Assembly (NCBI GenBank): GCA_009869945.1
Contig: WIXG01000298.1
Location: 33,358-97,357 of the forward strand
From: Mesaphorura yosii
Lineage: Eukaryota; Arthropoda; Collembola; Poduromorpha; Tullbergiidae
Length of the DNA stretch: 64,000 bases
Direction of reading: 5' to 3'
Shown here: piece after piece, positions 1-64,000 of the stretch
Layout: every line of letters begins with the position of its first letter
How positions within the stretch are numbered: position 1 is the first letter of the stretch
Notes under the pieces: generated by a model
What the model saw: only the letters and a program-made list of their open reading frames with translations
What the model was told of the DNA's origin: nothing
Database searches by the model: none
Program-made: the position numbers and the translations under genes

Positions 1-445
1 CATGTAGCATTGAAAATTACGTGAAGTAAAATTGACAATGACATTCGTTATGTGCCACGCATCATCTTGCTGGTCGCTTCCTGGTATCAGAATCGAAGTG
101 GGTTTGGCCTGGATTTCTGTTGCTAATCTGCTGTCAAGTCCAGTCTCCTGGAGTGCTTTGTTTACTGGGAGCATGGGCCATTACTTGTACGACAATTAAA
201 CATGTCGTCATCAAACGTGCTGCGGCTTAGGTTGATTTATGGGCTGAGACGGCCCTGACAGGTTGCGGTGATCAATTACAGGCTTCAATTTTTAGTTTTG
301 TTAGCCTCTACGACGTGCGAGGACGAGGATTTAAATTCCATTTTTGGTACTGAATCAAGAGCAGAGTCCAAGTCCAATCAGCGATCAGCAAATTGTAGAT
401 GCAAATTAGTTCCATGACGGCTGCATTTCGGAGAAATTTTAAAAA
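1..445. other. Upstream region of the GH1 gene
   Basis: No convincing open reading frame, RNA gene or repeat is visible. It should hold the promoter and 5' leader of the beta-glucosidase gene that starts at 446, but I see no clear TATA box or initiator. Confidence 0.4.
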
Positions 446-2109
446 ATGAAGCGGTCCATGTATCTTTGCCTGCTTCTGTCGGCTTTGGCGTGCTGCGTGC
501 TACAAGCAAGCGCTCGCTTCCCGACACTTCCACAGTCTCCACCGCCCGGCCACGGCCATTCCGCCGCCAACCACGATCACGTCCAGCAAGACGAGGAATT
601 TTACCACGGTTTCTTCCCCGACGACTTTCTGTGGGGGCTGGCTACAAGTTCCTACCAAATCGAAGGCGGCTGGGATGCGCCAGGCAAGGGAGAAAACGTT
701 TGGGATCGATTCGCCCACGAGCCCGGACATATCGCCGACGGGTCGACGGGCGACGTGGCCTGCGACTCATTTCATCGTTACGAGCAGGACGTCGAGGCGC
801 TGAAAAACATTGGCGCAGACTTCTACCGGTTCTCAATTTCGTGGACTCGCATTATGCCGGACGGCACAACTCGCAATGTGAGCCAGGAGGGCATCGACTA
901 CTACAATCGTCTCATCGACGCACTCGTCCGTGAGGGTATCATTCCGATGGTGACGCTCTTCCACTGGGACCTGCCACAGTCGCTGCAGGAGGCCGTTGGT
1001 GGTTGGCCGAGCCACGCTATCGCTTCACACTTTGGTGACTACGCCCGCATCTGCTTTCGGGAGTTCGGAGATCGAGTCAAGCACTGGATCACGTTCAACG
1101 AACCTAAGGTCTTCTGCCAGCTCGGCTACGCGTACGGTTCACACGCGCCTGGGATCCGTTCTCCAGCTGAACAGCCTTACCAGTGCGTGCACACAATCCT
1201 AATGTCGCACGGCTACGCGTACCGAATCTACGATCAAGAATTCCGGAGGAGTCAAGGCGGAGTCGTGGGCTTGACACAGGACTGCGGCTGGTCGGAGCCG
1301 TCGAACCCCGATAGTCAAGAAGATCACGAAGCGAGTGAGCGCGCGCTACAGTTCCAACACGGCTGGTTTGCATATCCACTGACTTACGGAGAGTATCCGC
1401 CGATCATGAGGCAGATTGTTGATGAGAAAAGCGCGGCGGAGGGGCTCGACCATAGCCGGCTGCCGCAATTTGATGCGTTTTGGACGCAGATGATCAACGG
1501 CACACTCGACTTTTACGGGCTCAACCACTACTCGACGGGCTACGTGTACCCGACGACTGGCGGGGCGCCAGGGCACGATGGCGACCAGAACGTTGGCAGT
1601 TACACGGATCCAAACTGGCCTCCTTCAGCCGCGCCATGGCTTTGGGTCGTTCCATGGGGCTTTCGCAAGATTCTCACGTGGATTGACCGCACGTACAACA
1701 TTGGACCGGTGAAGAAACCGATTTACGTCACCGAAAACGGATTTGCGGACCACTGGTACGATGGGCTGGACGATGCGGGGCGTGTCAACTATTACAACCT
1801 GTACATTAACGAGATGCTCAAGGCCATTGCGCTGGACGGGGCGAACGTGAAGGGATACACGGCCTGGAGTCTGATTGACAACTTTGAGTGGGCAGAAGGA
1901 TACACGTAAGTCGTCACACCACACATTTAAATTCTCTCAGGGACATGGCTAACGATTCACGGGACGGGTGGGTGTTTAATTTCAGGCAACGATTTGGTGT
2001 TCACTGGATTAACTGGACTGATCCGGAGCTGACTCGTGTTCCAAAGGATTCAGCACACTTTCTGAAGGAGTTATTTGAGGTCAATGGATTTCCTGAACCT
2101 AGAAAATAG
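446..2109 (+). CDS. Secreted glycoside hydrolase family 1 (beta-glucosidase/lactase-like)
   Basis: Two exons, 446-1905 and 1986-2109, joined over an 80-nt intron (GTAAGT...TTTCAG); the join restores GYTQRFG, the conserved C-terminal motif of the family. Product 527 aa, the normal GH1 length. Residues 1-23 form a signal peptide (MKRSMYLCLLLSALACC...). The (beta/alpha)8 barrel begins near FPDDFLWGLATSSYQIEGGW. The acid/base Glu lies in TFNEP (about E219) and the nucleophile Glu in YVTENGF (about E430), so both catalytic residues are present. The family hydrolyses beta-glycosides by a retaining mechanism; secretion points to digestion of plant or fungal glycosides or activation of glycosides. 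AATAAA at 2322-2327 is a likely polyadenylation signal. The exact substrate (cellobiose, glucosinolate or another) cannot be told from sequence. Confidence 0.93.
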
Positions 2110-2535
2110 AAATCATGTGGCTTTGCTTGAGCTTCGACCTTGAATGCAAATTAAATATTAAATTCCTCAAATTAATCAGTAGTACGTAATGCTTAGCTCC
2201 TAATCAATTTTCTTGGGTTCAGTCACCAATTGACGCCAATTGAAATTGTGCTGGAAAAGCAAAGTAGGAAACCCTTAAAAGTAGAGAAAATGATGTTTGT
2301 GTTGCGTTAGCGAGTTTCATGAATAAACTGCTTGTGTTTGAAGTGTTTGTTTCTCTTTCCTGTCTTGGAAGATGGTCTTGGGATCCATTCTTGACCGAGT
2401 CTTAGTCTTTGCTGTTTCTTTACTGCCAGTTCTATACACCACTTCGACATTGTCACTCGACTTTCTGGCTACAAAATTCAACCTCGCCTTACGAAAGTGA
2501 CTGCAATCCTCAACAAAATTTCAAGTTCCTTTGAG

Positions 2536-3375
2536 ATGGGTGCTGCCGTCGCCGCCATTGCCTCTAGAGCACCGACACCAGCAGATGCTCCTACATCGCC
2601 ATACAAATACAGACTGACTTACTTCAACTACCCCGGCATCGCCGAACCAATTCGCTACATTCTCGCCTACATCGGAGAGCCATTCGAAGACGTCCGCCTG
2701 GAGTGGAATGAAAAGTGGGAGAAGGAACTCAAGCCGAAGTACCCGTGGGGCAAGCTGCCTGTCCTCACCACCAGCGACGGATTCCAACTCAGCCAGTCGC
2801 TCACCATTTGCCGTTATCTCGCTCGCAAGCATGGGCTGGCTGGGAAGGACGAAATCGAAGCGGCGCGGTGCGACGAGCTCGTCGATGCGATCCGTGACAT
2901 TCACGACGGTAATTCGACGAATTTGACTGTCAAGTAACATATGTGCTTGAAACCCAAGCAATATTTTCTCATGTTCGATGCTCCTTTTGTGTTTTGTCCA
3001 GTTTGGGTCAGAATGTTTGTCGAAACGGACAAGCGCCAGAAGACGGCACATATGGACGAGTTGATGATGAAGCAGGCTGACTACTACCTCAAGCTGAGCA
3101 AGATTCTTAACGAAAACGGGAAGCGACGGGGCAAATCCAGCGTCAGCGGCGGCAGCAGCAGCAACAACAGGGATGATCCGGTCTATCTCGTCGGAAATCA
3201 GCTGTCTTGGGCCGATCTCTATCTCTGCTTCTATCTCCAGTTCTTCGAAATCGACTTGAGAGGAACGCTCCCGTCTTTCCCACTCCTGGAGAAGTTTAAG
3301 GCCCGGATTGAAGCCTTGCCAGCCATCAAGAACTACATGCAGCGTCGTCCGAGACCACCGATGGGGCCAGCCTAA
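2536..3375 (+). CDS. Sigma-class glutathione S-transferase
   Basis: Exons 2536-2908 and 3002-3375, joined at G|TT TGG (phase 1); product 248 aa. The ATG at 2536 is the start because the open frame further upstream begins only with GTG. The N-terminal thioredoxin-like domain reads YRLTYFNYPGIAEPIRYI, with the catalytic Tyr early in the domain; GKLPVLTTSDGFQLSQSLTI gives the cis-Pro and the Ser that binds the glutathione gamma-glutamyl group. The C-terminal helical domain ends in FKARIEALPAIKNYMQRRPR, typical of arthropod sigma GSTs and prostaglandin D synthases. A Pro/Ala-rich N-terminal extension of about 25 aa and a Gly/Ser/Asn-rich insert (GKSSVSGGSSSNN) are unusual. Likely roles are conjugation of glutathione to lipid peroxidation products or prostaglandin-type chemistry. 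AATAAA at 3507-3512. Confidence 0.9.
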
Positions 3376-4242
3376 TTTACCAGAACACTAAATTACTAAT
3401 AGCGTGAAATTATTCCGAAACCGATGAACCGTCAAAGTTCTAATTTATTCCCCAATTTTTACTACTACTTTTACTTCTTTTCTTGATTTGCTCACTGGGA
3501 CCACGAAATAAAAGACGAAACCACTGAACTGATGACGGCTGAAGCTGATTTGATGCGTTGTGTTGCATTTGACGATTTGACGTTTCTTTCGTAGCTTCGA
3601 CAACACTTCGTCTTTTGTAAAAGTTTGCTTATACACGGACTCGTACAGAGTTTGTGGACATTTATGCGAGAGGTTCTGGTAATTGCATTCAATTCTATGA
3701 ATTTATTGGAATGCAGGATCCTATGCCATTCGGCACCGCACAGCTGTTGTGACCTTGTGACAACAAGATTCAGGTCTTGACGCGAAATCATGGCCAAGAG
3801 GCCGACCAGAGTGACTATGAACGTTGGTCTTCCGCGCTTCATTTTGCCAATTATTTCTAAATTCAACGTCAGTTGTCTAATTTCTGGGCGTTCAGATGTG
3901 ATTCAACTTGTGCGCATGTGATCGATGATAAGACCATGTATGTCACTTCAACTTTGAACGAAATTGACTAACGGTTTGTGCCATGTCGCTGTTTTCACAA
4001 TTCGTCGAACGTACTCATGCTCGCAGTTTTCTCATGTATGTTTTGCATGACCTAATCTTAATTGGTATTGGCATTCGTGCGTTGACAATGTGCAGGCAGA
4101 TTGACTTCGCTGGAATTGGAATCAACATCGGCTCGAGTGGTAGTCGGCATCCTTGACCCTTGAATCTAGTAATTAACTCTGCAGGGAAAAGTGCCAGCAA
4201 TTCCATGGTTCTCGTGATTCGTGGTTGTGAGTGGAGCACCAC
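3376..4242. other. Intergenic, GST 3' end to Kelch gene
   Basis: Holds the GST 3' UTR (polyA signal near 3507) and the Kelch gene promoter. A minus-strand open frame at 3492-3866 has a hydrophobic start but no recognisable domain and was not called. Confidence 0.4.
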
Positions 4243-5586
4243 ATGCACAAGCTGATGAGCTTTTCGTGTGTCTCAGCCGTGAGTGTGTCCGCGTTCGCAG
4301 GGTTCCTTGCCCTCGTGCAGGCGGCACAAGGCCTGGAATGGGTTGTGGCCGATTCAAGGCTCCCTGTGGCCATATACGGGCATTCGGCGGTGTACGACGG
4401 TGCAGATTCCATTTATATCATCGGCGGGTATAACCACGCTCACTTGTATCAGACTCAGGTGGTCAAGTACTCCATCGCCAGCGGGGACATTGAAGATCTT
4501 GGGACGTTCATTCCGAAGGCATTCGGGGCAGCCGTCATGGACTCCGACAGTGGTGATATTTACTACTTTGGCGGCTTGAACGATACATCGTTCAGCGCGG
4601 ACGTGCACAAATTTTCGACGCGCACACCCAGCTACCAAATCGTGAATCACCTCCCCGTCGCCGTGGAGGAGTTTGGACTGGCCTTCGACTCCCGCCAGGG
4701 CAGGAAGACGGCATACATTCTTGGCGGCGGGGGTGAGGAGCCGTACGTCGACAATATCGTGGCCTACGACGTGTCCAGCAACACAGTTGGCCAAGGTGGG
4801 CGACTGCAGACCGGTCGATGGGGGTTGACCGCTGTGTGGGCACCTCGCAGAGACACTGGAACCGATGCAGGTCTTGTCTACATATTCGGGGGTTATAACG
4901 GGGTTCCTTTGTCGGGGCAAGACATACTGCAGTACAACCCCGCAAATGGGTTCGTCGCCAAGCTAGCTGCAACACTCCCTCATACCTCGCAGTGGGGCTG
5001 TGCCGTTCTGGTCGACAAGGACGATGATGAACAGGTCTACCTGCTCGGAAGTGAACGCCTCATCAAATTCGACCCGACGAGCGGACGGGCCACCGCCGTC
5101 GAGGTTGAGGGGTATCAGGAACTTCTCTACCCTGCCTGTGTGTACGTGCCGGACCTAGAAAGGATCTACGTGTTCGGTGGTTATCCTTACGGCTCCGGCT
5201 TGACCGATGTCACACTGCCATTGAATAAGACGGGCGTGGACGGGCGTGGACGCCGCTGGCCACTGCCGATTGCCATGCAAACCGACCAAATTGCGTACAT
5301 TGACCTGAGCAGCCGCAGCGAGACGACAACAAGCACCGAGCGGCCACCTCCTGCAGACTGTGCTGACGGCGCAACGCGTGTCATCCCAAACCCGTTTTGC
5401 TGTGAGAGTTTTTATTTTTGTCACGGAGGAGTTGGGACAAAGGTTGAATGCGAAGGTGGTCACCACTTCAACCCTGGCACGCTGCAATGCGAAGACGCCG
5501 GCGTGGTTCAATGTGGGCTAACCTACGGGCATGTTGGGCGACAAATCCTGGCAGTATTGGGGAAAATATTCTCCGTATTTTACTAA
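4243..5586 (+). CDS. Secreted Kelch-repeat protein with C-terminal chitin-binding (CBM14) domain
   Basis: Single exon of 447 aa; the ATG at 4243 is the first in frame and opens a signal peptide (MHKLMSFSCVSAVSVSAFAG..., cut near AAQG). About six Kelch blades follow, seen as YIIGGYNH, YYFGGLND, AYILGGGGEE, VYIFGGYNG, VYLLGSERL and YVFGGYPYG, which would close a beta-propeller. After a Thr/Ser-rich linker (ETTTSTERPPP) comes a peritrophin-A type domain with six Cys (DCADG...FCC...FYFCHGG...VECEGGHHFNP...QCED...QCG). Kelch propellers are mostly intracellular, so this secreted architecture with a chitin anchor is uncommon. It probably sits on cuticle or peritrophic chitin; the ligand is unknown. 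AATAAA at 5605-5610. A decayed relative lies just downstream (5970-6125). Confidence 0.85.
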   Translation: MHKLMSFSCVSAVSVSAFAGFLALVQAAQGLEWVVADSRLPVAIYGHSAVYDGADSIYIIGGYNHAHLYQTQVVKYSIASGDIEDLGTFIPKAFGAAVMDSDSGDIYYFGGLNDTSFSADVHKFSTRTPSYQIVNHLPVAVEEFGLAFDSRQGRKTAYILGGGGEEPYVDNIVAYDVSSNTVGQGGRLQTGRWGLTAVWAPRRDTGTDAGLVYIFGGYNGVPLSGQDILQYNPANGFVAKLAATLPHTSQWGCAVLVDKDDDEQVYLLGSERLIKFDPTSGRATAVEVEGYQELLYPACVYVPDLERIYVFGGYPYGSGLTDVTLPLNKTGVDGRGRRWPLPIAMQTDQIAYIDLSSRSETTTSTERPPPADCADGATRVIPNPFCCESFYFCHGGVGTKVECEGGHHFNPGTLQCEDAGVVQCGLTYGHVGRQILAVLGKIFSVFY

Positions 5587-5969
5587 ACTACAAATGTCTC
5601 CATCAATAAAATTTGAGCGTTGCTGTTATTTACATCGTTTGAACCTTTGATCTCCTTCAACCATTTGAAGTGTTGCAAGCTACCATTAAAATTCCAACAC
5701 GCCACTCGTGAACATGCGTGGCTGAAAAATTAATTAAATTTTGAATTGTTAATTGTCAGAAATTAAAGCGGTATCAGTCTGTCCACGCTTGTAATTAGCA
5801 TTGCTAATTGTTTATCAGCATATCAAATCAAACGCAGGGTGGGAACACAAAAATCTGTACCCGAGCACGGGTTCAACTAGCGGTGCACAGAATTTCGTTC
5901 CAGTTCTGAATCACTACGCAGCTATTAAGTATATTCTAGTGGCTCAAATTAAAAAGGGGCGATTATGGC

Positions 5970-6125
5970 TGTGCATACGTCTCGAAGTTGAACCGGTTTT
6001 ACATTTTCGGTGGTCGGGGGCACCACAGCGGGGGACCCGCTTATTACCTCGACAAAACTGCATAAATGAACTCGGAACGGGGGTTCCAACTGAACCTCCA
6101 ACGACGACGACCACGGAGCGCCCTT
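5970..6125 (+). pseudogene. Decayed copy of the Kelch/chitin-binding gene
   Basis: The frame at 5991-6065 reads NRFYIFGGRGHHSGG then AYYLDKTA and a stop, which is a Kelch blade like VYIFGGYNG in the gene upstream. In another frame, 6080-6125 encodes PTEPPTTTTTERP, resembling the Thr-rich TERP linker before the chitin-binding domain of that gene. The two motifs occur in the same order as in the intact gene but in different frames and without the rest, so this looks like a tandem duplicate that has decayed. The call rests on short motifs only. Confidence 0.4.
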
Positions 6126-6511
6126 CTTTCCCCCGCAACCAACCAATTGACCAACTGTCGAATTCCAGAATGATTGATTGCCTGGAACTCTCAGAACCGG
6201 ACTGATATTTTGTGAACTGGCTCTGAACATTCCCTGCACTTATTGGATCCGAACCAATTTAATTTTGCACTCGTCCTCACGAAATCATTCAACTTTTGGT
6301 GAAGAGTCGAGTATTGACCATGATTTGAACATGAATCATGATAAAGAAGATACGCGGAGGAAAGGTACAAAAGTCTACATTTCAGCATGGTGCCGGCGAA
6401 ATACACACAAAATAACATAACATTTAAGCGTATGTTAAATAGCAAAGAGTCTGTTGTTCAAAAAGTGTCTTAAATAATTATGTATTTCGCCAAAATTACT
6501 ATTATGTACAA
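6126..6511. other. AT-rich intergenic stretch
   Basis: No coding potential recognised. It contains the 3' flank of the minus-strand protease gene that ends at 6512. Confidence 0.35.
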
Positions 6512-7964
6512 CTAATCGGTAAGGAGTGTGTCCTCGATCCAACTCTTGAACGCACCCACACGCGTAAAAATTGCGTACTTCTTTGAGTCGCACAGCGCCC
6601 GATTGTCCGGATCCAGCGGACCATGGCTGACGATGCCCTGCAAGTAGTGCAGGCCTCCGGGCCCATCGTCCTCAAAGATAAGCCCCGCCCCCGAATCCCC
6701 ATTGCACACGGCGATGCCCGTAGTGTGCCCCGCGCAGATCTGATTGGTGGACGGAACGAAGCCCAGCACGCGCTTGCATTCGCGGGCGGAGAGGACGGGT
6801 AGCGTGGCCCGCTTCAGAGTGGGGGACACGGCCCCTGTCTCGTCGACCCCGAAGCCGACGACGGACCCGACGGAGCCCGCGCTGAGCTGGATGCGTTCGC
6901 GCACTTCGTGCTCGCGCCCGTACAAAGGGAAGCAGACGGGGTACACGTAGTCTGAGATCGGTGCGGGGACGAGCAGGCGGATGAGGGCGATGTCCGCCTC
7001 GTACGAGCCCGGGTTGTAGTCCTCGTGCACCACGATAGACTTGATTGGCACCAAGACGTTCGTTTGCACGTGGGCGCGCCGCGAGCCGACCTGCAAGTCC
7101 AGCGTCGAGCTCGTTGCCGACAGAACGACGCGGAGCGCTGAGGTTCGTAGGGGCCCGCCGCGCCCGCTCGACACGCAATGCGCAGCGGTAAGGAGCGCGT
7201 CGGCGCTGATGAGCGTTGTCCCACAAATGTAGTGGGCCTCATCCCCAGACGGGCTCACGGCGAAGAGGGCGGCATTCCACGGATACTCGAGCGAATTCGC
7301 CGCGCTTCCATTGAGGATGTAGTACGAGAGCTCGGGAACCTTCGGAATTCCGCATTCTGCCGTGAAACCAATAATTTTTAATTATTTAGTCAAATACCGG
7401 TGCGTACTTCAATTCTTAATATTTTACCCAGTGTGCACACAAAACTCCGTTTGCTCTTCCTCCAGGCTCCCGCCGCCGTGCAGAGAACGAGATAGGACGC
7501 CGATCCGCTTCCGGCAGCTTTGTAGCGGGACATGCAGGTCACTTTCAGCTTCGTTCCTGGCATGGCAGGTCTGTCCTGCCAGCAAAGTTTGGGCACTCCA
7601 CCCTCGACCCCAGGAGCCACACATTCGTAGGTGGTGCCCTCTTCCGGCGGCAGCGGCGGGCAAAGGCGCACTTCCCCGCCTGCGGATGCGGGCCCTGCCA
7701 TCTTCGTTGTCGTCGTGGGGAAGTCGAGGGCAGCCGCGATGGCGTGGTCGCCACCGTCCCAGGTTTGGGCGGCGCTATTGAAGTCGGCGCGGGGTCAGGG
7801 AAGGGCCTGGGCATAGGAGGGGGTGAGGGGGCAAGCGCGGTGGGGGGTTTCCTGAAAGCCCCACAGTACGCGAGATCCTCATCTGAACCGTCCGCGCAGT
7901 CTTTTCGGGAGTCGCAGAGCTGCCCACTACGGAATCCTTGCCCAAGCCCGTTCACGCAGACGTA
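6512..7964 (-). CDS. LDLa - sushi (CCP) - active S1 serine protease segment
   Basis: Read on the minus strand. 7964-7755 encodes an LDLa-like module (YVCVNG...GQLCDSRKDCADGSDED...YC, apparently lacking one of the six Cys) and a Pro-rich linker. 7701-7428 encodes a sushi/CCP module (LCPPLPPEEGTTYECV...LVLCTAAGAW...FVCT). A 71-nt intron (7427-7357) joins CTL to ECGIP, and 7356-6512 encodes an S1 protease: activation site YYILNGS, His in LLTAAHC, Asp in ADIALIRL, Ser in CNGDSGAGL, so the triad is intact. The LDLa-CCP-S1 order matches modular serine proteases that start insect immune cascades. The linker and the sushi module are in different frames: either a 53-nt intron (7754-7702, weak donor) or a frameshift joins them. 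No start codon or signal peptide belongs to this segment; it follows the upstream protease homolog in frame after one TAG. Confidence 0.75.
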
Positions 7965-9120
7965 CTACCCTTGCGCGGTTGCAATATTCGCGTTCATCCA
8001 GGGCAGGTTTTCTGCGACGGTGACAAGACTCACGAAATGCTCCATGCCCGACTGCGCGTCAGCGCAGGAGCTGTAAGATTTCGTGATCATCCCAGCCAGG
8101 TACCAGCGCCCGGAGTACCACGTCGCGAGCGGAGTTCCGTCGATGAATCGGTCGCCGACGTGGGGCTGGCTTTTAGTTTTATGTTGGTTTGTGGTTCTGT
8201 CACAGGGCAGCGCCCTCTGGCATTCTGGCCCACAAAGATCCGCCTCCGTGAGATTGTAGTACACGTTGTTCAGGGCCAGACCTCCGCTCCGCCTGAACCC
8301 CGACAATCTCATCGGTCCAACCAGAAAAGGCTGATTTACCGCGGTCGTCTTGAAAACCGCGGTCTCCGCTGGCGCTTCGACGCAAATTGGGCGGACGACG
8401 GCGGAGACATTCATCGGCTCCCGTAAACGGATGATGGCAAAGTCGTGCATGGAATGCCCGTACATGGAGCGGGGATGCGGGCGAACATGGTCGATTTCGA
8501 GCACCTGTGAGTACGAATCCATGACGAGGTCCTTCCGGTCCTTCACCCCGACCGCGACGACGATGCGCGAAGCAGCCTGTGCGACGAGAGAATTCATCCG
8601 CAGCTCGGCGCCGGAATTCGGCACTGCCTCCCAAAATTGTCGTCCTCCTGAATAAGAAATATAAAAATACAAAAATCTTACAGAAATTCGTGGATGGTCC
8701 AAAATAATTTTGCATCGAAACCACAAAATTTTAATGCAGTCATAAAAATTTGTGGGAATTACTAGTAATGAGTGTGGAGCGGCCAATGATAATTGCGGAC
8801 ATTCCATTGTCGATAAACGACGCTGTCCGAGAGCCTGACTGGTCCTCTGGTGGACCTTTCACGAGAATGAGCGCCGTCCAGGGCGCCTTGAGCCGGACGT
8901 CTTGCCCGCCCCCGTCCACGCGTACGGTCGTTTTTCCGCAGTGGGAACTCGCCATTAATTGTCCGGCGACGGTGTGTCCTTGTAATTGAAATAGCATCAG
9001 GGTCAGGAGCGGAATCGAGACCAAGAGTATCCGAGAGCATGCTAGCACCGGCACCCGAGGTCCGAGACTGGGACACGGAAACCTTGCTGACGACGGTCGC
9101 TGTGGCGATGACGATGACAT
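7965..9120 (-). CDS. Secreted serine protease homolog (catalytically inactive S1)
   Basis: Exons 9120-8763 and 8647-7965, phase 1, 346 aa, ending at TAG. The start at 9120 gives an N-terminal leader with a hydrophobic core (ILLVSIPLLTLMLFQLQG) and then the S1 fold: CGKTTVRVDGG, PWTALILVKG, strand SASRIVVAVG-like (ASRIVVAVGVKD), and an Asp in HDFAIIRL. The His motif (TAAHC) is replaced by STLITRGRQFW and the GDSGGP motif by VGDRFIDGTPL, so both His and Ser are missing. The chain ends with the S1 C-terminal helix (AENLPWMNANIA). Such protease homologs act as cofactors or decoys in arthropod immune cascades (known of the family). After the stop the same frame continues as the LDLa module of the next segment, so the two may be one modular protein. 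Confidence 0.78.
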
Positions 9121-9217
9121 GATGGAATTTGAAGATAGAAGTTGCCGGCGTTCATGTCCTTGCAGAATTTTGTGAGGCGCCTCCGTCGGATGCTCGGTTT
9201 GATGTACGTCAGATTGA

Positions 9218-9772
9218 TTACGGCATCGTCGCCTGCATGACCGGATCGCATTTGTAATCTTCGCCTTCCCCTGCGTAGCCTGCGATGGAGTGTGCCAGCC
9301 CGTTTCCCGACCCACCAGGAATAATTCCAAGTGCCAGGCCCGTCAACTCCTTTGCATCGCTCCGAAGGCGAATTCCGTTGATTACCTCGTTGTTCAGTCT
9401 ATCACCACCGAACACAATTATACCGTGTAAATCTCCCAGACCATCGGCCGCCTGCAGCATGGATTTGGCGTGGCTCGCAAACCCGTGATGAAGACGCTCG
9501 GGTAAATTCCGGCAGAGTCAAGATGTCCAGATACAACATTCTTGAAGATGGACAAAGTTTTTCCCTTCCCGCTCTTGGGATTGACTATGACGAGCATCTT
9601 ACGCCGAAGGAAGTGGTGGGATTGAATTGCCAGGCGGAGACCGTCGGACGGCGGCGCAGTGTCGGGCTCGCGTTCGGGTCCCTTTGAAGTTCCTGGTCGG
9701 ATGTCGCGAATCATCGATGGCTTCGATGGGCTTGGCAGTGGTAATGGATTTGAATTCGGAAAGAGTACCCAT
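9218..9772 (-). pseudogene. Sphingosine/ceramide-kinase-like fragment, frameshifted
   Basis: The minus strand encodes the start of a DAGK-type lipid kinase domain: KMLVIVNPKSGKGK (nucleotide-binding strand), then in another frame FASHAKSMLQAADG, IIVFGGDRLNNEVINGI and LGIIPGGSGNGLAHSI. The order matches sphingosine kinases. Lesions: a frameshift near 9482-9490 between VFIT and FASHA; a probable second near 9720, since the best upstream start (ATG at 9772, MGTLSEFKS...) lies in a different frame; Arg in place of the conserved Gly of GGDG; and loss of everything C-terminal of the second glycine loop. No introns explain the shifts. It lies directly upstream of the protease homolog on the same strand. 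An assembly error could explain a shift but not the truncation. Confidence 0.65.
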
Positions 9773-10665
9773 GTCGACTTTTAATCACTACCAACGAATC
9801 TTGAACAATTTTGGACTTCGACTGCACCGAACTGAGTGAGTCGAGCCAGGATTAACACATGAGCACTGAACTGAACCCAATGACTCGGCTGGTGAGCGCC
9901 TTCGCTCTCTGAACAATCGCAAGTCGTAAACCCGCAAGCGGAAGACTTTGGTAAAATGCGTTTCTTACCAGTACATGTTCGTTCGATTATGTTGATGATT
10001 GATCACGGATTGAGTTGAAACCGCGCTGAACAATGCGATATTAAATTTTAACGACTTTGGCCTAGAATTGATCGAAAACGACTATAAATTGCCCAGAATT
10101 CAAAAGCCGGTCAAGTGAGTCAAGTGAACTTTATTGCTATTTCAAGGCAGTGATTAGGTTTCTGTTTCGAGTCAGTGGACATTTTCTGTATAAAATTACT
10201 TATTGACAATACTCAACAGCTAAGAAAGTATTTTTGACAATTATTAATTGGGTTACTTAAATGTAAATGAGGTTCATGATTCATGATGGCAGTTTTCAAT
10301 AATTAGATTAATGGGTCGACTTGAATAAATAATAATTAAAACAGGAATAAGTGCAAAATAATGCAGTAAAATCAACAGTAAAATGAAAACAACAGTCTAA
10401 AGAGGCCAAATACTGGGTGCGCATCTAAAAGACTAAAATGAGTCACTAAATGCAATAAAGTTACCTTAATTAAATAGTCAGACCAAATAGGCTACGATCT
10501 CTCAAATCTGAACAAACTTCATAGGCTTTCTACTTTCTACTGCTTCTACGACAAAATCGAAGGGCGGCCTTCAGTATTCAGCCTTCAGCGAAGTTTTCTT
10601 CATCATTTAGTCTCAATTCTGTTGAAATTGACGAATTCACCTTAGTTCTCTTTTAGCAGATTAGC
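9773..10665. other. AT-rich intergenic region
   Basis: No gene recognised. Contains the 3' UTR and polyadenylation region of the minus-strand Polycomb gene, with several TTTATT-type words. Confidence 0.4.
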
Positions 10666-12111
10666 TCAGTGCTTCGCATCATTAGTTTGCTTGTGTTGTG
10701 TCTGTGGTTTCGAGTCATCAGTCGCTGCCGTGACGCCGATGCCGGCGCCCTTGAAAAATTCGTCCTGCGTCTTGCATTCCCGCACCGTCACAGTCGTCAG
10801 ATTCACGGTTACGTCCGTGAGCACAATTTGGTCCGCAAGTGGCTGCTTTGTCATCCAGTACTCGGCAGGTAAGGCGTCCGGCTCGGAATTGGCGTGCTGA
10901 TGCTGCTGAGTCCCATGGCCATGGTTGGTTCCGTTCTGCATTTTCGTGCCGTTGGACCCATTTGCAGAAGCGGCAGCGGCCGCAGCCGCGGCGGCTGCTG
11001 CACGATTTGGACGGCCGACCTTCCCAGTGCCGCTCGCGCCACTGCCGGCGCTGGCGTTGCTTGCAGTGCGAGCAACTTTCGCTGCGGGCAGAGCATGATG
11101 GGCATTTATCGGTGTCCCATGCTTCAATGACAGCAGATTCGAAGCCGCCTCGACCGCGTCTTGCCCAAATGCGGCGAGCGACGATCCATTTCCAGCTGTC
11201 GGGCTGGTTTTCGGTGTTGTAGTGATCGTGACGCCGATTTTGCCCGATTCCTGAATAACTTCGGCCTTTCTCTTCAACGATTCTCGAATGGGGCTCTTTT
11301 CTTTCAGCGGTGAGTTGGTTGCACGTGCTCCGGATGAACTTAAGCCTGCAGCGCTTAAGCTGGCTGATTTCCTCGCCGGCGGTTCCTGCTTAGGCTTCCC
11401 CCGTGCTTTGACTTCCTTCTTAGGCTTCTCCTCCTCGGATTCGTCGTCGTCTTCTTCGCTGGAGCTGGACGAACTCGAATTGTCCGAAGAGGCAGACATC
11501 GATCTGTTGTCTCGGGTCGAATCCTCGTTATTGTCGGCTTCATCGCTGGAACACGAGGATGATGACGAAGAGCTTGACACCACACGATTGTGGGTGTGAC
11601 CGCCTCTCTGTAGTAAAGAAAATTCTTAGTGTTAATCAGTTTAGTTAATTTTTCAGCTTAACCATGGGTTAATGCACTTACGAAAGGCAAAACTTGGCGT
11701 TCTGTGTGGCTCTGCTGTTGGACGACCTGTTTCGGCTTCCTACCTCGCTTGACGGGCGACCTTTGCTGCAATTGCTCGAAGGCGGTGATCAGTCTCTTGT
11801 CGAATATGTTCTTGGCAGGCTCCCAAGTGTTTTCCCTGCAACAAAGCGACAATCATCATTAATTCACAACTTGAACCAGCAAAGCAAACGTTGACATTAA
11901 TCTCCGATCATTACGATTACGTACTCTGGAGGACAGCCGACCCATTTTACAAGATACAACTTCTTGCCCTGTGGAGACAAAGATAAATATCAGCATCTAT
12001 TTTAATCAAATACTCGAGGCATTGACCAACATTAACATTCTTTTAAATTACCTTTGTAATTTTCTGCTGGACTATCTTCTCGGCGGCGAAAACACCTTCT
12101 TCGAGTTCCAT
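10666..12111 (-). CDS. Pc: Polycomb/CBX-family chromodomain protein
   Basis: Four exons, 12111-12052, 11968-11925, 11835-11682 and 11607-10666; joins keep phase and give 399 aa. The chromodomain spans about residues 6-60: VFAAEKIVQQKITKGKKLYL, VKWVGCPPEENTWEP and NIFDKRLITAFEQ, with the aromatic cage positions (F, W, W) in place. A basic stretch (RGRKPKQ) follows, then Ser/Glu-rich acidic, Ala-rich (poly-Ala) and Asn/His/Gln-rich regions. The C-terminal Pc box (PAEYWMTKQPLADQIVLTDV, then TVNLTTVTVREC) is the RING1-binding repressive motif. The protein should read H3K27me3 within PRC1. The start is the first Met before the chromodomain, as in vertebrate CBX2/4. A splice-acceptor-like CAG just upstream may end a 5' UTR intron. 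Confidence 0.93.
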
Positions 12112-12416
12112 GATCGTGGGCTGACCTGGCTTATCTGTCGGATGAACTGTTGTATGTGTTCGGATTCCACAAATTGTTAACGGGGGGTGGTTGAAAGCAA
12201 AGAACTTCAACCAAAACGTCAGAAGCCGTTTACACTTTCAATTTTTCCGTATCTTGAATTTATGAGCCAAAAGGTACAAGTTTCTAACCTACGAGCTAGC
12301 AATCTGTGTTAAAAATGTACCTCAAGCAGATTGCAGAAAGTAGACAACAGGAAATGAAATGAAAACTGTATTCCCCAGAAAATTTATCACTTTATAAATC
12401 TCTCCACACACCCTTG

Positions 12417-12484
12417 CCCGGTGGTAGCTCAGCGACTATAGCACTGCACTGCAAGCATTCAATAAGAGTTCGGCTACCCTTTTC
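12417..12484 (+). repeat. tRNA-like sequence (possible SINE head or decayed tRNA)
   Basis: The stretch contains a near-perfect pol III A box (GGTAGCTCAGCGACTATAGC) and, about 45 nt on, AGAGTTCGGCTACCC resembling a B box/T arm, followed by TTTTC. The arms do not fold into a clean cloverleaf by eye (acceptor stem poor), so a functional tRNA is unlikely. It could be the 5' end of a tRNA-derived SINE. Confidence 0.35.
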
Positions 12485-12816
12485 TCACAACCAAAACAAA
12501 AACACAGCAGACGAGGAAGGCTGGCCAGGCATGAGAAAAGAGTGCAGGAATCTGCGAAAGCGAGATCCGCATCTGCCAGTCGATCTGTCTGCGATCTGCA
12601 TTAGACCGGTTTCATTTCATCTCTCGTTCGCCTCACCTCTTGGTATGAAATTTCCTTGCGCTGATTCATCATCAAGAATGCCATGCTTAGTAGCTGAGTT
12701 AAATACCCAGCAGCAGAAAACGGATTACTGAAGATGCGATTTATTGCGATGCGATGTGGTAATGTAAAATCATAAAATGTGCCAGATGCAAGAGCACAGC
12801 ACGAATTAAGACAAGA

Positions 12817-14161
12817 TTAAGGAGAGGACGAAGATGAAGATGAATCATAGTCGCCCGAGATCAGAGCCAGGCCTGTCGACGTGGAAGTGGAAGGAATCTT
12901 CGAACTTGACGGGTTTTCTTCTGAATTTGCTGAATTAGCATGGGAGATGGAGGCTGCTGACATCAAAGGTGAGCCTGAGTCGACTGAGCTTGTGCCCTGG
13001 CCATGATCCTGGTCTCGGTCTCTTTTCAACGCGATTCCCAAACTCGACCTCTGCTGGCTAATTTTCGTCAATGGAGGAGCAGTAGAATTCTGGTTCGAAC
13101 TTGAGCTTGAACCAGCAGCTCCAGTTGAGGCTGAGAGCACAGGAAATTGAGACCGCTTGTCAATCGTCTCTCGCAGTTCCTTCTGCCTGTCTTCTGGGCT
13201 CTGATACGGCTGCAGCCTCACGAGTGACGCGACGTACTGATCATCTTCGCTTTCTTTCAGTAATGGAATTCCCGCATCGGCTAAGGAGTGTTTCTTCAGA
13301 AAAATACTGTCCTTATCATCGCTAGCCTTTCGTTCTTTCTTCTCCGCCCGGAATTTATCCCGCAGCAATTTGTTGGCCATGTAATCGTCTCGCCATCGGT
13401 CTTGCAGCTCCTCCAGCTTGTTTATTGTCGGCGTGACGTCCATCATCTTCGATTTGTCTTTGACACCGTGCTCGAGCTTGAACATCGGGTCCGAAGCGAG
13501 CTGTCTGATTACTCGCTTGTCGTCTGGAACAACCTGGCCGTTCTCCGTCGGGTCCCAGCGATTCTCTTGCCGCCTCGCCCCACTCACGATCACGTAATCC
13601 AGGTTCCCAGGATCCGTCTTCATCTCGATGTGATTGTCGCAGAGGTGGCATTTCATCCGGAATTGGTAGACCGGCGTGGAGTAGTACATGCCCACCTTCG
13701 TCTTCTCAGCATTGTACCTGCACCAGGCAAAAACGCAAAGCAAAGCAGTTAGTTTGAACGGGAAAATGTGAATCCTCGAAACCTTGAAAGCCTTTATGCG
13801 TTTATCAGCTTACCGAACTCCCATGCCGATGTGGTTTCCGCAGCCATCGCACCAAATGTTGTAGGGCATCTCAAATCGTATGATGAGGATGCCCAGATGG
13901 AGTTTTCGGGCTCGTTCGCGGAGGGCATGAGTGCCCAGGAATTTATTGAGCCCTCCTTTGGACGGGTCATAGTCGGGCGGGTAGTACTTATTGGTTCCTT
14001 TGCGTTCACCCTACAATAAGTCGATAATAATGGTTAATCTTGTCATAACTGGCAGGCTGGCCTAGCCAATTATAATCATAATTAAGACAGTTCAGTCACA
14101 ATAAAAGAAGCAAAAGCACTATTTCTCATTGACTACGCTAAGCTGGATATTTCCTTACCAT
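12817..14161 (-). CDS. yju2b: YJU2B/CCDC130 family splicing factor
   Basis: Exons 14161-14159 (the ATG codon alone), 14010-13814 and 13717-12817; 366 aa. The join gives M|GERKGTNKYYPPDYDPSKGG, identical in layout to the CCDC130 N-terminus. Conserved blocks: GTHALRERARKLHLGILIIR, FEMPYNIWCDGCGNHIGMG, RYNAEKTKVGMYYSTPVYQF and RMKCHLCDNHIEMKTDPGN, containing two CxxC pairs that bind zinc, and DYVIVSGARRQENRWDP. The C-terminal half is coiled-coil then low-complexity Ser-rich, ending DYDSSSSSSSP. The family joins the catalytic spliceosome. The first coding exon of only three bases (ATG followed by GTAAGG) is odd, but the second exon begins exactly at Gly2 of the family. Confidence 0.93.
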
Positions 14162-14789
14162 TGTTTAACTGTAGGACTGTGCTGTCTGGTCGCCTGGTCG
14201 TCAACTGAATAAGGAGCTGTGATTTCAGACTGACTAAATACGGATGTATCTTAATTAATTCGTGATTCGTGAAGGCGATTACACGATCCAGATTCTGCAC
14301 TTTCGACCTGATGAATGTCTTCAAATATTTCGCTCTCCTCGCTTCGACACTTCGTACTTTGTTTCAGTAACGTTACCGCAAAATAACGATTCGTCCGCAG
14401 ATACTTTTGCTCTTTTGGTATTAACTGATGCAGGAACCAGCAGATCCCAAAGTGCGACGAAGATGCAAAAAAATGTATGTCCTTTATTGAAATATGAGCA
14501 AGTCAATTATATTGTAAAATCGATTCCATCATTCATTCTCAAAACGTAAACTCTCAAAACCAATACCATGAAAAGGTCAGGAACGATGAAATAAGTTCAA
14601 TGCTTATGGCAAGCATTCAGCAAACTTAACCTAAATTAACTGGTATCACTGACTTTTGTAAGGTACTAAGGTATCACTTTAAGTACTAAGGACTTTTGAC
14701 TAAGGTAACTCTTTTACAGTTTTTATCAATTTTCCATAAAAAATATCATGTAAGGCTCAGTAAACTGGAATCTTTCTTCATTAACAGAG
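14162..14789. other. Intergenic, AT-rich
   Basis: No coding evidence. Includes the short promoter of the YJU2B gene and the 3' flank of the zinc-finger gene to the right. Confidence 0.4.
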
Positions 14790-17423
14790 TTACAAAGTTG
14801 GATTGGGGCTCTTCACAAAGCCAAAATTTGCCGAACTGGCTCCACCCCGTCCTAATTTTAAAGACAACCAATCCAAGCCCTGTGTAGAGTGAAATGAATC
14901 TTCCCCCAGGCCGCAACTACAGTTACAATCTTCATTGTCCTGCTTTACTTCGGATTTGGGCTTCTGGGAGTCCATATTTTCCAGAATACGGTTACGGTTC
15001 TCTTTGTCTTTTTGCTCTTCGTCATCATCATCGGCTTCATCTGCGACGACCGCATGAAGTTCTACGTCTGCGTCTGCCTCCACCTCAGGAAGAAGTCTGG
15101 CCTTTTTCGGTGGGGTGAGAAGCCTGAAATCAGCGCCAGCGCAAGCCTCAGTCAGACCATCAAACATTTTTCGCTTTCTGTTCTCCACGTCTGGGGATTT
15201 GGCTTGCTCGATCTGGAAATCTGGCATTGGGGATGGTGTCTGGCAGTTTTCAGTTTCGTTGAATAGTTCCACTTCCGACTGAGGAGCTTGTTCTTCGGAC
15301 AAAGACAAGGCTGGAACTGAAGAAACTGTTTCTGTTTCCAGTTCTGCACGTTCTTCTAGGAAATCTGGAGAATAAAACGGGTTAAAAATGGGAAGATTCG
15401 GCGATTCTGCTGCAAAGAAACCCGTTCCGTTTCTTGTCCTCACCGAGTATATCTGACAAATCGAAATCCGCGGAAACGGACGCAGTGTCCGCGAATCCGA
15501 GGTTGGGCTGACCACACCATGTCTCTCGCGCCAGGAATTCGAGGAGCTCCGCTTCAATTTCAGGGCCCAGAGTCAGGCTGGTGTTTATGAAGTTGCCCTC
15601 CAGTCCCGTGTCTACTTCAGATGGAATGCATGTCGTACCTACTTCTGTCGTATTTTCATTTTGCACTGGAACAGCAAAATTATCATTGGCTTCGGATTCT
15701 GTGCTTGAATTCTTCGAGTTCATTCCAAAATCCAAATTTTGTACTGTCGCTTCAGAAGTTGTCGCCTTCGCTTCATTAACTTCAGAATCGCCGGAGACGG
15801 AATTCACATTCGCATAAATTTCACTTTCACGTTCATTTTCATGTTCATCAGGCGCCTCTGCCTTTGTCCCTGATGTCTCCATTTCCGTCTGTAAGTCCGC
15901 GTCCGTCGGGAAACTGTCCTCCTCGGGCTTGGCTTCAGCTTCCGTCGCAGCAGCTGCAGGGGCCGTTTTGATACAAACGTCGTCAGTTAACTCAAGCTTA
16001 CGAGGTACAGGCGTAGTCACCTTTGGCTTAGCAGAGGCAATGGCATTCGCTTCCTGTTCTTTTGCTTCCAAACGCCTGGCGTAGCGCGAATCACGCGTCT
16101 TGGTGGTCGCTGATCTTGACCTCAAAGCCGAAGAGGAGGAGAAGCTGCTGCTGGAGGATGACGAAGACGAAGAACTGCCTACGATTATTCGTCTGGTTGT
16201 CTGTACTGCTGGAGTGCTGGCGTTGGTGCTGAGGACTGCGAAAGGAGTCCGTGGGGAACGGAAGGGCCGAGACGCGGGGGTGAGCCCAGCAGGAGTTGTG
16301 AAACCAGCAAAAGCGCCAGGATTCTCTGCGGCAGCAGCATTATCGGATTTCGCCCTTCCATTCTTCAGTTTTAGCTTGCCCAGTACCGCCGGAGAGTCCA
16401 GTTTAACTTCCCAGTCAGCTACGCTTGTGTCTAATGGAGTAGCGGTAGCCGTGAATGAATGTAAAGAATCTGTTTCTGCGTCCGTGACCGCCCCGGGAGT
16501 TGTGCACTCAAATGTATTTTCGTTAACAGGTGCAGCTGCTGGCTTGTGAGCCTTTGCCTTTGGCTTTGGCTTGGTCTGTGCACGAATGCTACCCCATTTA
16601 CGACGTCGGCGCCGACGTTTCGTCACGGCACGCGCGCACTTTGGTCTCGAAGAATTCGGAGTTGGAGTGTTTGTGGGTTGCTCATTTTCGTTGTCGAGTA
16701 CGGAGACGGTCGTGGCAACAGGAACTCCAACTCCTTCTTCATCAGCGATGAGGTCAACAGTGGTGGGTTCTTTAGCTTCAGACTTAAACTCGGCCTGTGA
16801 CTGTGACTGCGACTGTGGTTCGAGTTCCCTTTCTGTTTCTGATTCGATCTTGGCAGTCTTCGTCTTCGGTTTCGGCGTCAGAAAATTCAGAATGCTCTGA
16901 CTCTGGCATTGACTTTGACTTTGACCAACTTTAGTTACAGTCTGGCGCTGCTGGCGTGGACGTCCTCTTCGCTTGCCGGCGCCTACAAAGGCATCTGCAA
17001 CAGATGCAGCAGCAGGGTTTGATTTTGAGTTTGAAGCCGTAGCAGAAGCAGTAGCAACAGCAGAAGCTTTTGCCACGGTCAGGGCAGGGCAGCTGATTCG
17101 AGGCTCCGCACCGTCTGAAGAAGAAATTAATTTTGACTTGACTTAGACTGAGTAAGTGAATAGCAGGACAAGACTAAGCAAATGGAAAGATATGCCTTAC
17201 CCTCGCCACATTTGACGACCACGCACCCATGCTTCTTAAGATAATGCTGCTCGATCCTTGGAAACACACGGAACTTTTGTCCACATACATGGCAGTCGAA
17301 TATGTTTACGGCGGATGACGTGTCTGAGTCGTCAGTAGGGTAGTAGTACATCACGACCCAGACGTTCCCGTCGGCGTCAACCACGTCAGGACCAGCGCCT
17401 GAAGTCACGGCACTATTTGCCAT
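14790..17423 (-). CDS. Large acidic protein with one N-terminal C2H2 finger and AT-hook-like motif
   Basis: Exons 17423-17201, 17114-15444 and 15364-14790 join in phase (823 codons, 822 aa). Near the N-terminus VNIFDCHVCGQKFRVFPRIE followed by QHYLKKHG is a C2H2 zinc finger. KRRGRPRQQ resembles an AT-hook, and FLTPKPKTKTAK plus KRRRRRRKW are basic nuclear-localisation-type segments. Most of the rest is low complexity, Ser/Thr/Glu/Ala-rich, with short acidic patches (DEADDDDEEQKDKENRN). The C-terminus has CNCSCGLGEDS and LDWLSLKLGRGGASS. No family was recognised; a chromatin or cell-cycle regulator is possible. It shares a 470-bp divergent intergenic region with MED30. Confidence 0.75.
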
Positions 17424-17893
17424 CTTCGAACAACTGATTTATGAATGATGAATGATGATCGGACAAAAGGAACCAATGTTTAGCGACAGTGCATCCTTTG
17501 CACACAGAATGATGAACAACCACAACCAAGAACTACCGATTACAAACGCCGTTCTGGAGCAGTGCAGCACAACTGAGCATTCGGTTTGACTGATCTGCAT
17601 AAATCCTGATATCGTTCCGTTGTATCGAGAACCGAATTAATGTCATGATTCATACAGCCAACGGTCCTTCCTATAAACTACGGAAAGCTCTTGGCATATT
17701 TTGTCTCTTCCTTGAATTTGTTTTCGGCTCTCAGCCTTTGCGTTCATTTTTCAAACTCAAAAGCCGTCATTTCTGACTTGACCAACTTAATTGACAGTTT
17801 CGCTCATTAGCACGGTAAACATTATTTACTTTATCAGAAAGAGAAGAAAATATAATAGTTTAAACGTTCCACGTTCACTAAATCAGAGTGGTC
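17424..17893. promoter_or_regulatory. Divergent promoter region, zinc-finger gene / MED30
   Basis: The start codons of two genes face away from each other 470 bp apart, so both promoters must lie here. No TATA box is evident, in keeping with broadly expressed genes. Confidence 0.5.
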
Positions 17894-19032
17894 ATGTCCA
17901 ACTCCGGAAACCAGCAACAGCCGGGATTTTATGGTAATACCGGTAAGCTGACTTCAATTACACGAGTTTAACTGCGTAATTTAATTAAATTCGCGCTAGA
18001 AATATAGAAATGCAGGATTCGCGAGATCAGGCACTAATTAAACTAATGACGGTCCTCCTTTGTCCTTTGTCCTAGGATTTAATGCTCCTTCCAACGGAGC
18101 CGGTAATCCACCCCCTCAACAGCAAGGCGCGGCCCAGCAACAGAATCAGAATAATGGAGCGACTCCGCCATCCACAAATGCCAACACTGGCGGCTCAGGA
18201 GGAGGAGGGTCCGGTTCTGCGTTTGGTGTACCACCTTTTAACATTAATGCAAATGTAAGAACTTATTTTGTTATCGACTGGTATACTAATCACGAATTTT
18301 AATGCTTGTGATTAACTCGTCGTAATTTGGCATTGCAAATGGCAGGTCCCCACTCCTGGCGGCAATGGAACACAAGTCACACCGCCAACGACATCACAGG
18401 CCGGTGGTGCTAACAGTAATAATACAACCACGAATGCAGGGGCGTTAGTCCCAGCCACAACAGCGGTAGCTGGAACGACTGCGGATGGCTTAAGCAATTC
18501 TACGATACAGACTCAGGCGTCTTCTGCCACCACAACTGCGATGAACCCCCAACAGCAGCAGCAAGCCAAAGAACTGAACGCTGCCTCGTTATGTCGCTAC
18601 GGGCAGGAAACAGTTCAGGAAATCGTGTCCCGCACTCAAGAACTTTACCAGACGCTGCGAGGAGCCCAGCCACCCGACGGGAAAGCGCAAACGCAGGCAA
18701 TGGACCGGAAACCCAAGTTTCAGGAGACTCTGCGCAACATTCGAGGTCTTTACAAGCGGTTGAGGGTGATTTACGACAAGATTGAAGAGAGTTTCCCGGC
18801 CTCCAGCGACCTCCCGCTTGAAGAAAGAATACCGTACAGCGACAGCGATCAGGACCACTGGGAGCCTATGAACGAGAAACGGGACACTGAAGCGTATCGC
18901 CAGGCAATGGAAGAGTACGAGGAAGTGAAGGAGATGGTGATATTCAAAAACAGACACCTGCGGGAGACGATGGACCTCATGCGCAACATAATTTGGGATA
19001 TCAACACCATGCTGGCCATGAGAAAAGAGTAA
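17894..19032 (+). CDS. MED30: Mediator complex subunit 30
   Basis: Exons 17894-17942, 18076-18254 and 18346-19032; 304 aa. The N-terminal 170 residues are Gln/Asn/Gly/Thr-rich low complexity (QQQGAAQQQNQNNG, SSATTTAMNPQQQQQ). The conserved MED30 domain follows: KELNAASLCRYGQETVQEIV and SRTQELYQTLRG, then RNIRGLYKRLRVIYDKIEES, IPYSDSDQDH, and the C-terminal helix LRETMDLMRNIIWDINTMLA ending MRKE. MED30 sits in the head module of Mediator and links regulators to RNA polymerase II. It is longer than the human protein because of the glutamine-rich N-terminus, as in flies. It converges with AAR2, whose stop is only 88 bp away. Confidence 0.93.
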
Positions 19033-19120
19033 CGACAGATTAGAAAATTAGATTAACAATTTTACATAAAGTTTTTAATTAAATACTCAATTTTACAAAA
19101 TACAATGATTAAACAAAGCG

Positions 19121-20635
19121 TTAATAATTTCCGGTTTCAAGATCCACGATGACAGGCTGATCTTCCTCGTCTTCCTCTTCATCGGCGTCTCCTCCGCCGG
19201 TTGTGCTCGTCGCTCCGCTGTCGTTTTCATCAGTCAGCCGAGCTCGCGATCCTGCAAATTCCCAGCCGAATTTGGCGAGCAGGAAGTTGGAGAAGCGCTC
19301 GGCCTTGCCTTTCAGCCGTGTCTCGCCGTGTTCGGAGTCGCGAATGTTTTCAAAGAGCCGCTTCAGGCACGTGTAAATGAAATTGTTCTGTGTCACGATA
19401 TCCGTGAAGAGGTCAGTGGCGACGTGCCCGAGCTCAAAGTAGAGGTCGGAGAGGAATTCGACGTAAAAGCCCGGGTATTTGGCGATGGCCGAGTCGGAGT
19501 AGCAAATCAGCTGGATGAGGTCTTTCCAGTGTTCGAATGACGTGTAATTTTGCCCGACGAGGAAGCAAATGAATGTAAATTCCAGCTCGGAAAGCAGCTG
19601 CAGCGGTCCCACAGCGCCTGAGACCCCACCTCCACTGGTTTCCAGCACAAGATCGAGCTTGCCAGTCCAGTCGAGACTGTGGCGAGTTATTTCCGCTGGG
19701 CTCGCCACTTTGGGGTCGTAGCACAGCTTTGGAATGGGTGTGTAGCGAATTCGGGACTCGACTGACTCACTCATCTTTGGCAGCATCGACTCGGCAATTT
19801 CCAGTTTCGTCAGTCGCTTCGAAGAGGAAGGGCCAGCGCCGTCCCCGTCGCTGGAGCCGGCGACAGCGACATTCTTCTGGTCTTTGTCCAGCAGTAATTC
19901 AGGTGCGGAACAAATTCGCCCGCTAGGCGGTGATAAATCCCTGATTGTCTTCTCTGTAGTCGGAAAAGCATGCAAACCATTGTGATAAGTTAGTAGAAAC
20001 GACTTAAACTTAAATCAGCCAAGTAAAAAGTTCCTTAGTCTTTACCATTTAATTTACTGGACAAGGAAACCCACTGCCTCCACAGGTCGTATGGATAAGG
20101 TCCGAGGAATTTGTCCAGCTCCCGGAGGTTCTGCTTGATTAAATCCATGTCTTCTGTAGGCCGATCTGCAAATGGAATGAGAGTTCATTATGTCAGTTAT
20201 CACTGACTATAATTCAACTGATGGTAAAAATAAGGCAAAACACCTCACCTGTCGTGACGAGGTCTTCAGTCTTCTTATCATATTTCTTGAGGAGGAGTTC
20301 TTTCTTCTGAAAATTGTGGAAAAATCCAATTCGGGGCGACTGCGAGTGTCCATCGGCGCTCACGGTGCTGTATTCATACACAGAATAAAGCACTTTTAAC
20401 ATATTTCAAATTGGCTGACTGCTGGAAGGGTGTAATCAAAGTAAACTAATAAGCTTGCCTACCTGAAGTGTACGAAATGAATGCCGGGCGGTATCATTTT
20501 TATGCCTTTAAACTTCTCACCCGCATTCCACGTGCTCATGTCTATCCCGACTTCTGTGCCGACGGGGACGTCGAGAAACACGAGCGTGGCTCCTTCCTCG
20601 AAGAGCCGAAGGCTGGTTTCTGGTGTCAGGTCCAT
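19121..20635 (-). CDS. AAR2: AAR2 U5 snRNP assembly factor homolog
   Basis: Exons 20635-20463, 20367-20249, 20165-20046 and 19953-19121, 414 aa. N-terminal block: LRLFEEGATLVFLDVPVGTE, GIDMSTWNAGEKFKGIKMIP and PGIHFVHF; then RIGFFHNFQKKELLL, LRELDKFLGPYPYDLWRQWV; C-terminal block: ASPAEITRHSLDWTGKLDLV, LLSELEFTFICFLVGQNYTS, FEHWKDLIQLICYSDSA, AKFGWEF. The blocks and their order match AAR2, which holds PRPF8 during cytoplasmic U5 snRNP assembly and keeps BRR2 away. The end is an acidic tail (DADEEEDEEDQPVIVDLETG). The start ATG at 20635 is chosen because the frame upstream opens only with a TTG codon. Confidence 0.93.
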
Positions 20636-20911
20636 CGAAGACAAGCGATAAGGCCAACCAAACCTGAACAAAACGACACTGTTTCACGACCCTTTTTAAA
20701 AAATTGGATTGGCTCCAAAGCACAAGCCGAAATTTGCAAGAAAGGTTTTCTCGTCTCATTTTAGCAACAAGCGTGTCGACTTTTCGCAGAATTTCGTTTT
20801 GATTTGATTAAATCTTAGCCATTTGGTCATTTATTTTCTAAATCCTTAGATTACATTACAAAATGCGTAAAAATCCACAACAGCAACAGTAATGTAACTG
20901 GCAGTTGTAAC

Positions 20912-21855
20912 TCAAGACAAGTCAGTTTTCTCCAGCGCGTACATGAAATCCTCAATTTCCATGTGGAGCTCGTCAATCAGGAGCCGTGGCTCCGTGGCCG
21001 TCTCGGCAGCCCGCAAGTATTCTTCCCACTGCTGGCGCGTGCGGTCCATAAAATGGACGATCCAGTAGCACTGCGAATCGTAGACCGTGATTGGTTTCCC
21101 GGTCGCTTCAGCGAGAAACACTTCGCGAAACAGGCGCTTGACCTCCCGCGTGTCGTAGACGGTGCCGTTGACGTTATTGTTCCACCTTTGCTCGGTGAAA
21201 GAACGCCCAAACTTGAGGTACGTCACAAAGTGCTCGCAGTTGAACAGATTAGAGCAGTATTGCAGTCTTCCAGGCGGCAGTTCGACGAAAGTTGTGACAA
21301 GCGACCGGATTTCGTCCATTTTGTGTGGCAGCTCGCGGAGGGCAGGCTTATTGTTGATTCGGACTTTGTTTATCTTGTCTGTGGTACCTGGCATTCCTGG
21401 AGAAGATAAAATTCATAAAGTATCTGCATAATTTGTCGGACTTAGGGCAATTATGACGGAATTTATGTAATCATTCGTTCTTTAATCAGTAACTTACTTG
21501 CAATGTCCTCCAGCTCTCCAATTGACACGTGCCCAGGCACGAATTTATTGACTGCGAGGTGCTCCTGGCGTTCTCGAGCAAATACGTCGATGTCGATGTC
21601 TCCTTCACTCTGGACACTTTGACTCCGTCTGCAGTTTGCTCCATGTGGGCCAGCCGACTCCAAATCTGAGCACGCGTTGAAGTGAACCACCTTTCCATTG
21701 CCCAAGTACAGGCCCCAGTGGCTGTATTCCTGACTGCGATAGAATTCCAGCAAATCTCCTTGGTGTGGATCCAACCGTTTCATGTCTCGCGACCATTTCG
21801 ACACGAAGCGGCGCTCGCCAGGCGGTTTCGGGTCGTAGGAGATTGAAGCTCCCAT
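20912..21855 (-). CDS. LRAT-domain acyltransferase/phospholipase (H-rev107-like)
   Basis: Exons 21855-21498 and 21396-20912, phase 1, 280 aa. The LRAT fold motifs are HQGDLLEFYRSQEYSHWGLY with His46, then GNGKVVHF with His58, and, after a long insert, LFNCEHFVTYLKFG carrying the nucleophile Cys173. This His-His-Cys set defines the NlpC/P60-type LRAT and PLAAT enzymes, which move acyl chains between phospholipids and amines or retinol. No transmembrane segment or signal peptide is seen; the C-terminal 100 residues are not recognised. The initial MGAS is a possible N-myristoylation context (inference). A second LRAT-domain gene, secreted and of different build, lies at 48136-49235. Confidence 0.85.
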
Positions 21856-22639
21856 TTCAGTGTGTTCAGTGAGCCAGATTAATTTTACCAGTTTAAGTTA
21901 TTCAAGAAGAGATACGTGAGATATTATTGAGAATCTTATCAGAATGCAGGTTTGCAAAGAAATGATGCAAAAGGCAGAGAAGACGGTCGAGGTTAAGCAA
22001 AATTCGCGGAGGAACTTCCTTGAGGATGAAGACGACGACTGAATAACAAGAAATTGGCTATTTTTAGAATTTGGCAACTCCGTAACAAAAATTGGCCGAT
22101 CTCCCATCCACAGCCACATCGAGAGCCTGATAAGTCTGGAATCATGTAATTGTCGTATAAAGGAGGTGTGTTCTGCCATGTGATCAGTGGCTGACTCGAC
22201 TCGTCACCCGCTATCATTTCACTGCATTGCAGAATGCAAATCATTCGCCTGGTGCATGATTGCATTCATTCGCCGCGCCCGTTTTCTGGAGACGTGCATC
22301 CTATTCCCGACTGATTTCGCATTCGCTTTTCGCTCACATTTTGGCTTCCCTGCCAGAATTCGACTATTTCTATTTCAGACTCCATTGACGTAAATCAGGG
22401 AAATTAATATGAATTATGAGCGTGAGAGTTTCCAGAGCGCGCGGAGATGCAGGAGCCTTGAATTCTAAAATTAAGTCACGGAGACAAAGACGAAGACGAA
22501 AGACGAGGAAAGACGAAGAACAAAAACGTAAAGCATCGAAAATGCGAAGTAGCTAAAAATGGTCAGTTTGACTAAAATGAAGTTAAATATTAATTTAAAG
22601 GCAAGTGATTTCGATAAGGACAAAGTGAAGGCCAGTCAA
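21856..22639. other. Intergenic between LRAT gene and zinc-finger gene
   Basis: No gene recognised. It should contain the LRAT gene promoter and the zinc-finger gene 3' UTR. Confidence 0.35.
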
Positions 22640-24724
22640 TCAGTCGGGGGCCCGATTCTGATCAAGTCTGCCACAGCTGCTTTGGCTTTGGCATTCGTCT
22701 TCGCGTTCCAACTTCACTTGCAAATAATCTTCTGACGATGCAAACCCAAATTCGCCGCATTCTTCAGTGATTTGGCCTCCACCACAATAGGAATTGAAGT
22801 CATCGATCTCAAAATCTTTCCTGTCAAGCTCCGAGTCGGAGTCTGAATCTGAATCCAGGTTCCACTTCAAACGTTTCTTCTTTGCACCGAACACTGCGCA
22901 TATTTCGATACTTTTCGCTGATTCGCCGGCTCTGACGGTGGCGTTCGGGATCCGGGCGAATGCGACTGCGTGCCGGTGCCCGATCGTGCTTAGAGTTTGT
23001 CACAGTCGTGCTCGAAGTGTGGAATCTTTCCTTGTGATATTCGAGCGCCCGTTTCTCCGTGAAGGTCGCGTGCGTGACTATGGGCAGATTTCGCACCTGA
23101 ACTTGCGTGGGTGACGCGTTGGCCTCCGAATATTCGGGACCTCCGCTTGTGGGTGCTCGCTTGCATAATGCTTCTCGAGATCCCGCTTTCTGTCAAACTC
23201 GCGCGGCGCGTCGAGCGGGCAGTCGATGCACCGCAGTAAAAATCGTTTGGAGGGGCTCGGATTGTGAGTCAGTTCATGTTTCTTTCGCTGTTGATTGTCG
23301 ACGCACGGCCGCCCGCAAATTGTACACGAGACTGGGCGCAGTTTCTTGTGGAAACCTCGCACATGCACTCCGAGCCGGTACCTCGAATTGAATTCGCGGC
23401 CGCAGAGTTCGCACTGACAGCGAACTTTGTCGTGGTCGACGAGCGTCGTCGTCCCACACGCTGGACTGTAGCGCGTGTGCTTGTACAACCCCTTTTGGAG
23501 GTGGTACTTCCGTCCGCACTTGGAGCACGAGAATTTGGGCTCGCCCTGCAGTCGGGACTTGTCGTGTGTCTTCTCGTGCATTTTCTTGTAGTTGGCGTTG
23601 GCGAAAGACTTGTCACACATGGAGCATTTGTACGGCCGTAAGTCAGAATGAGTCTGCATGTGGTTCTTGCGCAAATAGTCGTTGGTCAACATTTTCCCGC
23701 AGATGAAACACTGCTCCAAATCACCACCACCGCCTATGTCGTCGGTCTCTCGCTTGCCCTTCGACTCGCTTGTCTTCTTCCACCGCTTAGTGGTCTTCGA
23801 CGGTGTGACAGCGTAAAGCTTGTCTCCGTTGCCATCGTCAAAGTCGCTAACACTTCGCGATTGTGATTTTTGTGACTCCGAAAGGGAAAAAATCGAATTA
23901 TGTTCATCGTCGAATGCACCTCGCTCTGGAGTTGAAGGATATGTTAGATGTTGGTAGGTGCTCTGGTGGTGGTTCTGCGGCGTCGGTCCGGAAACATTCG
24001 AATTCGGGGGCGGCCGCGGCTGAGGTTGAGAATGCTAGTACTGCTGATCAGGACAATGAAGGCTCGGGTTACGTTCGCCATTGTTTATATCACCCGACCG
24101 CTGAGGTAAATATTTGAAGGGCCACTCTAAAAATCAAGCACAGTGAGTCGACACGCACGTAATCGTGACATCAAGTAAGGGTACGTGTTTGTGCTTACTT
24201 TGGAAAACTTTTAGCTTGAGTGCGTAGTTTGGATCCGCGAGATTGGCAGCTGAAAATGCGCTGACTAGGCGGTAGCCCATTTCGTCCCGAATTTCCAAGG
24301 TTTGAGCTTGAATCAGTTCGCACTGCTTTTGCAGTTGCTGCAGATTTCGGACTTTCAGGGAACAAGAGTGGCAAAAAGGATCCGAAGCTGAGGCAGGCTC
24401 CTCTCCCGGTCTCGACTCCCGCTCAGGGTCACCATCGCCGTTGTTTCGGGCTCGGGTGGTCGTTACCGTCGGGGCCTCATCGTCAATTTGAAATAACTTG
24501 CAGAATGCCTGCGTGGGCGAGGGCCATTTGTCAATGTGAGCCTGTTGTTCTTGTGATCTGGAGTCTGAGGCTGAATGCGCGTGCGCACGAGACTGTGACA
24601 GGTTGCGGTTGCAGAAGTAGGGCACATTACAAACCAGACAGGATCGTTGCTCGTAGTTAAGACCAAACCCCACTGCTCCTGCTCCCAAAGGATTGTAACA
24701 ACCGGTGCCGGTCCGGAATTCCAT
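22640..24724 (-). CDS. ZAD-like C2H2 zinc-finger protein, reading frame disrupted
   Basis: Exon 24724-24199 starts at ATG (preceded in frame by a stop) and has CLVCNVPYFCN and DPFCHSCSLKVRNLQQLQKQ, two Cys pairs as in ZAD dimerisation domains of arthropod zinc-finger proteins. A 72-nt intron (GTAAGC...TTTTTAG) leads to an exon from 24126 in phase. Six C2H2 fingers follow (QCFICGK..., YKCSMCDK..., FSCSKCGR..., CQCELCGR..., VSCTICGR..., LRCIDCPL...), and a seventh is split: FRCEIC then a stop, while the next frame continues ATFTEKRALEYHKERFH. Another frame holds an acidic tail to 22640 (LDSDSDSDSELDRKDFEIDD). Lesions: an in-frame TAG at 24037-24035 between the two domains, a one-base loss at the GGG run 23082-23084, and a further shift near 23000. 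Recent decay or sequence error; DNA-binding regulator if intact. Confidence 0.6.
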
Positions 24725-25251
24725 TCCTCAGAGCCGCCAGCTGCAGCTGAAGCTCCATTGTCGCAGAGTCTCCATTTACTGTGCAGTGTCAAGCACTTAT
24801 CAAATCGTGAATCACTACAATAATGAATGAGACGATGTTCCAAAACAACAATTCGAAAAAAATTCTCTGATTCCACTCAAAATCTTGCTTCTCCCTCAAA
24901 TTTTACAACAGCAAGGAAGAAGTTACGTTTGGTTTTCATGGTCGTAAATACCAGTAATTATTAATTAATTCAACTTCCTGAACTTTATTCTCAACTCAAT
25001 ACACAAATACACAAATGCACCGATGCATCAAGACAGATAGAATTAAATCAAGTCAGTATTTTAATACTTGCAGAGTCAGAGAGCTCAAAAAGGAATACTT
25101 TTAGAATCAGAATGCACGATCCGAGAAAAAAGATAAAGATACATGTTTATGCTTTGGCTACGATAAATTGACTACTATAATTATGATTTAGTGACTCTTA
25201 TCACAAATTCAGGTGCCTTGGCTAAATCCATCAGCCTGAGCTCCGCCCTCT
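24725..25251. other. Intergenic between zinc-finger gene and PI4KA 3' end
   Basis: No gene recognised; AT-rich and likely to hold the PI4KA 3' UTR. Confidence 0.35.
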
Positions 25252-28200
25252 TTAGTAAGGAATCTGGTTCTGATAAAACTGAATCATGTCGTAGGTCCTC
25301 GTCCGCAGGGAGAGGCAGCAGCTGTTGATGACGCTGATCATGTAATTGGCCGCTTCACGCTCACTCGACTGGGGGCAAAACCTTGCGCGGAGGAGCCGAA
25401 TCGTCTGACCGCGAAAGCATGGGAGTCCCGTGTCAAGCATGAGCGAGACGAGCGAGATGACGGCCTCGCAGTACGGGCGGACTGCGAGGAATCCCTGCAC
25501 GCAGAGATGCATGAACCACTTGAAGGTCGGAGCCGTCGTGCCTCCCATGACCATCACCATCTCCTCCGTGAGCTTAATGTCCGGCTCGAAACCGAGGTTC
25601 CCTCCGGGTGAGCTCTCAAACATGAACCCAAAGTCAATGTGGATGATGTGACCCTCCGAGTCGAGCATAATGTTCCCGTTGTGCCGGTCTTTGATCTGGA
25701 GCAAGAAACCGAAGACGGAGTACGCGGCCATCGATTTGACAAAGTTGCGCCGTGCGTCCTGGAACGCCTTCGTGTCCTCGTCGCCGTACTGCTTGATGAA
25801 ATACTCGTACAGGCCCACGTCCGTGGAACGACCGAGCTGGTCGCGGGATTTGGCGTTGGGCACACACTCAATCACGCCGCAGCCGGGAGACGTTGCGACG
25901 ACACGGTACGGGAAGAGAAACAGGTCTAGGTCGACCTGCTCGAATATGTTTTTGAAGAGTGAGATGACTTGAAGGGCGAGCATATCCTGCCGCACGTCGT
26001 CGCCAACTTTGAAGATGGCGGCCTGCCACACTTCTGCGCCCATCGAAGCCGGGCCTGCGCCCGAAGTCGGCGAGAGCTCCGTTTCCCCGAGGCCCTCCCG
26101 TTCGACCTGATGTATGCCGCAGCGTTTGACGCGGAAGCGGGCCAGGAAGGGCGCCTTCGCTGCGCTCTGCATCGGAGTCCCGCTTTTGATGTCAATGTCG
26201 AGGACGAGCGACTCAGGGTTCGAAGGCAGATAGCAGCCCTGCTCCACTTTGATAAGCGCGAGTTCCCGGAGGCACGCCTCCTTCCGCTCGGGCCCTTTCG
26301 GGTATTTTCGGATGGCACCCGAGATGCCAGTGACCTTCTGGAAGAAGGAAAACTCTTTCTCGTAAAAATTCTTCGCGTGTCCCGACAGAGAGTTGACGAT
26401 CAAAGAAATGAGGTTCTCGAGCGTATCGCCAATCTGCGGGTCTTTCTGGTGGGCTTCTTCGTCCATGTACACATTCGTCTGCATGTTCCAAATGAGTTGA
26501 TGGGCGACAAGCTGCGATTTTTTCGCGAGGCTTTTGATGAGCTCCACGACGTAGCCCATCGTGTCATGGCGGACAGACTGCACGAGCTGCGGAATGTAAA
26601 AGAGGACCGCGTCGGCGGGGTAGGACTGCATCGAGCGGACGGCGTACTGCGCCGTGATCGGGTGCGGCGGATACTGCCGGCTGAAGAAGGAGAGCGCCTT
26701 GCTCGGAGTGCAGTACGCCCAAGTCAGAATGCTGTTCAGCTCCAGCGAATCGTTTAGCACGACATCGGGCGTGGCGAGATAGTGCGCCGCTTCGGACACG
26801 TGCATGACGGCTTCGGGGTAGAGCCGCACGAGCGCTGAGACTTCTTCTGCGACGGCGTTCATGTCGCTGGACTTGAGTCGGCGTGGCAGATACACGGCGA
26901 GCACGGGGCTAAGGTCCCACGCCAGCCGGACAGACTCCCGCCACGTCTTGTCGGAGCTCTTCATCTGCCTCCACGTGCTGATGGTCGACTCCGTGGGCAG
27001 CGCGAGCTCCGGAGTGCCGAGCGTGTTGAGCCACGTCGCGAAGATATCGACTTCCTGCGCGAGGAGCTCGAGAATAAGATTCCGTTTGCGGATGTACTCT
27101 TTCACGGTGTCCTTCTCGTACTTTTCCTTCCGCTTCTTGAGCAGGGGCAGCGTGTTGGACTGCTGCTGCTTGTAGTGCATCGTGTTGATCCAGCCGTCGG
27201 ACGGGCCGGCGAACCGAATTTCGTTCGCTGTGGCGGTCGGGACGTTCTCCTTCAACAGGCTGGGATTGACTCGCGAGCCACGCGAGAGCGACATCGATTT
27301 AGCTACTGCGTTGCTGCTGCTGTCGACGACGACTTCCGCGTTGAACGGTCGAATGTATTTCTTGTCATTGTGCAAAATCTGCCAGAATTTAAGTATCATC
27401 TGAATATCGATGCGGAGCTTGTTTGGGTCCTGCGTCGGGCACGTGTAACCCTGGCAGAAGTAATCCAGACACGCACAGTAAATCCTCTCACGGAGGACGG
27501 CCTTCTTCAACGGCGAGTGGCGAGGCGAATCGTTTTGGAGGAGAGTCAACGCGCAGCTCAGTAGCCGGAAGCGGGGCCGCACGCCGTGCACGTGCCGCGT
27601 GATGAAGCTTCGTTCTCCGATGCTTAACGGGAGCGTACGATGAATCAGGTAGAAGAACATTTCAATCACGTCGTCATTGCAGGATTTTGAGTTCTCGACG
27701 AGTTCGCATATGAAATTAATCCAGACTTCGTGCGGGGCGACGTTCGGCACGTCCTGCTTCAGGCTGCAGCCTTCGAACGCGGCGAGTGGGGAGTCGGGGA
27801 CTTTCGGCACGGCAAAGATGCCCATGCGACGCTCGACGGTGTACTGCCACGCTCCAAGCATTTCTTGGGTAAAATGCAGGACGAGGTCCTTGCGCGCCGA
27901 CAGAATCCACTGCCAACACTCGCAAGCAGCGCTCACCGTCTGCTTGTTGAAGCGCGGGACGGGCGACCAGCAAATGGCGTGGAGGAGCTTGCGAACGTAC
28001 TCGCGAGGGACATCGTTCGAGACGAGCAGCGCAGTACACGTCCAAATTGCGTTCTCGTATGTGTCTTGTGAAGTCTGCATCACTGCGACGGGCAGTGGGC
28101 CGCTTCCGTTCCAGGCTCCGTTTATTGCGTCTTTGATCTTGAGCACGCTAAGCATTCGTGAAATGATGCTTTCGACTCCTTCACATTTACGCAGTCCCTC

Positions 28201-31200
28201 CACTTCACCGATCGATTTGCTCCGAATTGTGAGCGAGGACACGAAACGAGAGAGAGCTGACTTGGTGCAGTCGGGTCGCTTTTCAAGCCGGCCTTCAGCC
28301 AGCGAATTCGATTGTGAATTGAGCCCAGAATGGCGGAGGAGGATTTCGCTGGCCATCGCCACTCCTGCATGGTGCTCGTAGCCGTCTTCGGTACCATGCC
28401 GGCCCAAATATTCTTGGAGATGGGACCGAGTCGCACCAGGCGCCCACTTAAGGGCTTCCTGCAGGAAACTGGAGCACCGATCGGCAAAGTCACGGACGAT
28501 CGTCTCCCTCGCTTCCATGTTGTCCATCAGCTGAATTGTGTACGGCGTGTTTGGGACGCTGAGTGAGTAATCAGAAACATTAGGATCGAACGCCAGGCTT
28601 GAAGATAGGACTTGGAGCACATCGAGCATTGTGTGAAGCACCGTCTTACTCCAGAGCAAATGTGGAAACCTGAGAGAACAGACAAAAATAAAATACAACG
28701 AAAGACGAAAGTACTGAAAACGAAAATTATCTTGACTTACCTTTCGATAAGCCCCGAAAGGAATTTGTCAGCTACTTTCCGTATCTGTCGATGAATATGA
28801 TTGAACCGCACAATCAGAAACTGGGCGTGGTGCTCCAGCGACTCTTCGCGATCCATCTTCTGATCCTTGCTACTCATCGCTTCGAGGTACCTCAAGAAAA
28901 CTTTGTCGGCCACACTCGCGATGCATGTCCACAGCCCGAGCTTGTCCTTCTCAATCGGCGGGTCACAAAGGTACTCGAAGATCGGGACCAGGCTCGGTTC
29001 TGCCATGTGACTGACTCGAAGCGACTCGAGCCAGTAAATTTGGAGAATGTACGCACACTGCGGGAAGGGCAGATTCTTGACGATGCTCACGAGCTCCGGA
29101 GGGTTTTCCAAATGTGTCAGAATCTTGTTCTTGAATTCCTGCATTTCGACGGGAGTCACGTCTTCGCTTCGGAGCGCCGACGTGAACTGCAGTTCGCGAA
29201 ACTCCGAGCGCAGGGTTTTGCAGGTGAGAAGCGGGCTTTTGGATGCAATTTCGCGTACGCCGGCGTACCACTCCGGGGGCCAGAGGTTGTTGTTTTGCTC
29301 GGGTGATGTAAAACTCATGATAATGCAGTACAGCCAAAAGTCCCGCATGAGTTTGTGGAGACGCTGCTTGATTTCTGTGATTTGAGGAATGCGGCCCATG
29401 ACTATTGCGATGATCGGGATCAGAGTGCCCAGATTTCCAGCCGACGCAGATGCCTGATTTAGCCAAAGGAAAACAAAGTATTCATTTAAAACCATGTGTC
29501 AGCGGGCTTAGAATATAAAGCATGCAGAAAACAAAAAAAACTGGAACAAAAAGAAGAAAAAGGAGGACGAAGTAGAAAGTGCACCTGCAGCTGAAGTGAT
29601 ACACAAAAGCCCAGAAAAGAGAGCATGTAAATTACCAACACCAGTTTAGTGTCATCCTCAAGTTTATCACTCAAGAATAGTTGTCCGCCTGGATACGTCA
29701 CGAAATCTTACCTTCATCGTGCCCGGCAGCTTTTCCGCCGCGCGTTTGCCTTCGAGCCCCAGCTGCACGAAAAGTTCCAGCAGGCGAAGGAGGAGGTCGT
29801 TCATCAACGCCTCGCCCTCCAAATTCAGAGCGATATTCCCGAGGCCATTCATGACGGCGCCGCTCACGTGTCGGAATTTGCGTTCGCCTTCAGAGTACAC
29901 GCTGGAGCTGGCCTCCATCGTAAACATGGTGAACATCTTCATGACTTGCTCGTAGACGGTGTGCTAAAAGATGAAATAAAGACGCCATTATCATTAGAAT
30001 GAAGACTCCTTGTGTACGGTGGCTCGGCTCATTTCGACTTACTTCGCATTTGGCGATGACGATACACGCGAGCTGATCAACAATAAGAATATCCAGACTC
30101 GGAGGCATTTTGCCGACACGCTGCTGTAGGAAATGGAGAACAGACTCCGTCGTTCGTGGCGTCGCCCGCAGTGCAATGGCAACATGGCCCAGCATGACGA
30201 TCGTGTTTGTCAGGAGCAGCATTGAATCCGATGCGCTGGGATCGTTTTCAAGCTTCGACGGCATATCCGTACAGTCCTTCTCCGCCGTGAAGACCCGATT
30301 CGATACCGAAGCCAAGAACGCCTGCACGCAATTCGGATCGTGCGTCAGCCCAGCTTTTAACGCTTCGCACAGATTTTCAATCGCAAGGTCGCGCAGTTTC
30401 TGGAACGCCGCCGAGGCGGATTCTTCCTTCCGTTTCTTGTCGTCGGTTTCTGTCGGGCGTAGGGATTTGTTGGTTGTGTTCTTGTCGTAGAGCTTCGAGA
30501 GGATTGGTGAGGGATTGATAAGGAATTCCTTCAAATACAGGATGCTGGAGGAAGCGATTGTAGGAAATTTCGTGGCCAGAGCTCCGAGTCCCTGCGAGAC
30601 GCCGGAAGATATGTTCGAATTAAGCCATATAAAAATTTGTACTTTTATTGGGTTCATCAGCTAGAAGGTGCGCTTTATCAACTTACTTGTAAGCAAACTA
30701 CCAGCAACGGCATGTGGGCGAGTGCCAACTGATTTGCGTGGATGTCATTGATCTTCTCGTTCAGACGGCTGCAGAGGCTATCCGCTCCTGAAAGCGTGCC
30801 GAACAGGCACAGAAATGTTAGCTGAGAACTCACAGAAGAAACCTCTCAACAACACAAACTTGTTAATTACACAGTCGCTTGCAAACGGATGTCAATTTTG
30901 CCTGCCTGCTACGGTTAATCATTAATGAATGATCAAATTAATGAGTATGCGTAATGTGTCAGTATTTGAGCCCATAAAAATGTCAGGAGTCAGTTCGTCA
31001 ATGGTTAATCAAGAACGCAGTGAATATTTCACATTTCAAAACATGAAATCATGCCGTGTTATTGAGTTACTTTCTTGCTTCAGAGATAAAAGGCACTTGC
31101 TTGCGCATTTTTGGATGGTTTCCTGAACGGAAAAGAGTCTGCAGATGAGAACGTCAACTACAGACTGCTGCTCGGTTATCACTGTTTATTTTGACAACTT

Positions 31201-33129
31201 TGTCACTTTTCGTTTTCCAGGATTCTTGGAACTCAATTTGAAGGATTGGTCTTTACTTACCGGTTTCATCTCCGATGGCCCAAACCAACAACTGGACGCA
31301 GTGCGCGTTCGCTTCGACTTTCATCCGAAATTTGCCAACGCGTGGCGATTTGGTGTCAGAATTCTGCAAGGAGCGGACAATGCATGTGTGAGTTAAATTG
31401 AATCGGGCATCGCACCGGCGTGATTTTGGAGCTTACTTCACTTCTTCTTGAATAACGCATCAGTTCAGTTTGGCCAGATATGAATAAGCTTTTGATAAAC
31501 TCTTGCACCTCCTTCGTGAACGGGGCGGGCAACTCTTCGTGCTTGTGCAGGCATTCTTTCAGGAGCGAAATGACGACTAAGTTAAGGATCTCGCTAACAG
31601 TGCGGTACTGACGCACCTTTTCACCCTGCAAAGCCCTGACTTCAGTCGTCCACGAGTCCAGGCTTGTGAGGACATTTGAATTTAGCAGTGATTTGGCAAT
31701 TGACAAAATCGTCTGAAAATGGAGCAGATTAATTGAGCACACAGCTGAGGGTTTCAAAAATAAACAAGTGAACTTGACAAACCTGCAATTGTGAGACGGT
31801 GAATTTAATCACTTGCTTCGACCCTTTGTTCATGGAAATGTAAGATGAGCCAGCCTTCCGAAAGAAGATGGCTGCGTAGTCAATGTTGCTTGGTGGCAGA
31901 ATGATTGCATACCTAAAATAGAACCAGACGCGAATTAATTAAAGAATATTTGCTACGCACAGGTGTAATTCACGTTATTCTTACCGGTTGTTGTTGGTGC
32001 TTGAGTCGTAGGGAATCGCCGTCGACGGCATTATCGAGATTGGGACGCCAAAAGATGAGGAGAGGGATCTTGGTATAACAGATCGAAAGTTTGGTATTGT
32101 TTTGATCTTCTGCTTCCTCTTCAACTCCTTTTCCTTGATTGGAGGAGATGGTTTGGGGAATATGAGCGAGAAGAGGGAGCTGACGTTGGCATTTCCGCAC
32201 GCGAGTGGGGGAATTGCAATTGGTGATGGCGATCTTTCATTGCCCATGCCATTGCAGTTGCCGTTTTGATCACCGACTGGTGTCGGTGTTGCAAGTGGAA
32301 CTTTGACGTCTGGCTCAATAAATCGACCAAATGCACGGCCAACTCCCAAAAGCACCGGTAGCGTGACGTCCACAACCAATTCTAAGTCCGTATCATAAGC
32401 GTGAGTATCGTCAGCAACAGCGAATTGAAAAAACGGAGATGAAAATTGTTCTAGACTGACCTTTCTTGTGTTCATCGACCATTTTGGTCTTCAATGAATC
32501 GGTGATCGACTCGGTTAGTCGCTGCAATACTTCCAGCTGACAGCCAATGATTTCTTGTTGCTCAGTTTTGTCCGGAGTAATGATTGCAATGTCACTGAGC
32601 AGCGTAGTCAGGATAAATGCAAGTTGCTCAGCCATTGGGATTCCTAAGAAAAACATCCGAATGATCATATAGAGTATTAGTGAATAGGGTCAGAGAAATG
32701 GCGAAATCCAAACGCTTACTTTCAGTAATGTCTCCATGTGAGATCCATTGTGACCTTGGTAGGCATTTGAGTAGCTGGAGCATGTATGGCAAGAGTTTCA
32801 CTTTGTGTTGGAGTCCAGAGTCAATAAAATACACTCCGAGGGCGATGATGGCATCATGAGCTCGATCGTCGAATCGAAAAACACCATTCGCACTCTGCTT
32901 GGGGCATAGATCGAAGAGCCGTTGAACCTGTTCAATTGCAAGATATTCGGCTGTTGTAGTCAGTCAGTCCAGCACCACGAAGGCCATGGCATATTTAAGA
33001 TCACAAATCAACGCGTCGCTCGTGACTCGTATTGAAACTTACCTTCTCCCACGGAGCAACAGGTTTCATTGCTGCCAGGCATCGTGCCAGGTGCTCCACG
33101 GTCTTCCCAAAGAAGGTTCTTTCGGACAT
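25252..33129 (-). CDS. PI4KA: Phosphatidylinositol 4-kinase alpha (type III), complete gene
   Basis: Twelve exons on the minus strand: 33129-33043, 32927-32720, 32643-32461, 32381-31985, 31912-31783, 31712-31437, 31363-31261, 30787-30687, 30591-30043, 29963-29712, 29453-28741 and 28669-25252. All joins keep phase; 2138 aa against about 2100 in human. The N-terminus (VQRLFDLCP, DRAHDAIIALGVYFIDSGLQ) and the helical scaffold (LLMNDLLL-like LMNDLLLRLLELFVQLGLEG, SASAGNLGTLIPIIAIV) follow the family. The PIK accessory domain precedes the kinase: YKSGTPMQSAAKAPFLARFR-type block (IKSGTPMQSAAKAPFL), FKVGDDVRQDMLALQ, catalytic loop IKDRHNGNIMLDSEG, activation segment HIDFGFMFESSPGG, and the invariant C-terminus MIQFYQNQIPY. 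It makes PI4P at the plasma membrane with EFR3/TTC7/FAM126 partners (known of the family). The large last exon carries over half of the protein. Confidence 0.96.
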
Positions 33130-34302
33130 GATTAATGGTTATGTCGGATCCGAGCCAAATTGTGCAAAATGTTCGAAGTTTCAGCCGCTCATGCTCCAGC
33201 CGAAGAACAAATCCCTCAAGAAGCAGTCGTAACTAACTGTAATTTACAATACTATAATTCTGAATTTATGCAAAGATGTAAACGGCAATGAGCCAGCCAA
33301 AAGTCGTTCTACACCTGTTCTTAATTAATTTTCTCACCTTTCACGTTCACATGTCCGCTTGTCCAACCCCACCCAGAATCACGGCTTCACGCCGAAAAAT
33401 ACTCTGCGAAGCCGATCAACTTGCAATACTGTACTCTGGAAGCGACAGCTCCACAGATTTAATTAAACGTGGACTTCCGACTTCCTGTAATTTCACAATT
33501 TGACAGTATGAACAGTAGGAGTACCGTGTAATTGCAAAAAATATAGCCGTACAGTACAGTGAAGTACGTGCACAAGCTCAGCAGTTCATTTTCAATTCTC
33601 AAGGCAAAAACTTCATAAGTTCCGCAATGCTGCTGCGTGGCACGGCGCATTCAGTGCCAGCTCCCAGCTGTACCTACGCTGTGGCTGTGTGGAGTGGGGC
33701 TCGCTAAAAACAAATAATAATGCCGATCGTGGACGAACATAAACAAAGACATTCGGCAGTTGCTTGATTGCATGCAGGGAAGTGGAGCACGCTCGTGTTA
33801 GATCTTATAGATGGGAACTTTCCACGCTCGCTCGCATAATCACAATTACAATTTAATCATAATTCACGTTAAGCATTTAGGATTTGATTTAAGCATTGGC
33901 AGGATTCCGTACAGGTTTCTTTGCTCTCTTTTCCTTTTTGCTCGCTAGCTCGCTTAATTTCCACTCACACGTGAATTTCTTGCATCGCCGGGCCGCGATT
34001 AACTTAATTCAAAGTAACTGGCAGCGGCCAGCCAGCTGCCGATTTGATTGTGTGCTCAGCCCTTTAAACTCTATAAGTACATTGCATCTTCATCTGCTTG
34101 GCTGCCTGGCTCAAAGTAACTTAACGTACATTGCAATTATCAATTACGAATTCATTACTCACTGATCGCAGGCGCAGTGAATGATTGCATCTTGCACTTG
34201 GCCAGATTAATATTGACTTGACAGTTTTCACATTCTTCATCGTTCATCCACGCCACAGCCGAGCCCGTTAATTGAAAATAAGGAAACTTGATTATTGACG
34301 CA
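33130..34302. promoter_or_regulatory. Divergent upstream region, PI4KA / GNAT gene
   Basis: About 1.2 kb separate two start codons that point away from each other. No coding sequence or clear TATA box recognised. Confidence 0.4.
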
Positions 34303-36278
34303 ATGAATCAGAGGACGGAGCAGCAGTTAATTGTTGTTGTACGACCTGCAGAGAGACAAGATTGCGAAGACATTTATAATTTGAGCCGCACACAACTTTC
34401 TACTATTCAATCAGCTGCGACCGAAACTGAAAATCAACAGACAACCACAGCGCGAGGAGACGACGATGAGCGTCAACTGCGGCGACCACGGCTTATGTCA
34501 GCCAAAGGTGAGTTTCAATTGCAATTGCAGCAGTTGCTTGTGTGATGATGAAACTGCGTGTCTTTAGTATCATCGGTCCTATCTTTAGCCACAGCCACAT
34601 ACATGCATGCCAGGCGCCTTTATAATTGCCTATCGCCCATTAATTCTACTCTCAGCCAGTATCACAAATCACATCTCTCGTTTCACTTACGGATTGTTTG
34701 CCTGCCTGACTGACTGAGTGTCCCCTGGGCTTTTCTGAACTCGCGACTCGCGCTTTCGGTTTCTTAGTTCCTTTCAGCGTTTGGAATTGTTGGCATGCGT
34801 TGTTCACACGATTCACCTCCAAGCGAGCCACAAAGCCACAATCATGCGTGGCTTATGGTGTGGCCTATCGCCTTGAATTCCCAGAATTTCGTATTGCAAT
34901 TTTGCAGTGCAAGGAATTTCTTGGTAAATGAACAGTGATGCGTAATGCATGAATTGAAAGATGACTGATCAAACACACAATTGATAATGAAGTGCTTCTT
35001 CAAAGTTCGGTCAGTCATTTGCTGATCAATCAAGCAAATTAAACTCAGCTCAACTTCAGTTTATGTAACTTCGCTTTGTAAATTCACTTTATCTCGTTTT
35101 GTAGAATTTTTCACGGACTTCGCTTCAATTTTTATGCTTCTGTATTTCTGTATTAAAATCTAACTCAAAAATTGAAGTTTTCCTGTTTTTGAAGGCAAGC
35201 TTTGTCTAAATGCTAATCAGCCTTCAATCATTCATGTCTGCTTGGCCTTCACTGATCTGATTTAATTGTTGCTCGTGCTCTTCCTTTCATTACTGATTTG
35301 ATTGCTGATATTTGTGTACAGTGCGCATGCGAGCGTGTGTTAAATTGAGATCTCAATTTCGTAGTCTCGCGCATGCAACATTTAAATACATTACGTTACG
35401 GTTGAGAACGACTGATCTATTTTAATTCTCTTTTGGTTTTCCCTTCTGCTCTGCCGTATCGAACGTATAGAATTGGAACGCGATGGTTTCGACACTGCTC
35501 CGCCATTATTCCATTGTCTGGTGGCAACGAGAACGACGACGACAGCGACTGCGAGCACCAGCACGGTAATTATTGACAATCATCTCTTTTTCTGATGATC
35601 CGCTGATCGTTGCTGATGATGAGGAAGAAGATGAACAAGAACAAATACAATACAAAGGATCATTCTCTGCTTTGTTTCTCTTCATAATCGTCAATCGTCA
35701 TCGCACGCAGATCACAGAATAAATTGTATAATGCCAGTCGCTCGTCAGCGGCACGCCAGGTTTAATCTCTGTTCTTTCACATTCACACGCACAGACACAG
35801 ACACAGGAACAACAGAAGATGAAGAATGACGGAGCCGATGAAAGGAGTAGTCATAATTACAGTCATAGTCAAAGTCTTGCTTCATCATCGCCGTCGCACA
35901 TTTCCATTGTTGGCTACGCACTGTATTTTATCTCTTACCCCGTCTGGGAAGGCAAATCGATACAGCTCGTGAATTTCTGCATTGACCCAACGTACGACGG
36001 TGACGATCGGGCCCGGATTGGAGCGTCGCTGCTGCGGGAGCTGGCAAAAGTTGGCCAAAGCACAAGCATGATTCAAATATGATTTGTGCAGACATTTTTT
36101 ACATTTGCAGGTAACAATTGACGGAGGTTTCGCAGATATTCGCATGGAATGCCAGTACTGGAATGCGCCGGACGTGAAACTGCTGGAGGAGAACTTTGGC
36201 CACGATTTTACGGCGAAGGAGGGATGGAATTCGTTCAAGATTGATGAACATGGACTGCAACAACTCATACGACTATAA
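34303..36278 (+). CDS. GNAT acetyltransferase, diamine/thialysine N-acetyltransferase (SAT1/SAT2) type
   Basis: Exons 34303-34507, 35471-35565, 35795-36049 and 36111-36278; 240 aa. N-terminal beta1: LIVVVRPAERQDCEDIYNLS; then ELERDGFDTAPPLFHCLVAT, which matches the LxxDGFGxxPxFxCLVAE block of SAT enzymes; then VGYALYFISYPVWEGKSIQL and VNFCIDPTYDGDDRARIGAS with the acetyl-CoA loop region; C-terminus MECQYWNAPDVKLLEENFGH. The family acetylates polyamines or thialysine using acetyl-CoA. Oddities: Ser/Thr/Gln-rich inserts where SAT proteins have only a short loop, and an acetyl-CoA loop (DRARIGASLL) departing from the usual RGxGIGxxLL. Intron 3 starts with GTTGGC, a weak donor, but is the only join that keeps phase and yields the family C-terminus. 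Confidence 0.78.
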
Positions 36279-36686
36279 ATACGACATTCTTCAGTTAACT
36301 TGAAAAATTGTTGTTAGTAAAGTCTCACGATTTCAATTTCAATCGGCGTTTCTTTCCTCACCTCAGCCCTTCTGAATAACTTGATAATAATAATTTTCTC
36401 GGACATTTGGCGAATTCTACCAAAATCTATAGAGACCAAGTCTAGCATTGTCGAAAGTATGGTACTCCGTGCCGTAAACTCAATTTGATTCCAGGCTAAA
36501 TTGACAAAGGCCCAAATCGTCAAACCATGGCTCCGAATTGCCAATTGTCCGAAACGAATTCCTCAGCCAAAGAATTCACAACTGACGTTCAAAATTCTGT
36601 AACGCATTGCAATTCTTCAAAAGGTCAAAATTAAGTGTCCGATTCACTTCCTGTGCTTTCTGCTTGCTTGCTAATCCACATCCGTC

Positions 36687-37938
36687 ATGTTGCCGATTTA
36701 CTACCCTCACGAGTGTGAAAATGAAGGTTCAGGCCGAGGAGGTGTGAATCCAAATCCGAATCCTGTCCCGTGCAACTGCAACTGCTTCGACGCGACCGAT
36801 GAGTGTCTAGATCCATTGCAGATCACATACTGGCAATTCCTGTGTGGAGTAAACAATTCGCTGCGGAGCTTCTCCGAATGGATCTGCATGGTGCATCAAG
36901 AAGGCCAAGCGAGCCAAGCCGAGAACGCGGACAGGAACAAGCAGTGCCAATGTCAATCCGGGCAGAGGGAAGCTGACGATCAAGGTGGGCCTGAAAAAGG
37001 AGACTGTTCGAGTGTCGATGGAGCTCCACCGCCAAACGACGACGGCATCAGCTCGGCTCCAGTTCCTTCTCCATGCTATCCATGTGCTCCTCCTTCGGAC
37101 GGATATGCAGCCGAAGCTCCTCCCGATTTGCATGTGGTTCACTTGCGAAGTACCTGCGGTCGACTTTCGATCAGTAAGCCCATAATTGAATTTCAGTTCC
37201 AAGGAGCCTTTTGAATTTTGAACTTACACTTCTCATTTTTCAGGTGGCACACTCAAAACCGTGATGATACGCCGACTTGACCCCTGCCGATGCGGCAAAG
37301 CACAGTTTGACATTGCGGCTGCGTGCTCTGGCCATCTAAATCTTCGTCGACGAGCGCGTTCGTGTACCACGGCGACGTGTACGGACACAGGCACGGGCAC
37401 CAGCGCCTGCACGAATGCGAGGGCTCAACTTCGAAGCTCTCTGCTGCAAGCTTCACGCAAGTGTGCCAGGGCTCAGTCAGCTGGCCCAGCAGGTAGTCCC
37501 AAACGGGTTCGCTTTGTGGACTGCCGCTATTGTGGAAATGGAAACGGATCTCTGTGCCGTGTGTGCCGAAATAAATCTGAAGATGGCAGGGAACGGAAGC
37601 CAAAATCAAAATCAAGACCAAGATCACGATCACGCCGAGACAACAGAAGAAGTTTGAGCAAGAAACGTCAACATCAATGTCAACGCTCCAGATCGAAGCC
37701 CAAACGGTCAAAGTCAAAGTCGTCCAAACGAGAGCCGGAACCGGAGGCGAAGAAGGCCAGGTCCAGGATCAAATCCAAGGCCAAGCCGCGTTGTCGTTCT
37801 GCTCGCAACCGTAGCCGGAAATCCTCCAAATCGAGAGCAAAAGCAAAGCGGTCAAAATCAGAATCGGGAAAATCGGATTCACAACCTTCGAAACCAAAGA
37901 AGGCCAAAACCAGGACAAAAACCAAGAAATGCAAGTGA
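36687..37938 (+). CDS. Cys-rich protein with Lys/Arg/Ser-rich protamine-like tail
   Basis: Exons 36687-37173 and 37244-37938 (phase 1), 393 aa. The N-terminal half has Cys pairs (VPCNCNCFDATDEC, CQCQSGQREA, PCYPCAPP) and an unrecognised stretch ITYWQFLCGVNNSLRSFSEW. The second exon opens with DPCRCGKAQFDIAAACSGHL and has VDCRYCGNGNGSLCRVC, a possible zinc-binding cluster. The last 120 residues are nearly all Lys, Arg, Ser and Pro (KSKSRPRSRSRRDNRRSLSK and similar), like SR proteins, protamines or sperm nuclear basic proteins. No known family was recognised. The frame ends at TGA (37936-37938) but the next 23 codons keep the same composition up to 38010. A chromatin or RNA-binding role is inference. 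Confidence 0.65.
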
Positions 37939-38725
37939 CGCAAGCGCAAACGTTCTCGTCCCCATTCCAAGTCCAAATCACGCTCTCGTCGCTGCCAGAG
38001 CAGGAAATGAAGCTGAATTCAAATTCAAGTCGTCGTACATTGCCTTTATTGATTCTTAAAACAAGATACTGGTCACAAGCTTACAAAATTGAAATGCAGA
38101 GTCGAGGAGTAAATAAAGTACAAAATGCAAAATTAATTAAAACTACAAGTACAGCTACTGAACAGAGCAGAATCGAAGAACAACCCAGCGTTCAAACTTC
38201 AAGCTTAAGTGCCGTGCCCGTAATTACGCAACGCAATAAATCATAATCATAATAAGTTCTTAATCTTCACAGATCAAGATTCAAAATCATAATAATAAAC
38301 ATGTAAACAAACGTCGGTCGGTCGTCGGCCGCTCGTGGACGGACGTGACGATGATGAATGACGGACGAGTGGTTGTGGCGATGGGTGGGAAAGGAAACTT
38401 TCCTTTTGGGGTCACGCGCACGCGTACGTGTCTTTGCATTCAGGATGAGATTACGACGACGACGATGATGATTCATGGTTCTTGATTCGCATTTTCGCAT
38501 TCGAAGTCTACTCGCTACTCGCTAATTAAGGTTATAATTTAAATACCAAATTATAATTAGCTACCCAGTCGAAGTCGTAGCCGCCGAGTGCTTGGCTTGG
38601 CTGGCTGGCCTGTGGACGAGTGAAAGTGATTAGAAAGGAATCTCGGCATGGCATGGCACTCCACATTCGCGTGTCTCTTCTGGGCGCGGCTCGCACGCGC
38701 ACGCACAACTTTTACTTTTACCTTT
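37939..38725. other. 3' flanks of two convergent genes
   Basis: Begins with the in-frame extension of the KRS-rich gene (37939-38010), then noncoding AT-rich sequence with AATAAA words and the 3' UTR of the minus-strand cuticle-like gene. Confidence 0.4.
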
Positions 38726-39645
38726 TCATCTTCCGTATCCCGTCGATGGAGGTGCGCCGTATCCTGGGTTTGGTGCTGCGTAGCCCGTCGATGCTGGAAC
38801 GGCCGGGGCAGAGTAACCTGTTGACGCTGGAGCTGGGGCAGCGTAGCCCGTGGAAGCCGGGGCGGCGTAGCCCGTCGATGCTGGCGCTGCGTAACCCGTC
38901 GACACTGCAGCGTAGCTTTGGGATGGTGCGGGTGCCGAGTGAACACCGCCGCCTGAGTAACCGCCACCGGAGTAGCCGCCCGTCGGTGCTCCATAACTTG
39001 TTGGTGGTGGACCGTAGCCTTTGCTTGGCGGCCCGTAACCTGTCTGCGGTGGGCCATAATTTGTCTCTGGTGGACCATAACTTGGTTGTGGTGGGCCGTA
39101 GCCTTTGCTTGGTGGTCCGTAGCCTTTGCTTGGCGGTCCGTAACTTGTACTGGCTTTGTAACCGCCGCCACCCCCATAACCGCCTCCTTTTCCACCGCCT
39201 CCCTTTCCACCACCGCCTTTTCCTCCTCCGCCTTTTCCTCCACCGCCTAAGAGTCCCTTCATGATGCCTTTGAGGCCGCCACCCAAACCTTTGCCTCCAC
39301 CACCTTTTCCTGTGTGCCCAATAGCAATTGGTAAGTATTTGATTTCACCAAACGCAGGCAAGCAACGGCTTTGGAATGATAGTTGGCTGCTTACCTCCTC
39401 CGCATCCGCCGCCTCCATATCCTCCACTCGGCGGTCCGTACGCTCCTCGTCCACCTCCTTTGCCACCGCCGCCTCCACCAAATGTGGCGTCACAAAGGTA
39501 AACTGCGGCGAGACTGAGGCAGAAGAATAAGGCCTGGAAAATGAAGAAAAATCAGTTGATTTCTTGAACTCACACATGACACTCGGACTCTGGACAGAAA
39601 AATTGATAATCCAATACATCGACATCGACGTACCAGTTTTGCCAT
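38726..39645 (-). CDS. Secreted Gly-rich, YGPP/STGYAAP-repeat structural (cuticle-like) protein
   Basis: Exons 39645-39634, 39533-39395 and 39309-38726, 244 aa. Exons 1-2 make a signal peptide ([20 protein letters not shown]) followed by [20 protein letters not shown]. Exon 3 has [12 protein letters not shown] blocks, six or more YGPPSKG-type repeats, then STGYAAPA repeats, ending in PPSTGYGR. The composition matches arthropod cuticle, silk-like or adhesive proteins whose Tyr residues may be cross-linked. Long open frames on both strands over exon 3 are shadows of the repetitive coding sequence. A perfect TATA box lies upstream at 39899-39907, suggesting strong regulated expression. Confidence 0.85.
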
Positions 39646-39898
39646 TATGAACTAGATGTGTGTGGTAGATTAACTAAATTAACGAATTGAGCACTTGTTC
39701 AGTTGGTTCACTCGTAAGTCTTGAGTCTTGTCTTGGCTCCTTGGATGACTGGTCCTCACATACTAAACCTGGTCGTGGGCAGTCACTTGCACTTATAGTT
39801 GCCTCATAAGCACTGATATCATATCTGACTCGTGGCGTGGCTGGTTCACTTTTCAGTTGTTCTGATGCCGAAACAAGAAACTTGTATCGATGTCCATT

Positions 39899-39907
39899 CT
39901 ATTTATA
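39899..39907 (-). promoter_or_regulatory. TATA box of the cuticle-like gene
   Basis: TATAAATAG on the minus strand, 254 bp before the ATG of the Gly-rich secreted protein. Its match to consensus and position suit a core promoter with a leader of roughly 200 nt or a 5' UTR intron. Confidence 0.5.
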
Positions 39908-42900
39908 GCCTTTTGCCTTGCCCTACCCCGGGTGCTGCACGGCTGTTGGCTCTTCAGCTGGGGTATTCCCGCGATAGGCGATAAACGCCAAACACTGCAA
40001 TAATGGCAGCAGTGTATCACAATCGCAATCACAACAATGGAAAAGTGAATCTTGTACTTAAACCCATACTCAACTTACGCACGGTTTACGGTTACGGTTT
40101 GTAGAGTACATCTTCATCTTTAGTGCATTTGCGTTGATCAGCCCTCGCATTGTTGTACTTCTTGGGTTTTCGTCTCCGTCGTAGTCTCAGTCTCGGCAAG
40201 CTTAGGCTTGACTTGACTTAAAGTATGAATTATAGCTACACAAGCACAGATACCATAATCAATTGGGCGATTGCGGCGACGGAAATTGAAGTGGTGTTCT
40301 TCGTTGCTGTCGCATTCGGTTCTTAGTCAAGAGGAGGTTTCATTTTCATTTTCTACAATTCACAATTCAATTAATGGATGACACTTAATTCCAATCTTCA
40401 ATTCTCGTTCTCGATTCTTGGTTCTCGGCTCTTAATCTTGGTTTCTGCTGTATTTTCGAATGAATCCCAACACCAACACCAAATGCAAGGCAAAGGTACA
40501 AGATGAATTCTGAGTTATCATCAATCTTCACAAGATTGGACCACAGCGGCACGAAGAAAAGACGACCGACGCTCGACTCGCGTGGCACGCCGCCGCGTTG
40601 TCGAACGTTTTCCTGGTTTACGGTTACAAAATAGCATAAAACGTAAAACGAATGGCGATCATCATCATTTATCTTAATCATATCACAACAGATTGCGAAT
40701 TGCGTATTCAACTTCCTTTCCTTTGGGAGCAGACAGCAGATTGCGCCCTTACGTCATAGGTTTTTATTTTTTTCTTATGGTTCATTTAATCGCAATTGCA
40801 ATTCGCAAGTTTGCAAAGGTAAAATTGGACCAAATGTTCATCTGCTGTCGAGTCTCCTCTCGCCCATCGCAATTGCATTAAAATTGCAATAGCGAATTGC
40901 GAATTGCCAAGAAAAGAAATTTACTTTACGACCGCGCGTCGACGTCGCATCGCAGAATTTTACGAGATCATAAAAATAGATGCAATTTGCAATTAAGTCG
41001 AACTGATCTTTCTTCTTGTGTCTAGCTTGAATTCTGATCTCTGCTCTAGGCTTGGCTTGGACAGAAAATCCTCCGTGGGTTACGAGTACAAAGAGGAAAG
41101 TGTCAAAAACGAAATTCTTTTATTGCAAACTGCAAATTGCATTCCACGTCGTCGATTTCATATCTGAAGATTCACTTTCAGTTTGCAATAATCTTGAATT
41201 CGAAATGAATTGTGATCTCTCTACGCACTCGACTGCCTGACTCATCTTCAACTTTCTTGCATTGCGTCGCAGGGATCAATTTCGATTTGCAATTTGCGAT
41301 ATGCAATTTGCGGGTCGTCGGTCGCGAATCGCGAATCGCGAATCTTGTGTCGTGTTTACTAATTTCGAATTCTCATAGCTGCTCTGTCCCGGCTTCACAA
41401 TAGTCAATTTGATTGTGTTCTATTTATGGGAGAGTGCAAATTTGTACGGCAAACACGCGAGCTGCGAATTGCGAATTGCGGGCTGTGAATCGCGAGACGC
41501 AATTAAAGATTGAGTAATTTCTATGAATATTAATACGCATACGCATGAAGCAAATGGCAAATGGCAAATGGCAAGGAAGCAAATAGCAAAGGTCCGCAAC
41601 ACAGCAGCATCAACGCAGATGACAAGAAGACAAGTGAAAGTTGACGGAGATGCTGATCAAACACAAATACAAATACGAAAGCCGAGTCAAGCCAAGAACG
41701 GTCGTTTCGTCTGTCCATCACCGTTTGCCGATTGCCACCCGACCACAATAGAAAATACATAATGCTTAATGCACGTCGAGCAGGCGTTTAAAACGCGACA
41801 AATTGTGAAATATGTCTCAATATGAATACGCTACGAACAGCAGCAGTAATTAACACTCACATGCCAATTTGCCAAATTCACAGCAGCCAATTTAATCAGC
41901 CGCGACTGCGTAAGGTCTAATTGGACCTTTATTTATGCTCGCGCAGCAGGCAGGAGGCAGAGGCGAGAATGAAAATGAAGATGTAAGCGCGAGCGCAAAA
42001 ATACGCGCAAGAAAGATGACGCAAGATGTAATGCGATATGCGAGCCGAGCTGATTACGATGAACGATTTACGAGAATTGTCTCGACATGGCATAGCTGAT
42101 GGCTGGCTTTTGTTGAGGTGCAATCGTGCAATGCAGATCACTTCAGGCCCGGGCCGCTGCTGTCAAGATGAAGATGAACGAACGCGGATGGATGAATGAA
42201 TGAATGACGCGTATTGTGTGTGGCTGTGGCTTGTAACCTACTTTTCATTTCGATACCCAAGGCAATTAACTCGACGGCTAAGACGTTGACGGTGAGTGTG
42301 AAGATCGATACGATCGTCGAACGTCGGACGTAAGAAATTCATCCCTCATTCGTTTGTGATGGAATTCGAATGGCGAAAGTAAATACGCGGCGGACAGGCA
42401 GAGCCGAGATCAGCCGCTGTTAAAGTGTCACTTTGCAGTTTAGGTACGTGTTAATTGGCGATTTGGCTCAAGACACTTTTAATTCACGCTCAGGTCGAGA
42501 CTCGCGACTTTGCTGCTTGCCTGCAATTATTTGCACGAGTAATGTGCTGGCTTTTTTGACACATCTTCTTGCCTTGATTTTGCATTGAATTTGCAAATAT
42601 CGGACATGCTGAGATTGCTGACGCATGTGACGATGACATTCGAAAATTGGAGGATTGACGGGAATTCTGACTCTCGGCATGCGAATTCCCTGGAAATACT
42701 GTACAATAGATTAAAATAGAGTTTCCACTCGAGTTTCAGCACTTGAGTCACGTAGTCCCTGAAATCTTGCCTAATTGACATGATTTTAATTGCAAATTGT
42801 ACTGTTACACTTCGGAATTCGCCTTTTTATCAGCTGAAACTTGAACTGATTGACAACGACAGCCGAAAGTCAATTTCTACTTGACCAATCGAGCCTGGAG

Positions 42901-42922
42901 CCTCGCCTACTCGAATGCAAGA
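39908..42922. other. Noncoding 3-kb region with low-complexity words
   Basis: No gene recognised in about 3 kb, the longest gene-free stretch of the window. It is dense in short related words such as GCAATTCGC, GCGAATTGC and GCAAATTGC. It could be regulatory sequence for the flanking secreted-protein genes. Confidence 0.4.
41281..41575. repeat. Cluster of simple repeats built on GCGAAT / GCAAATG
   Basis: TCGCGAA units repeat three times near 41322-41344 (CGCGAATCGCGAATCGCGAA), GCGAATTGCGAATTGCG lies near 41464, and GCAAATG units repeat near 41549-41573 (CAAATGGCAAATGGCAAATG). Short tandem repeats with related motifs around them. Confidence 0.6.
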
Positions 42923-42930
42923 TATAAATA
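42923..42930 (+). promoter_or_regulatory. TATA box of the Cys-rich peptide gene
   Basis: TATAAATA, 137 bp before the ATG at 43067; followed about 30 bp later by a region suitable for transcription start. A strong core promoter fits a secreted peptide gene. Confidence 0.6.
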
Positions 42931-43066
42931 GATGCGACACTGAAAATCGGCCAAACGCTGAACTAAAAAGGCAAGGAGAACCTTTTTGCTGGAAATTTTT
43001 CACACTGACAAAATTTCATTTCCTCAAGTCATTTATTGTCAGCCAATTCTTCAATTCGGAGTTACA

Positions 43067-43668
43067 ATGAAGGCTTTCGTAATTCTGCTTGCGCTGGCAC
43101 TGGCATGCTCGACATACACGGCCGAGGCTCAAGTAAGACATGGGCATCGATAAAATATTGTACATCTAAATATCGCCCATGTGCTTGGGTAGAGTTGTTC
43201 GGGCGATTGCACGTCCAGTGCGAAGTGTGCATCCCAGGCGGGGGACGTCAACTGCCGCTGCAGTTACTTGGCCTGTAAACACGTCGACGTAAGTCCAGTT
43301 CAAAATTGCCAAAATACATCCTCATTGCTTGCGCGGCAAAGATGCGTTCTAATCTTCTGATGCCATACGCGTATTCGTACGCAGAAATGCGGTGGTGGTT
43401 GTTTGACCAACGCCCAGTGTCGGGATTGGGCTGGTGGCGACAACAAGTGCGTCTGTACGTGGTGGTTCGAGTGTGAGATGGAACACAAAGTCCAGAATCC
43501 CGGCTATCTCCCGTAAGAATTCTCCGCGCCCGCACGCTCTCCTTTCATATTCATATTATAGACATCTGATCCAGTTATTGCTTATCTTTCAGATTCCTAA
43601 AGATCGCAGCGATGGCGAAAGCGAACAAGACGTTTAAGGAACTGCAAGAAGCCAATCGCGATCAATGA
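43067..43668 (+). CDS. Small secreted peptide with two tandem six-Cys modules
   Basis: Four exons, 43067-43132, 43193-43288, 43385-43512 and 43593-43668; 121 aa. Exon 1 is exactly a signal peptide (MKAFVILLALALACSTYTAE AQ, 22 aa). Exon 2 holds module 1 (CSGDCTSSAKC...NCRCSYLAC) and exon 3 module 2 (CGGGCLTNAQC...KCVCTWWFEC). Both share the spacing C-x3-C-x5-C-x8-C-x-C-x4-C, so one module arose by exon duplication. Exon 4 adds a Lys/Ala-rich helical tail (FLKIAAMAKANKTFKELQEA). The paired Cys pattern predicts three disulfides per module. Family not recognised; antimicrobial, protease-inhibitor or structural roles are all possible. Confidence 0.8.
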
Positions 43669-44905
43669 TCAGAAAACGACACAATAAGCATTCGCCAGTC
43701 ACAGTCGGTGCAAATTCGCAAATATATAACTTCTCATTTGCCTTGACTCACATTCAAGCGCGCGTTCTGCGCTGTCATTGCCATATCCGCCTAATTGTTA
43801 ACTATAAACTCAATCAATATTGAATTAAAGACAGTCAATTCAATTCTTCTTACTCATCCAAGCCCAAGTAAAACATATGGACGTGGAGGTTAAGATGCTT
43901 CCGCTTCCACTTACGAATTACTCTAATCGCTGTCGTTGCCCTGAAAGGTTAAGAGCGATGATTAATAACAAGACAATGACATCTTGGTGGACGCATAATG
44001 GTTGAACTGAACTTCGATGATGATTACTTACGAGTATGAGTGTTGCGAGCTCTCGGCCTGATGAAGTTAAGTTGAAGTGAAGTGATGACAAATTCAAAGA
44101 CGAAAACGAAGACGATGGCATGACTTTATAACAAAAGCATTAATTATAAACTCAATGTCACTGGCTACTGGCAGGCTTGTAGCAGCAGCTCCATTGTTGA
44201 AATCTGTTTCTCATTCTTCGTCTTTATCTTCTTCCACAGGACAGCTTAATATTACAACTCTTGTCTAATCATCAGATTTGGCTTCTTAATCCAAGATTAA
44301 GTAGTTGTAAATATTTGGGATCACCGCCCAGCCCCGCCGGCCTGACGCACGGGCACGAAGCACGATCATGATCTTCTGCTTTCTGCTGCATCAGCTGCTT
44401 CTGCGTTGCGTTACACAACAATCACAATCACCTGTTCTTATTCAACGTTACGTTACTTGACTGATGACAGCACAATGCACGCTATGCAATGCTAATTATT
44501 GATTTGGTGATTTGTAAATTGTAATTGTGAAATAATGCGATTGAAATTGAAATCGAGATTGAGCTATGAATGATTTAGCATGTTGATGAAGTCGTGAACC
44601 GTGCGCAGTGCGCAGTGCCGGGATGATGAATTAAAGATGCAATCAGCTGATGCCCATTGTAAACAAGATGGTGATGAGATTTCGATATCGATACAATGCG
44701 ATGCGATTGTGATTGTGTGATCAACACGATAAGAATAATATTGATTCATTACGTTGCTACAAAGTACAGCATGTTTACACTTACATTTACGTTAGTCACT
44801 TGTCTTGAATGAAAGATCTGAATCGTGATTCGTGGTCCGAGAATGGCGAATAAAAAATTCGTCTAGCCAAAGCTTAAATTTTATGTGGCTAGGTTGAAGT
44901 CTGAG
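43669..44905. other. Noncoding between convergent Cys-rich and CorA genes
   Basis: 3' UTRs of two converging genes; AATTAAAG near 43825 may serve the Cys-rich gene. Nothing else recognised. Confidence 0.4.
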
Positions 44906-46593
44906 TTAATTAACCTTAAATTTACGGTCTCTGCCGGCGGGTCCAGCCCTCGAAAACGGGCTACCGTTCACGTTGAGGAGGCAAGTTCGCATGAGGTACC
45001 TGAAAACGTGAAGATTGTGGAATAATTCCCGTTTCCTTCTGGAAGCATTGAACTAATTCAAAAAGGAAAGGCGCCTTACATGATTCCAGCCAGGACGAAG
45101 GAGCCCGCGATGATCGCCCAGAAGTACATTGTCGAATCCTCGTTCTGGTAAGGCACCTGGACGTTCATGCCGAGGAATCCACCAATCATTTGTATAGGCA
45201 AAAAGACAAGAGCGATCTCGCTCACGCGCTGCATGACGTTGCTCATTTCGTTCGCCTCCCGCGACTTTTCAATGTTGACCAGCGCCAAGAATGTGTCCTG
45301 CGACCGCTCCAGAATGTGATCCAGTGTCTCGAGGTCGTGGGAGATCTCCTTGAAGTCGTCGCGAATGTCCGACAGAAGGCGGACGACGATTTTACTCAGC
45401 CGTTTTCCGCATTTGGTCTTGAGTGTACGAAGAATGTTCATTTTCGGCTTGAGGAAGCGGGAGATCGTATAAATTTGAAACTCCATGTCGAATATCCTTC
45501 GCATTACATCGCTCATCTGGTCCAGGGACTTCGAACCCATCCGAATCTGATTGATTTCGGGCTCGAGACCATCGACGAGGTACTGCGCGTCCTGAGCCAA
45601 CTCGATAAACACGGAGAAGAGGACCCAATCGGGAGTCAGCACCGTACCGGCGTTGGTGCAGAGCAGATTTACAAAACCAAGGATATCCGTGATGGACTGC
45701 CACTGCTTGTCGTGTATCGTGATGACGAAATCCTTAAAGAGTAGAATATTAAAGTCCATGTCCTGATCACGCTCTTTTATCGACTCGTCACACATTAACC
45801 GCATCGAAATAAAAGTGTAGTGCTTGAAGATCTCAATCTTCTCCTCAGTGTTGCCCTCTCGAATATCCGAAATGGTCAGATCATGCACGTTGAAGCTCGA
45901 GAAGAGTATGGAGAGATCCGTCTCGTTGGGGTCGGTGATGTTGAGCCAGTAGAATTTGGACTTGAGGAGCTGGGCGTAGTCGGCCGAGAGCCCGTCGAGC
46001 GTGTCCGAGTGAATGAGGTTCGTGGAGGACGAGAAGAAAATGTACTTTTTGGGGTGCAGGTACTTGTACTTGTTGAAATCGAGTATCTTGTTCATAAAGA
46101 GCGGGGTTGTGGCCGTGGCTTGGAAGGGGAAGGACTCCATCGTCATCGTCGAAGGCTGCAGGGCGAAGGGCACGGACGTTGTGGCGATGACGGCTTTGTG
46201 CACCGCACCCCCGCCCGTGCTACCGATTGACCCGTACGGGTTCCTACAGCTGGTGCTCAGGAGACTGAGGTTGCTCCCGCTGCCGAAGGGCGGCGTTAGG
46301 GAGTTTGTAGGCGTCGTCGGTGTGGATTTGACTTGGTTTTGATAGGTGTGCGCGTACGCATTTCCGTTCACAGCCCCTCCACCGCCGCCGCCATTGTCGT
46401 TCATCTCGTTGGTCACGTTGAAGGAGGGGATGAGTGGCACGGTGTCCTCCACGACCTGGTTCATGTCCGAGTCCATAATCGTCGTAGATACCCGAAACAC
46501 GGCATCCGCCGCCCGCCCTTTTTGCATCCGCTCATAGATTGTGATTATTTCGGTGAGCGTCGTATTTTCCTTGTCCATCTTGGCCGTGTTCAT
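44906..46593 (-). CDS. CorA-type Mg2+ channel (Alr/Mnr2-like rather than MRS2-like)
   Basis: Exons 46593-45080 and 44999-44906, joined at ATC AT|G TAC, 535 aa. The N-terminal 160 residues are low complexity (GGGGGGAVNG, STPTTPTNSLTPPFGSGSN). The CorA cytoplasmic funnel starts at KYIFFSSSTNLIHSDTLDGL, with FYWLNITDPNETDLSILFSS, DLTISDIREGNTEEKIEIFK and long helices to LERSQDTFLALVNIEKSREA. TM1 is VSEIALVFLPIQMIGGFLG with the signature GMNV, then a short loop (QVPYQNEDSTM) and TM2 YFWAIIAGSFVLAGIMYLM. Pentameric CorA channels pass Mg2+ across membranes. Animals usually have the mitochondrial MRS2 type; here there is no transit peptide and the fold resembles fungal plasma-membrane or vacuolar forms (inference from motif layout). 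Confidence 0.85.
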
Positions 46594-48135
46594 TGCGGAA
46601 TTCTAAATCTGGAATCTTGGCACTGAAGCAGCGTTTTGAAATGTTAAAACGTAAAATTCATCACTTGCAAAGCCGGCACAGCGCTTGAACTAGAAACAGG
46701 AATCGAATCGAATCGAAGTTTTTCTACTTGATTGAGGTCAAGAATGAAGTTTGTGATTAACGAGCGACAAGATGAAGAAGGAGAAGAAGAAGGAGTTCAG
46801 GCGAAGGAGACGGAGCCTGGACGTGGAATCGAATGGAATTGCAGTGCAATTCAGTTCAATCTTCAGTTGTTTGCGTCATGCATTCTCCTCATGTACGTAA
46901 GATTTTATCTTGCAATGGTTCGTCGCAGAAGCAGTCAGCAGCGTAGCAGTAGCAGCTGATAACGATAATCTTGTCCTCGTTATTGTCTTGTGTCCAGGGC
47001 CTTGTGCGCTTGCTGCATTGCTCGCAAGCGGATTAGGAGTCTGGCGAGGAGTGAATTGCTGACAGACTGACAAGACTACTGCTGCTGCTTGTAATCTTAA
47101 TCCTTTCTTCATCGACGGGCAGTTGGACTCGGTTACCAAATTGAAGTTACTGCAACAGGAGTCGTGAGCCCAAAAAGGATTAACGTGGAAGGAATTATCA
47201 GAGTACCAAAAGACAGATTTTCTGATTTACAAATTTCACAGTGAATCATCAGCAAAGCAAGAAGAACTCATGGCTCCAATCTCTTAGACATTCTAAACTT
47301 GAGCACAAGTACAAAGTGAGAACGTAGAATGTCATGGCTAATAAAGCCTTACTTCACATGGAACCCACAATCAATCCAATTTATGAGCAGCTTCCCACAA
47401 GTTAGTGAAGTCAGCCACTGAGGCGACCTTCTACTTGCCACGGACTTCGACGGGCGATGCATAGGTCAAGGCTCGGGTAAAACGTAAGGGCAGACGGTAA
47501 AAACGGTACAATTTTGCAGACAATTCTCGCCCGCACATGGATTAACTGCGTTTTTCTAATGCAAGATCAGAGAGGATTCAAAAGGTCGTGGGTCTGAATC
47601 GGTGAAACTGAACAGGCAAGCAAGATCATAACAAAGCTAGAGTTATTGACCTTAAGACGTAAACTTCTCTTCCTCGAGAAAAATGAAAGACGCGATAAGA
47701 AGAGGGCACGGAAAGAACTGCATGATCATCCTTCAACCATACGCCCATAACTTCCGTAATAATTGCCTGTACTACAGTAAATCGCAGACCAAATCAGCTG
47801 AACTGAAATATCAAATATAATTATGGATCTGTGTAGTGTAAGGCCGAGCAGAAAGTGAAAATGTGACAAATTCACACTGCGCTGTTGTGGTGCAGCTGCA
47901 GCTCTATAATTATGACCTGGTCAATTCCCTCACACATTAAATTACGCATTCGTCACTCAATTCATGTTCATGGCCTTTTTGGCCTTGGTTATCAATTAAG
48001 ATCATCTCTTACTTGCCATGGCCATGGCTTCACTTGGCTTGGGTTGACTGCTGACTCTTTTTACTCCATTCACTCTGGCATGAGTCAAGTACGGTCATCT
48101 TCTCTATCGACAGTGGCCCACGCTTTCAGCCCGAA
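46594..48135. other. Divergent intergenic region, CorA / Diedel-LRAT gene
   Basis: 1.5 kb without recognisable coding sequence; contains the promoters of both flanking genes. No clear core promoter element seen. Confidence 0.4.
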
Positions 48136-49235
48136 ATGTGCTTAAAACACCGAAGACGTCGACGGTGGAAGAAGAATTCAGTCGCCACTGTCACCGCTGC
48201 TTCGCTGCTGCTCGTCCTTTGTGCTAGCTCTTTTTTGATAAACGTCGGTGCAGAATGCTGTTACCCGAAGCAGCTCTCCAGCTCGCGCCCAAAATGTGGG
48301 GACGGTTCTACGCTGCGAGGGCGCTACTACTGCGGACAAGGCGACTGCAACTTCTTCGGCTGCAACTGCGTCGGCGGGTGCCGAAGCTCGGAGAGCCTCC
48401 GCTTCAAGGCCGGGGACATCATCGGTTGTGAGATGGTGGGCCTGCTCATGGGTGTGCACACTATCTTAACGTTCGGGACGCGCACGTTGTTCCACACGAT
48501 GCTGGCTGTCAGCGACCACGACGTGATTCACGTCAGCGTCGACCTCGTCGAGGGGACGCAGATCAAGCGGGAGTCCTTCTTCAAGGCGAAGAACGACAAA
48601 ATGCACTGCCACGTCGAGACTGAATTCTTCGACGAACAGGCAGCTTACTACTGGGACATCAGACCGTTCGCGGAGGACGTCGTCGTCGCACGAGCCGAGG
48701 CATACGAGGAGTTCAATCACGGGAGACCGCTGCGGTACGACGCGATCGAGAAGAACTGCGAGCATTGGGTCACGTTCTGGCGGTACGGAATCGGATTCAA
48801 TCTGCAGCTCCATCCTGGCCAGCCGACGCTGAACGGAGTGCTCCGCTACTTTGGACTCCGCCCGAAACTGGAGAGGACAGACAACTTTGAAGGCCACCAC
48901 CGAATCAGTTGGAATGGGACGCTGACGAGAGGCGGCAACGGCGACGGATGGAGCACCGCCCACGCTCAGAGGAGCGGTGGAAAGGCACGCAACTTTTATG
49001 GTAAGTTTATTGACTGCACACACGTACCCATGCATGCACGCACACTTTAATTTGCTCGTACATGCTTAACTGGTATGTATTTTGCATTTTGTAATTCGCA
49101 GTTGGTCCACTCTTCGTCAAGCCAAAGTACTCTGGAATCTGTTGGCGGAATTCAGACTGCTACTCGAAACGCTGTGATCGGACTGACGTATTTGGGCATG
49201 AGTTTGGGTATTGCGAGGTCATAAAATTTGCGTGA
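48136..49235 (+). CDS. Secreted protein: Diedel-like Cys domain fused to LRAT domain
   Basis: Exons 48136-49000 and 49102-49235 (phase 1), 332 aa. A basic N-terminus and hydrophobic stretch (VTAASLLLVLCASSFLINVG) form a signal peptide ending before ECC at 40-42. Residues 41-82 (ECCYPKQL...KCGDGS, then YYCGQGDCNFFGCNCVGGCR) match the Cys layout of Diedel, an insect immune-modulating cytokine also captured by insect viruses. Residues 87-215 form an LRAT fold: FKAGDIIGCEM, TLFHTMLAVSDHDVIHVS with His120 and His132, and AIEKNCEHWVTFWRYGIG with Cys208. A third Cys-rich tail follows in exon 2 (SGICWRNSDCYSKRCDRT...YCEV). The catalytic set appears complete, so an extracellular acyltransferase or lipase is possible. 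The domain pairing is new to me. Confidence 0.8.
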
Positions 49236-49416
49236 CACTTGTAGAAAGCTTGGCTTTGTTCAATTTTGTAGCAGCTTTAATTCACGTCGGTCAGTTGAAT
49301 GTATTTAGTTTATGAATAAATCAGTGTCGTGTCGTTTTCTCGTTTTACATCTACAAATTTTGAGTGCTGGTTCCATCAATTTACACGTTCCTCACAACCT
49401 CGCTAACACATCGGTT

Positions 49417-49865
49417 TCAAACGACGAAATCTGGTGGACCCATGCAGCCTGAGCCTTGGCCTGACATTCTAGGCGCGAATCCAAAGAATGGGCGCCCACT
49501 TCCTGAGCTGTTGTACACGAAGATGTCTTCCTCCTCCACGGTCTCAATCGCCCACGTGATCCTTCGAGCTCGACCGGGTGCGGGTCCACAGCGAGGCAGG
49601 CCTGATCACGAATACGAATTCGAGTGCGGGCGTGCGTGAACTGTAGCCTATCGTCGTGGCTGAATTTGCCGCCGCCCGAACCTTCCCGCCGGGCACAGAT
49701 GATTGGAATCATGACACAGATGCAGCAGCAGACGCCGAGGATTATCACGATGAATAAACAGATTTGGGGGAAGAGCCCACGTAGCAGTTTGCGGTCTTCG
49801 TCGGTGAACGGTGGAATTTGGGGCCCTTCGGTCGCAGTATATTCATAGTCGAATGCACTGGCCAT
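49417..49865 (-). CDS. Small single-pass membrane protein
   Basis: Start ATG at 49865. Residues 1-29 are acidic (MASAFDYEYTATEGPQIPP, FTDEDRKLLRG), then a strong transmembrane helix with Cys cluster (LFPQICLFIVIILGVCCCIC, VMIPIICARR). Two models exist for the tail. Straight reading gives 157 aa to 49392. An 81-nt intron (49681-49602, weak donor GTTCGG) keeps phase and joins to a frame with much better codon use, ITWAIETVEEEDIFVYNSSG then SGRPFFGFAPRMSGQGSGC, ending at 49417 (122 aa). I prefer the spliced form. No family recognised; possibly palmitoylated at the Cys cluster. Confidence 0.6.
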
Positions 49866-50187
49866 GGCCAGGAGAGTCAGTCACGGAGCAGGTGGAGGAA
49901 TTTTTAACAAGTTAAAATTTTGTCAGGCTTTAAACCGAATTTTCACAACTTCCGTTTGGTATCTCGAAACTAGTATAGTTTTACCTTTTGAAGGCTGTGG
50001 TATATGAGCTAATAAAAGAAAAGAAGGAAACAGTGCACAAATTTCTGAGGTCGTGCCGAGTGAGTGCCAAGGCAGCAATTCGCTGGTCGCCATTAACTTT
50101 TATTCATTTTCACCGCTTTTAGATGCATTTTGTTAGTTATTTAGAAGTTTCAACCGGTCGCGCTCATTAGAAATTATCAATTTCCAT

Positions 50188-51397
50188 TCACGCAATTCGA
50201 ATATGTTCATAGTAAAGCTGCATGCGTCCACCACCGCCAATTCGGCAATCTCCACCCCAGTACATGATGAACATTCCGTAGCGGCTCATGTACGGACCCA
50301 TATCGGTCCTATTCTGGTTCTCAAAACTGCAATCAGCAAACAGGCGAGGCAATTAATAATATGTCAATTTATCACTGAACTGAACCAGGAAAAATTAGGC
50401 TACTCCAGCATTAACTTACAAATCGAGAGGTTTCAGCCTCCCTTCTTCATCAAAGTAACACAGCATCAGGAAATCGAACACGCCGTCCGTGCAGTCGTTC
50501 CTGTATCCGAAATTGATTTCGTCGAAGGTCATGTGAAATTCGTAGTTGGTTCCGTCACTGAAGTTCGCTTTGGGCCAGACGAACGTCTTCATTCCGTTGC
50601 TGACGAACCCCGCCGCGAAGTAAGGAATTGGGTCGATGGAAGGCTGCCCCCAGCTGTAGTAAGTTTCGATCAAGCGGATGGCCGGCAGCATGTCGTCGTG
50701 GGTCTGCTCCTTATACTCGATGATGAACCCGTTGCCCTGCTGCGGGAGGACGTACTGCACGGAGCGAACCATTAGTGTGATGACCAGGACGGACGCGTTG
50801 ATGTACAGCGGAAAGGTGGGGACGTTTGAGCCGCAGAATCGGTTTGACCAGCTCACTTGTCGGTCACGCTCCTTAAATCCATTGATGACGACGGCGTACT
50901 CGCTGCATGGGAAATTGGTCGGCCATTCTAGGCGAGTCACTTCGAATTTCTTGTAGATGCGGGTTGGAGAAACCTGAAAGAAAGAAGGCCGGTACAGAAT
51001 GACAGAATTTTAGGCCTAAAACTGTAAAGACTGGATTATTGGCTTACAGTCCACACGCATAATTTCTTTCTATCGTCTGGATGACCAGGAGGGAATGTAA
51101 AATTAATCTTGCCACGAATGTTGCGAAAGTATCCGCCGCACAGATCTGTCAATGACAATGTCAATGCGAAAGGTTTCAGTCTGAGCTAAGCCGCCCCGCC
51201 AGAATCGAATGTTAAGACTAAAGACAGGGTTACAAAATCTCGGCTGGCCTGGACTTACTGTTTTGTGTCTCGTACTGGGCTTCGGTTTCTGTCACACTCC
51301 AAACGAATACAAACGCGAGGAGGGCGAGTCCAGCCCAGAATCGAGTTCGGAAAGAAGGCGTAGACGAGGATGACGTGGAAAATGGAGTCGGAGCCAT
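50188..51397 (-). CDS. Secreted CUB-domain protein
   Basis: Exons 51397-51259, 51145-51048, 50973-50420 and 50326-50188, 309 aa. A Ser/Thr-rich N-terminus precedes a hydrophobic signal (FWAGLALLAFVFVWSVTETE). The CUB fold begins at LCGGYFRNIRGKINFTFPPG and runs through KKLCVWTVSPTRIYKKFEVT, FPCSEYAVVING, SNRFCGSNVPTFPLYINAS and ending GFIIEYKEQ, with the two Cys pairs and alternating beta strands of the family. The remaining 140 residues are unrecognised but Cys- and aromatic-rich (YRNDCTDGVFDFLMLCYFDE, MYWGGDCRIGGGG). CUB modules mediate extracellular protein or carbohydrate binding. Likely extracellular; no catalytic domain seen. Confidence 0.8.
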
Positions 51398-51473
51398 TCT
51401 AAAGTTTTTCAGCCAGAGTGTTCAGGATTCGACTTCAATCTTCAATGCAATGCCGGACAAATGCAATTAACAG

Positions 51474-51479
51474 CTTATA
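51474..51479 (-). promoter_or_regulatory. Candidate TATA box of the CUB gene
   Basis: TATAAG on the minus strand, 77 bp before the ATG at 51397. Position suits a short-leader promoter; the match is fair. Confidence 0.4.
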
Positions 51480-52294
51480 AATTATTGCACTTCTGCGTGA
51501 AGGCAAAGCGGATAATGCCGACAACGTCTGCTAAGTTATCTAATCTCTTAACAAGGTAGAACGGTTCGGCAACGGCAATTAATTTACCACATTGCACGTG
51601 CTGGACTTCGCAACTTCAACTTGAATCGGGGCATTTGGAAAAACCGATTCGCAAGTCTTCAAAAGCATAACAGCATGTACTCATTTATTTCATTTCAGCA
51701 TCACTGATTTAAAAGACATATACAACCGATATCAATAGTACGAATTTACGAATACGAATATAAAATATGAAATGAATACCGACTTTTTATAAATGATGCG
51801 CGATGGCGACCTCGCAAAATGACAAGACAAGCAGCCACACTTTAGCCTACAATGTACCTACTTATAATGGGTTTATAAGCACTTTTTTCTTTGGTTTTCC
51901 TTTGTTACAAAATGACTTGACTATAGCTGAAAAGTTACAATTTCTTAGCACAAATTGTTACAAATGCGAACCCGAAACTCGACCTTCGTGAACATGAACA
52001 GTTTGATCTTAACCAACGTCCATCAAACGCCTCGCCCCACCCGTCCGCCTACCAACGCAATCCTGCTTCAGATTTCAGAATTTAGAAAAATTGATTTCTT
52101 AAAACTTGAAATGCATTCTGAACTTTCTGAATGCTTGAAACTAGAAACAACTCGCTCTCGCTTGGTTTTACTAAAATCTATCTTATCGTCTTCAGTCAAT
52201 AGCTCAGTTGGAACAGAACCACCACCGATCGTCGAACCCAAAGTTCCTTGTGCAATGCCCATTTACAGGGCGTGCACATTTTCGAAACAACGCT
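51480..52294. other. Noncoding stretch before the repeat array
   Basis: No gene recognised. Weak open frames on both strands at 51955-52296 show no domain. An A-box-like AGCTCAGTTGG at 52201-52211 is not part of a foldable tRNA. Confidence 0.4.
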
Positions 52295-52579
52295 AATCAG
52301 CTTATCTCATCGTTGAGGCTACTCATCCCTAACCCAAGTCCCAGCTCCTTAAATTATTAGCAATCAGCTTATCTCATCGTTGAGGCTACTCATCCTTATT
52401 TCAAGTATTACATCTTGAAGCTTGACAAAATCTAAACTACATGAATACGCACACGTTTTGACAATCAGCTTATCTCATCGTTGAGGCTACTCATCTCCAC
52501 TCCAAGTACAGCAAGCAATATGCTAATATCTACAAATTGATAATACAATCAGCTTATCTCATCGTTGAGGCTACTCATC
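52295..52579 (+). repeat. Direct repeat array, family R (4 copies of 33 bp)
   Basis: Identical 33-bp copies at 52295-52327, 52362-52394, 52463-52495 and 52547-52579. Each starts AATCAGCTTATCTC and ends GAGGCTACTCATC; three of the four are preceded by CA. Spacers of 34, 68 and 51 bp are unlike one another except for a weak CAAGT word shortly after the first three copies. The copies fall in different reading frames, so the repeat is not a protein repeat. No hairpin pairing partner was found in the spacers. Confidence 0.9.
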
Positions 52580-52610
52580 CTCACTACTAATACTTTAAAT
52601 ACTTAATTAG

Positions 52611-52972
52611 AAAATTGAACTTGTGTGTGTATTGGGATTCATCGAACCTCTCTTCGAACGCTGTCTTAATTACTAAGAACTGAAAATTGAACTTGTGTGT
52701 GTATTGGGATTCATCCAACTACCTTACGAGTAGAGTAGACTATTGAAAATTGAACTTGTGTGTTTATTGGGATTCATCAAACTTACGTTTCGAATTTTTT
52801 TAATTCTAAAAATTGAACTTGTGTGTTTATTGGGATTCATCGAACTTACTTTTCGAATTTTTTAATTCTAGAAAATTGAACTTGTGTGTTTATTGGGATT
52901 CATCGCATAACTTGACGAATGTCTCTAACCTAGAAATCCTAATATCTTGAACTTGTTTTCATTGGGATTCAT
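52611..52972 (+). repeat. Direct repeat array, family S (5 copies of 33 bp plus one decayed)
   Basis: Copies at 52611-52643, 52683-52715, 52746-52778, 52809-52841 and 52872-52904, and a decayed one at about 52941-52972. Each starts AAAATTGAACTTGTGTG and ends TATTGGGATTCATC; the first two have GTGTGTGTATT and the next three GTGTGTTTATT. Spacers are 39, 30, 30, 30 and 36 bp; the third and fourth are similar (TTCGAATTTTTT...AATTCTA), the others not. The unit length (33 bp) and the terminal TCATC equal those of family R, 31 bp to the left. Confidence 0.9.
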
Positions 52973-53504
52973 TTTGTGCTCTTCAGATGTCTGAAGAATC
53001 TACCGAAAATGGAATTGATTATTTTTCAGGTTTGTACTGTTTCGATAAATCCAACTTTACAATCAGATATGAAAGCCAGATTCTAGTTTACTTTCACACT
53101 GCGTGGGTGCACACTGAATCTACATAATACGTAAATAATAAGGTGAGAAAAATTAAGTGTAGAGTTGGGGCTCCAAAATTTACTATTTGGAGTGGGCGAC
53201 GAATTCGAAATGGTGCATTCCAACTGGCTGGCTCAAGAACAGACGCATAGATAGAAGTTAGACATGAATCAACTGTTCGAATGCTCAGAAACAATTTGAT
53301 CTTGATCCTTCTGGGATAATTTCTGCTTCTACTTCTGGGTCTTTATAGACTTTAACTTAACTTGCTCCCTGAGGCGAAACTCTGTACTTTGAACCGAATT
53401 GCGCGGCAGGCGGGTGGCAAAATCGGTATCAACTTTACAATAAATTAGGAAACAAGTTTAAATAACTGTAGCTGCTACGAATAACGAATGACTGTTAAAT
53501 TCAA
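52973..53504. other. Intergenic between repeat array and F-box gene
   Basis: No gene recognised; the right end should hold the F-box gene 3' UTR. Confidence 0.4.
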
Positions 53505-56325
53505 TTACTCCAAGAAATTTATGTCGTTCTCACCATCCGTCGAGCTGTCGTCACCCTCATCGTCGTAGAAGTTGCCTAGTCCATATACTAGCTCTTGTTG
53601 CATCAAATCCCCAAGTGCATTGCCCGGTTGATTGGCGTTATGATCGTGGAAGTCGTCAAGCTGCATGTCGAAAAGACGGTCAAGCTCTGCAGCTGGCAGT
53701 ACTGGTTGTGCTGCGGCTCCTCCTGCCAAAATTTCGGCGGCAACTTGAGCGGCGAGAGGATCATGGACAGGATTTTGATGTAAGCGGTGGCGGTGCTCCC
53801 GCATAATCCTAAACGCGACACGCCGGCGGTGCACGTCTGGTGGTACGTCTTGTCGTGCCCGACGTCTGGAGGTCGCGTCGAATTGGGCATGCTTCGATTG
53901 TAACTTGACTCGTTCAATGTGTTCTAGGTCTTCAACGATGTCACCATTGACGTACACTTTGAGATTTGGAATGCGTTCTCGAGCGAAGAATTTCCCGGCC
54001 TCGGTTACAAGGGGACAATTGACCACATTCAGGACTTTTAGTGACAAAATCATCTGATCTGCGATTGATTCAATGGCAGCGTCATGCAGCTGAAAGAGAA
54101 CAACAGAACACAAAAATTAGCTTGCAAACTCCAGCATTTTACATTTCTATTACTCAGCCAAATATTTTAAGGTTAATTACCTTATCCGATTTCAGATGGA
54201 GATATTCTACTTTGCCGCACTTAACAATGCCAAATAGCACCGAAAGATGAGACATCGATTGTGATTCCAGACGCAGATGAGTCAAATCTGTTAACGATAA
54301 ATGTACATTGAAATTATTTTCAGTATGCAACAACGCATTCAGTGCAAAACTAAGCATTAGAATAAAAATTAATATCCTACTTACTTGTCAAATTACCAAT
54401 GAACAAATCCCTTCGAAATTTATCCGGATTCACAAATAGGTACGTCATTGTCTCTGCCAAATCGTTACAAACTTCCAGTGAGACTCCAGAAATACCGCAG
54501 TCGGTGAAATCCCCATCCGTGCAGGCCAGATCAGTCAGGAATGGCAGATCGGTGTAAATAACGCGCAGGCAATCGTCGTTGACGCCCGGAATGTGAAGGA
54601 CGCGAAGTCTTGGGAATGCTCGGGTGATTCTCGACACAACTTCGCTGTCTTTAATCGGATGATCTCGACCTTGAATCTTGAGAGAAGTCAAGTTATGTTC
54701 GTGCTTGATCTTAATTGGGAAGATTGTAGGAAACGGCATGTCGACGCAGGTCAGTGTCTCCAGTGTTGTCAAATTCTCTAAAAAGTCCAATGGCCATCGA
54801 TAGCGACTGAGTCTCAGGTGTTTCAGCTTCCTCATGTCGTGTCCCGGGATTCGAATCATACGAGTATATGGATACTCGGCCGGAAGAGATAAACTCAAGT
54901 TCTGGAGATTTGGACCAACCGTTTGGAAGAGCTGCCTTGCCGCTGGAACTTCGACTGTTTTCCCAAAGTGAATGTTCATCTCACACAAATTAGAGAATGA
55001 CTGCTCGTTGAAACCTTCGAGGACCGGCTGTGTAACGTGCAGGGGAAAGTTTAGCTTGACTAAATTCTTGACCTTTTCTCGCGGTACTTGCACCAGCGCT
55101 CGAAGAATTCCAAGTGAGACAGTGCAATCACACCAATTATCGAGGAAGGAGCAAGAGATAGTTTGTAAATTAGGCAAACTTGAGAGAAGACGCACAAATG
55201 AGCCTCGAATTGCAGCTTCGTCGTCTCGAGGTGGAATGGGAGGAGCGTTTGCATCTTCCTCGGGGTTCCCGCCACCATTTCCGTTGCCAGCATCACCCTC
55301 GTGAACGGGCCCCCACACACCTTGACCGTCACCACCAGGAACAATCGGAACAACTGGAGGAGGCATGCCTTCTCGAGCCACGAAGCTTTGGGTGCCCACC
55401 GTCAAATGCTTAATTGTTGGAAAGCTGTACTCTCTCATCTGGATTGGTGGCTGTATCTTGGATGGCGGTCTGCGCACAGGTATTGGCACGTAGCGAAGCC
55501 ACAGCCTTTCTAGATTCGGCAGGTAATTCTCCAGGGCCCAATATAATTCTTTTTCTGTGACAGGATGCGATTGTTGTAGTATCAACGTTTGGATGTGGGT
55601 TCCGTGCGCCGAGAAGAAACGTTGCAGTATGGCGTTCGTTTCACAGAATTCCACTTTGTACATCTGAAACGTTAAATGGATCGGCCTTGAAACCAAACCA
55701 CCTTCTGCTGGAGTTGGATAGTACTTCAAGTAAGACGTGATTCCGGAATTGTCGGTGAATGTTATGGTTTTGATCTTTTGAATAATGCGGCAAGCTTCTT
55801 CGTTCCACTGATGACAAACTGCACGGCATTTCATAACTTCGGGCAGAGGAAGGTGCCTCAGAATGTCTTGAATGATCTACGAACACAAGAAAGAGATTAG
55901 ATTCAGATTTGTCTAATTTGCATGTATCATCGTTGTTAAGTATTAGTATTCAAATATGTAAAACTCACATTAGGGACCAACAAAGGATGTGGATGAGAGC
56001 TTGAACTACCAAAGCGTTCCATTTGTTCTTCATTCTCAGCCTCCCCCATTACGACTAGCATTCCAGCAGGCTCCTCTTCATTTTCCTCGTTTCCTTCTTG
56101 TCCTTCTAACTCAATGTCATTGACTTCGTCGGATGGTGACGGTGCTTGCCCTTCTTCAATGCGTTCATCTTCCATGTTATTTTCCAGGTCCAAGGACACA
56201 CTGAAGTTGTCTATGCTATCATCGGCAATGCTTTGAATGCTTTCAGGTGACGATGACGAATTCCCGGACGTATTCAGCGCAAACACATTCATCAAGTTGA
56301 ATTCTCCGTCCCCAGGTGGCTCCAT
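53505..56325 (-). CDS. F-box and leucine-rich-repeat protein
   Basis: Exons 56325-55969, 55876-54385, 54287-54181 and 54089-53505; 846 aa. The first exon is Ser/Glu-rich and acidic (QEGNEENEEEPAGML). The F-box spans the first join: HPLLVPN|IIQDILRHLPLPE then VMKCRAVCHQWNEEACRIIQ. Irregular leucine-rich repeats follow (LPNLERLWLRYVPIPV, LPNLQTISCSFLDNWCDCTV, LKHLRLSRYRWPLDFLENLT, FPRLRVLHIPGVNDDCLRVI, LTHLRLESQSMSHLSVLFG, LKVLNVVNCPLVTEAGKFFA). The C-terminus is Arg/His-rich then acidic (DDEGDDSSTDGEND). Such proteins recruit substrates to SCF ubiquitin ligases through SKP1; the target is unknown. A CAG acceptor just before the ATG and a GTAAGT donor near 56627 suggest a 5' UTR intron. Confidence 0.85.
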
Positions 56326-59084
56326 TTTAAGATTCTGCGAACACAAAAGCAAGAACCGATTAGCAATCAGCTCAAAGAAGCATTGTTGTATGCGTGGATA
56401 GATGGATTGTGACTGATGTTTTCGGCACATTCTAATACACAATAGTATCAAATGCTTCCTACAGAGCCTTCTTTTAATGTCCCCCAAATTCAAATTTAAT
56501 TTGTAAATTTGGCACTGATTCATTGATATTGGAAGATCAAGTCAGCGTGGCGATCGGGGTTACAAAATAAGTTATCATGTTACTGACCAGACTTATAATC
56601 TTGAAAATCAAATCAAAGAAACTTACAAAATCAATGGCTCGCTCGTAGTATCTTCGTACTTCCGGAATTCGGATCTTCCTTTTCAGCAATCAGTAAATTA
56701 TGTTGTAAATTTTAGGGATCTTCACAATTGCATTTCGGGCATGAACTTGGCTGGTGTGGCTTTATTGCTCACCAGTCGCTGGTCGGGAATGTTGAATGTG
56801 GCTTGCCTGGAAGACGAAGAAAGACAGAATTGAATTATGCTACTCAAGATTCAAGAGAGACGCTTTCTAAGCTTTACAAGCGTGCCTTATTTTTAGAACC
56901 GAGCCTTGGCATTTGCGAAGAAAAGAGAAGGAGCGTTTTTGTGCTTCAACCCCGTCTTTCTTTCTGTTAAATTTCCACGTATTCTAATTATAATACAGCT
57001 AACGACTGAGGACAAGAAAGTAAGGAAATGGTGCATCTACTTTACTGTCCTGTATTAATTAAGAAGTTAAACAGAAAATGGGGTCGAGTCAGTCGCAGCC
57101 AAGAACGAAGTATCAAGCACAAGACAAACAAGACTTGATCACATGACGGGTCGACGACACAGACATTCAATAGTCAGATTACTTTGCACTCATGTAAATA
57201 CGTTGATGTTAAAGCAGTTAAAACTTTCCGATACAATTTCAGTTACTATTCATGCCGAAAGGCCATCGACCCATTTCAACAACCAAAGTGCACCGGTCCA
57301 TACCATCACAACTACCAAGAAATAACTTTCCATCCACAAATCGCCATGTAATGTAACTGCTACACATTACATTGCGCAATGTTCATGCAAATTAAAACAG
57401 CATTAGCATCTAGAATTCAAATCCAAGATGGCCAAACACTAGACCACGGTACTGACGCTACCAAGCATCAAGGCTCCGAATTCTCCAGAAGCGGAAGCAT
57501 GCAATCACGACTGTAAAATGGCTAATTAACAGGAACATTATTAACATTTTCACGTGCAACAGGGAAACACTCAACAAGCCAACGCCAAAAACGTAACCCG
57601 AGCTAATCAAACCATTAAACATCAGGAAATGGCCTCCTAGTCCCAGTTTATCAGTTGTCTAAGATAAACCATATTTATAGCCAAAAAATTAGAAGCTTAC
57701 CAACAACGCGACTGACGCCAACTGACTCGCTTCGTCACTGATTCGTAAATTGATTAGTGATTACTGAGCTGGTTGGTCAGCACTGACTGCGATCGCGGCA
57801 GAGATGATTTTGATTTCTGCGGCGTACTTCCAATGCGCCCAATTGCCCAACGACAAAAGTATGCTGTTACGAGTTGCGTGTTAATTAAGAGCAATGCGCG
57901 AATGGCGAGCGGAATGTAATCAGTATAAAATTAATAGTTAAACCGTTTAGGCCACAAATTAAACTCACAACTCTTCGAAAATCGTGATGGAGGATTTCCG
58001 CTGCCGTCTTGCCGTGTGCCGTGCCGAGTGCGAGTGAGCGAGCCAGCAACGGCGAACCGAGAACGGGCACAGCACAAGCGCAATCACGGCACGGCGAGAA
58101 GCCCAATGAAAAATGACGCTTTGCCTTTATTTAAGTGCAACACAACTACCACACAGCACAGCATGCTTGAGTTGCGTTCGTACGCAGCGTTTGTGTTTAT
58201 GCCCACGAAGCCAAGCAAGTCGCCTCGCTGGAGTTCGTGTCGAATCCACCGCCTTTATTACGTACCTTCAGCTTGGTGCATTAACTTTATTTCTTTGTGC
58301 AAATAGCAACTGATTTGTATTTTCATAATTTCAAACGCTGGAATTTCTGTATGAGCAGTAAGGGCCGAATTCTACTGGAATTGATGAAAATGCTGAACCC
58401 AATTAAATTATCAGCTTCTCCTATAGCTCCTGAAGATCTGCTTTCGACCTCCTTCGCTGAATTCGGCTGGACGCTCCGTCGGATTCTCAATTCTCATACC
58501 AGAAGTCGAGCAAGACGTTTTTCGAGGGTCAAAACTTTCAATGACTAAAGTACTTTGCTTTTATTAACGTGAAGTTCAAGTTAATATAACAATACCCAGC
58601 GTAAGTAAGTACTAAGATCCATATACCCATTCAGTTAACTATGGAATCCATTTCGAACTATATAATTAGTTATTAACACAACATCAATGTGCTGGTTTCC
58701 AGTCTTTTTTTCAGATTTTTGTATTTTGTAGCGTTTTTATTTACAGCAGCATCAAGCTGCTGTAGAATAGTAATTAATTTAATTGATGGTAAAGCAGAAG
58801 AAAAAATCTTAAACCTATTGCAACAGTTTAGAGTTTAACAAAGAATTGACTAAATATTCGTATTGTTAAACATCAATAAGATTAACGAAATCGTAGAATG
58901 AGAAATTGCCACGTCACAGCGCTGTAAATTAAATTGCAATTCAATTGAAGGGGTGCGTGGCCACCCAACTCAATATGTTAAGGTTTAACGCTTTAACTAA
59001 CCTACTACTGCTAAATCGTTATACAATACAAATATCGGCATTTTATCTAAATCTAAAGTCCACCGATGTGTGGTCTCCCGGAAT
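56326..59084. other. Intergenic region between F-box and bZIP-like genes
   Basis: Holds the F-box 5' UTR exon and intron (donor near 56627) and, at the right end, probable 3' UTR of the bZIP-like gene. About 2.7 kb without recognised coding sequence. Confidence 0.4.
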
Positions 59085-61563
59085 TCAGCGGCGTCCTAGA
59101 AAAAGAAAAATAAAAGATTAATTCAATTCATCCAACTCAGCAGCTTGGCAGAAAAATATTTAAAGTAGTCGAAATTACGAAATATATCTTATGTATTTAT
59201 CTTATGCAATTATGCTAAGCAGACTTATTGGCATTACGGCGTTATGAATGAATTGGTTAATTTAGAAAGAATAAAAATATGAAAATGGAATTTTTGCAGT
59301 GAAATTGATGTCAGACTCACCATACTTTTAAATGACAACATAGTTATAATGTACATAAGGGTGGAGGTGGAGATAAATAAAGTAGAGAATTTGACTGAAC
59401 GAAGGAGGCAATCGGCGCTAGCTACGAAAGGATAGTTTTGGCCGTCGAAAAACTTGAGTGCTCATTTCAAGCTATGAGATCTTTTGCGTTTCCTAACTAT
59501 AAGGTCATGTCAGTCGCATGTTCGCAATGTGCGATATCACAGTCCGTTTCTTTTTTAATGCTTTGTCTTTCTTTTTTGCATGGTTTATTTTTTTGGAGAT
59601 TTTAAGGATTGAGGTACAAAAAGGATAACAAGGAGAACATTTGTTTTGGTCCGCTCACGCTGAGCTCTATTATGAGTTTGCCTTGCTGTGGAAAAGGAGA
59701 CCCACTCACAATCCTGCTCTCATCTCTCTCTAGCCTAGAGAATGAACTGATTAGGCCATGAAGTTGGACAATTAACTTGCATTAGACATTATCATTTCAT
59801 ATCAACATGTCCTCCAAAGTTTGCCTGTCCCATATTCACAGTGCAATTCACCTCTGTCAGGCTGAGAGTTCATTTGAGAGGCGAGGGTGGTGTAGCTGTA
59901 GCCACATTGTGACGCTCCAGTTAGTCAGTGCCAGTAGTGGAAGCATCCACTTCAGCAGAATTTTCGGCAATCGCATGATCCGGCCCGCCTTCAGCCATCG
60001 CTTCAGGAACACAAACATTCACACCATCAGTATTATTGAGCACACGTAAATGAAAAGCCGTCGAAGCAATTTGTTCTCTTGGTTCTCAACCCTGTTTTCT
60101 AAAAATATATTTACTCGTGAATCATTAAAAGCCAAATTACAACGCAGTACTCGATTCCACACGTGTCTTATACCGGCCAGTAGCGTTAAAGCCAGAACAG
60201 AGATGGAAATGAATCTCATTGCGTCAGTCAAGTGGTTTTTCCTAAATTCACAACGCAAACACATTTGTAGCAAACAGGTGCTGAGAACTAACAAATTCCT
60301 CTGACACATAAAACTAAAACGCAAGCCAAAGCCCGCGCTAGCAATCCTACCTCAAACGTTAGTGCATGAGAAATCCTTGTGAACTGTTATTACCCGATTA
60401 CCGTTCAGAATTCTGGGTCCTGCGTCCAGTTCTCCAGTCCAATCGGGCCGCGCGTGACTCACTAACTTACCACTACCACTTTTAACCCTTGCCTATCTAA
60501 TGTCTACTTAATATTAAGAAAAGCATTACAATCAAAAGTTGAACTTACTCGCTAGTCCAAGTTCCAAAACCCGATTCATTAATGCTGCTCCGTCGTCCTT
60601 CTGGATGTAGTTCATCGCAATTTCATTCTCGAGCTGATGAATTCTCTCCTTTGCCAGTCGCAATTCCAACTTCTTTCTTTCACGCCGCTCGTGGGCCAGT
60701 CTTGCATCCTTTGCTTTAGGATCATCTAATTTCTGCCACATCTTCGGTTTTTTTGGCTTTGGTGTTGCTTTACTACGTCGTGTTGCTGCTGGTTCAGCAG
60801 TATCAGAAATCTTGCGTTTGCGGCCACGGTTATTCTTCATCTCGGTAGTTGTCTCCCCATGTGGTGTTGGTGGCAATGACGAGTCGACACAGTCACGCAC
60901 AACCAAAGAAGTCTTGCGGCGTGAAGACGATCGAACGGTTGGTCTCGGTGCATGTTCCTCTTTGATGGGCGGAATGGTGTCCATAGCCTGGAGACATTGG
61001 GGCTCCTCAATTATCTGCTGCGCTGGAGCCATTGGCGATGGAGTTGGTGGATACAATAGATCTTCAATTCGGAAGGATTCCAGGAGCGTTCCTTGTTGCT
61101 GCTGTGCTGGTGCGGCAAGGGCTGCAACTGTTGATCGTGTTGGTGCCAGCATAACATCCAAGTTCACGTTGGTCCCAGACACAGAGTCCAGTGACGAAGC
61201 CAAACTGTTTTGCTCGTTCTCATCTGCTGTGCTAACCCATTTTTCAAACGCCGTTGGGTCCAATTCAAAGGAGTCAAAATTTATATCGCTGAAGTCGATG
61301 TCCAGCATTGTGACGATGTCCTGCAGGTTTTCCGTCTGCGACATATTTGGGAACAGATCCTCTATTTGTTTCTCTTGTGCCGCGTTCCAAGCCTTCTCAA
61401 ATTCAGACTTAGAAAAATCCAAAAATTCCTCTTCAAGCAGAGTAGACTCTCTCAATAAGTCAAGAAAGTCGTCCTTCCAGATGTATTGACTCTCACTCCA
61501 AAGTTGCGTTTGGGTTCCACTTTTATGTGGAAACAAAGTAGTAGCATTAATAGGTGTGGACAT
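59085..61563 (-). CDS. bZIP-like transcriptional regulator
   Basis: Main exon 61563-60549 encodes 338 residues and ends in a strong donor (A|GTAAGT) inside the open frame. The best acceptor downstream, TTTTTCTAG at 59098-59096, adds only RRR and a stop (59087-59085); that last exon is tentative because the intron would be 1.45 kb. The N-terminal half is acidic and hydrophobic, like an activation domain (WKDDFLDLLRESTLLEEEFL, IDFSDINFDSFELDPTAFEK). The C-terminal part has nuclear-localisation basic runs (NNRGRKRKISD, PKPKKPKMWQKL) then DARLAHERRERKKLELRLAK followed by ERIHQLENEIAMNYIQKDD: a basic region plus short zipper, but without the Asn and Cys/Ser-Arg of classical bZIPs. The family is not recognised. 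Confidence 0.65.
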
Positions 61564-61702
61564 TTTAAGTAGAACTGTACAGCGACCGTGTCGTACCTGA
61601 TGATATAAGGTAAGTGACGTGCAATCAATATGGCCTAGGCTTTTGTCAAAGGAGGGTTGTGAATTTCTAGGGCTTCTTCTTGCTACGTCCGAGGTGCCTG
61701 TT

Positions 61703-61710
61703 TTTATATA
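61703..61710 (-). promoter_or_regulatory. Candidate TATA box of the bZIP-like gene
   Basis: TATATAAA on the minus strand, about 140 bp before the ATG at 61563. AT-rich surroundings make this tentative. Confidence 0.4.
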
Positions 61711-61801
61711 AAAAAGATGGGTGTCAATTTCTCCACTTAGGAATTTAACTAGTTATCACTAGTAAACCCAACAATTCAAGACGCTGTACACTGTTTCAAA
61801 A

Positions 61802-62363
61802 ACCCATGCAACTGTGCGCGATCGTTTTTTCTCTGTTTCTTATCTATTTTTCGGCGCTGAGCCCGAATCTGAAGTCAGATTTTAAAAAAGGCATGGGTTT
61901 GGCCAAAATTCGACCTTTGACCTCGGTTATCTTGGGGTCTGGACACCGCAGAGACCTGCAGTTTTCAGATTTGGAAAGCTCATGGCCAGAGCTTTCCAAC
62001 GATGCCCTATTTGCATGGTTTCCAGGAAATGGCGGACCAAGTTTTCATGTCATGTTGTAGTACACATGCCATTATACAACGTGGCATGACTAGTTGGCTG
62101 TGATCTGGAAAGATATGAGGGTTTATATAGTCAACCTGGGACTTGGAACTTTCTTTGAGTGCGGTAAATGGTGAAGTTTGACATTGATTATTACAGCCAT
62201 CTTCGCAAATCACAGTCATATAGTCATGCCACGTTGTACAATGGCATGTGTACTACAACATGGCATGAAAACTTGGTCCGCCATTTCCTGGAAACCGGAT
62301 TCGGACTCAACGCCGAAAAATACATAAGAAACAAAAATAACGAACCCGCACAGTTGCATGGGT
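61802..62363. mobile_element. Fold-back (MITE-like) element
   Basis: Two nested pairs of inverted arms. Outer: 61802-61870 and 62298-62363, beginning ACCCATGCAACTGTGC and ending with its complement. Inner: 62017-62092 and 62221-62295, 76 bp with about two mismatches, including GGTTTCCAGGAAATGGCGGA. The left half carries about 146 bp (61871-62016) that the right half lacks. No coding sequence. No clear target-site duplication is visible, so the exact ends are uncertain. Confidence 0.7.
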
Positions 62364-62465
62364 CTTTAAGATAATGAGAGCTGCGGATGGATGTGGATAT
62401 TACTTACCGTAATGTTGCAGAATAGCTTTACTTTTCCACTCCGTGGAAAATTAACGATAAAAAAG

Positions 62466-63610
62466 CCCGAGAAAAAGAGCGACCGAGCTTTTTGCTAGAT
62501 GGTATTATTATTTCTGTCACGGACAGAGTGACCATTCGCTCTAATTAAGTAGGATGGTGACCGTGGTTCAACTTTTGAACTTTTGAGGATGTCTTGAACG
62601 AATTTCCGCTGCTGACTTGCGAAATCTGGGTGCTGATGGTAAGTTTGCACTAGTTTACGTGTAATTCGGTGAAAGAATTTTAATTTCACTGAAAAATTGA
62701 TACCAGAACTTAAATTTTCACCAGAGATAGAAACCACGTCGTCCAATTCTTGTGAGACCCGAAGTAGGACTGAAGTTCTTTCTTTATGTAACCAAACGTT
62801 GATATTACGTTGTGTGAATGTAGCGCAATACATTTGGGCTACGGGAGAGGGATTCTTGTTCAGACTTGCTTCTGTAGTGCAATGACTCAGCCTTGGACTC
62901 GTCCCACGAAGTAGTTTACAACATTTGTTTGCATTTGATGCTGTTTGTTGCGTATGTACTTCTAAAACGTTCAAAACGATTTCTGTACATACCGAAAGTG
63001 TAAAACACAGGTTTGAACGTGCAGCGGTAAAGCGAAGGCCAAACAATGGGCAAATGAGAGGCCCGAAAAATCAGTACAGGCTGGTGTGCATTTGAGTGTA
63101 CACGGGAATCGTATGCGTAACGCAACAACTCATGCTACAGTAGCAGATTTACACGGGCCTCCGTACACGTTTACTCCGTCGAACCTTCGAGAGTACGTGC
63201 TAAATTCTGTATAGAATGGTGACATCTGAACTGCGAGCATAGAATGAAAGAGGGCCTGTGCAGAATTATTTGCCAGGCAATGAGGCAGATGGCCAGCTTG
63301 GCTAGGGAGGAAGAGTTGCGAGTTGGGAGTCAATTCATCATCAATTCGCAGTCCACGTTCTCAAGTTGGGTTGCATTACAAAACCTCCAGTGCATCCAGT
63401 CCATTACATGTGCATCTCACCTCGTTATTCCGAAAGTTTGAATGGGACACAAATTGCATCAAAATGTTTATTGGCGTACGGAGCGCCGAACCGCATCTTC
63501 TTAATTAGCGCAAACGGTCACTCTGTCCGTGACAGAAATAATAATACCATATAAACACAATAAAGAGCCACCAATAGATCTATCCAAGAGCTCGGTCGCT
63601 TTCTTTCGGG
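62466..63610. mobile_element. Inverted-repeat-bounded element, about 1.1 kb
   Basis: Arms at 62499-62549 and 63500-63550 are inverted copies with about three mismatches over 51 bp (core TCTGTCACGGACAGAGTGAC). Outside them the similarity resumes: AGCGACCGAGCT on the left (62478-62489) and its complement AGCTCGGTCGCT on the right (63589-63600), with about 30 extra bp on the right. A minus-strand open frame (62495-63046, 183 codons) lies inside, without a recognisable transposase motif. Probably a non-autonomous DNA transposon. Confidence 0.6.
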
Positions 63611-64000
63611 ATGTGTTTTTCGCGTCACCTTTTATACAGGAGTAGCACCAAAAATATATAGGAATTAGCACTTCAGGTTTTGGCACCTTTTCTTCCAAAT
63701 AAAACACCTTTAACTCGATCTTCTTTTATATAGGTCCAGCACTTAATTAAAACATAAAATTCATAACAAGACTCAACACTTAAAATACAACTGGTATCAC
63801 TTTCTATACATGAAGTGACACGGCAGGCAATGCACTCATTCAACTAAAAAAGGCCTTCGAAAATGTGTCATTGGGATACTCTCTGTCGTAGAAGCAGTAC
63901 TGAGACAAGTCAAGATTGAGACAAGGTTGAGTTGACCAAATCTAACCTGACCTAAGTCTGCTGATGGTAAGGGCGATGCCAGTTAAAATTATTTGTCCTA
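63611..64000. other. Right edge, AT-rich noncoding
   Basis: No gene recognised. Two loosely related words (CTTTTATACAGGAGTAGCAC and CTTTTATATAGGTCCAGCAC, about 105 bp apart) may be a degenerate repeat. Confidence 0.3.

Follow-up and report, generated by a model that had tools for sequence, protein, structure and literature searches.

What kind of element is an array of nine short direct repeats of two unrelated families, set in an animal genome between two minus-strand genes? The question arose from a locus in the window, that is, the whole 64 000-nucleotide stretch of Mesaphorura yosii DNA that was analysed. Nine intact 33-mers, all on one strand, lie from 52295 to 52904. Family A consists of four copies of AATCAGCTTATCTCATCGTTGAGGCTACTCATC (+ strand, 4/4 perfect) starting at 52295, 52362, 52463 and 52547. 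Family B consists of five copies of AAAATTGAACTTGTGTGT[T/G]TATTGGGATTCATC, starting at 52611, 52683, 52746, 52809 and 52872; three of these are identical and two have G at the single variable site. A worn sixth B copy retains ATGAATCCCAAT and AAGTTCAA, with the interval between them 2 bases shorter. The spacers among intact units are 34, 68, 51, 31, 39, 30, 30 and 30 bp, and ∼41 bp separates the last intact B unit from the worn copy. Units B2–B5 are spaced at 63 bp, and the B part has a TRF score of 318, the top of the 9 TRF rows for the window. An earlier sequence-only reading, in which A and B were called families R and S, had described four perfect copies of one 33-mer and five near-perfect copies plus one decayed copy of a second, of equal length and on the same strand, with a common + strand ending TCATC and spacers of 30–68 bp; the observation is confirmed. 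The features are as follows.

52295..52327, minus strand: unit A1, with a tiny ORF at 52326-52297 (MSSLNDEIS, stop)
52362..52394, minus strand: unit A2, with a tiny ORF at 52393-52364 (MSSLNDEIS, stop)
52463..52495, minus strand: unit A3, with a tiny ORF at 52494-52465 (MSSLNDEIS, stop)
52547..52579, minus strand: unit A4, with a tiny ORF at 52578-52549 (MSSLNDEIS, stop)
52580..52595, minus strand: example of the 16-nt flank on the minus-strand 5′ side, partly kept (identity A 0.52, B 0.46)
52611..52643, minus strand: unit B1, with a tiny ORF at 52642-52607 (MNPNTHTSSIF, stop)
52683..52715, minus strand: unit B2, with a tiny ORF at 52714-52673 (MNPNTHTSSIFSS, stop; 13 aa)
52746..52778, minus strand: unit B3, with a tiny ORF at 52777-52724 (MNPNKHTSSIFNSLLYS, stop; 17 aa)
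52809..52841, minus strand: unit B4, with an ORF at 52840-52724 (38 aa), without its own stop and in frame into B3
52872..52904, minus strand: unit B5, with a tiny ORF at 52903-52868 (MNPNKHTSSIF, stop)
52947..52972, minus strand: worn sixth B copy, with an ORF at 52972-52925 (MNPNENKFKILGFLG, stop)

The array occupies a ∼2-kb gap between two neighbour genes, both on the minus strand. One, F-box-like and with relatives in metagenomes, has its last ORF ending at 53505 and gave two F-box matches just under the Pfam cut-offs; the other is represented by minus-strand ORFs at ∼50.4–51.4 kb, one of which was tested against Pfam and had no match. On the 3′ side of the array is a 64-aa minus-strand ORF at 52262-52068, for which a single relative turned up, at 98% identity, encoded by an ENA contig 1080 nt long. 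Since its codon score resembles that of non-coding ORFs, this match was read as no more than an indication that sequence from this species, or from one close to it, has been deposited; a 110-aa ORF at 51964-52293 (+) had no relative in the same collection. Further off in the window, one ORF at 48055-49050 (+) has Pfam matches to LRAT (E 1.9e-8) and also to Diedel (E 1.7e-7), a combination that strikes us as unusual, and several short tandem repeats (periods 15–42) at 38831-39248 lie within a long minus-strand ORF stretch that is GYGPP- and G-rich and resembles a cuticle or structural protein.

The nine intact repeats have kept their letters while the intervening DNA has drifted. Mean pairwise identity, taken column by column, is 1.00 inside the A units and 0.98 inside the B units, drops to 0.3–0.6 at the first base outside the unit on either side, and ranges over 0.21–0.52 across four flank bins for each family, eight in all, where composition alone predicts 0.27. 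These sharp edges bear out the earlier claim that units are kept while spacers change. Read on the minus strand, the 16 bases 5′ of the units are partly kept (identity 0.52 for A and 0.46 for B), and the ten bases on the opposite, 3′ side are hardly kept (0.27 and 0.35). The same reading had called the spacers unlike, which is right for most flanks, as they are near random, but not for all: the 30 nt following B3 and B4 on the + strand are 73% common (other B pairs, 27–40%), and CAAGT (ACTTG on the minus strand) is found 7 bases past three of the four A units (A1–A3; changed in A4). Because of this residual shared descent, the units look like the products of an old tandem duplication in which a constrained 33-base core was held and the remainder drifted.

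The genome that was searched comprises 93.0 Mb in 1127 contigs, and its repeat counts are lower bounds. Full A and B units, allowing up to 3 mismatches, were found nowhere in it but in the array. Unit halves searched likewise gave one further A match, on contig C11 (2 mismatches in 22), and the backwards control for that search had a single match of its own at up to 3 mismatches. The C11 match (C11:425120) has 26 of 29 bases in common with A and, with one gap, extends into the 5′ flank. Its alignment scores 52 against A2 and 51 against A3, compared with 23 for the best of 3142 background windows; the number of such scores expected genome-wide is 4e-5 to 7e-5 by extrapolation, and blastn, run with its search space set, gave E 3.8e-5. 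Judged by these alignments it is a diverged single copy of A, and it stays significant even though it was the best of several searches. It retains the unit and the 5′ flank only, and no second copy was found in the 3 kb around it. It lies ∼0.9 kb before an ORF, which we take to encode the splicing factor SF3B5.

Other candidate copies did not hold up. A match on C180 to the 3′ half of B (3 mismatches) was dropped because the likeness misses the first half of B and about one such score is expected by extrapolation. At the peptide level, an A-like pattern with 1 mismatch had one further place in the genome (C35) and a B-like pattern with 3 mismatches had two (C50 and C313; one match in the backwards control), and none of these three loci matched the array region by BLAST at E 0.01. 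The exact unit patterns had no match in the IMG/VR and GTDB contigs scanned. A search of titles and abstracts found no array of this kind described, which weakly suggests that the array is new to the literature.

Inspection of the minus strand gave a feature that the sequence-only reading had missed. Every intact unit (9/9) starts G-ATG there, so that the GATGA shared by the two families contains an ATG opening a tiny frame at the second base of each. In A this frame runs from ATG to TGA over nine codons (MSSLNDEIS, 30 nt) and fits wholly within the 33-base unit. In B it reads MNPN[K/T]HTSSIF, the sole change within the B units being the K/T amino-acid change; the stop is immediate in B1 and B5, comes after 13 aa in B2 and 17 aa in B3, and B4 continues into B3. 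The ATG is retained in the worn B copy, where AAGTTCAA persists past a frameshift, and in the C11 copy, whose first nine codons have one amino-acid change and two synonymous changes and whose frame, without A's stop, continues to 15 aa.

Frames of this kind are uncommon by chance, given odds that were computed after the pattern had been noticed: among 10258 overlapping 33-mers from assumed non-coding stretches, 35 (0.34%) are filled by an ORF as A is, on either strand, and 5.8% have ATG within the first three bases of one strand. Set beside 73 short ORFs of DNA assumed to be non-coding, A has a codon score above 89% of them, the C11 copy above 100% and B above only 29%, so that codon use is coding-like in A and the C11 copy but not in B; the measure is a weak one, resting on very few codons and placing both F-box ORFs just below zero. 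A hexamer coding score was discarded because its control, part of a CorA ORF, came out non-coding. The spacers contain 3 ATGs per strand, with no strand-specific depletion; the deficit on the minus strand (3 versus 8.4 in shuffles, P 0.02) was set aside since the plus strand likewise has 3. A through-read repeat protein from A on the minus strand was excluded, since all three unit frames contain stops.

If the peptides were what is held, synonymous changes should be tolerated, yet the array copies show none in A and none in B. In simulations with peptide-only constraint and distances taken from the 16-nt flank, the probability that the four A copies stay identical was 0.0028 and that of no synonymous change in B was 0.0012, on the assumption that the flanks diverged by substitution alone (a substitution clock); smaller assumed distances gave 0.05–0.43 for A and 0.02 for B. 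The same genome provides a control in a tal/pri/mlpt-like gene on contig C222 (region C222:12000-16000), which has two 13-aa tiny ORFs, MASGPILDPTGLY and MDPPEKLDPTGLY, at C222:13462 and 13607, with a TATA-like word ∼130 bp before the first. Both contain LDPTGLY, and the LDPTGXY motif, with the pattern used, occurs genome-wide on C222 only; LDPTGLY is given as a motif of arthropod tal genes in two published accounts (PMC6428570, PMC6124123), and its presence marks the genome as that of an arthropod. The 24 nt common to the two ORFs (stop included) differ at five bases, all of them synonymous. Set against these five, the absence of synonymous change in the array implies that the nucleotides themselves matter or that copying acts on the units. 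Thus peptide constraint alone is insufficient, and nucleotide-level constraint or inter-unit copying must be assumed. The control also establishes that a layout with two tiny ORFs exists in the lineage.

Our tentative preference is for a minus-strand transcript carrying tiny ORFs, followed closely by a small-RNA locus and then by a DNA-binding array. The array would be the body of one such transcript with about ten tiny frames of two kinds, those of family B (MNPN[K/T]HTSSIF) coming first and those of family A (MSSLNDEIS) after them. It would work in the manner of tal/pri/mlpt, with one RNA encoding a very short peptide several times over, each time from a separate ATG, the peptides themselves being unrelated to those of tal; an extra nucleotide-level constraint, or copying between units, would be added to the constraint on the peptide. 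Both minus-strand transcription and translation of the frames are inferred. This reading explains why both families have an ATG at one place and why A's frame fits its unit. It is 5′ of the ATG that the flank is partly kept, and the diverged C11 copy keeps both the ATG and the 5′ flank. Against tiny ORFs are the lack of synonymous change in the array, its contrast with the genome's own tal gene, the drifting B stops, the K/T replacement as the one change inside B, the absent stop in the C11 copy, the low codon score of B, the persistence of AAGTTCAA past the frameshift in the worn copy and the lack of strand-specific ATG depletion in the spacers.

The tal genes (tarsal-less, polished rice, mille-pattes) resemble the array in having several ORFs of ∼10–13 codons on one strand with unlike spacers, and in having one kind of repeat followed by another kind. 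For Clogmia tal, repeated peptides of 11, 10, 11 and 29 aa followed by a different C-terminal peptide are reported, with spacers of 111–334 nt (PMC6124123), longer than the 30–68 bp of the array. Unlike tal, the array peptides are without the LDPTGXY motif, and the C-terminal tal motif GREETSSCRRRR is absent from the ORFs listed for 51600-53550. The tal units of the same genome diverge synonymously, whereas the array units are identical at synonymous sites.

A guide-RNA locus would account for the exactness of the array units, together with their sharp edges and equal length. In this second explanation, which we regard as possible though somewhat unlikely, a tapiR-like tandem-repeat locus would give a transcript that is cut so that each unit yields a ∼30-nt guide RNA, two guides in all, and selection would hold the guide base for base and leave the spacers free to go. 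Each base of the unit is kept and the edges are sharp on both sides, two unrelated families have equal length, and a precursor fold is unnecessary. There is a precedent in the tapiR locus, a satellite locus described as conserved in culicine mosquitoes that yields a pair of tandem-repeat-associated piRNAs, 30 and 29 nt long (PMC9962485, PMC9781653). The likeness lies in a tandem-repeat locus with two small RNAs of 29–30 nt, set beside two families with 33-nt kept cores; the array differs in that its two cores sit in separate sub-arrays. However, guide RNAs do not predict that the ATG has the same position in A and B, the units exceed the tapiRs by 3–4 nt, and no unit begins with U on either strand. 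Nor was a near-complementary target found elsewhere in the genome (≤3 mismatches over 22–24 nt) save the C11 and C180 matches, although tapiR targeting is described as requiring only limited pairing (PMC9962485).

Constraint at the nucleotide level would also be expected if the array were a homotypic series of DNA-binding sites, serving a neighbouring gene as enhancer, silencer or insulator and bound by one protein, or by two, recognising long sequences (a multi-zinc-finger protein, for example). The array is intergenic, in the ∼2-kb gap between two minus-strand genes, and the single extra copy on C11, with its flank, is likewise placed ∼0.9 kb before another gene. What makes us consider this unlikely is that invariance at 33/33 positions across the four A copies is strict by the standards of binding sites, that all units share one orientation, and that familiar motif cores sit where the sequences vary. 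AGATAAG in A, which we take to be GATA-like, reads AGATCAG in the C11 copy, and ATAAACA in B, presumably forkhead-like, reads ATACACA in B1 and B2.

A further explanation is an ordinary functionless minisatellite, in which gene conversion or slippage would keep recent tandem copies alike. The regular 63-bp spacing of B2–B5, the right flank largely shared by B3 and B4, and the limitation of the array to one locus fit this explanation. If units were copied from one another, however, there is no reason to expect every copy in both unrelated families to share the same two end points, with identity falling from 1.0 inside to 0.3–0.6 at the first outside base and most flanks near random, nor does such copying predict that the C11 copy retains the unit and the 5′ flank only. 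We rate a minisatellite as improbable. More doubtful still is a double-use locus of a new kind, whose two types of 33-nt module would be kept base for base. Its account of the module, as a tiny peptide frame and at once an exact-sequence RNA (guide or target), and its layout of two sub-arrays on one transcript with a single outlying genomic copy, are held with the same strong reserve.

The remaining candidates were rejected. As regards a dispersed satellite or transposon, the genome has the array copies and one diverged A copy (lower-bound counts), so the genome-wide search of both 33-mers that had earlier been called for places them in neither. For non-coding RNA, Rfam at the gathering threshold gave no hits in the whole 64-kb window, a relaxed search of 51600-53550 gave two weak hits, both off the array, and ARAGORN gave no tRNAs. 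The folding z of the whole array was +1.84 on the minus strand, which folds worse than 19 of 20 shuffles, and −0.35 on the plus strand; 14 array pieces folded with z from −1.35 to 1.28, none of them notable. A miRNA cluster was rejected, as there is no stable hairpin per unit in the 14 pieces and no Rfam match on the array. The likeness to box C/D snoRNAs that had been suggested was not borne out, since B is without CTGA (the lack of a D box in this family had been seen correctly), merely 6 nt separate the second C-like word from CTGA in A, and Rfam gives no support.

The CRISPR-like plan that had also been proposed fails on the residual homology of the flanks and the weak folding of the units. 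Like the present locus, a CRISPR array has direct repeats that are short and almost identical, set apart by spacers of comparable length, but here the spacers share residual descent, the units hardly fold and the genome is that of an animal; Pfam run on 10 ORFs found no cas gene among them. The splicing-enhancer repeats of dsx and fru, present in several copies, are alike as a short element with unlike spacers, and differ in that the element is ∼13 nt, against units of 33 bases. What stands of the sequence-only interpretation is that the units are kept, that the spacers change and that the repeats are not dispersed; the CRISPR-like plan and the box C/D likeness do not.

Should the tiny frames of the favoured minus-strand transcript be translated, the array would stand beside tal as a second arthropod gene for repeated tiny peptides, without being related to it in sequence. 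If instead each unit acts as a guide RNA, the array would represent, in another animal, a locus that works as tapiR does in culicine mosquitoes.
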